A program made the position numbers and the translations under genes. Of a DNA stretch of 32,973 bases, positions 1 to 32,973 are shown piece after piece. The notes beneath the pieces were generated by a model. That model did not search any database. It had not been told where the DNA came from and saw only the letters and a program-made list of their open reading frames with translations. Each line of letters starts with the position of its first letter. The first letter of the stretch is position 1. Source of the stretch: Actinomycetota bacterium (lineage in GTDB: Bacteria; Actinomycetota; Humimicrobiia; Humimicrobiales; Humimicrobiaceae); assembly GCA_028698215.1 (NCBI GenBank), contig JAQVDY010000018.1, positions 1-32,973 of the forward strand, read 5' to 3'.

Positions 1-93
1 GCAGAAGATTAAAATAATTTTTCTATTTCTGTGGATTTAACCTAGCTTAAATAGCCAATAAGAGTGAATAATATTGAATAAAAGCAGGCTAGC

Positions 94-121
94 TTGACTT
101 TAATTTTTTATTTGCTATGGT
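94..121 (+). promoter_or_regulatory. Possible promoter of the 262-931 gene pair
   Basis: TTGACT at 94-99 and TATGGT at 116-121 are separated by 16 bp. A TG one base before the second box gives an extended -10 arrangement. Transcription would begin near 128 and leave a leader of about 130 nt in which I see no convincing hairpin. The first 261 bases hold no gene I can support. The -10 hexamer matches the consensus at only four of six positions. Confidence 0.35.
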
Positions 122-261
122 AGGCCCTAGAAGCACTGATACCAAAGAACGTTACCTATAAACAAGAACTAAAAATAATTCAGTTTTTAGGCAATTAAGG
201 TTTTCAGTGCAATTCATTTTTCTTTCTTTAAGGTATTAATCATTACCAGTGAGGTGAAATT

Positions 262-717
262 ATGGGTTTGGCCAACGATAATTTTAAAAGGGTAATAGAG
301 GATGCCAGGGGTGATATAAATAAAAAGAAGGAAGTGGAAGAAATAATAGAACAAAAGATAAGCCATAGCTCGGAAAACCCAAATAAGGATAGATACCAGG
401 CTTCCTTAAATTATTTGGACCTGACCGGAGAAGTAAATGCAAATTTAAAAGATTTTAACCGCCTTGTTACTGGCCAAAAAGGTTTTCTGCCCGGACAGTT
501 AAAAATATGCAATTTGGTCCGGGATTGGTTTAAAACAGCTAAAGACTATTATAAGTGTAGATCTGATTTCTACTTCTATTTAACCCAAGAGCAGCAAAAA
601 AGGGCGAAGCTTTTAAAGAAAAAATTATTGGATATTGAAAAAAAATTAGAACAACAAATGTATTACCAGGAACAAGATGGTGATTTAAAAAATGAAATGC
701 GCAGAAAAACAGGATAG
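262..717 (+). CDS. Hypothetical helical protein upstream of an HNH-like gene
   Basis: I do not recognise this 151-residue protein. It is rich in Lys, Glu and Gln and reads as mostly helical. The C-terminal third (about residues 105-145) has heptad-like Leu/Lys/Glu spacing that suggests a coiled coil. It has no signal peptide, membrane segment or cysteine cluster. The ATG has a good ribosome site (GAGGTG, 7 nt upstream). The 3' end overlaps the next gene by 26 bp, so the two are probably translationally coupled. A basic helical protein beside a small HNH protein recalls phage small-terminase/HNH neighbourhoods, but no terminase motif is visible and nothing else phage-like lies nearby. The function is unknown. 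Confidence 0.6.
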   Translation: MGLANDNFKRVIEDARGDINKKKEVEEIIEQKISHSSENPNKDRYQASLNYLDLTGEVNANLKDFNRLVTGQKGFLPGQLKICNLVRDWFKTAKDYYKCRSDFYFYLTQEQQKRAKLLKKKLLDIEKKLEQQMYYQEQDGDLKNEMRRKTG

Positions 718-931
718 GCAAAAAATTAGGCATAAAGAATTTATTGAGGATATCTTTGCCCGGCCATTTCTAAATAAAAACCCTTACTGTGAGAGATGTA
801 TAGAAAAGGGACGCAGCAGCCGGGCAGACAAGGTAGTCCACATAAAATATCCAGGAGGCAATTTTAAGCTTTTTTGGGACCAGAACAACTGGCAGGGTTT
901 GTGCCGGCACCATTGGTCTAAAAATAATTAA
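692..931 (+). CDS. Small HNH-endonuclease-like protein, possibly degenerate
   Basis: The 79-residue product has the layout of a minimal phage-type HNH domain: C33-x2-C36 (YCERC), a beta-turn region, H50, a Gly-Gly turn, then N65/N66 and a C71-x2-H74 end (LCRHHW). Phage HNH proteins normally have an Asp before the first catalytic His and a C-x2-C second zinc knuckle. Here the Asp is Val (VVHI) and the last ligand is His. Metal binding could survive, but catalysis may be impaired or the site rearranged. The start overlaps the preceding gene by 26 bp. Whether this is an active nuclease, a DNA-binding derivative or a prophage relic cannot be told from sequence. Confidence 0.6.
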   Translation: MKCAEKQDRQKIRHKEFIEDIFARPFLNKNPYCERCIEKGRSSRADKVVHIKYPGGNFKLFWDQNNWQGLCRHHWSKNN

Positions 932-1297
932 GGTTTAAATTGGGGGGATATTGAAGTTTGACCAGTATTTCTTTATAGCCGCATTTTTTAAAGGGAAATA
1001 GTAAGTTTTTAGTTAACTTCCAATATTAGTTACTGCCATGACCCCTTTCCCCTATGGGCCTGGAGGTTTTCTACCTGGTAGGCTGATCACCTATTTATAG
1101 CCTCAAACCGTAAATCCAGGTTTTGGGAATATCAATGGGTATAGCAGCCATTAATTTACCCCCTGTCCCATTAGGTAAAATTAGTAATATTTATTCCTAA
1201 AAATTAATGACATGATTTTGCAAAATAAGAGTAATTTTTTAATAAAATAATTATTACAATTGGTCGGTAAACAAGATAAAGACAGGTTAAACCTGGG
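932..1297. other. Gene-free convergent interval
   Basis: This 366-bp stretch lies between the 3' end of the HNH-like gene (+) and the 3' end of the omega-amidase gene (-). No ORF in it has coding character. It contains the nested complementary segments listed separately at 1034-1146 and an AT-rich tail at 1190-1260. A 7-bp inverted repeat (AAACCTG 1289-1295, CAGGTTT 1309-1315) straddles the omega-amidase stop codon. It could be a weak terminator for that gene but has no T-tract. Confidence 0.6.
1034..1146. ncRNA. Candidate rod-like structured RNA, class unknown
   Basis: Successive segments pair in strictly nested order: TGC 1034-1036 with GCA 1144-1146; ACCC 1041-1044 with GGGT 1137-1140; CCC 1050-1052 with GGG 1125-1127; CCTGG 1059-1063 with CCAGG 1116-1120; GGTTT 1065-1069 with AAACC 1105-1109; AGGCT 1080-1084 with AGCCT 1099-1103. 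Together they give a single long interrupted hairpin of about 113 nt, the general outline of 6S-type or other rod-shaped RNAs. The segment is more GC-rich than its flanks. I find no SRP, tmRNA or RNase P signature. Either strand could be the RNA. I did no folding calculation. Confidence 0.3.
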
Positions 1298-2101
1298 CTA
1301 ATAAAGATCAGGTTTAAGGTGTTTTAAAAGGGGCAGTTCTTCTCTTACCTTGTCCAGGTATTCAAGGTCAATGGAGGCATAAAGTACCTGTTGCCCTGTA
1401 CCGGCCTCCGCCAATATTTTTCCCCAGGGGCCAGCTACCAGGGAATGGCCGTAAGCAATATAGGGGCCTTGGGGGTTTCTGGCTGGAGATACAGCAGCCA
1501 GGTAGACCTGGTGGTCCAAAGCCCGGGACCTGGTAACCAGATGCCAGTGGGCCGGTCCGGTAGTCATGTTAAAAGCAGCGGGTACCACAATCAGTTTAGC
1601 TTGCTGCCGGGCCATGGATCTGATAAGTTCCGGAAAACGCATATCGTAGCAGACACAAACCCCTATTTTTGTCCATTCTGTTTCAAAGACGGTGACCTGG
1701 TTGCCGGCGGAGAGCACTGCTGATTCTTGAAAACTTATGCCCTGAGCTATATCTACATCAAACAAATGAATTTTTCGGTGCCTGGCTATCAAGCTGCCCT
1801 GGGGGCCAAATACAAAACAGCTGTTATAGATAGAGTCGCCCTCTCTTTCCGGTATGGACCCGCCAATGATAAATTTGTTTAACTGCCGGGCTAAAGAGCT
1901 AAGCATATTGGTAGAAATACCGGGGTATTCTTCTGCATATTGGCCAAAATATTGGATAGAATAAGGGCAGTTAAACATTTCCGGTAAAATAATTAAGTCT
2001 GCATGGCCGGCCGCCTGGGTGATCATCCGGGCTGCATTTTCCAGGTTTTGGTCCTTGCTTTCAGTTACTTTTAGCTGGCAGGCAGCTATATCTATATTCA
2101 A
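1298..2101 (-). CDS. Omega-amidase, nitrilase-superfamily amidohydrolase
   Basis: A 267-residue C-N hydrolase with the full Glu-Lys-Cys triad: E41 (ILPEMF), K110 (RHRKIHLFD) and C151 (VCYDMRFPE). The LFDVDIAQGISFQES stretch, the FNMTTGPAHW segment and the PARNPQ region closely follow animal and bacterial omega-amidases (Nit2 type). Those enzymes hydrolyse 2-oxoglutaramate or 2-oxosuccinamate to 2-oxoglutarate or oxaloacetate plus ammonia. The start is TTG, backed by AGGAGG 6 nt upstream; no in-frame ATG fits. The length is typical. It is divergent from glgC across a 91-bp gap. A link to the nearby 2-oxoglutarate-type ferredoxin oxidoreductase is attractive but inferred only. Another nitrilase-branch substrate is possible. 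Confidence 0.88.
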   Translation of the reverse strand: MNIDIAACQLKVTESKDQNLENAARMITQAAGHADLIILPEMFNCPYSIQYFGQYAEEYPGISTNMLSSLARQLNKFIIGGSIPEREGDSIYNSCFVFGPQGSLIARHRKIHLFDVDIAQGISFQESAVLSAGNQVTVFETEWTKIGVCVCYDMRFPELIRSMARQQAKLIVVPAAFNMTTGPAHWHLVTRSRALDHQVYLAAVSPARNPQGPYIAYGHSLVAGPWGKILAEAGTGQQVLYASIDLEYLDKVREELPLLKHLKPDLY

Positions 2102-2135
2102 TTTATACCTCCTAAATTCTAATTATAACCTATTT

Positions 2136-2182
2136 GTAACAGGGTTACATAGCTGTTATTATTTATCCAAAACAACTATAAT
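2136..2182 (+). promoter_or_regulatory. glgC promoter, near-leaderless, with an upstream dyad
   Basis: A perfect TATAAT lies at 2177-2182, only 10 bp before the glgC ATG (2193). Initiation would therefore fall about 0-4 nt before the start codon. No good -35 is visible at the right distance (TGTTAT at 2154-2159 is weak). Just upstream is a short dyad, GTAAC AGG GTTAC (2136-2148), possibly an operator. The same TGTTACA/TGTAACA word appears in the promoter region at 31144-31193. Confidence 0.6.
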
Positions 2183-2192
2183 AGTTTATAGG

Positions 2193-3479
2193 ATGAAAAG
2201 AGATGTAATAGCTTATGTACTAGGGGGCGGAGCTGGGAAAAGGCTTTATCCTTTAACCAGGGATAGAACCAAACCGGCAGTGCCTTTTGGCGGAAGTTAC
2301 AGGGTAATTGATTTTGTACTAAGCAATTTTTTAAATTCTAAAGTAGAGAAGATATATATAGTAACCCAGTATGAGCCCAGGTCCCTGGAAGAACACATAA
2401 TGAGGGCCTGGACTCCTCTATTTGGTATGGGAAAACACCGGTGTGTAAGGCTTCTCCCTCCCCGAAAAGGTGATGATACCGGCTGGTATGCCGGAACTGC
2501 GGATGCCGTTTTCCAGAATAGAAGGTTTATAGAGGAAGATGCAGCGGATATAGTGAATGTGTTCTGCGGTGACCATATCTACCTTATGGATATCTCCCAG
2601 ATGAATGATTTTCATATGTTTAAAAAAGCGGATTTAACCATTTCGGCCATACCGGTAAAAACAGAACTGGCTGCCGGCCGCTATGGCGTGCTGGTAGTAG
2701 ATGAGCAGTGGAAGCTGCTAAGGTTTGAGGAAAAACCGGAAAAACCCACCAATATACCGGGTATGCCGGGCTATTGCCTGGCTTCCATGGGTAATTATGC
2801 TTTTGACCCCCAGGTGCTTCTAGACGGGCTTATCCACCTGTCCCGGATAAAATTTAAGGATGATCCTTTAACCAAGCATGGAAGCAGGTTCTCCTCCTTG
2901 GATTTTGGTTTTGATGTCATACCCCAGATGCTAAAAAGCAGGCGAAAAATTTATGTGTACAATTTTAACTTAAACAAAATACCGGGCTCCAGGCCAAACC
3001 GGCAGGGATATTGGAGGGATATCGGGGATTTGGACCAGTTTTACACTGCCAATATGGAACTGATAGGAGAGGATCCTCCTTTTGAGCTTAACAATAATGA
3101 ATGGGAAATATTTACCAAGGCTGATTCCCAGCAGGCTCCCAAGATTGTAGGCCAGTCCTGTTTTAATAATAGTATTATTTCCAACGGGTCATTCCTTTAC
3201 AACTGCAAGGTAGAAAATTCTATCTTGGCTTACAATAGCAGGATAGAGCCTAAAACCACCATTCAGGACTCTATTTTGCTGGGTTTAAATCAGATAGGCC
3301 GGAAGGTAGTAATCAATAAGGCCATAATAGATAAGGGAGTAAACATCCCCGATGGGGAAGAAATCGGGGTAGACAGACTCAAGGATAAAAGCAGGGGTTT
3401 TTTCATATCTCCCCAGGGTATAACGGTAGTGCCCAGGAAATATGAATTTTATCCCGGCGAAGAGAAACTGGCTATCTAG
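2193..3479 (+). CDS. glgC: Glucose-1-phosphate adenylyltransferase
   Basis: ADP-glucose pyrophosphorylase makes ADP-glucose and pyrophosphate from ATP and glucose-1-phosphate, the committed step of bacterial glycogen synthesis. From this ATG the product is 428 residues, usual for GlgC. The N-terminal nucleotidyltransferase domain opens with the LGGGAGKRLYPLT loop and TKPAVPFGG (about residues 10-34), then YRVIDFVLSNFLNS. The C-terminal part (about 300-428) has the hexad-type repeats of the left-handed beta-helix. The reading frame is open back to 2019, but that part runs antisense to the omega-amidase gene and shows no homology. The family begins at MKRD. There is no Shine-Dalgarno sequence and the TATAAT sits 10 bp upstream, so the mRNA is probably leaderless. 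The stop shares CTAG with the convergent gene. Confidence 0.95.
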   Translation: MKRDVIAYVLGGGAGKRLYPLTRDRTKPAVPFGGSYRVIDFVLSNFLNSKVEKIYIVTQYEPRSLEEHIMRAWTPLFGMGKHRCVRLLPPRKGDDTGWYAGTADAVFQNRRFIEEDAADIVNVFCGDHIYLMDISQMNDFHMFKKADLTISAIPVKTELAAGRYGVLVVDEQWKLLRFEEKPEKPTNIPGMPGYCLASMGNYAFDPQVLLDGLIHLSRIKFKDDPLTKHGSRFSSLDFGFDVIPQMLKSRRKIYVYNFNLNKIPGSRPNRQGYWRDIGDLDQFYTANMELIGEDPPFELNNNEWEIFTKADSQQAPKIVGQSCFNNSIISNGSFLYNCKVENSILAYNSRIEPKTTIQDSILLGLNQIGRKVVINKAIIDKGVNIPDGEEIGVDRLKDKSRGFFISPQGITVVPRKYEFYPGEEKLAI

Positions 3480-3766
3480 GTTCGGGGAGCAGAGGATAGG
3501 GCATCCATTATTTTATCTATTTTTTGGCTTATACTATCCAGCATTTTCTCTTTTTGGGCTAAGTTCTTTTCTTCTTTCAGCAGGTTAAGCTCTGCCCTGA
3601 TTTGTTCTAAATTAAATTCAAGCTGCTCAAAATTATAGGCCTTAGAGACCATATTTTTTTTAAGCTGCTCAAGTTCGTAAGCCCTGGCCTTGTTTTTTTC
3701 CTGGTAATAAATTACCAGGGCTATCAGGCAGGACCCCAGTATTAATACTAAAATCCAAACTAACAT
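3476..3766 (-). CDS. Small membrane-anchored coiled-coil protein
   Basis: A 96-residue protein of unknown function. Residues 3-21 form one hydrophobic helix (VWILVLILGSCLIALVIYY), followed by a charged Glu/Lys/Gln-rich segment (22-90) with Leu/Ile spacing of a long amphipathic or coiled-coil helix. This is the outline of small single-span proteins with a cytoplasmic coiled coil. The start has GGAGGT almost touching the ATG, an unusually short spacing. The gene is convergent with glgC, and both stop codons lie in the palindrome CTAG (3476-3479). No family can be named. Confidence 0.6.
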   Translation of the reverse strand: MLVWILVLILGSCLIALVIYYQEKNKARAYELEQLKKNMVSKAYNFEQLEFNLEQIRAELNLLKEEKNLAQKEKMLDSISQKIDKIMDALSSAPRT

Positions 3767-3864
3767 ACCTCCATTTTAACCCAGGGCGGGGGATAAAACT
3801 ATAAAAAAATTTTAGGAAATTATTGCCATGCCCAATATTGTGTGATATTATTAAAACGATTTAT

Positions 3865-3892
3865 ATAAAACGGTTAACATAAAACGGTTAAC
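3865..3892 (+). repeat. Two tandem 14-bp repeats in a promoter region
   Basis: The unit ATAAAACGGTTAAC occurs twice head to tail (3865-3878 and 3879-3892), with a degenerate partial copy just upstream (TTAAAACGATT, about 3851). Each unit holds the palindrome GTTAAC. The repeats end 16 bp before the zinc-ribbon gene. A possible promoter (TTGTGT 3838-3843, TATATA 3862-3867, 18-bp spacer) runs into them. They could be a tandem operator overlapping the transcription start. The arrangement is plain in the sequence; the role is inferred. Confidence 0.55.
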
Positions 3893-3908
3893 ATAGATGG
3901 GAGGATAA

Positions 3909-4133
3909 ATGTTTGAGGATCTGATGTTTCAAAAATGTCCTAATTGCGGAAAGTGGCTCTACCGGAAAAGAAAATTTCATGACGGAATTTCAGGGGCTTT
4001 TGCCACTGATATAAAGGTTATCGAGGATCCCGATGGAGACCCGGTTTATGTATGTGATAACTGCAATGCCAAACTGGTGCATGTAGTAGCTAAGGGCAAA
4101 CCGCTAGTATACCGGTTATCCCATGTAAAATAA
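3909..4133 (+). CDS. Small zinc-ribbon protein, function unknown
   Basis: A 74-residue protein with two CxxC knuckles, CPNC at about residues 10-13 and CDNC at about 49-52. They are separated by a beta-rich segment with GDPVYVCDNC, the layout of a rubredoxin-like zinc ribbon. Such domains bind one zinc ion and mediate nucleic-acid or protein contacts. No catalytic residues are evident. The ATG is preceded by GGGAGG at a normal distance. It lies behind the tandem GTTAAC repeats and 30 bp before a 38-codon ORF, so the two are probably co-transcribed. I cannot name the family. Confidence 0.75.
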   Translation: MFEDLMFQKCPNCGKWLYRKRKFHDGISGAFATDIKVIEDPDGDPVYVCDNCNAKLVHVVAKGKPLVYRLSHVK

Positions 4134-4163
4134 TTTTATCATTATCTCTTGAAGGTGATGAGT

Positions 4164-4280
4164 ATGAACGGACAACTGATGGAGAAATTAGATGAAATTT
4201 TGTTAGTGCTGAAGTCAATTAATGAAAACTTGAATGATATCAAGGTAAATTCATTGGAAGAAGAAGATTATTACACTTAA
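4164..4280 (+). CDS. 38-residue acidic helical peptide
   Basis: This short ORF has an ATG with GAAGGTG 6 nt upstream and ends in TAA. An in-frame ATG at 4158 would overlap the ribosome site. The product starts MNGQLMEKLDEILLVLKSIN and continues with an Asn/Glu-rich tail ending DYYT. Leu/Ile spacing predicts an amphipathic helix, the outline of small oligomerising or partner-binding peptides. It follows the zinc-ribbon gene by 30 bp and precedes two hairpins. No homologue is recognised. Support is the ribosome site and the coding-like composition. Confidence 0.5.
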   Translation: MNGQLMEKLDEILLVLKSINENLNDIKVNSLEEEDYYT

Positions 4281-4296
4281 AAAGTTAGGCTCGTAA

Positions 4297-4358
4297 AGCT
4301 GGAAAGAAACCAGCTACCTCATAAGCAAGCAAGGGCAATACGTTAAGTATTGCCCTTG
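4297..4358. terminator. Two hairpins between convergent transcripts
   Basis: A perfect 12-bp inverted repeat (CAAGGGCAATAC 4330-4341, GTATTGCCCTTG 4347-4358, loop GTTAA) sits between the 38-codon ORF (+) and korB (-). It is well placed to end transcription both ways, though the flanking T-tracts are poor. A second stem lies just upstream: AGCTGG 4297-4302 with CCAGCT 4310-4315 and a purine-rich 7-nt loop. The pair could also be the 3' part of a small RNA. Confidence 0.6.
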
Positions 4359-4372
4359 TCTATTGAAAAGAT

Positions 4373-5254
4373 TTAGAAATATTCATTCAGCAGTTTATTT
4401 ATATCCACATCGGTTATTACATGGTCTACCAGGGGTTTTCTCTCAATTTGCTTCAGGCCGTCTTCATAGGTGGGCTTATCCACTTTGTAAAAGATACCGA
4501 TAGGTATCTTGTCCTGGCTTTCTTCCTGGGATTTAGCAAAGGCCTGCAGCAAATTGGTATTATCATAATCCGATTCATCTTCAAGCTTATAGATCCGTTC
4601 CCGGTACCAGGGATAAGTATTCTTTTTGTTGAAGGTGACACAGGGCTGCAGCACATCTATAAAGGCAAAGCCCTTATGCTTGATGGCTTCCATTATCAGG
4701 GTGCTCAGGTGGTCTACCTGGCCCGAAAATCCCCTGGCTACAAAGGAAGCTCCCGAAGTTAAGGCTAAGGCTATGGGGTTTACCGGCTCTTCCAGCACTC
4801 CCTTGGGGGTGGATTTGGTTTTAAACCCCTGGTCGGAGGTAGGGGCGGCCTGTCCGGTGGTTAGCCCATAGATGCGGTTGTCATGCATGATATAGGTTAT
4901 ATTTATATTTCTACGGCAGGTATGCATGAAATGGTTGCCCCCTATGCCGGCTCCGTCGCCATCTCCGCCCAAAACTAGAACCTGCAGCTTATGGTTGGCC
5001 AGCTTGGCTCCGGTAGCTACGGGCAGGGCACGGCCATGCAGGGCATGGAAAGCATAGGTTTTAGTAAAATTGGTTCCGTTTCCGGAGCATCCTATGCCGT
5101 AAACTGCCAGTACCTGATGGGGCTTTAGCCCCAGTTGGGCCAAAGCCTTCTTAACCGAGTTCCATATACCATAGTTTCCGCATCCCAGGCACCAGGTAGG
5201 CCTGGTATGGGTATTAAAGTCCTCAGGTTTTATGCCTGTATCTTTTTTAGTCAT
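4373..5254 (-). CDS. korB: 2-oxoacid:ferredoxin oxidoreductase beta subunit
   Basis: The 293-residue thiamine-diphosphate subunit of a 2-oxoglutarate-type ferredoxin oxidoreductase, which oxidatively decarboxylates the 2-oxoacid to acyl-CoA and reduces ferredoxin. The four [4Fe-4S] ligands expected for this class are present: C22 and C25 (WCLGCG), C56 (GIGCSGN) and C205 (LQPC). The ThDP/metal motif is GGDGDGAGIGG (about 97-107), completed by HDNRIYGLT (about 124-132). The start has GGGAGAAG upstream. It follows korA after 11 bp in the same operon. No separate ferredoxin-like delta subunit is encoded nearby. A related substrate, such as pyruvate, cannot be excluded, but the fused korA partner and this short beta fit the KorAB type. 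Confidence 0.9.
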   Translation of the reverse strand: MTKKDTGIKPEDFNTHTRPTWCLGCGNYGIWNSVKKALAQLGLKPHQVLAVYGIGCSGNGTNFTKTYAFHALHGRALPVATGAKLANHKLQVLVLGGDGDGAGIGGNHFMHTCRRNINITYIMHDNRIYGLTTGQAAPTSDQGFKTKSTPKGVLEEPVNPIALALTSGASFVARGFSGQVDHLSTLIMEAIKHKGFAFIDVLQPCVTFNKKNTYPWYRERIYKLEDESDYDNTNLLQAFAKSQEESQDKIPIGIFYKVDKPTYEDGLKQIERKPLVDHVITDVDINKLLNEYF

Positions 5255-5265
5255 AATCTTCTCCC

Positions 5266-6999
5266 TTAAAGCTGTTCAATACCTGAAATAATTTCTTCCG
5301 GCAAAAACTGCCTGCCATTGTATTTCAGTATGCGGTTATTTATTTTAAATCCGGTATTCATCATCAGCAATTTGCCCAGCTGGGCGGTTTTATTGTTTTC
5401 AATAAGCACGTTTCTGTTACTATCCTTAATTAACTTGTTTACTGGCTCCACCATAAAAGGATAAAGGTAGGTGAAATGAACCAGGTTTACCTTTTTCTGG
5501 TCCCGGTTTAAGGTTTTCATGGCTTCCAGGATGGGCCCTTTGCACGATCCCCAGCTCCAGCAAGTAATTTCTGCCTCCGGGGGCCCGTACAGTTTGGGGG
5601 GATCAAGGTCTTTTATAAGGGTGTTTACCTTATTAAACCGCTTGTCCATCATTTCCTTGCGGTTATTGGCGTCTTCGCAGGAAAATCCATACTGGTCGTG
5701 TTCATCGGTATTGGCCACATGAACCCCTCCCTTTAGTCCTGCCGCTACCCGGGGGGAAATGCCGCTGGAATTTATCTTGTACCTCTTGTAATCTGCATTT
5801 TGGTCTAAGGGCTGAGTAATAAATTGGCCCCGGTCTACCTTTATTTTAGAGGCATCAAACTTTTCACAGGAAAAATGACTCTCGGAAAGATGCTTGTCCA
5901 GCAAAATAATTACCGGTATCTGGTATTTATCAGCCAGGTTGAATGCCTTTCCAGTCATATAAAAGCATTCTTCCGGATCCCCGGGAGCCATAACTATCCT
6001 CAAGTATTCTCCATGGGCGGCATGTACCGCAAACATCATATCTCCCTGTTCGGTCCAGGTAGGAAGACCGGTGGCTGGTGCCGGCCTCTGGGAAAGGACC
6101 ATAACCAGGGGGGTTTCGGTCATGGCTGCGGCTGATAAGCCTTCATTCATTAAAGAAAAGCCTCCCCCGGAGGTGGCCAGCATGGTCCTGGCCCCGGCAA
6201 AAGATGCTCCCAGGGCCATATTTACCACGGCCAGCTCGCTTTCAGCATGTTTGGTAACAATATTGTATTCATCCTCAATGGCAGCGAAGGAATGCAGTAT
6301 GGAAGAGGAGGGAGTCATAGGATAAGCCACATAGAATTTACAGCCTGACCGTACTGCCCCTAAAAACACGGCATCATTTCCGGTAACCATCATCTTGTTT
6401 TTTTGCTTAACCACTTCCAAATTATAGGGAAGGGAATTATTGAGCTTTTCCTTGATGTATTTGTAGCCCAGGTCAGCCACCCTGGTATTAAGCTCTACCA
6501 CTTTCTCCCCCTTGGATGCAAACTGCTGCTTTATTACCGAATGCACCAGGTCAAAACTTAAACCTACCAGGGCTACTGCTGCCCCCAGGGCTACATTATT
6601 CCTCATAACCGGAGGGGCCTTGATTTCCTTTATAATCTTGGTAAAGGGAACTGCCATGTAATTTAAGTCTTTTCTTTTCCTGCTTAGCTCCTGGGAATCA
6701 AAATCCTGCTCGTCATATATGATATGGCTGCCGTAGGAAATTTCATCCCGGTGGATGTCTATGGTTTTGCTGTCTAAAGCTATAAGTACATCAATGCTTT
6801 TGGAAATAGAATATATGGGGCTGGTTCCCACCCTTACCGTATAAGTATTGTGGCCTCCCTTTATCAGGGAAGGGTATTCATTGGTATCAATGACATAATA
6901 GCCTTTTTTGGCGAAAATTTTAGAAAGCATAAACCCGGTAGACATTATCCCATAGCCGGCTTCTCCACCTATTTTTATGGAAACATTTTCTGTCTTCAT
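5266..6999 (-). CDS. korA: 2-oxoacid:ferredoxin oxidoreductase alpha subunit with fused gamma domain
   Basis: A 577-residue subunit with two parts. Residues 1 to about 190 are the gamma (CoA-side) domain, opening IKIGGEAGYGIMSTG and containing the EYPSLIKGGHNTY segment. From about 205 to the end is the alpha pyrimidine-binding domain, with the typical HAESELAVVNMALGASFAGA and TSGGGFSLMNEG motifs and the PTWTEQGD turn. The gamma-alpha fusion with a separate beta gene is the two-subunit KorAB architecture, which receives or donates electrons through free ferredoxin. The start ATG has TAGGAG at normal spacing. It is the first gene of the korA-korB operon and is divergent from threonine aldolase across an AT-rich gap. 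Confidence 0.92.
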   Translation of the reverse strand: MKTENVSIKIGGEAGYGIMSTGFMLSKIFAKKGYYVIDTNEYPSLIKGGHNTYTVRVGTSPIYSISKSIDVLIALDSKTIDIHRDEISYGSHIIYDEQDFDSQELSRKRKDLNYMAVPFTKIIKEIKAPPVMRNNVALGAAVALVGLSFDLVHSVIKQQFASKGEKVVELNTRVADLGYKYIKEKLNNSLPYNLEVVKQKNKMMVTGNDAVFLGAVRSGCKFYVAYPMTPSSSILHSFAAIEDEYNIVTKHAESELAVVNMALGASFAGARTMLATSGGGFSLMNEGLSAAAMTETPLVMVLSQRPAPATGLPTWTEQGDMMFAVHAAHGEYLRIVMAPGDPEECFYMTGKAFNLADKYQIPVIILLDKHLSESHFSCEKFDASKIKVDRGQFITQPLDQNADYKRYKINSSGISPRVAAGLKGGVHVANTDEHDQYGFSCEDANNRKEMMDKRFNKVNTLIKDLDPPKLYGPPEAEITCWSWGSCKGPILEAMKTLNRDQKKVNLVHFTYLYPFMVEPVNKLIKDSNRNVLIENNKTAQLGKLLMMNTGFKINNRILKYNGRQFLPEEIISGIEQL

Positions 7000-7124
7000 T
7001 ATTTCTCCTAAAAGGGTTAAATATATAGTAATAATATTAACATATAAGGAGATTAAATTAAATTAGTAAGTAGTAATAAATACTAATAAAATTTTTTTTA
7101 ATTTATCTATTTTGGTTTGTCTAG

Positions 7125-7130
7125 TATTAT
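7125..7130 (+). promoter_or_regulatory. Possible -10 box of the threonine aldolase operon
   Basis: TATTAT at 7125-7130 would start transcription near 7137, leaving about 25 nt before the ATG at 7162 with AAGGGG in between. The -35 region is a weak AT-rich match. The gap 7000-7124 must also hold the korA promoter on the other strand. It is very AT-rich, so exact hexamers there cannot be chosen with confidence. Confidence 0.35.
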
Positions 7131-7161
7131 GGATAACAATAAACAATTAAGGGGACAGGCT

Positions 7162-8187
7162 ATGGATTTTATTGATTTTAGGAGCGATACGGTCACCCGT
7201 CCTACCCCGGATATGATAAAGGCTATGGCTTCAGCAGAGGTGGGGGATGACGTATACGGAGACGATCCCACCGTAAATAGGCTGGAGCAGGTTTCAGCAG
7301 GGATGATGGGTAAACCGGAAGCCCTGTTTGTGCCCTCCGGAACTTTTGGCAATCAGCTGTGCCTGCTTACCCATACCGGGCGGGGAAATGAAGTGATAAT
7401 TGCCCGCTCCAACCATATTGTGCAGCACGAAGTGGGGGCGGCAGCCTTTATGGCTAATGTGCAGCTTATGCTGGTAGATGATAGGTGGGGGCATGTTGAT
7501 TGCCAGCAGGTAAGGTCTTTAATTAGGGAAGAAGATCTCCATTATCCTAAAACCGGCCTTATATGCACCGAGAATGCCCATTCTGACGGTACAGTGCTCA
7601 GTTTAGAAGAAATGGAAAACCTATATTATATGGCCCGGCAGGAGGGCATACCGGTACACCTGGATGGGGCCCGGATATTTAATGCGGCTTTGAGCCTGGG
7701 GGTAGAAGCCAGCAGTATTGCTGCCTATAGTGACTCGGTCATGTTCTGCTTATCCAAGGGGCTCTGCTGCCCGGTAGGATCGGTGGTTTGCGGCAGTCCC
7801 CAGTTCATAACCAAAGCCCGCAAGCTGAGAAAGCTGATGGGAGGGGGATTAAGGCAGGCCGGTTATCTGGCTGCCTGCGGCCTGGTAGCTTTAAGGGACA
7901 TGGTAGCCCGGCTAGCCCAGGATCATGAGCATGCCCGGTACCTGGCTTCCGGCCTGGCCCAGATTAAGCCGGTTAAAGTGGCAGAAGACAGGCTGGATAT
8001 AAATATGGTGTTTTTTAATATTGACAGGGAAGGTTTTGACCACAGGCAGCTGGTAGACTACCTGTACCGGCACAGGATAAAGATTAACCCGGTAATGGGT
8101 GGTTTCTATAGGCTGGTTACCCATTACTGGATTACCAAAAAAGATATAGATTTGCTGTTAGCTAAAATTAATGATTTTTTCAAATAG
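7162..8187 (+). CDS. ltaE: Low-specificity L-threonine aldolase
   Basis: A PLP-dependent fold-type I lyase that cleaves threonine/allo-threonine to glycine and acetaldehyde. From this ATG the protein is 341 residues, the usual size, and begins in family style with IDFRSDTVTRPT. The PLP lysine is K199 (LSKG). The cofactor Asp is D168 in HLDGAR, with R171 alongside, and the SNHIVQHE segment (83-90) supplies the stacking histidine. The frame extends upstream to TTG 7117 and ATG 7129, but only 7162 has a ribosome site (AAGGGG) and matches family N-termini. It leads a (+) run with the redoxin, FTR-rubredoxin and esterase genes, with gaps of 16, 1 and 11 bp. Confidence 0.93.
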   Translation: MDFIDFRSDTVTRPTPDMIKAMASAEVGDDVYGDDPTVNRLEQVSAGMMGKPEALFVPSGTFGNQLCLLTHTGRGNEVIIARSNHIVQHEVGAAAFMANVQLMLVDDRWGHVDCQQVRSLIREEDLHYPKTGLICTENAHSDGTVLSLEEMENLYYMARQEGIPVHLDGARIFNAALSLGVEASSIAAYSDSVMFCLSKGLCCPVGSVVCGSPQFITKARKLRKLMGGGLRQAGYLAACGLVALRDMVARLAQDHEHARYLASGLAQIKPVKVAEDRLDINMVFFNIDREGFDHRQLVDYLYRHRIKINPVMGGFYRLVTHYWITKKDIDLLLAKINDFFK

Positions 8188-8203
8188 GAGCAAGGAGGAT
8201 AAA

Positions 8204-8491
8204 TTGGCCCTGGAAGTAAAGACAGTGGAAGGCGAACAAAAAAAAGATATTATGATATATACCCTTTCTACCTGTGTATGGTGCAAAAAAACCAAGAGTC
8301 TTTTGCAGGATATGGGAGTAACTTACAGCTATGTGGACGTGGACCTGCTGGCGGGAGAGGACAGGGAGCAGGCTTTGCAGGAAATGAAAAAACATAACCC
8401 CAGCGGCGGTTTTCCCACCATGGTGATAGATGGGGAAGAATGCATAGTGGGTTTTGACCAGGAAAAGATAAAGGATGCATTGGAGGACTGA
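8204..8491 (+). CDS. Glutaredoxin/NrdH-like redoxin
   Basis: A 95-residue thioredoxin-fold protein. After a short N-terminal extension it has strand DIMIYTLSTC, the dithiol motif C24-V-W-C27 at the start of a helix, and the cis-proline P71 in GGFPTMVIDG, followed by the GFD turn. The start is TTG at 8204 with AGGAGG 5-6 nt upstream. An ATG in the same frame at 8171 lies inside the aldolase gene without a ribosome site. It stands directly before a ferredoxin-thioredoxin-reductase-type gene with a 1-bp gap. In methanogens this pairing forms an NrdH-redoxin/ferredoxin:disulfide reductase system that re-reduces class III ribonucleotide reductase or other thiol targets. The exact partner here is unknown. 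Confidence 0.87.
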   Translation: MALEVKTVEGEQKKDIMIYTLSTCVWCKKTKSLLQDMGVTYSYVDVDLLAGEDREQALQEMKKHNPSGGFPTMVIDGEECIVGFDQEKIKDALED

Positions 8492-8492
8492 C

Positions 8493-8966
8493 ATGGATAT
8501 GGAAGAACTGTATCAACAGAAAAAAAAGGAAGCAGGAGCAGGAGGCTATAACCTTAATCCCGATAAGGAATTTACCATGTCTTTAATAGAGGGGCTGGCT
8601 AAAAATGAACAGCGCTATGGTTACCAGTCCTGCCCCTGCCGCTTGTCGGAAGGGGTAAGGGAAAAGGATTTGGATATCATCTGTCCCTGTGATTACCGGG
8701 ACCAGGACCTGGCTGAATACGGGGCCTGCTATTGCGGGTTATATGTGGATCAGGAGATTGCCAAAGGCAAAAAGAAGCTGGGATCCATACCGGAAAGAAG
8801 AGGCCAGGCCAAGCCCATAAGAAAAGAGCAGGCCAAATTTAGCATAAGCTTGCCTGTGTATAGGTGCAGGGTGTGCGGCTATCTCTGTGCCAATGAAAAA
8901 CCTCCCCGGGTTTGCCCCATATGCAAGGCTTCGTCAGACCGGTTTGAACTATTCCTATCGGTTTAG
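8493..8966 (+). CDS. Ferredoxin:disulfide reductase (FTR catalytic domain plus rubredoxin)
   Basis: A 157-residue fusion. Residues 25 to about 95 are the catalytic subunit domain of ferredoxin-thioredoxin reductase with all six cysteines: C47-P-C49, C64-P-C66 and C79-Y-C81. By analogy with plant FTR, C49 and C81 form the active disulfide and the others hold the [4Fe-4S] cluster. Residues 122 to about 155 form a rubredoxin-like domain with YRCRVCGY (C125, C128) and CPIC (C141, C144). The third pair is CYC, not the usual CHC. The start at 8493 has GGAGG upstream; an ATG at 8499 is possible. The same architecture is known as ferredoxin:disulfide reductase in Methanosarcina. It should pass ferredoxin electrons to the adjacent redoxin. 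Confidence 0.9.
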   Translation: MDMEELYQQKKKEAGAGGYNLNPDKEFTMSLIEGLAKNEQRYGYQSCPCRLSEGVREKDLDIICPCDYRDQDLAEYGACYCGLYVDQEIAKGKKKLGSIPERRGQAKPIRKEQAKFSISLPVYRCRVCGYLCANEKPPRVCPICKASSDRFELFLSV

Positions 8967-8977
8967 GAGAATAAATT

Positions 8978-9934
8978 ATGCTGGCAGATATGCCTTTAGA
9001 AGAATTAAGGGATTACCGGCCCGCTCCCTACCGGGAAAAGGATTTTGCTTCATTTTGGGATGAAACCAGGTCAGAAGCATTAAAAATCCCCTTAAACTAT
9101 GAGATAAATGAAATAGGCTATATGGTAAGCTCTATTGAAGCTAACCAAGTCTTTTATGATGGTTTTGACCGCTCCCGTATTTGCGGCTACTACCTGCTGC
9201 CTAAAACCAGGGGCCCCCATCCGGCCATAGTCTGGTTCCATGGCTATGGGGGCAGCAAGGACCGCATCATATCTTACCTTAAATGGGTACTGCTAGGCTA
9301 TGCAGTGCTGGCCATAGATATAAAAGGGCAGAGCGGCCAGAGCCTGGACCGTTCGGTATATCCTCCCCCCAGCACGGTAGGTTACATGACCAAGGGAGTG
9401 TTTGACCCCTACCATTATTATTACCGGGGAGTTTATATGGACTGCCTGAAAGCGGTCCAGTTTCTGGAAGGCAGGCCTGAAATCGATAAGGACCGGATAT
9501 GTTTAACCGGGGCCAGCCAGGGAGGAGGACTTTCCCTGGCGGTAGCTGCCTTAAGCAGCCTGCCCAAGCTGGTGATTGCCGATGTGCCTTACCTTTGCCA
9601 TTTTAGAAGGGCAGTGCAATGGGCAGAAGAAGCAAAAAATATTACTTATCTGGAGTTTGCCAGCCTGATCCAAAAGTTTCCGGAAAAAGAAGAGCAGATG
9701 TTTAAAAGCTTAAGCTATTTTGATAACCTGAACCTGGCTGCCTGGGTTAAGGCCAGGACAGTAATAACCTGTGCCACCAAGGATTTGATTTGCCCTCCCT
9801 CCACCATTTTTGCCGTATATAATCAAGTGGAGGCTCCCAAAACCATCAAGGTTATGCCTTTTTACGGTCACGATTTGCATACAGTGACCGCTTTTGACGA
9901 AGAAAGGCTCCAATTTTTGCTTAATTATCTGTAG
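8978..9934 (+). CDS. CE7-type acetyl esterase (acetyl xylan esterase/cephalosporin-C deacetylase family)
   Basis: A 318-residue alpha/beta hydrolase of carbohydrate esterase family 7 length and layout. It begins with the FASFWDETRSEA helix typical of the family. HGYGG (88-92) forms the oxyanion region and KGQ stands for the family RGQ motif. The nucleophile is S180 in GASQGGG, the acid D269 in CATKDLICPP, and the base H298 in FYGHDLHT. There is no signal peptide, so it would act inside the cell, for example on imported acetylated oligosaccharides. AGGAG precedes the ATG. It is the last gene of the (+) run, and its 3' end overlaps the convergent secreted-protein gene by 14 bp. The true substrate is not readable from sequence. 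Confidence 0.88.
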   Translation: MLADMPLEELRDYRPAPYREKDFASFWDETRSEALKIPLNYEINEIGYMVSSIEANQVFYDGFDRSRICGYYLLPKTRGPHPAIVWFHGYGGSKDRIISYLKWVLLGYAVLAIDIKGQSGQSLDRSVYPPPSTVGYMTKGVFDPYHYYYRGVYMDCLKAVQFLEGRPEIDKDRICLTGASQGGGLSLAVAALSSLPKLVIADVPYLCHFRRAVQWAEEAKNITYLEFASLIQKFPEKEEQMFKSLSYFDNLNLAAWVKARTVITCATKDLICPPSTIFAVYNQVEAPKTIKVMPFYGHDLHTVTAFDEERLQFLLNYL

Positions 9935-11087
9935 CATTCCCTAAATCCGGCCGGAGGGCTTCCCTTACCAGGGAGTAGTCGTTGCGGGCATTCCAGCATA
10001 GATAACCCTGTAAGCCTAAACTGCGGGCTGCAGCTATCTGCTGGTTTATGTCTTGGGGCTGGTAGTCAATTTTTAGCCCAAAAGCCTGCACCCAGGGTAT
10101 AATGAGGCAATCCTGGCCCTGGGAGCGCTCCAGCCCTTTACTTAAAGTATATTCCACTACCCGGTAGGGCTCTGATTCGGGCAGGGGAAAATCCATAAAG
10201 TAAGGGGGGTAATGGGAGGGATAGGTCATGGGATAAAGATAATCCAGGTAGGGGAGTATGGATTCCAGCTGCTGGCCTATGCCCTGGTCATCCTGCCTGA
10301 GCAGGGTAAACCCGAATACATCGGCTGATATCTTTACCCCGTAAGGGGCCAGCTGTTCCCGGGCCTGTTTTAAGAATCCGGCAATAGCTTCAGATTTAGG
10401 TTGCTGGTCCTGGTTATGGGTATACCGGGCATAACTAAGATTTCCCCGGGCAGGAGCCCTGATATAGTCAAACTGTATTTCGTCTACCCCGGCCAGGGCC
10501 ACTTCCAGGGCAATATCAATATTATACTGCCATACTTCCCGGCTATAGATATCAGGCCAGTAGGAGCCTTCTGAATACAGGGGCTGGCCGTTCCTGGAGT
10601 CCTGTATGGCCAAATCAGGCCTGGCCTGGGCTAAGGCAGGATCTTTAAATACCACTATACGGGCAATAGTATAAATGCGGCGGCTGTCCATTTCCCTTAA
10701 TACTTGTTTCAGGCTATAGAGGTTTAGGTCTGCCCCTATGGCGGACGGCAGGCCATGGCCGGTATCATAATCTATATGTCCGCTGTCATCCTTGACATTG
10801 AACACTATGCAGTTGAGCTCGGTTTTCTGCAGTAATTCATAAGTGCTGTACCTTTTTTCCCGGCTGGACATGCTATAGCCGGTAAGATACACTCCCTTCT
10901 GCTGGCCTTCGCTGATTTTAAACTGGTAATCTTCCGGACTTAGATAGGGGAAGACGATCATCTTGCGCCCAGGGTCCCTAATCAGGGTATCTGCATCAGA
11001 GGCAGGGACAGCACCCGCACAAACCAGGCAAAGCATCCCCATAATCAATGCAGCTGCTATTAATGCTTTTATTTTAACCGAGCCCAT
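9921..11087 (-). CDS. Secreted DUF4015-type putative glycoside hydrolase
   Basis: A 388-residue protein with a clear signal peptide (basic MGSVKIK, hydrophobic core to about residue 25, AGAVPASDA cleavage region). The mature part resembles the DUF4015 putative glycosyl-hydrolase family: a KGVYLTGYSM entry strand, FNVKDDSGHIDYDT, and a TIM-barrel-like DEIQFDYIRAP segment with likely catalytic carboxylates, then YPMTYPSHY near the C-terminus. It probably acts on cell-surface or extracellular glycan; activity is unproven in the family. The frame opens at TTG 11102. The ATG at 11087 lies exactly 7 bases past a TATTAT box, has no Shine-Dalgarno, and suits a leaderless mRNA. It is convergent with the esterase (14-bp overlap). 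Confidence 0.8.
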   Translation of the reverse strand: MGSVKIKALIAAALIMGMLCLVCAGAVPASDADTLIRDPGRKMIVFPYLSPEDYQFKISEGQQKGVYLTGYSMSSREKRYSTYELLQKTELNCIVFNVKDDSGHIDYDTGHGLPSAIGADLNLYSLKQVLREMDSRRIYTIARIVVFKDPALAQARPDLAIQDSRNGQPLYSEGSYWPDIYSREVWQYNIDIALEVALAGVDEIQFDYIRAPARGNLSYARYTHNQDQQPKSEAIAGFLKQAREQLAPYGVKISADVFGFTLLRQDDQGIGQQLESILPYLDYLYPMTYPSHYPPYFMDFPLPESEPYRVVEYTLSKGLERSQGQDCLIIPWVQAFGLKIDYQPQDINQQIAAARSLGLQGYLCWNARNDYSLVREALRPDLGNATDN

Positions 11088-11093
11088 TAAGCT

Positions 11094-11099
11094 ATAATA
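11094..11099 (-). promoter_or_regulatory. -10 box giving a leaderless mRNA for the DUF4015-type gene
   Basis: Read on the minus strand, TATTAT (11099 to 11094) is followed by six bases and then the ATG. Initiation 7 nt past the box would therefore fall on the A of the start codon. No ribosome site exists. The -35 match is poor. Its layout resembles the glgC promoter. Confidence 0.5.
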
Positions 11100-11211
11100 C
11101 AATAATTGCAGGCCAAGATATAGTAATTATTAGCCTATTAGCCTTTATATTTTTGATACAGGTAATATAATTCTATATGTAACCTTATAAATTAATAAGG
11201 GGGAATGGAAT

Positions 11212-11721
11212 ATGGAGGCCAACTTAATTGTAAGTTATGATCCTGTCCATGGGGACATAGCCCGGCAATCAGCAGAAGCGGTGTTCAGTGAAATAGGGGT
11301 CAGGCCCCGGTGGCTGGACTCAGAATACGGAGGAGTTTTCCTGCTGGAGGTAGACCACCCCAAGCAGGTAGTAAGCGAGCTGAGGAACCTGTGCCTGGAA
11401 GATAAGGAAATCTTTAACTGGACCTATCATTATGTACCGGTAGACAGGTGGGTTCCTTCAGAAATTGGGGATATGCAGGAAGCGGTTAGGTCAGTGGCTG
11501 AAGGTATAGGGGAAAATGATATGTGGAAGCTGGATCTTACCCGCAGGCATTATCACCAGTACCAGGATCATGAGCTTATTTTAAAACTAACTGAAGTGGT
11601 AAATACTGGAGAAGTAGACTTGGAAAAACCGGAGAAGATCATAAAGGTAGAAATCATAGGCCAACATGCAGGCATATCCCTGCTGGAGCCGGACCAGCTC
11701 CTTATACTGGGCAAGATTTAA
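11212..11721 (+). CDS. Stand-alone THUMP-domain protein
   Basis: A 169-residue protein whose second half (about 75-165) reads as a THUMP RNA-binding domain: a W-K-L-D-L-T-R-R-H-Y strand, a helix HELILKLTEVV, then DLEKPEKIIKVEII and the terminal GISLLEPDQLLIL strand. The first half matches the N-terminal ferredoxin-like region that precedes THUMP in tRNA-modifying proteins. No methyltransferase, deaminase or thiolase domain follows, as in archaeal/eukaryotic Tan1-type proteins that assist tRNA acetylation. In bacteria the domain is usually fused to an enzyme. AAGGGGG lies before the ATG. The stop shares TTAA with the convergent dinB stop. A role in tRNA modification is inferred. Confidence 0.7.
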   Translation: MEANLIVSYDPVHGDIARQSAEAVFSEIGVRPRWLDSEYGGVFLLEVDHPKQVVSELRNLCLEDKEIFNWTYHYVPVDRWVPSEIGDMQEAVRSVAEGIGENDMWKLDLTRRHYHQYQDHELILKLTEVVNTGEVDLEKPEKIIKVEIIGQHAGISLLEPDQLLILGKI

Positions 11722-12890
11722 TCACTGTCGTCCATTATCCTGGCCAGGGTTATCTTGTCCGGGCCAAACTTATCGGAAATCTTTTCCATGGCCTGGGTAA
11801 TGTTGTGGCCCCTATGGTAGGAAGGATCATCAAACAGGGCGGCCAGCATGTATTCAGGCTTAAGGTTGCTGGCAGATATGCCTATAAGCCTTATCTTCTT
11901 TTTGCTGAGGTCGGTTTTGGCCAGTATGTTGGTGGCTGCCCGGTGTATCTCCAGTATATCCGAGGTATAGTGGTTCAGGGTCACGTTCCTGGTAATGGTC
12001 TTAAAATCAGCAAATCTCAGCTTTAAGGTCAGGGTCCTGGCCCGGTACTGCTGGCGGTTAAGATGATGGGCTACTTTCTGGGCCAGGGCCAGCAGGGTAG
12101 AGCGGAGCAGGGCCATATCACTTATATCCTGGCTGAAGGTTGTTTCCCTGCCTATGGATTTGGGTTCCTGGTTGGGCACTACCGGCCGGTTATCAATCCC
12201 GTGGGCCAGCTGGTGCATTACTTTTCCCAGTTGACCGAACTTGCCCTGCAGTACATCTACCGGAGTATCTGCCAGCTGGCCTATGGTTTCTATCCCCATG
12301 CGGTTTAAGTTCTCCTGCACTACCCTGCCTGCCCCCCAGATATAGGATACGGGAAGCTGCCTTATCTTTTCCTTGATTTTTTGCCAGTCCTCAAATACGG
12401 TAAGGCCATTGGGCTTGCCCAGGCCGGAGGCCAGTTTGGCAAAGAACTTATTGCAGGCTACTCCGGCGGAGGAAGTGAGATTGGTCTGCTCATATATTTT
12501 GCCCTTTATCTTTTTGGCTATTTCCACTGCCTGCCCGAACAGTTTCTGGCAGCCGGTTACATCCATAAACCCTTCATCGGAGCCTATCATTTCCACCAGG
12601 GGAGTAAACTGGCAGAAGATCTCCCGGATAACCGCTGATTCAGCCAGATACTTTTCCATATTAACCGGCACATAGATTCCATGGGGGCAGAGCCTTTTGG
12701 CCTGGGAGATAGGCATGCCGGCATGCAGGCCGTATTTCCTGGCTTCATAAGAAGCAGAAGAGATGACCCCCCGGTTAACCGGGCTTCCCACAATCAAGGG
12801 AGCATTTTTATACTGGGGATGGTCTCTTTGCTCAATCTGGGCAAAGAAAGCATCCATGTCTATATGTATTATCTTTGTCTCTGTGGCCAT
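11718..12890 (-). CDS. dinB: Y-family DNA polymerase (Pol IV/DinB type)
   Basis: A 390-residue translesion polymerase. Catalytic carboxylates are present: D11 in HIDMDAFFA and D105-E106 in GSDEGFMD. The steric-gate region F15-F16 and the YEARKYG motif (48-54) are intact, so it is expected to be active, unlike many ImuB proteins. The palm is followed by thumb helix-hairpin-helix and little-finger domains. The C-terminal area has EYMLAALF, a possible degenerate beta-clamp motif. It is the third gene of lexA-dnaE2-dinB, overlapping the polymerase gene by 22 bp, which implies translational coupling. The context makes it a likely SOS-induced partner of the DnaE2-like enzyme. Confidence 0.92.
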   Translation of the reverse strand: MATETKIIHIDMDAFFAQIEQRDHPQYKNAPLIVGSPVNRGVISSASYEARKYGLHAGMPISQAKRLCPHGIYVPVNMEKYLAESAVIREIFCQFTPLVEMIGSDEGFMDVTGCQKLFGQAVEIAKKIKGKIYEQTNLTSSAGVACNKFFAKLASGLGKPNGLTVFEDWQKIKEKIRQLPVSYIWGAGRVVQENLNRMGIETIGQLADTPVDVLQGKFGQLGKVMHQLAHGIDNRPVVPNQEPKSIGRETTFSQDISDMALLRSTLLALAQKVAHHLNRQQYRARTLTLKLRFADFKTITRNVTLNHYTSDILEIHRAATNILAKTDLSKKKIRLIGISASNLKPEYMLAALFDDPSYHRGHNITQAMEKISDKFGPDKITLARIMDDSD

Positions 12891-15800
12891 ACCGGTACCG
12901 CCTCTGCCAGCAGCTGGTTTTTTATATTAGTATCCTTAAGCTTCTGCCTGGCCCTTTTTAAATTATCCAGGCTCCAGACCCTGCCGGCTATGATTAAAAT
13001 ACTGCCTTCCTTCAAGCTTGCCCTGCCCTTTACCAGAAGGGCAGGATAGCGGGTAATGGTTATGCGGTTCTGCAGGTAGGCCTGGGGGAAAAACAGGCAT
13101 TCATACATCCCTCCCTCATCTTCCAGGGTGCAAAAAAGCATTTCCTCTCCGCTTTTAGTCTTTTCTATCCTGCGGTTTATGACCATGCCTGCAGCCATAA
13201 CCTGGCTATTGTGCTTAAATTTCCTGCTGCTGGTGACCTTCAGCCGGCTAATTTCGTCCCGGTAGCAGCTTAAAGGGCTGGCACTGGCTGCAAAACCCAG
13301 CAGCTCCGTTTCCAGGCAGAGCTTATCGGCCAGGCTAAAATCTGATACGGAGCCCAGCCCGTGGCCGCCCTCCTTGTTTTTCTGCTTTTGCCAAAAGTAT
13401 AGCAGTAGTTTTCTACGGTTGGAAGCGGCAAAGTCAAAGGCACCTACCCGTATGAGGCTCTGCACTGCAGTGCTGCTGATCTTGCCCCTAACCATGCATC
13501 TACGGCAAAAATCATCCAAACCCTTAAAAGCGCCCCCGCTGTTCCTTTCTTCTATTATATGTTTTACGGTAGCAGGGCCCAGGCCTTTTACTGAGGTTAA
13601 GGGGACCTGGATAGCCCTGCCTTTATCTTTCGGCATAAATTTAAAGCCGCTGCTGTTTATGCTGGGAGGCTTTATGCTGATGCCAAACCTTCTGGCTTCT
13701 TCCACATATTGGGCAGCAGGGTAGTACCCGGAGCCATAGGAAAGTATGGCTGCTAAAAAATAGGCAGGAAAGTAGTTTTTAAGATAGCAGGTTAGATAGC
13801 TTAACCGGGCATAGGCCAGGGCATGCGCCTTTAGAAAGCCATAACTGGCAAACTTGGATATATAGCCAAACACCAGGCTGGCTGTTGGAGAGTCATAGCC
13901 CTGGTTCCGGGCTCCTTTTATAAAGGTTTGTTTTAAAGTCTGCATCTGCTGCCTGGACCTTTTGGTAATGGCCCTCCTTAAAAGATCGGCCTGGCTAAAG
14001 GAATAGCCGGCTATGAGGCGGGCAATCCTTAAGGCCTGCTCCTGGTATATGATGATGCCGTAGGTTTCTGCCAGGATGGGCTCCAGGTCAGGATGGGGGT
14101 AGGTAACCTTCTGGCGGCCAAACTTTCTCTTTATAAAGTCCTTTCCCAGGCCCGACTGCTGGGGCCCGGGCCGGTAAAGGGCCAGCAGCAGGGCAATATC
14201 CTGCAGGCAGGCTGGCTTTATACTTCTGGCCAGGCTCCTGATGCCGGTGCTTTCCAGCTGAAAAACGCCCAGGGTGTTTCCTTTGGATATCATGGAAAAC
14301 ACACGGGCATCATTTTCGGCTAAAGTTTCAGTATTGATAGGCAAGCCTTCCTGCTTAAGCATTCTGGTTACCTCCTGTATTAGGGTGAGGCTCAGAGAAT
14401 TTATTAAATCTATCTTTAAGATACCCAGCTCCTCTATGCTGTTCATGTCATACTGGCTCATCAGTTTGCCTTCAGAAGAAAGCATCATGGGAATTTTTTC
14501 CTCCAGGGGCTGCTCGGATACTATTACTGCTGAAGGGTGGGTAGACAGGTGCCTGATGCGTTCAGATATCCGGGAAGAAAGCAAAACCATATTATTGTAC
14601 CGGGACCGGGCATCCTTTTTTTGGTATTTAAGATCCAGCAGCAGCTGGTCGGTTTCCTGCTTGCTGTAATTAAGTATCCTGGAGGTCTCCCGTACTGCTG
14701 CCCGGGTCCTTAAGGTAGCAAAGGTGCATACCCGGCCTACATTACTGGAGCCGTAGCGCTGCTGCAGGTACTCCAGGACTTTTTCCCGGTCCTGATGGGC
14801 AATATCCATATCTATGTCCGGGGGCTGTTTTCTCTGCCGGTTTAAAAACCTTTCAAAATAAAGGTTGTTTTTTACCGGATCCACATCGGATATGCCCAAT
14901 ACATAGGAGGCCAGGCTGCCGGCGGCAGAACCCTTGCCGCAGGTAGGTATATGCTGCTGGCGGGCAAACCTGGCTATATCCCATACCATTAAAAAATAGC
15001 TGCTGTAGCCCCTGTCTGATATCACCTCCAGCTCGTAATCCAGCCTATGGTAAAGCTGGGGCCCGGGCCGGCCATACCTTTTTTTAAGCCCGGCATAACA
15101 CAATGCTTTAAGATAGCTGGACTGGCTGCCGGAGCGGGGGACCTTAAACCGTGGTATATCAAGGTGGCCCAGTTTTAGCTCAAGCTGGCAGGAATTGGCT
15201 ATAAGGCGGGTGTTGGATATGGCTTCCGGCAGGTCTGCAAACAGCTCTTCCATCTGGCGGGGTGACTTGAAATAATGCTGGTCATTATCTACCGGCCTTA
15301 AGCAGGGATCAATTTTTCCTGCCATGGATTTTAGTTTGTAGACGGCCTGGTAATCCGGCCAGTGCTGCTGCTTTAGGTAATGCACATCATTGGTAGCTAC
15401 CATGTTGGCCTTCTGCTGCCGGGCAAAGTTTACCAGGGTTTCAGAAATGCCAGCCGCCCTTACCGAGGCAGGGTATCTTTGTATCTCCAGATAAAAGTCA
15501 TCTCCAAACAGCTCCTGGTAGAATTGGAGGGCTTTGCCGGCCTCATCTTTGTGCCCCTGGCCCAGCAGCACCGGTATCTGGCCCTGGCGGGCAGGGCTTA
15601 AGGCGGTCAGCCCGGAGCAGTTTTGCTTTATCCAGCCAGCTTCCAGATAGGGAACCGTACCCCGGCTTTCGGTATGGGCCCTGGTTATCAGCCGGCACAG
15701 GTTTCGGTACCCGGCCTCATTGCGGCACAGAAGCACCAGGCTCCACAGGCCTGAGTGGTGGAGGTAAACCTGGCATCCCAGGATGGGTTTTAATCCTTTG

Positions 15801-15964
15801 GCCCGGGCCTGGCAGTAAAACTCTATAGCCCCGTGCATCACATTCCTGTCGGTAAGGGCTGCTGCCTGCATACCATACCGGCAGGCACCAGAGACCACAT
15901 CCCCTATGGTGATATTGGATTCAAGGATGCTGTACTGGCTGTGCAGGTGAAGATGGCAAAACAT
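12869..15964 (-). CDS. dnaE2: DnaE2-like (ImuC-type) DNA polymerase III alpha
   Basis: A 1031-residue C-family polymerase. The PHP domain opens HLHLHSQYS and has LTDRN where replicative enzymes have TDH, an Arg pattern seen in error-prone DnaE2. Palm residues D385 and D387 (PDIDMD) and D519 (KIDLINSL) are present, with the CGKGSAAGS loop (342-350). Near the C-terminus is an OB-fold (about 930-1000), but the tau-binding domain of replicative DnaE is missing, fitting the usual 1030-1080 residue DnaE2 length. AGGAG overlapping the lexA stop serves the ATG; the gap to lexA is 9 bp. Position between lexA and dinB supports a damage-inducible translesion role. Whether the genome has a second, replicative DnaE or PolC is not visible. 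Confidence 0.87.
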   Translation of the reverse strand: MFCHLHLHSQYSILESNITIGDVVSGACRYGMQAAALTDRNVMHGAIEFYCQARAKGLKPILGCQVYLHHSGLWSLVLLCRNEAGYRNLCRLITRAHTESRGTVPYLEAGWIKQNCSGLTALSPARQGQIPVLLGQGHKDEAGKALQFYQELFGDDFYLEIQRYPASVRAAGISETLVNFARQQKANMVATNDVHYLKQQHWPDYQAVYKLKSMAGKIDPCLRPVDNDQHYFKSPRQMEELFADLPEAISNTRLIANSCQLELKLGHLDIPRFKVPRSGSQSSYLKALCYAGLKKRYGRPGPQLYHRLDYELEVISDRGYSSYFLMVWDIARFARQQHIPTCGKGSAAGSLASYVLGISDVDPVKNNLYFERFLNRQRKQPPDIDMDIAHQDREKVLEYLQQRYGSSNVGRVCTFATLRTRAAVRETSRILNYSKQETDQLLLDLKYQKKDARSRYNNMVLLSSRISERIRHLSTHPSAVIVSEQPLEEKIPMMLSSEGKLMSQYDMNSIEELGILKIDLINSLSLTLIQEVTRMLKQEGLPINTETLAENDARVFSMISKGNTLGVFQLESTGIRSLARSIKPACLQDIALLLALYRPGPQQSGLGKDFIKRKFGRQKVTYPHPDLEPILAETYGIIIYQEQALRIARLIAGYSFSQADLLRRAITKRSRQQMQTLKQTFIKGARNQGYDSPTASLVFGYISKFASYGFLKAHALAYARLSYLTCYLKNYFPAYFLAAILSYGSGYYPAAQYVEEARRFGISIKPPSINSSGFKFMPKDKGRAIQVPLTSVKGLGPATVKHIIEERNSGGAFKGLDDFCRRCMVRGKISSTAVQSLIRVGAFDFAASNRRKLLLYFWQKQKNKEGGHGLGSVSDFSLADKLCLETELLGFAASASPLSCYRDEISRLKVTSSRKFKHNSQVMAAGMVINRRIEKTKSGEEMLFCTLEDEGGMYECLFFPQAYLQNRITITRYPALLVKGRASLKEGSILIIAGRVWSLDNLKRARQKLKDTNIKNQLLAEAVPVWPQRQR

Positions 15965-15973
15965 GTTAATCTC

Positions 15974-16573
15974 CTAGAGTTTACGGTAGACGGAAAGCAC
16001 TTTTCCCTGTATTATGACGTCTCCGGTAACCCTGATGGGCTCATAATCAGGGTTGGAGGGCCTGAGCTCCAAGTACTGGGGAGTCAGGTAATATCTTTTA
16101 ACCGTGGCTTCTTCTCCTATAAGGGCCACTACCATATCCCCGTTTTCAGCGGTTTGCCGGGACTGGGCCAGTATGATGTCTCCATCCTGTATATGGTCTC
16201 CAATCATGCTGTCTCCCTTAACCCTTAAGGCAAAATCAATATTTTTCCCTTCCAGCTGGCCAGGTATGCTGATATAGGTTTCTATATTCTGCTCGGCCAG
16301 TATGGGACTGCCGGCGGCTATGCTTCCTATCAGCGGTATTTTGGGCTGTACTGCCAGTCCGCTGCCGTCGGTAATCTTTATTGATCTGGCCAGGGATGTT
16401 TTCTCTATATAACCTTTTTTCTGCAGGGCAGCCAGATGATCGCTTACAGCCCTGGGGGAGGCCAGGCCCAACCTCTGGGCCAGCTCCCTGACCGTGGGGG
16501 GATAGCCTTTCTGGGCTATAAACTGGCTTATTATTTCCAGCACTTTTTCCTGTTTGGGGGTAAGTTTTTTCAT
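15974..16573 (-). CDS. lexA: LexA repressor
   Basis: The 199-residue SOS repressor. Residues 1-65 are the winged helix-turn-helix (TPKQEKVLEIISQFI, PPTVRELAQRLGLASP, then the wing). The autocleavage site is A87-G88 in SIAAGSP. The Ser-Lys dyad is S122 (GDSMIGDHI) and K159 (ATVKRYY), all in the expected peptidase S24 order. GAGG lies before the ATG. It is the first gene of an operon with dnaE2 and dinB. A 16-bp palindrome overlaps its own -35 box, so autoregulation is very likely. The recognition-helix region differs modestly from Bacillus LexA, in line with the non-canonical box. Confidence 0.96.
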   Translation of the reverse strand: MKKLTPKQEKVLEIISQFIAQKGYPPTVRELAQRLGLASPRAVSDHLAALQKKGYIEKTSLARSIKITDGSGLAVQPKIPLIGSIAAGSPILAEQNIETYISIPGQLEGKNIDFALRVKGDSMIGDHIQDGDIILAQSRQTAENGDMVVALIGEEATVKRYYLTPQYLELRPSNPDYEPIRVTGDVIIQGKVLSVYRKL

Positions 16574-16590
16574 CTTTTTCCTCGGCCTTA

Positions 16591-16620
16591 ATTATAGCTT
16601 ATAGCTATACAAATGTATAG
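16591..16620 (-). promoter_or_regulatory. lexA operon promoter with overlapping LexA-box-like palindrome
   Basis: On the minus strand TATACA (16619-16614) and TATAAT (16596-16591) are 17 bp apart, placing the start near 16584, about 11 nt before the lexA ATG. A perfect palindrome, CTATACAAATGTATAG (16605-16620), covers the -35 box. Read on the minus strand its centre ACATTTGT equals the core of the Gram-positive box CGAACATTTGTTCG, but the outer arms differ (CTAT/ATAG). LexA bound there would block the polymerase. Confidence 0.8.
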
Positions 16621-16639
16621 TATTTTAATTTTTTGAAGC

Positions 16640-16674
16640 TTGACTTATGGGTTTTAGGGGCTATAATCCCTAAA
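16640..16674 (+). promoter_or_regulatory. Strong promoter of the 3D-domain gene with a dyad around the -10
   Basis: TTGACT (16640-16645) and a perfect TATAAT (16662-16667) are 16 bp apart. The -10 lies in the loop of an exact 7-bp dyad, TTTAGGG (16653-16659) and CCCTAAA (16668-16674), which looks like an operator. Transcription starts near 16674, leaving about 58 nt of leader with a small AAGCA/TGCTT hairpin. Confidence 0.65.
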
Positions 16675-16731
16675 CTTGAAGATAGAAAAAGCATTTTTTG
16701 CTTAATTTTGTAAAGTGACTCAAGGAAGGTC

Positions 16732-17235
16732 ATGGAAAAGTATAACATAACTATAAATATATTGTTCTGGTCGCTGACTGCTATAGTCATCTTTGTAACG
16801 GTGCTTTCCATCGTTACTCCAGAATTGATTGCCGGTTCCCTGATCGCTGAAGAACAGGAACCAATTGAAGTAAAAACGGAGATAAAAAAACAGCCGGTGG
16901 TGCTGGAAGTAGAAAAAAATATAGAATGGTACTATTTTGTAGCCTCCGGGTATAGTGCCAATGACCCCGCCCAGGGAACCAATTCCACCACTGCTACCGG
17001 AGCCAAGGTCCAGGAAGGAATAGTAGCGGTAGATCCGGACATGATACCTTTAGGTACGGAGATAGAGATAAAAGGTATGGGAATTTTTGTAGCCGAGGAT
17101 ACCGGGGGCAAAATCAAGGGCAACAGGATTGATATTTACTTTGACACCAAACAGGAAGCCAAGGAATTTGGACAACAGGGAATATGGGTCAAGGTAAATG
17201 ACAGCGGAATACAGATAGCCCAATCCTACAGGTAA
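16732..17235 (+). CDS. Membrane-anchored 3D-domain protein
   Basis: A 167-residue protein with an N-terminal membrane anchor (about residues 7-29), a short Glu/Lys-rich linker, and a C-terminal 3D domain (about 66-155). The three name-giving aspartates are visible: D101 (VAVDP), D123 (VAEDTGG) and D134 (NRIDIYF), with the typical ATGAKVQEGI and IPLGT segments. The fold is the double-psi beta barrel of MltA-type lytic transglycosylases and of small stationary-phase or resuscitation-linked wall hydrolases. It probably acts on peptidoglycan outside the membrane. The start has AAGGAAGGT. It is divergent from lexA and has its own strong promoter, with no LexA box of its own in view. Confidence 0.87.
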   Translation: MEKYNITINILFWSLTAIVIFVTVLSIVTPELIAGSLIAEEQEPIEVKTEIKKQPVVLEVEKNIEWYYFVASGYSANDPAQGTNSTTATGAKVQEGIVAVDPDMIPLGTEIEIKGMGIFVAEDTGGKIKGNRIDIYFDTKQEAKEFGQQGIWVKVNDSGIQIAQSYR

Positions 17236-17238
17236 GTA

Positions 17239-17574
17239 TTAATTGTTCTGGTCAGCTATGGCTTTAAGCTGGCCATACATAAGTTTAGCTTCCTTTTTAT
17301 TCATCTTGGATATGGTAAAAGTATCCTTTTTACTGGAAACAGTAAGAGAGGAATAAAACAAGCCATCTTTTAAGCTTACGCTTGTGATATAGGGGTAAGT
17401 GGCAATAAACTGCTTATCTACAGATATATTGGAAACAAAGCTAAAGAATAATTTCTTATCAGTGAGAATTAGTTTTCCATCGGTAATATCATTTAGCACT
17501 CCGGTGGAAGCCTGGATCAGCTTTTCGTCTGGTCCCATAAATACAAAAAATTTTTCGGTACTGGTGGTACTCAT
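17239..17574 (-). CDS. PH-like domain protein
   Basis: A 111-residue protein, mostly beta strands with one C-terminal helix. The features are: an entry stretch FFVFMGPDEKLIQASTGVL, a GKLILTDKKLFFSFV hairpin, a Y-I-T-S-V-S-L-K-D-G segment, a TFTISKMNK strand, then the helix KEAKLMYGQLKAIADQ. This strand order with a closing helix is that of bacterial PH/GRAM-like domains, which bind membranes or proteins. No signal peptide is seen. ATG 17574 has GGAG 7 nt upstream; the frame could start at 17586 but with a poor site. It is convergent with the 3D gene (3-bp gap) and divergent from the LCP gene. The function is unknown. Confidence 0.6.
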   Translation of the reverse strand: MSTTSTEKFFVFMGPDEKLIQASTGVLNDITDGKLILTDKKLFFSFVSNISVDKQFIATYPYITSVSLKDGLFYSSLTVSSKKDTFTISKMNKKEAKLMYGQLKAIADQNN

Positions 17575-17693
17575 TGCAATCTCCATCCTATTTTTTTACA
17601 AGCAGAAACAGGAGTAATTATATAAAATAATATTTGATAAAAAAAGAAATTATTTTAAAATAAAGAGATTGTTCTTAAGAAGGAAGGTATAAA

Positions 17694-19079
17694 ATTAAGA
17701 ATTATTTAAAATATCTTATCATACTGGTAGTAATTGGCCTGATAGCAGTGGGCATATTTTTTGCTGTAAGGGGAAACCGGGACCAGGAAACGGCGGAGCA
17801 GCCTCCCGCCCCTCAGCAAGAAACAGAACCGGAACCGGAACCGGAGCCTGAGGCAGAAGAAGTTATTTCCAATTTTTATGCCAGCAGTTCTTCTGATTTT
17901 GCTCCCTACTCTTTTATAAGCCCTGCCGGCTGGGAGCTAACCGAGGAAGAAGGCGGATCCCGGGTGACTTTAAGCAGGGATGGCGGTGCCATGATGCTAA
18001 TGGTGGAAAAAATTGCGGACATAGAAGATATGGAAGGGCAGGATTTAGCGGACAGCTATATAGAGATAACCGAAGATATGGATGTAACCCAGGCGGTAGA
18101 AGAAGATTTTAGCTGGGGAAAGGACCAGGTTAAGCTTTATGGTTATATGTATGAAAGCGGCCTGCAGCCGGAACAGGAGCAGATAGACCTGCTATGCTGG
18201 AACCAATATCAGGACTATGCTTATATTTTAAAATACATGGGAAGCTCCAGCCTGGATAATGCCAAAAAGGATATGGAAAAGGTACTATCTAATTTTAACT
18301 GGGGCCAGGGCCCTTCCTCTACCATAAAGGCCGAGGACAGCGATGCCATCAATATCCTCATATTGGGGGATGACAGCGCTTTTGACCGGCCGGGAGGAAG
18401 AGTCAGCGGCAGGACCGATATTATCATGCTGCTGCATCTTAACCTGGAAAATTACCAGGGTACAATAGTTACCATACCCAGGGATACCTGGGTGCAGATC
18501 CCGGGACATAATGAGACCAAGATTAATGCTGCCCATGCCCTGGGCGGAAACGAGCTTACCGTGGAGACCATAGAACAGTTTTCAGGCCTGGATATTGATT
18601 TCTATGTAATTACCGACTTTGACGGTTTTGTCCCCCTGGTTGATTTCCTGGGAGGGGTAACGGTGGAGGTAACCGAGGATCTGGCCGACAGCTTTTCCAA
18701 TTGTTATTTGGATAAGGGGGTCCACCACCTTAACGGGGAGCAGGCACTAGCCTTGAGCCGGAACCGCCACCGTAATGACGGGGCTTATGCCCGGGAGAAG
18801 GAAGCAGCCAAGATAATAGTAGCCCTATATGAGCAGAAAACAACTTTAGAAAAGATTGTAAAGCTGCCTGCCTTTATTAATTTCCTGCTAAACTACACCT
18901 GGACCGATATGGATTTTTCAGATGCGGTTAGGCTGCTGCCGGCTTTAGGAAAAATTAAGGCCCAGGATATAGAAATCACCACCATACCCTCCTGGCCCCA
19001 GATGGTAGGCCAGGCCAGCGCTGTGGTTTATGATGAAGAAGCTACTGCCCAGTTGTTTGAAGAAATTAAAAACCAATAG
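17694..19079 (+). CDS. LCP (LytR-CpsA-Psr) protein with an apparent ATT start
   Basis: Members of this family transfer wall glycopolymers from lipid carriers to peptidoglycan. The product is 461 residues: a membrane anchor (about 5-25), a Pro/Glu linker built from a GAACCG-type repeat, a domain of about 120 residues resembling PsbP/Mog1-like extracellular modules (YSFISPAGWELT onward), then the LCP catalytic domain with SGRTDIIMLL, IPRDTWV, KINAAHALGG and RNRHRNDGAYARE. The first conventional codon, GTG 17748, would cut the anchor in half. Upstream, AAGGAAGG lies 6 nt before ATT 17694, with an in-frame stop at 17676. ATT thus gives a complete anchor (KNYLKYLIILVVIGLIAVG). A sequencing error cannot be excluded. 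Confidence 0.85.
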   Translation: MKNYLKYLIILVVIGLIAVGIFFAVRGNRDQETAEQPPAPQQETEPEPEPEPEAEEVISNFYASSSSDFAPYSFISPAGWELTEEEGGSRVTLSRDGGAMMLMVEKIADIEDMEGQDLADSYIEITEDMDVTQAVEEDFSWGKDQVKLYGYMYESGLQPEQEQIDLLCWNQYQDYAYILKYMGSSSLDNAKKDMEKVLSNFNWGQGPSSTIKAEDSDAINILILGDDSAFDRPGGRVSGRTDIIMLLHLNLENYQGTIVTIPRDTWVQIPGHNETKINAAHALGGNELTVETIEQFSGLDIDFYVITDFDGFVPLVDFLGGVTVEVTEDLADSFSNCYLDKGVHHLNGEQALALSRNRHRNDGAYAREKEAAKIIVALYEQKTTLEKIVKLPAFINFLLNYTWTDMDFSDAVRLLPALGKIKAQDIEITTIPSWPQMVGQASAVVYDEEATAQLFEEIKNQ

Positions 19080-19084
19080 CCTGG

Positions 19085-19113
19085 TTGACTTTTGGCCTAT
19101 TAGTGGGTAATAT
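19085..19113 (+). promoter_or_regulatory. tRNA-Gly promoter
   Basis: TTGACT (19085-19090) and TAATAT (19108-19113) are exactly 17 bp apart and begin 6 bp after the LCP stop codon. Initiation near 19120 would give a precursor with about 25 nt before the mature tRNA. Confidence 0.7.
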
Positions 19114-19144
19114 TTTAGCGTAAATGAAGCTTAAATGCTTACGA

Positions 19145-19220
19145 GCGGAAGTGGCTCAGTTGGTAGAGCATCACCTTGCCATGGTGAGGGTCGCGGGTTC
19201 GAATCCCGTCTTCCGCTCCA
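19145..19220 (+). tRNA. tRNA-Gly (anticodon GCC)
   Basis: A 76-nt cloverleaf. The acceptor stem is GCGGAAG (19145-19151) with CTTCCGC (19210-19216), the discriminator is T, and the CCA end is encoded (19218-19220). The D arm is GCTC-AGTTGGTAGA-GCA. The anticodon stem is TCACC/GGTGA around the loop TTGCCAT. The T arm is GCGGG-TTCGAAT-CCCGT. Seven T residues follow directly and should end transcription. Confidence 0.97.
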
Positions 19221-19253
19221 TTTTTTTGTCTTAATAAATCCATAAAGAAATAG

Positions 19254-19259
19254 TATAAT
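19254..19259 (+). promoter_or_regulatory. thrS -10 box
   Basis: A perfect TATAAT preceded by TAG (TAGTATAAT), the same nine bases seen before pgi on the other strand. The start of transcription near 19266 leaves about 25 nt of leader. There is thus no room for a T-box or other long riboregulator ahead of thrS. Confidence 0.55.
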
Positions 19260-19290
19260 AAAGGATTATTATTAAATTAAAGGCATGCTT

Positions 19291-21201
19291 ATGGTTACAT
19301 TAAATATTGGCAACAGCAAGGTAGACCTGCAGCAGGGTAAAAGCATAAAAGATGCTTTATCCCTGATGGACAAGGATTTGGCCAAGAGGGCGGTAATGGC
19401 AGTAAATAAGGAGCAGGGCCAGAAACTGGACCTGGATTATGTGCCCTCTATGGATATGAGCCTGCAAATAGTTACTACTGAGGATAAAGCAGCACGGGAC
19501 CTGCTCAACCATAGCACCTCCCATATAATGGCCTATGCCATACAAAGGCTTTACCCTGAAGCGAAATTTGCCATTGGTCCCGCCATAGAAGATGGATTCT
19601 ACTATGATATCGACCTGGAGCATACCATAAGCCCCGAAGATCTTCCGGCCATAGAAAAGGAAATGAAACGGATTATTAAGAAGGGCTATAAGTTTGAAAG
19701 AAAAGAGGTCAGCAAGCAGGAAGCAGCCCTTATATTTAAGGATAACCCTTACAAGCTGGAACTGATAGAAGCCATAGATTCTGATAAGGTCAGCATCTAT
19801 ACCACCGGTGATTTTGTGGATCTTTGCAGCGGACCCCATATACCTTCACTGGCTAAAATAGGGGCCTTTAAATTATTGAGTATAGCCGGTGCTTATTGGA
19901 GGGGTAACGAGAAAAATAAGATGCTGACCAGGGTTTACGGCACTGCTTTTTTTGAGCCCCAGCAGCTGCAGCAGTACCTGGACATGCTGGAAAAGGCCAG
20001 GCAGGCGGATCACCGCAAGATAGGCAGGGAACTGGACCTGTTTAATTTCCACGACCAGGCTCCCGGGTTTCCTTTCTTTCATCCCAAGGGGATGATACTG
20101 CAGAATGCCATATTGGATTACTGGAGGCAGGAGCATCAGGCAGAGGGCTACCAGGAGATAAAAACCCCTATAATTTTATCCAATGAGCTGTGGCATACTT
20201 CCGGCCATTGGGATCATTACAAGGATAATATGTATTTTGTCCGCATAGATGAAAAGGATTATGCGGTAAAGCCCATGAATTGCCCCGGTGCAATACTGGT
20301 TTATAAATCCAGCCAGCATTCCTACAAGGAATTTCCCATAAGGCTGGCAGAGCTGGGACTGGTGCACCGGCATGAAAAATCAGGGGTGCTGCATGGCCTG
20401 TTCAGGGTAAGAAACTTTACCCAGGATGATGCCCATATATTTTGTACTGAACCCCAGCTGGGGCCAGAAATAGGCAAGGTCATTGACATGATAGGCCGCA
20501 TGTATTCGGTATTTGGTTTTGACAACTATCATGTGGAGCTGTCTACCCGTCCGGTGGACAGAATTGGTTCTGATGAAATGTGGGACAAGGCGGAAATGCT
20601 TTTGGAACAGGCTATCAGGGACAAAGGCCTGGACTATAAGGTTAATGCAGGGGACGGGGCCTTTTACGGGCCCAAGATAGATTTCCATATACAGGACTGC
20701 CTGGGAAGGACCTGGCAATGTGCTACGGTACAGCTGGATTTTGCCATGCCTGAAAAATTTGAGATAGATTATGTGGGGGCCGATAATGAAAAACACCGGG
20801 CAGTAATGCTTCACCGGGTGGTGCTGGGAAGTGTGGAAAGATTTATAGGCATACTTACCGAGCACTACAGCGGCAACTTTCCCCTTTGGCTGGCTCCGGT
20901 ACAGATGGCGGTGTTACCCATATCGGAAAAATATGAGCAGTACAGCCAAAAAGTCTATGAAAACCTGGCCCAACAGGGTTTCAGGATAGAATTTGACAAC
21001 AGGGTTGAATCTTTAAGCAAAAAAATACGTCAATCAGAGTTAAGGAAAATTCCTTATATGATTATTGTGGGCCAGAATGAACAGGAAAGCGGAACCATAA
21101 CCGTAAGAAGAAAAGGGAAGGAAGACTTGAAGGAAATAAAGGTACAGCAGTTTTCTGATATGGCTTGCCGTATTATTGAAGACAAGCAGGTAGAGATATA
21201 A
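19291..21201 (+). CDS. thrS: Threonyl-tRNA synthetase
   Basis: A class II synthetase charging tRNA-Thr; 636 residues from this ATG. Domains in order: TGS (1-60), the editing second additional domain with HSTSH (about 71-75) and CSGPH (about 177-181), the catalytic core, and an HGTP anticodon-binding domain (from about 535, PVQMAVLPIS). The zinc ligands align with those of E. coli at a shift of three: C331 (MNCPG), H382 (TQDDAH) and H508 (MLHR). ATG 19285 is only two bases from the AAAGG ribosome site, so ATG 19291 fits better; the difference is two residues. It opens the translation cluster, but a radical SAM gene separates it from infC. Confidence 0.96.
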   Translation: MVTLNIGNSKVDLQQGKSIKDALSLMDKDLAKRAVMAVNKEQGQKLDLDYVPSMDMSLQIVTTEDKAARDLLNHSTSHIMAYAIQRLYPEAKFAIGPAIEDGFYYDIDLEHTISPEDLPAIEKEMKRIIKKGYKFERKEVSKQEAALIFKDNPYKLELIEAIDSDKVSIYTTGDFVDLCSGPHIPSLAKIGAFKLLSIAGAYWRGNEKNKMLTRVYGTAFFEPQQLQQYLDMLEKARQADHRKIGRELDLFNFHDQAPGFPFFHPKGMILQNAILDYWRQEHQAEGYQEIKTPIILSNELWHTSGHWDHYKDNMYFVRIDEKDYAVKPMNCPGAILVYKSSQHSYKEFPIRLAELGLVHRHEKSGVLHGLFRVRNFTQDDAHIFCTEPQLGPEIGKVIDMIGRMYSVFGFDNYHVELSTRPVDRIGSDEMWDKAEMLLEQAIRDKGLDYKVNAGDGAFYGPKIDFHIQDCLGRTWQCATVQLDFAMPEKFEIDYVGADNEKHRAVMLHRVVLGSVERFIGILTEHYSGNFPLWLAPVQMAVLPISEKYEQYSQKVYENLAQQGFRIEFDNRVESLSKKIRQSELRKIPYMIIVGQNEQESGTITVRRKGKEDLKEIKVQQFSDMACRIIEDKQVEI

Positions 21202-21295
21202 AATTGTCCTTTATTTTTAAATAATTTGTTCTTATAATTACATTTATAGATTTGTTAAATACAAAGATGTTACCATATAACAAAGGGGTGTCTAA

Positions 21296-22639
21296 ATGAC
21301 TATCAAAGAAAGGGTGAAGCTGTATACCACTAAAGCAGCAATAAAGAGTGCCCTGAAAGTGCTTCCTAAAATCTCTGATGAGAGATGGCTGTCCATGATA
21401 AAGGGAAGAGTTTACCGTCTCAAGAACAAGGAAGAAAGAGACTTTCTGGAAAACCTGCTGGTTAACCTCAAAAGAGCCATTGTGGACATGTCTCCATCGG
21501 TTAGGAATAAAGTGGTTATGAACCTTATTAACAATGCTATGGTTCAAGGCCAGCCCAAAAGGAAGGCTTTTGCTGATAAATACGGGATCAATCCTCCCAA
21601 CCATTTGGTTATTAGCCCTACCATGAAATGTAACTTAAGGTGCTATGGCTGTTATGCCTGGCAGTATTCCAAAAAGGATGACCTGCCTTATGATGTTTGC
21701 AACCGTATCATCGATGAAGCCAATGATATAGGCCTTTATTTCTTTGTTATAACCGGGGGCGAGCCTTTCTGCTGGGAACACCTGTATGACTTTCTGGAAA
21801 GGCATAATGACTCCTTCTTCCAGATTTATACCAATGGCCAGCTGATTGATAAGAAAGTAGCTGCCAAACTGGCAGAGCTGGGAAATGCCGTACCCTGCAT
21901 TAGCATAGAGGGGTTTGAAAAGGAAACTGATGAGCGAAGGGGCAAGGGTGCCTGGAAAAATATCATGCAGGCCATGGATAACCTGAAAGAAGCAGGGGTG
22001 CTGTTTGGCTTTTCAGTGACTGCTACCAGGCCCAATAATGAAATGGTAGTAAGTGAAGAATTTATAGACCTGTTTGTGGAAAAGGGAGCATTTATAGGAT
22101 GGTATTTTAACTATATCCCCATTGGCAGGGAACCAAATATGGAGCTAATGCCTACTCCTGAGCAGAGGGATTACAGGAGAAAGAGAATTCTGGAAATAAG
22201 GAAGACCAAGAATATCATAGTAGCTGATTTCTGGAATGACGGTCCCTTGGTAAATGGCTGTATGGCCGGCGGCAAGAATTACCTGCATATAAATGTAAAT
22301 GGCGATGTAGAGCCCTGTGTTTTTGTTCACTTTGCTGCTGACAATATTAAGGAAAAAAGCCTGGAGCAGGTGCTGACTTCCGATTTCTTTATGGGATTCA
22401 GGAAGAGACAGCCTTATACCGATAACCATTTAAGGCCCTGTACCATTATTGATAATCCCCAAGTATTAAGGGATATAGTGGCTGAGAGCGGTGCTTATGC
22501 TACCCATGACGGGGCAGAGACCATTATTACTGACCTGGCCAAGGAACTGGACCAGTATTCTGAAGATTATAAGAAGGTTGCAGATAAGGCCTGGGCAGAA
22601 GAATATGAGCCCCAGGAAGAAGAAGATGAGGCGGTATAG
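21296..22639 (+). CDS. Radical SAM protein with SPASM-like C-terminus, unknown role
   Basis: A 447-residue protein. The cluster motif is C112-x3-C116-x2-C119 (MKCNLRCYGCY), the GGEPF motif is VITGGEPFCWE, and the later barrel strands follow in order. After the barrel come three further cysteines in NGCMAGG, EPCVFVHF and RPCTIIDNP, with HINVNGDVEPC typical of SPASM/twitch domains that hold extra iron-sulfur clusters. The first about 100 residues are helical and basic, and the last 40 are acidic. No precursor peptide gene is visible next to it, so a RiPP role has no local support. AAGGGGTG precedes the ATG. It lies between thrS and infC, normally neighbours or a short gap apart. The substrate is unknown. 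Confidence 0.87.
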   Translation: MTIKERVKLYTTKAAIKSALKVLPKISDERWLSMIKGRVYRLKNKEERDFLENLLVNLKRAIVDMSPSVRNKVVMNLINNAMVQGQPKRKAFADKYGINPPNHLVISPTMKCNLRCYGCYAWQYSKKDDLPYDVCNRIIDEANDIGLYFFVITGGEPFCWEHLYDFLERHNDSFFQIYTNGQLIDKKVAAKLAELGNAVPCISIEGFEKETDERRGKGAWKNIMQAMDNLKEAGVLFGFSVTATRPNNEMVVSEEFIDLFVEKGAFIGWYFNYIPIGREPNMELMPTPEQRDYRRKRILEIRKTKNIIVADFWNDGPLVNGCMAGGKNYLHINVNGDVEPCVFVHFAADNIKEKSLEQVLTSDFFMGFRKRQPYTDNHLRPCTIIDNPQVLRDIVAESGAYATHDGAETIITDLAKELDQYSEDYKKVADKAWAEEYEPQEEEDEAV

Positions 22640-22665
22640 ACAAAAGTCATTATATCCTTTATAAT
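22637..22665 (+). promoter_or_regulatory. infC operon promoter overlapping the radical SAM stop codon
   Basis: TAGACA (22637-22642; its first three bases are the stop codon of the preceding gene) and a perfect TATAAT (22660-22665) are 17 bp apart. Transcription should start near 22672, giving a leader of about 150 nt before infC. Confidence 0.75.
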
Positions 22666-22714
22666 CTTGCAGACAATTGAATATGGAATAAAAAGTAGAA
22701 ATCATCTATTTCTC

Positions 22715-22797
22715 ACCAAATGGCGGCTAACCAGCTTGTTGATTTGGTTATAAATAAATAAAAAATAGGTAGGTGGTTTTACTTGCCTATTTTTTTT
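22715..22797 (+). terminator. infC leader: hairpin plus intrinsic terminator (attenuator)
   Basis: Two structures lie in the leader. The first closes with ACCAAAT (22715-22721) and ATTTGGT (22742-22748), containing a short GGCT/AGCT inner stem. The second is a 10-bp stem, AATAGGTAGG (22764-22773) against the segment ending CCTATT (22791), with two G-T pairs, followed by eight T residues (22790-22797): a textbook intrinsic terminator. It lies 28 bp before infC and inside its transcript, so it most likely acts as an attenuator, as in infC/L20-type leaders. The L20 or other ligand is inferred only. Confidence 0.75.
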
Positions 22798-22824
22798 GTA
22801 TTAATTTTAGTGGAGGTGAAATAA

Positions 22825-23334
22825 ATTAATAAAAGCATCAGACATAATGACCAGATAAGGGTGCCTAATGTTAGGCTTATTGACGAGGATGGTTCCCAGG
22901 TAGGGGTAATACCTACTAAAGAAGCCATGGACCGTGCTTATGAAAAGGAACTGGATTTGGTAGAGGTGGCTCCCAATGCCAACCCTCCCGTATGCCGCAT
23001 CATGGACTACGGAAAATATAAATATAAGCTGGAGATATCCGAAAAAGAGAAGAAAAAGAAGCAGACGCAGGTAATAGTAAAGGAAATAAAGCTTAGGCCC
23101 AAGATTGATTCCAATGACCTTAATACCAAGAAGAACCATATAAAGAGGTTTCTAAAAAGCGGTAATAAGGTAAAGGTTACGGTAATGTTCAGGGGCAGGG
23201 AAATAGTGCATAAGGAAATGGCCATGGATATGCTGGCGAAGGTTATACAGGAGCTGGAAGGCCTGGCAGTAGTGGAGCAAGCACCCAAGCTGGAAGGTTA
23301 TAATATGATTATGGTTTTAGGGCCGGCTACATAA
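22825..23334 (+). CDS. infC: Translation initiation factor IF-3, ATT start
   Basis: IF-3 binds the 30S subunit, prevents premature 50S joining and rejects wrong start codons. The frame opens at ATT 22825 with GGAGGTG 6-7 nt upstream, right after an in-frame TAA, giving 169 residues, the family size. The conserved N-terminal stretch HNDQIRVPNVRLIDEDG is complete only from this start; GTG 22861 would remove it. The N domain runs to about residue 80 (VAPNANPPVCRIMDYGKYKY), then a Lys/Glu helix linker and the C domain (EIKLRPKID to MVLGP). ATT is the classical infC start used for autoregulation by IF-3. First gene of infC-rpmI-rplT-pheS-pheT. Confidence 0.96.
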   Translation: MNKSIRHNDQIRVPNVRLIDEDGSQVGVIPTKEAMDRAYEKELDLVEVAPNANPPVCRIMDYGKYKYKLEISEKEKKKKQTQVIVKEIKLRPKIDSNDLNTKKNHIKRFLKSGNKVKVTVMFRGREIVHKEMAMDMLAKVIQELEGLAVVEQAPKLEGYNMIMVLGPAT

Positions 23335-23372
23335 AAACATAATGTTTATATTCAGAAAGGAAGTGTTTACAT

Positions 23373-23567
23373 ATGCCAAAGCTGAAAACACATAGAGGAG
23401 CGGCAAAAAGATTTAGGGTTACCGGAAGCGGTAAGATTGTTAGACAGAAGGCTTATAAGGGCCATATTCTGACCCATAAGAGTGCTACCAGGAAAAGGAG
23501 ATTGGGACAGAAACAATTGGTATCCAAAGCTGATGACAAGAAGGTAAGAAGAATGTTGGGAATTTAG
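23373..23567 (+). CDS. rpmI: 50S ribosomal protein L35
   Basis: A 64-residue, strongly basic protein beginning [20 protein letters not shown], with the KILTHK-type [13 protein letters not shown] core and the terminal RRMLGI, all as in bacterial L35. AAAGGAAG precedes the ATG. It lies 38 bp after infC and 16 bp before rplT in the usual IF3-L35-L20 order, and is expected to share the attenuator-controlled transcript. Confidence 0.97.
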
Positions 23568-23583
23568 AAAGGTGTGATTTAAA

Positions 23584-23943
23584 ATGGCGCGGATTAAAAG
23601 AGGAAGCGTAAAAAACAAAAAGCATAGAAAAGTTTTAAAACAGGCTAAAGGGTATTCCAGTGCTTCAGGCAGCAGATACAGAGTGGCCAAGCAGAAGGTT
23701 TACCAGGCCTTAAGTTTTTCATATAGAGACCGAAAAACCAAAAAGAGATTATTTAGAAGATTATGGATTACCAGGATAAATGCTGCAGCCAGGTCCAATG
23801 GACTTTCCTATAACCAGTTCATTGACGGGCTAAAAAAGGCCAAGGTGGAAGTTAACCGGAAGATGCTGTCTGAGTTAGCGGTCAATGACCCTGGTGCTTT
23901 CCAGGAGCTGGCAGAAGTGGCCAAGCAGCAGGTGTCAGCATAA
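23584..23943 (+). CDS. rplT: 50S ribosomal protein L20
   Basis: A 119-residue basic protein starting MARIKRGSVKNKKHRKVLKQAKG, with the long N-terminal helix (SRYRVAKQKVYQALSFSYRDRK) and the globular C-terminal domain (LWITRINAAARSNGLSYNQF). This is standard L20 in length and order. L20 is needed for early 50S assembly and in many bacteria represses its own operon through the infC/rpmI leader, a possible role for the structures at 22715-22797. AAAGGTG serves the ATG. Confidence 0.97.
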   Translation: MARIKRGSVKNKKHRKVLKQAKGYSSASGSRYRVAKQKVYQALSFSYRDRKTKKRLFRRLWITRINAAARSNGLSYNQFIDGLKKAKVEVNRKMLSELAVNDPGAFQELAEVAKQQVSA

Positions 23944-23952
23944 GGTTTTATC

Positions 23953-24993
23953 ATGGAGGATGTAAAAGCCAAACAAATTTCAGGACAGCTGGAGCAGGAT
24001 TACCAAAATTTGGAGCAAGACCTGGTCCAGGCTGGCAGCCTAAAGGACTTAGAGCAGGTAAAGGTTAAATACCTGGGGAAAAAGAGCCAGGTAGTAACCT
24101 TGCTTAAAAACATCGGCAGTTTGAGCCGGGAATTAAAACCGGTAGTAGGCAAGAATGCCAATATATATAAGAAGAAAATTGAAGCTTTAATTGCGGATAA
24201 AGAGAAAACTCTAGAAAGCATAGAATTTGACCAGAAATTAAAGCAGGAAAAGCTGGATCTTAGCCTTCCGGGCAGAAAACCCCTAAGGGGCAGCAAAAAT
24301 ATTTTGGACCAGGTTACCGAAGAGATTGAAGATATTTTTATCAGTATGGGCTTTTCGGTAGCCCAGGGGCCGGAAGTAGAAACCGATTATTATAATTTTG
24401 AAGCTTTAAATACCCCTCCGGACCACCCGGCCCGGTCCCTGCATGACACTTTTTTTATATCCAAGGATGTATTGCTAAGAACCCATACCTCACCGGTACA
24501 GATCAGGTATATGGAACAGCATCAGCCGCCAGTATACATTATTGCTCCCGGAAAGGTTTACCGTAAGGACTATGATGTGTCCCATACCCCCATGTTTACC
24601 CAGATAGAGGGATTGGTAGTAGATGAGGGAATAAATTTTTGTCACTTAAAATGGACTTTGGAAACGGTAGCCCGTAAGATTTTTGGCCAGGACCGCCAGG
24701 TAAGGTTCAGGCCCCATTATTTCCCCTTTACCGAACCCAGTGCAGAGGTGGATGTATCCTGCCAGATATGCCAGGGGGCAGGCTGCAGGGTTTGTTCCGG
24801 TTCGGGCTGGTTGGAGATCTTGGGTGCAGGCATGGTGGACCCCAGCCTTTATGGTTTTGTGGGTTATGATGAAGAAAAGGTAAGTGGTTTTGCTTTTGGC
24901 ATGGGTATCGAAAGAATTTGCATGCTAAGGTACGGAATTGATGACCTGAGGTCATTTTTTGAAAATGACTTAAGGTTTCTGGAGCAGTTTTAA
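23953..24993 (+). CDS. pheS: Phenylalanyl-tRNA synthetase alpha subunit
   Basis: A 346-residue class II catalytic subunit. An N-terminal coiled coil (about 1-95) binds tRNA. The catalytic core has SLHDTFFI, the THTSPVQIRYM motif, the motif-2 loop GKVYRKDYDVSHTPMFTQIEGL, FRPHYFPFTEPSAEVDV, and motif 3 in GFAFGMGIERICMLRYGI. An insert with four cysteines (CQICQGAGCRVCSGSGW, about 273-289) forms a small zinc-knuckle-like loop, present in some bacterial PheS. It is 9 bp after rplT and 26 bp before pheT, with which it forms an alpha2-beta2 enzyme. Confidence 0.96.
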   Translation: MEDVKAKQISGQLEQDYQNLEQDLVQAGSLKDLEQVKVKYLGKKSQVVTLLKNIGSLSRELKPVVGKNANIYKKKIEALIADKEKTLESIEFDQKLKQEKLDLSLPGRKPLRGSKNILDQVTEEIEDIFISMGFSVAQGPEVETDYYNFEALNTPPDHPARSLHDTFFISKDVLLRTHTSPVQIRYMEQHQPPVYIIAPGKVYRKDYDVSHTPMFTQIEGLVVDEGINFCHLKWTLETVARKIFGQDRQVRFRPHYFPFTEPSAEVDVSCQICQGAGCRVCSGSGWLEILGAGMVDPSLYGFVGYDEEKVSGFAFGMGIERICMLRYGIDDLRSFFENDLRFLEQF

Positions 24994-25019
24994 GCTCCAG
25001 TTTAGGGAAGGATTTCATA

Positions 25020-27413
25020 TTGAAAGTAACATTAAACTGGCTAAAAGAGTTTTTAAATACCGACCAGCTGGAGGCAGGGGAGATAGCCCAGCTGCTGACC
25101 ATGAGCGGCAGCGAGGTTAAAAAGATAGATTATATGGGCCGGAAATTTGAAAAGATAATTATTGGGCAAATTGTCCAGTGCAGCCCTCATCCCAATGCAG
25201 ACAAGCTTAGCCTGTGCCAGGTTGACACTGGAGAGGAGCTTCTTTCTATTGTTTGCGGGGCTAAAAATTTCAAGGTAAAGGACAAAGTGGCCTTGGCTTT
25301 GCCGGGAGCAAAAATTGGCGATTTTACCTTAAAAAGATCCAAGATAAGGGGCCAGGTATCCGAGGGCATGATGTGCTCGGAAGCAGAACTGGGCCTTTCA
25401 GAGGATTCTGAAGGCATAATGATTTTGGACCAGGACCAAAAGATGGGCCAGGGCTTTGCGGAGGCTATGGGAATGGATGATGTGGCAATTGAGCTGGAAA
25501 TTACCCCCAACCGCCCTGACTGTTTGTCAGTGATAGGCATAGCCAGGGAAATAGCAGCCTTAAAAGGGCTTAAACTAAAGTTGCCTGCTTATCAGCCCCA
25601 GCTAGCCCAGGATAAGGACTTTGAGCTAAAGATACAGGATTACAGCCTATGCTCCCGTTACTCGGCCCGGATATTTTATGATATTCCCCGCATTCCATCC
25701 CCCCAGTGGCTGGTAAACCGGTTGGCTCTTTGCGATGTAAGGGCGGTGGACCTGGTGGTTGATTTAACCAATTATGTAATGCTGGAAACGGGACAACCTT
25801 TGCATGCTTTCGATAAGGACCTTTTAGCTACGGATAAGATTATAGTAAGGCCAGCTAAGGCAGGGGAGTCCATACGCACCATAGATGATTCCCAACGGCA
25901 GTTGGAAGAGGGAATGATTGTCATTGCCGATGCCAAGGGGCCGGTGGCTATTGCCGGTATCATGGGGGGAAAAGAAACTGAAATTAATGAAAAGACCAAG
26001 ACTGTTCTGCTGGAGTCGGCTAATTTTAATGGGCCTGACATTATGAGGACTTCTAAAAAACTGGGCCTGCGTTCAGAAGCCAGCAACCGTTTTGAAAAAA
26101 AGATTGACCCCCAGCTTACCCTGTTTGCCATAGAGAGGTTCAGCCAGCTTCTGGCTGATATTGCCGGGCAGGTTAAATCCAGCGGTATTTATGATAATTA
26201 CAGCCAGAGCCCGGTTACCAGGGAGCTTGTTTTAAGGCCGTCACAGGTAACCAGGATTCTAGGGGCAGAAATCAGTACTGAAAAAATAATGGAAATTCTT
26301 GGCAGTTTGGGATTAAACTGCCAGCCTGTACGGGAAGGCATTGCAGTAACTGTTCCTTCTTTCCGCTACCAGGACCTGGAAAGAGAGATTGACCTTATAG
26401 AAGAGGTAGCCCGTATTTACGGCTTTAATAATTTTACTTCCCAGCCCCCCAGGGTTAAGCAGAGGCTGGGGGGATTAAGCTGCCGGCAGCAGTCTTTAAG
26501 GGATATCAAGAATTGCCTGGCGGACCTGGGATTAAGGCAGGTTATCAACTACTCTTTTATCAGCGGCAAGAAACTGCAGCAGTACCGGCTGGATGTTTCA
26601 GGGCAGGACCTGGTTAAAATCATTAATCCCATCAATGAAGATTTCCAGTATTTAAGGCCTTCTTTGTTTCCGGGGCTGATGGGAAATATAATGCAGAATT
26701 TAAAATACCGGATAGAAGATATGGCCCTGTTTGAGATATCCAAGGTTTTTACGCAAAGGAAAGACAGCAAGCTGCCTGAAGAAAGAAATATACTGGGCGT
26801 AGTCCTTAGCGGCCGGCAGCAGGACAAAGGCTGGAACCAGCAGGAAAGGGCTTATGATTTCTATGATTTAAAAGGAATATTGGAGTACCTGGCAGAAAGG
26901 TACTTTAATAGTTCAATAATAGAGATAAAAGGAAAAGAGATTGGATTTTTCCATCCGGTATCGGGGGGAACATGGTCTTTGGAAGGCCAGGATATGGGCA
27001 TGTTAGGGCAGGTCCATCCCGGATTGCTGGCGGAGCTGGAAATAGAGCAGCCAGTCTATTATCTGGAAATTGACCTGGATTTGTTTTTAGCTAAATCCCC
27101 GAAAGCCAGGCAGTTTGAACCGGTAACCCTTTATCCCGCTGTTGACATTGATATAGCCATAGTGGTAGACCAATCAGTTACCCATCAGGAACTAAGGCAG
27201 GCTATAGAGGAAAGTGGATCCGGTATACTGCAGCAGGTAAGGCTGTTTGACCTCTACCAGGGAAAACAGGTGGAAGCTGGCAAGAAAAGCATGGCTTATT
27301 CCCTTACTTTTAAAAGAAAAGACAGGACCTTAAAGGATACCGAGGTAGAAGTAGAGGTAGAGAGGATACTGTCCTGTTTGGCTAAAAAGTTTAATGCCAC
27401 TTTGAGGCAGTAA
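25020..27413 (+). CDS. pheT: Phenylalanyl-tRNA synthetase beta subunit
   Basis: A 797-residue subunit, normal length. Domains in order: the N-terminal MKVTLNWLKEFL element, an EMAP/OB tRNA-binding domain (about 40-150, with HPNADKLSLCQVDTG and CGAKNFKV), the B3/B4 editing domain (about 210-385, including the TIDD and RSEASNRFEK motifs), B5 (about 400-475), the catalytic-like domain, and the FDX-ACB anticodon domain at the end (about 703-797, PAVDIDIAIVVDQSV). The start is TTG with AAGGA upstream; no ATG fits the family N-terminus. Its TAA overlaps the next ATG by one base (TAATG), implying coupling with the exonuclease gene. Confidence 0.96.
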   Translation: MKVTLNWLKEFLNTDQLEAGEIAQLLTMSGSEVKKIDYMGRKFEKIIIGQIVQCSPHPNADKLSLCQVDTGEELLSIVCGAKNFKVKDKVALALPGAKIGDFTLKRSKIRGQVSEGMMCSEAELGLSEDSEGIMILDQDQKMGQGFAEAMGMDDVAIELEITPNRPDCLSVIGIAREIAALKGLKLKLPAYQPQLAQDKDFELKIQDYSLCSRYSARIFYDIPRIPSPQWLVNRLALCDVRAVDLVVDLTNYVMLETGQPLHAFDKDLLATDKIIVRPAKAGESIRTIDDSQRQLEEGMIVIADAKGPVAIAGIMGGKETEINEKTKTVLLESANFNGPDIMRTSKKLGLRSEASNRFEKKIDPQLTLFAIERFSQLLADIAGQVKSSGIYDNYSQSPVTRELVLRPSQVTRILGAEISTEKIMEILGSLGLNCQPVREGIAVTVPSFRYQDLEREIDLIEEVARIYGFNNFTSQPPRVKQRLGGLSCRQQSLRDIKNCLADLGLRQVINYSFISGKKLQQYRLDVSGQDLVKIINPINEDFQYLRPSLFPGLMGNIMQNLKYRIEDMALFEISKVFTQRKDSKLPEERNILGVVLSGRQQDKGWNQQERAYDFYDLKGILEYLAERYFNSSIIEIKGKEIGFFHPVSGGTWSLEGQDMGMLGQVHPGLLAELEIEQPVYYLEIDLDLFLAKSPKARQFEPVTLYPAVDIDIAIVVDQSVTHQELRQAIEESGSGILQQVRLFDLYQGKQVEAGKKSMAYSLTFKRKDRTLKDTEVEVEVERILSCLAKKFNATLRQ

Positions 27414-28189
27414 TGGCTGAAAGCTGGAGCATGGTATCCTGGAATGTAAATGGGCTGAGGGCTATTTACAAAAAGGGTTTCATTCCTTTCATTGAACAAA
27501 ATCAATTTGATGTAATTTGCCTGCAGGAAATAAAGGCCAGGCCCCCTCAACTGCCCAAGGATATACTTACACTGCAAGGTTACCAATCCTATTTTTGTCC
27601 CGGACAGAGGGCAGGCTACAGCGGAGTGGCCGTTTACAGCAAAGTAGAGCCAATAGATTCCGGCAATGGTTTTGGCCTGGAAAGGTTTGACCGGGAAGGA
27701 AGGGTTCTGTGGATGGATTTTGGGCCTTTTATCCTGTTTAACACCTATATGCCTAATGGGGGCAGGGACAAGGTAAGGGTGGATTACAAACTGGATTTTT
27801 ACTATTCCTTTTTAGATTATATCAAACCAATTATATCTGAAGGTAAGGAAATAATTATTACCGGGGATATAAATACCGCCCATAAGGCTATTGACCTGGC
27901 CAGGCCCCAGCAGAATAAGAATAATACCGGTTTTCTACCAGAAGAAAGAGAATGGATAGACAGGCTGCTGGAGGCAGGTTTTATCGATACTTTCCGCCTT
28001 TATAATGATGGAGGCGGACATTACAGCTGGTGGGATTACAAGACCAGGGCCAGGGAAAGAAATGTAGGCTGGAGAATTGACTATTTCTTTGCCAGCCAGG
28101 GATTAAAGGATAAGATTTCCGATGCCTTTATCATGCCCCAGGTAACCGGTTCCGATCACTGCCCGGTGGGTTTGAAGTTGTCCTGGTAA
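27413..28189 (+). CDS. xth: Exodeoxyribonuclease III / AP endonuclease
   Basis: A 258-residue enzyme of the exonuclease III branch of the EEP fold, cleaving at abasic sites and removing 3' blocks in base-excision repair. Conserved residues: N11 (SWNVNGLR), E39 (CLQEIKA), Y112 (TYMPNGG), D152 and N154 (TGDINTAH), and the final D248-H249 (GSDHCP). The DNA-binding YSWWDYKTRARERNVGWRIDY stretch is complete. Its ATG overlaps the pheT stop by one base, so it is probably translated from the infC-pheT transcript. ATG 27431 is a possible shorter start. It ends one base from the convergent pgi gene. Confidence 0.94.
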   Translation: MAESWSMVSWNVNGLRAIYKKGFIPFIEQNQFDVICLQEIKARPPQLPKDILTLQGYQSYFCPGQRAGYSGVAVYSKVEPIDSGNGFGLERFDREGRVLWMDFGPFILFNTYMPNGGRDKVRVDYKLDFYYSFLDYIKPIISEGKEIIITGDINTAHKAIDLARPQQNKNNTGFLPEEREWIDRLLEAGFIDTFRLYNDGGGHYSWWDYKTRARERNVGWRIDYFFASQGLKDKISDAFIMPQVTGSDHCPVGLKLSW

Positions 28190-28190
28190 C

Positions 28191-29843
28191 TTAATTAGGC
28201 TCTTTACGGTTATCCAGGTAATAGTTAATCAGGCCATTGGTGGAGCTGTCGTGATTGGCTGCTTTCTCTTTTCCCTTTAGCTGGGGCAGTATGCCGTTGG
28301 CCAGCATCTTGCCTAATTCTACTCCCCACTGATCGAAGCTGTATATGTCCCATATTATGCCCTGCACAAACACCTTATGCTCATATAAAGCGATCAGGCT
28401 TCCCAGCAGGTAGGGGGTAAGCTTTTTGTAAAAAATTGAGTTGGTGGGCCGGTTACCTTCAAATATTTTAAAGGGGGCCAGGTTTTCTATTTCTTCTGCG
28501 GTTTTCCCTTCTTTTTTTAATTCCTCTTCTGCTTCCGGCCTGGTTTTTCCCCGCATCAAGGCTTCAGTTTGGGCCAGGTAATTAGATAGCAGCATCTGGT
28601 GATGTTCACCCAGCGGGCTATGGCTTTCTATAGCAGCCAAAAAGTCGCAGGGAATCAGCTTGGTGCCTTGGTGAATCAGTTGGTAGAAGGCATGCTGTCC
28701 ATTGGTTCCGGGCTGGCCCCATATAATGGATCCGGTGTGGTAGTTTACTGGTTTTTTATTTCTGCCGGTGTTTTTCCCATTGCTTTCCATTTCCAATTGC
28801 TGCAGATAAGCGGGAAAACGGGAAAGGTACTGGTCATAGGGAAGTATGGCCTGGCTTTGGGCTTTAAAAAAATTGTTGTACCATATCCCCAGTAAAGCCA
28901 GGATAACTGGCATATTCTTATCCAGGGGCGCCTGCCTGAAATGCCAGTCCATAGCCTGGGCTCCTTTTAGGAGCTGGTAAAAATTATCATAGCCAATACT
29001 GCAGGCAATGGATAGCCCAATAGAGGACCATAGCGAATACCGGCCGCCTACCCAGTCCCAGAAGGTAAACATGGTGTCAATTCCAAAATCTTTTACTTTC
29101 CGGCTATTGGTAGATATGGCTACAAAATGTTTTCCAATATCCCGGGCAGGGGAGGTATGCTTAATAAACCAGTCCCGGGCGGTTTTAGCATTGGCCATGG
29201 TTTCCTGGGTAGTAAAGCTTTTGGAGGATACCATAAACAGGGTAGTTTCAGGATTAAGATTTTTTAAGGTTTCAGAGATATGGGTGCCGTCTACATTGGA
29301 GACAAAATGAGGTTGGGGGCCCTGGTGATAGGGGGTAAGGGCCTCGGTTACCATAGCGGGGCCCAGGTCTGATCCTCCAATGCCTATGTTTACTATATCG
29401 GTAATGCTTTTTCCGGTAAAACCTTTCCATTGTCCGGAGATAATACGGGAAGAAAATGTTTTTATCTTTTCCAGTTCCTGGTAAACCTGTTCCATTACAT
29501 CCTGGCCTTCTACCAGCAGGGGAGGGCCGTCCAGGTTCCTTAAAGCGGTATGGAGTACTGGCCTGTTTTCGGTTACATTTATTTTTTCTCCGCTAAACAA
29601 ATCTTCTATAGCCTGAGGCAGTCCTGATTGCTGGGCCAGCTGCAGCAGCAAATCCATGGTCTGCTGCTCAATCCTGTTTTTGGAATAATCCAGCAATATA
29701 TGTTCAAACTGTAGAGAGAAACGGGTAAAGCGGTCTGGATCCTGTTCAAACATTTCTCTCATATGCTTATCTTTTATCTGCTGGTAATGGCTGTCCAGCT
29801 GTTTCCATGCTGGGCTCTGGGTGGGGTTTATGTTTTTAAGCAT
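28191..29843 (-). CDS. pgi: Glucose-6-phosphate isomerase
   Basis: A 550-residue enzyme interconverting glucose-6-phosphate and fructose-6-phosphate, of the long E. coli/eukaryote type and not the shorter form usual in Bacillus. Catalytic E353 (MESNGK) and H384 (NGQHAF) keep the 31-residue spacing of E. coli E355/H386. K512 lies in [10 protein letters not shown]. The sugar-phosphate loop GIGGSDLGP and [10 protein letters not shown] are intact. [10 protein letters not shown] has Gln where most family members have Glu; this residue is not the catalytic base. AAAGG serves the ATG, behind a TAGTATAAT box. The long form with E. coli-like C-terminus ([12 protein letters not shown]) may point to ancestral transfer. 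Confidence 0.96.
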
Positions 29844-29867
29844 AATAACCTTTCTGCTTTTTTTATC

Positions 29868-29873
29868 ATTATA
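29868..29873 (-). promoter_or_regulatory. pgi -10 box
   Basis: On the minus strand TAGTATAAT reads into a perfect TATAAT (29873 to 29868). Transcription would begin near 29861, about 18 nt before the ATG. The -35 region is poor. The 29844-30030 gap otherwise holds only a GC-rich dyad (GCCGG 30015-30019, CCGGC 30024-30028) just after the MtaA-like gene stop. That may be a weak terminator but has no T-tract. Confidence 0.5.
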
Positions 29874-30030
29874 CTAAATTGGCCCTAAATTAGTATTAAG
29901 CAATAATGAAACCATGGGTGGCAGTTTTTTGGTTTTCCCCATCCAGTAGTTACAGGGGGGAGGTTAAATTTAAGGGATTGTTAAGTAATATCAATGCAGC
30001 TTAATGGGTGATAGGCCGGGGCACCGGCTT

Positions 30031-31053
30031 CTATTTTAGCTGCCAATCTCTTCCTGCCTGCATAAAGGCCTCTATATTTTCAGGAGGAGTTTCCTGGGGA
30101 AGATCGCAGCCGGTGCTTAAAATATAATTGGGGAATTCTTTCATCTGATCCAGGAGATGGCTAACTTTTTCCTTGATTTGTTTCGGGGTGTCCCGGAGCA
30201 TGGTAGTGGCTGGATTTATATTTCCCATCACTACTACATCGGAGGGTATGGTTTGGGCTACTTTCTTTAAATCCACTCCCATATCCTCAGAGTCCAAGCT
30301 GATAGCGTTTACTCCTGCCTGGACCATTTTCCCTATGAGGTGCATGGTATTGCCGCAGGTATGGTAAACGGTGCTGGCCTGGCTGTATTGTATGCTGTCT
30401 ATTATATGTTTTACATAGTGGGCAGAAAACTCTTCAAACTGTTTGGGCCCCAGCATTACGGCAGTAGGCTCCAGTACACATATTACTTCTGCTCCTGCTG
30501 AAAGGAGCAGGCTTACATATTCCCTTATCTTTTCGGTTACAAAGTCACATAAGGTATGCAGTTTTTCCGGCTCGGTAACTGAAGCCATGGCAGCATCGTC
30601 TGCTCCCATGATAAGGGCGGCCACAGAATAGGGGCCGGTAATGTAAGCTCCCCTTATGACTGAAGAAGGCAGCCCTACCCGCATCAGTTTCATGGTTTCC
30701 ACATAACTTAAAACCCTGCTGTCAAAAGAGATATTTATGTCTTTAAGCTGCTCTATCTGTTCCAGGCTAAACTCTCCCTTGGGTACGGTTGCTGAATCTT
30801 CCTGGGGAAAGAGGGTATAGCGGCCCAGGGCATTAGCTTCTACCGACAGGTCCATAAGGGGAAATATTAGGTCTGGCTCAAAACGGTTTACCAATTCTTT
30901 AATGGCTTGAAAGTGGACTCCAAAGTTTTGCTGGGCCAGCTTTATGTTGCTCCCTATAAGCTCTACCCCTGGAAATCCCAGCAGGGGAGCTACCAGCCTT
31001 TTTCCCTGCTGGTAATATTGATGGCTTAATTTTACCAGATTGGTTTCTTTCAT
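30031..31053 (-). CDS. MtaA-like methyltransferase (uroporphyrinogen decarboxylase family)
   Basis: A 340-residue protein of the UroD/MtaA superfamily. The zinc site of methylcobamide:thiol methyltransferases is present: H231-x-C233 in VYHTCGNT and C316 in STGCDLPQETPPENI. True uroporphyrinogen decarboxylases lack this site. Such enzymes move methyl groups between a corrinoid protein and a thiol or other acceptor. No corrinoid protein or MtaB-type partner is encoded in the window, so substrate and acceptor are open. Coenzyme M is unlikely unless the organism makes it. The ATG has no Shine-Dalgarno; a TATAAT 30 bp upstream would leave about 24 nt of AT-rich leader. A diverging small gene shares the upstream gap. 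Confidence 0.85.
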   Translation of the reverse strand: MKETNLVKLSHQYYQQGKRLVAPLLGFPGVELIGSNIKLAQQNFGVHFQAIKELVNRFEPDLIFPLMDLSVEANALGRYTLFPQEDSATVPKGEFSLEQIEQLKDINISFDSRVLSYVETMKLMRVGLPSSVIRGAYITGPYSVAALIMGADDAAMASVTEPEKLHTLCDFVTEKIREYVSLLLSAGAEVICVLEPTAVMLGPKQFEEFSAHYVKHIIDSIQYSQASTVYHTCGNTMHLIGKMVQAGVNAISLDSEDMGVDLKKVAQTIPSDVVVMGNINPATTMLRDTPKQIKEKVSHLLDQMKEFPNYILSTGCDLPQETPPENIEAFMQAGRDWQLK

Positions 31054-31083
31054 AATAATAAGCTAAATAATTATTTTAAAAAA

Positions 31084-31089
31084 ATTATA
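31084..31089 (-). promoter_or_regulatory. -10 box of the MtaA-like gene
   Basis: TATAAT on the minus strand (31089 to 31084), with TTTAAA (31112-31107) at 17 bp as a moderate -35. Start near 31077. Confidence 0.5.
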
Positions 31090-31143
31090 GTGTACTTTTA
31101 GTTAAATTTAAATGAATTAGGGAAAAATAATTTAGATAACTTT

Positions 31144-31193
31144 TGTTACATTAGAGTCTATGTTATACTTAAGCTAATGTAAATAATGTTACA
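31144..31193 (+). promoter_or_regulatory. Promoter inside a 9-bp dyad, flanked by TGTTACA repeats
   Basis: An extended -10 (TG, one base, TATACT at 31164-31169) sits in the 19-bp gap of an exact dyad, TTACATTAG (31146-31154) and CTAATGTAA (31174-31182). TGTTACA occurs as a direct repeat at 31144-31150 and 31187-31193, the second just before the ribosome site. TTGTTA (31143-31148) is a possible -35 at short spacing. A repressor bound to the dyad would cover the whole promoter. This dyad could also influence the divergent MtaA-like gene. Confidence 0.55.
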
Positions 31194-31206
31194 AGAGGTG
31201 TTAATT

Positions 31207-31401
31207 ATGGGCAAGGTAACCAGCATCAATGATTTGGGGCCCCAGTATGTAGAAGAGCTGGCCTTTATGGGCATTAAATCTACCAGGGACCTACTGAAAT
31301 GGATATCAACCTCAAAGGGAATTGAATCCCTGGAAAAAAATACCCATATAGACCATCATTTACTGCAAAGCTGGGCCCAACAATTGTCAGGAAAGAAATA
31401 A
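31207..31401 (+). CDS. DUF4332-like helix-hairpin-helix small protein
   Basis: A 64-residue protein. INDLGPQYVEELAFMGIKSTRDLLKW has the turn and spacing of a helix-hairpin-helix half (G-P-x-Y-x-x-x-L-x-x-x-G-I-x-S-x-x-x-L-L). The C-terminal half (IESLEKN to LLQSWAQQL) resembles the second element of DUF4332 proteins, which are related to DNA-binding helix-hairpin-helix domains. The ATG at 31207 follows AGAGGTG at normal distance; an ATG 21 bases upstream lies before that ribosome site. It is transcribed from the dyad-flanked promoter, divergent from the MtaA-like gene, and ends 6 bp from the convergent DUF4214 gene. The role is unknown. Confidence 0.7.
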   Translation: MGKVTSINDLGPQYVEELAFMGIKSTRDLLKWISTSKGIESLEKNTHIDHHLLQSWAQQLSGKK

Positions 31402-31407
31402 TATTGC

Positions 31408-32349
31408 CTAGTTGTCAATTATGTCCAGGGCCAGATAGGGCACCTTGGTATGGTACAGGTAATATATATTGTCTATAATCCAGGCAATATAGTTTAGGTA
31501 ATGGGAAGGCATTCCCAGTCTTACCCCGGTGTAATAGGTCTGCATGAAAGCCATTATTTCCATGCCATAACGGTCACCAGTAGACCTATAGTAGTTCCAG
31601 TTGGCTATATGGTTAAACTCATGTGATAAGGTACAGGCTATCTCTCTTTCAAATTCAATGTCATAAAATACCCTCTGGGATAGGTCTATATACACATATT
31701 TTCCATCAGTAGAAGCCAGGGCATTGGTTTGGGGAGTTTCAATGATTCTTTTGGCCAGGCCATACTGGGCATAAGCTTCCGGGTCGTAAGTAGCCAGAAG
31801 GTTAAGGGCACCGGATATAAGGGAGTAAAACTGGTCGCTGCCCTTTATGCGGTCATCCCTTTCCGGCCGGCTGCTTTTGCTGCTGCCCTTTACATTTATT
31901 GAGCCCGCATCTATACCGTAGCTGGCACATATATGGGCAAATTCTTCAGAATTTACAAAATGAGAAAATACTTCTTCCCTTGAGTTTCCGCTGGCCAGGT
32001 ACTGCATCCAGTTATTAAAGCCGCCGGGATCAGGTTCCCTGCCGAAGAAAGCTCTATACATAACTTCCAGGAATTGCTGGTGGCTGAGATTTCTGCTTTG
32101 CAGCTCCTGGCTGAATACAAACCCATAAGCAGCCTCTCCGCCACTTATATTTCCAGATATAAGATGGTTTACCCAGTTAGCCAGGCCTTCCGGGTCGGGG
32201 CCTCTGCCCAGGCAGGTTTCATACAGCCTGATTACAAAATTTTGCACATCGGTGGCCTGGTCTGCGCAGAGGGTGGAAGGTATCATGGTAGTTAAAAGAA
32301 ACACAACTATAAAGGTGATGGTAAGAAGCCTTTTTTTAAGGTTAAGCAT
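31408..32349 (-). CDS. Secreted DUF4214 protein with a zinc-protease motif
   Basis: A 313-residue exported protein with a signal peptide (basic KKR, hydrophobic core 10-24, cleavage near STLCA-DQ, residues 25-30). Residues about 31-88 and 89-142 are two DUF4214 repeats, each with the LGRGPDPEGLANW or FGREPDPGGFNNW motif. A Ser/Arg linker follows (150-170). The C-terminal domain contains H243-E244-F-N-H247 (TLSHEFNHIANW), a zincin HExxH site, and E264 (GMEIMAF) is a candidate third ligand. It may be an extracellular or surface metallopeptidase carrying an adhesive-type DUF4214 module. GGATGGGG precedes the ATG. A possible promoter on the minus strand is TTCAAC (32412-32407) and TACAAT (32388-32383), 18 bp apart. 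Confidence 0.75.
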   Translation of the reverse strand: MLNLKKRLLTITFIVVFLLTTMIPSTLCADQATDVQNFVIRLYETCLGRGPDPEGLANWVNHLISGNISGGEAAYGFVFSQELQSRNLSHQQFLEVMYRAFFGREPDPGGFNNWMQYLASGNSREEVFSHFVNSEEFAHICASYGIDAGSINVKGSSKSSRPERDDRIKGSDQFYSLISGALNLLATYDPEAYAQYGLAKRIIETPQTNALASTDGKYVYIDLSQRVFYDIEFEREIACTLSHEFNHIANWNYYRSTGDRYGMEIMAFMQTYYTGVRLGMPSHYLNYIAWIIDNIYYLYHTKVPYLALDIIDN

Positions 32350-32501
32350 TTCCCCATCCTTTGAAATTGGTAATATTTATCTATTGTACTACTAAAACAG
32401 GGAATAGTTGAATAAAAATAAGGAAATTTTAAAACTGACATACAGCAGTCAGGCTGGCAGTGGTAAAATATTTGTTTAAATTAATTTTCACAGGGCCTGG
32501 G

Positions 32502-32973
32502 CTAAAATAAATGTTTGGCAGTCGGTATCCTTATAATCAAGGCGCCGGCTGCAAAGCATAAGGGAATGCCAGCCAGGGCTACGATCAAAAATTTATATCC
32601 AGGGTTAATTCCAATATTCTGCATGGATACCGATAACAGCACCAGTATTATAGGGTGGACTACAATAGTGGCATAAGCGCTCCTGGATAAGATAAGGCTA
32701 AAAGCATTACTTTTATTTAATTTTTGTTTAAACAGGTATAAAAGGCCTATGCTGATACCCAGCCCTACCAAGGCTTCCCACAGGCTGTAGGACAGGGACT
32801 GCCAGCTAAAACCGCCAAATACCGGGTTAGGGTTTAGATTAATAGCGGTACCTTTAATTACAATTGCCGGCCATAAATGCAGGGCAGCTAAGGCCAGGAT
32901 GGACCATAGCAGTGACCGTGAAAAATTTAATTTGTCTAGCCACCTATAACGGTAGGCCAGTATACCCAGCACA
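32502..32973 (-). CDS. Acyltransferase-3 family membrane protein, 5' end missing
   Basis: Partial: the frame runs off the right edge, so only the last about 157 residues are seen. They contain four hydrophobic spans (roughly residues 19-40, 65-83, 96-118 and 124-147). The SLWEALVGLGISIGLLYLF and LSRSAYATIVVHPIILVLL stretches, with a conserved His in the latter, are typical of the C-terminal half of OafA/YrhL-type acyltransferases that O-acetylate surface polysaccharides or other sugars. The catalytic His of the family lies near the N-terminus, beyond the window. Downstream, on the minus strand, a short CTGAC/GTCAG hairpin followed by TTTT (around 32431-32452) may be its terminator. The substrate is unknown. 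Confidence 0.75.
   Translation of the reverse strand, partial: VLGILAYRYRWLDKLNFSRSLLWSILALAALHLWPAIVIKGTAINLNPNPVFGGFSWQSLSYSLWEALVGLGISIGLLYLFKQKLNKSNAFSLILSRSAYATIVVHPIILVLLSVSMQNIGINPGYKFLIVALAGIPLCFAAGALIIRIPTAKHLF

Follow-up and report, generated by a model that had tools for sequence, protein, structure and literature searches.

The window, meaning the whole stretch of 32,973 nucleotides that was analysed, corresponds to contig C18 of a draft genome of 1.78 Mb (G000), which appears to belong to a Humimicrobiaceae-like family of Actinomycetota. Its forward strand carries a gene for an LCP-family (LytR-CpsA-Psr) glycopolymer transferase at 17694–19079 (461 codons plus stop). The LCP catalytic domain is present: the protein matches PF03816 over residues 240–381 (E 1.5e-38, 132.7 bits against a cut-off of 24.6) and NCBIfam TIGR00350 (124.6 bits against a cut-off of 62.3). 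The LCP gene is separated from thrS by a tRNA-Gly (GCC) gene (19145–19220). Farther along the same strand is infC (22825–23334; NCBIfam TIGR00168), which encodes IF3 and begins with ATT behind the Shine-Dalgarno sequence GGAGGTGA (22812–22819, forward strand; duplex about -15 kcal/mol). A T-rich, terminator-like hairpin (AGGTAGGTGG..CTTGCCTATTTTTTTT) precedes infC within 22740–22800, and similar hairpins precede infC in other genera; none of the Rfam leader families reaches its cut-off at this hairpin.

The start of the LCP gene

The LCP reading frame is closed upstream by an in-frame stop, TAA, at 17676–17678. This is followed on the forward strand by the Shine-Dalgarno sequence AAGGAAGG (17680–17687), six bases, and ATT (17694–17696), exactly where the initial annotation had placed them. 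A consensus scan predicts a promoter-like TTGATA-16-TAAAAT farther upstream (17634–17661, forward strand; 10/12 matches). At this place TTGATAAAAAAAGAAATT is also found upstream of the orthologues in G002, G017 and G021, and it is kept upstream of the LCP gene across several genera (loci L002, L009 and L013).

Scanning the frame from the stop at 17676 yields no ATG, GTG or TTG before a GTG at 17748–17750 (forward strand), which falls within the predicted membrane anchor (residues 7–25, 17712–17768, forward strand). Read from the ATT, the best 19-residue hydropathy window scores 3.04, at residue 7; read from the GTG, the best score is 0.48. The N-terminal membrane anchor characteristic of the LCP family is therefore obtained only with the ATT start. 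Duplex energies with the anti-Shine-Dalgarno sequence likewise differ between the two codons, at -9.8 kcal/mol before the ATT and -3.1 kcal/mol before the GTG. The LCP Shine-Dalgarno sequence is good, but weaker than that of infC or ruvB. The gene thus shows both marks of a genuine AUU start, the lack of a usable canonical start and a Shine-Dalgarno sequence properly spaced from the ATT. It very probably opens with the rare start codon AUU at 17694.

Translation could instead begin at GTG 17748 and give a protein without the full membrane anchor. Standard gene finders accept no earlier codon in the frame, and the sister species G002 has a GTG at the same place. No Shine-Dalgarno sequence precedes it in either genome (-3.1 kcal/mol in G000, -2.9 kcal/mol in G002), a start there would lose the anchor that the orthologues carry in full, and the codons upstream of it are under protein-level selection (see below). 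We therefore consider a GTG start very improbable. The initial annotation had also described this codon as the first ordinary start and as lacking a ribosome site, and both statements are borne out.

Conservation and age of the ATT codon

Relatives of the LCP protein were retrieved by an alignment query of genome contigs; a single-protein scan retrieved none. Among them is that of the sister species G002, whose LCP protein is 74% identical and whose gene has ATT at the same codon. It also lacks a canonical codon upstream of the ATT, which is preceded by a purine-rich Shine-Dalgarno sequence, AGAAAGG (-5.5 kcal/mol before the ATT, compared with the value given above for its GTG). Between the ATT and the GTG, nine codons are identical in the two species, seven differ synonymously and two non-synonymously. 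The same differences read in the two other frames give synonymous:non-synonymous ratios of 1:7 and 0:8. In the 12 codons that precede the ATT, one change is synonymous and 11 are of other kinds. Because the ratio is 7:2 after the ATT and 1:11 upstream of it, protein-level selection begins at the ATT of the LCP gene.

This comparison also bears on two further accounts of the codon. The first takes the ATT at 17694 for a miscalled ATG, introduced in sequencing or assembly. Both genomes are drafts, and other genera have ATG at this position; the same codon in an independent species whose LCP protein is 74% identical nonetheless makes an error even less probable than the GTG start. The second holds that the gene is a decaying pseudogene whose start codon has been lost. 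In a single genome a point-mutated start would look the same, but the frame is open over 461 codons, the LCP motifs are conserved and the N-terminal changes between the two species are mainly synonymous, so that we give decay as little credence as error. The ATT start put forward in the initial annotation is upheld, as firmly as sequence evidence allows, by the shared codon, by the onset of selection and by the anchor.

A conserved start with coding selection from it is found for the LCP gene in G002 and not beyond. Elsewhere the gene starts with ATG (in G001, of the same genus, and in G014, G017 and G024) or with GTG (in G010). No LCP orthologue was found in G003, an 84% complete draft. The alignment of orthologous N-termini that the initial annotation had proposed in search of a conserved ATT therefore succeeds for G002 and fails for G001 and for other genera. 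Since those genera have ATG or GTG at the position, the ATT, present in these two species only, is a recent change in the G000/G002 pair. The simplest history suggested by these codons is that it arose in their common ancestor. In some LCP orthologues (L006, L014 and L016), a lipobox-like cysteine follows the hydrophobic stretch (e.g., SISSCSK and VLSSCSK) in place of a plain anchor, and members of the family may thus not all be anchored alike.

Other AUU, AUC and AUA starts in the family

The initial annotation had regarded ATT starts as practically confined to infC and pcnB. This does not hold for the present lineage, in which ATT, ATC or ATA also opens several further genes. We surveyed ∼45% of G000, taken as stretches, against about half of G002 and obtained 291 reciprocal best pairs, of which ∼275 remained once rRNA and antisense frames had been set aside. 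A gene was counted when its conserved N-terminus offered no usable canonical codon and a Shine-Dalgarno sequence preceded an ATT or ATC there; genes with a canonical codon only a few residues farther on can escape this rule. Seven of the ∼275 pairs (2.5%; 95% interval 1.0–5.2%) begin with one of these two codons: LCP, infC, infB, rsmD, ruvB (with ATC), a gene of etfB type and one with a PHP domain. The ATT of the PHP-domain gene is secure in G000 only; G002 is ambiguous, with a GTG three codons upstream. Most of the 47 pairs flagged in the first survey for missing canonical codons were discarded by eye as conserved promoters, an RNA gene upstream of dnaX, rRNA or antisense frames, or genes whose normal start lay a little way into the aligned region. 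A candidate at L149 was rejected since it has a normal ATG. Applied to another genus (184 genes of G023 compared, infC outside the sample), the same screen returned rsmD only.

In the core genome of Listeria monocytogenes, 6 of 2265 genes have fixed non-canonical starts (PMC13068326). Listeria thus resembles G000 in having several such genes in one genome, at ∼0.3% of genes vs ∼2.5% of the G000 sample, a comparison between differing survey methods in which the Listeria paper alone supplies the background rate and our G000/G002 and G023 runs all lie within the family. Judged by these start regions, the lineage appears to have unusually many non-canonical starts, with LCP as one of several cases.

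The most uniform of these cases is rsmD, which encodes the 16S rRNA G966 methyltransferase. Its start is ATT, ATC or ATA in 29/29 genomes of the family (12, 8 and 9, respectively), and in 27 of these there is no ATG, GTG or TTG from the in-frame stop to the start codon. Outside the family, in the same class or phylum, rsmD starts with ATG, GTG or TTG in 26/26 genomes, nearly always at this exact codon (Fisher 3e-16, a value that overstates independence because the genomes are related). Within the family the third base shifts among T, C and A and has never settled on G. Since the protein would begin with fMet whichever start codon is used, this variation indicates that a strong start is selected against and, at the level of codon comparison, implies selection for a weak one.

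The start of infC is ATT, ATA or ATC in most genomes of the family. Genus g7 and G016 (L114, L122, L125, L128, L129, L132 and L133) show a different arrangement: TTT or TTC stands in place of ATT (AGGAGGTGTAAT-TTT), and neither ATN nor NTG occurs in frame from the Shine-Dalgarno sequence up to the point where IF3 becomes conserved. A UUU or UUC start of infC is possible in these genomes, where the alignment is short. The etfB-type gene has ATT, ATA or ATC in 14/21 genomes, mostly behind AGGTGAT-like sequences, ruvB has codons of this type behind AAGGAGG-like sequences in about 17/30, and infB has them in 5/7 genomes read; the remaining genomes have canonical starts or are ambiguous. By their distribution, infC and rsmD would be among the oldest members of the family's AUU/AUC/AUA set and LCP a recent recruit.

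A separate peculiarity of the family concerns truB, the gene for a tRNA pseudouridine synthase. In 26 of the 27 family genomes displayed (loci L417–L446; L186:13039-13882 in G000), a -1 frame change is needed to join the N-terminal part to GHAGTLDP, and only G013 is in frame. The joint is a T9 or T10 run in nearly all genomes and A9 in G010. The arrangement looks like conserved slippage or programmed frameshifting.

Probable initiation at AUU and its possible control

The initiation apparatus of G000 appears ordinary in the parts read. Anticodons were read for the tRNA genes except those of C5, C12, C19 and C20 (four of 43). The possibility of an altered initiator tRNA was dismissed: three of the tRNAs read have a CAU anticodon, and one of these is an ordinary initiator with a normal GGG:CCC stem. 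An unusual IF3 was likewise rejected, since almost the entire protein, FRGRE motif included, can be aligned with solved IF3 chains.

We consider it highly probable that the LCP gene, a recent recruit to such starts, is translated from AUU 17694. Most likely the ordinary initiator tRNA begins translation there inefficiently, with the aid of the Shine-Dalgarno sequence. The CAU anticodon of the initiator would mispair at the third position of the AUU, and the Shine-Dalgarno helix would compensate in part by holding the initiation complex at the codon. Initiation would then be weak and little LCP protein would be made, in an amount that may follow initiation stringency. By analogy with the known cases below, the protein is probably kept low, and control of the gene by the level of IF3, as the initial annotation had suggested, is plausible.

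Known AUU-type starts offer several points of comparison. Like LCP, infC has an ATT behind a Shine-Dalgarno sequence, and the initial annotation was right that it does so in this same window; unlike LCP, it autoregulates its own product, whereas LCP is a cell-envelope enzyme whose ATT is recent. E. coli pcnB is another non-infC gene with AUU, which is described as limiting its expression (Binns and Masters 2002, as cited in PMC13009471), but gene and lineage are unrelated to those studied here. In Staphylococcus aureus, cvfC1 (AUU) and ccpN (AUA) also have conserved starts behind Shine-Dalgarno sequences, which are strong there. These genes belong to Bacillota, their Shine-Dalgarno sequences are longer and their starts were confirmed by ribosome profiling (PMC13009471). 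Expression from such AUU and AUA starts, with their extended Shine-Dalgarno sequences, was ∼10% of that from AUG and, for one of the genes in rich medium, as much as 30% (PMC13009471). Streptomyces sigR, from the same phylum as G000, shares with LCP a non-canonical start with a Shine-Dalgarno sequence. Its GTC start is repressed by IF3, and relief of this repression misregulates the stress response (PMC5472188). The sigR codon differs in being mismatched at two positions, and its regulatory use and IF3 control were established with mutants (PMC5472188).

Whether the LCP start also responds to regulation divides two readings that agree on the ATT itself. The ATT may be real and set a low level only, with no regulatory tie to IF3 or initiation stringency. 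Its recent origin and confinement to two species fit this account, as do the mixed functions of the other AUU/AUC/AUA genes and the finding that S. aureus cvfC1 AUU showed no medium dependence (PMC13009471). The general discrimination of IF3 against AUU-type codons and the IF3 control of Streptomyces sigR GTC (PMC5472188) argue the other way. We lean somewhat towards a start that sets the level only.

A broader form of the regulatory reading would treat the AUU, AUC and AUA starts as a maintained class, read out by initiation stringency and feeding back on the judging of start codons, which LCP has joined. The third base of the start codon, which is mismatched in AUU, AUC and AUA, lies opposite C34 of the initiator tRNA. 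G966, the target of RsmD, stacks on this C34, and in E. coli initiation with a mutant initiator increases when RsmB or RsmD is lost (review PMC7949028). Feedback through start-codon scrutiny is conceivable because G966 stacks on C34 opposite the wrong third base. The proposed class covers IF3, RsmD and, in part of the family, IF2; three of the seven survey genes (infC, infB and rsmD) belong to the initiation apparatus or encode its modifier. The inclusion of genes without an initiation role, the small count and the post hoc grouping count against it, and we regard such a class as rather unlikely.

Starts of this kind matter for annotation, as programs restricted to ATG, GTG and TTG truncate or miss genes that begin with AUU, AUC or AUA. 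Within the family, rsmD is a clean natural case, with AUU, AUC or AUA in every genome read and AUG in none. Because infC, infB and rsmD are among its members, the set can be used to probe self-regulation of start-codon scrutiny.
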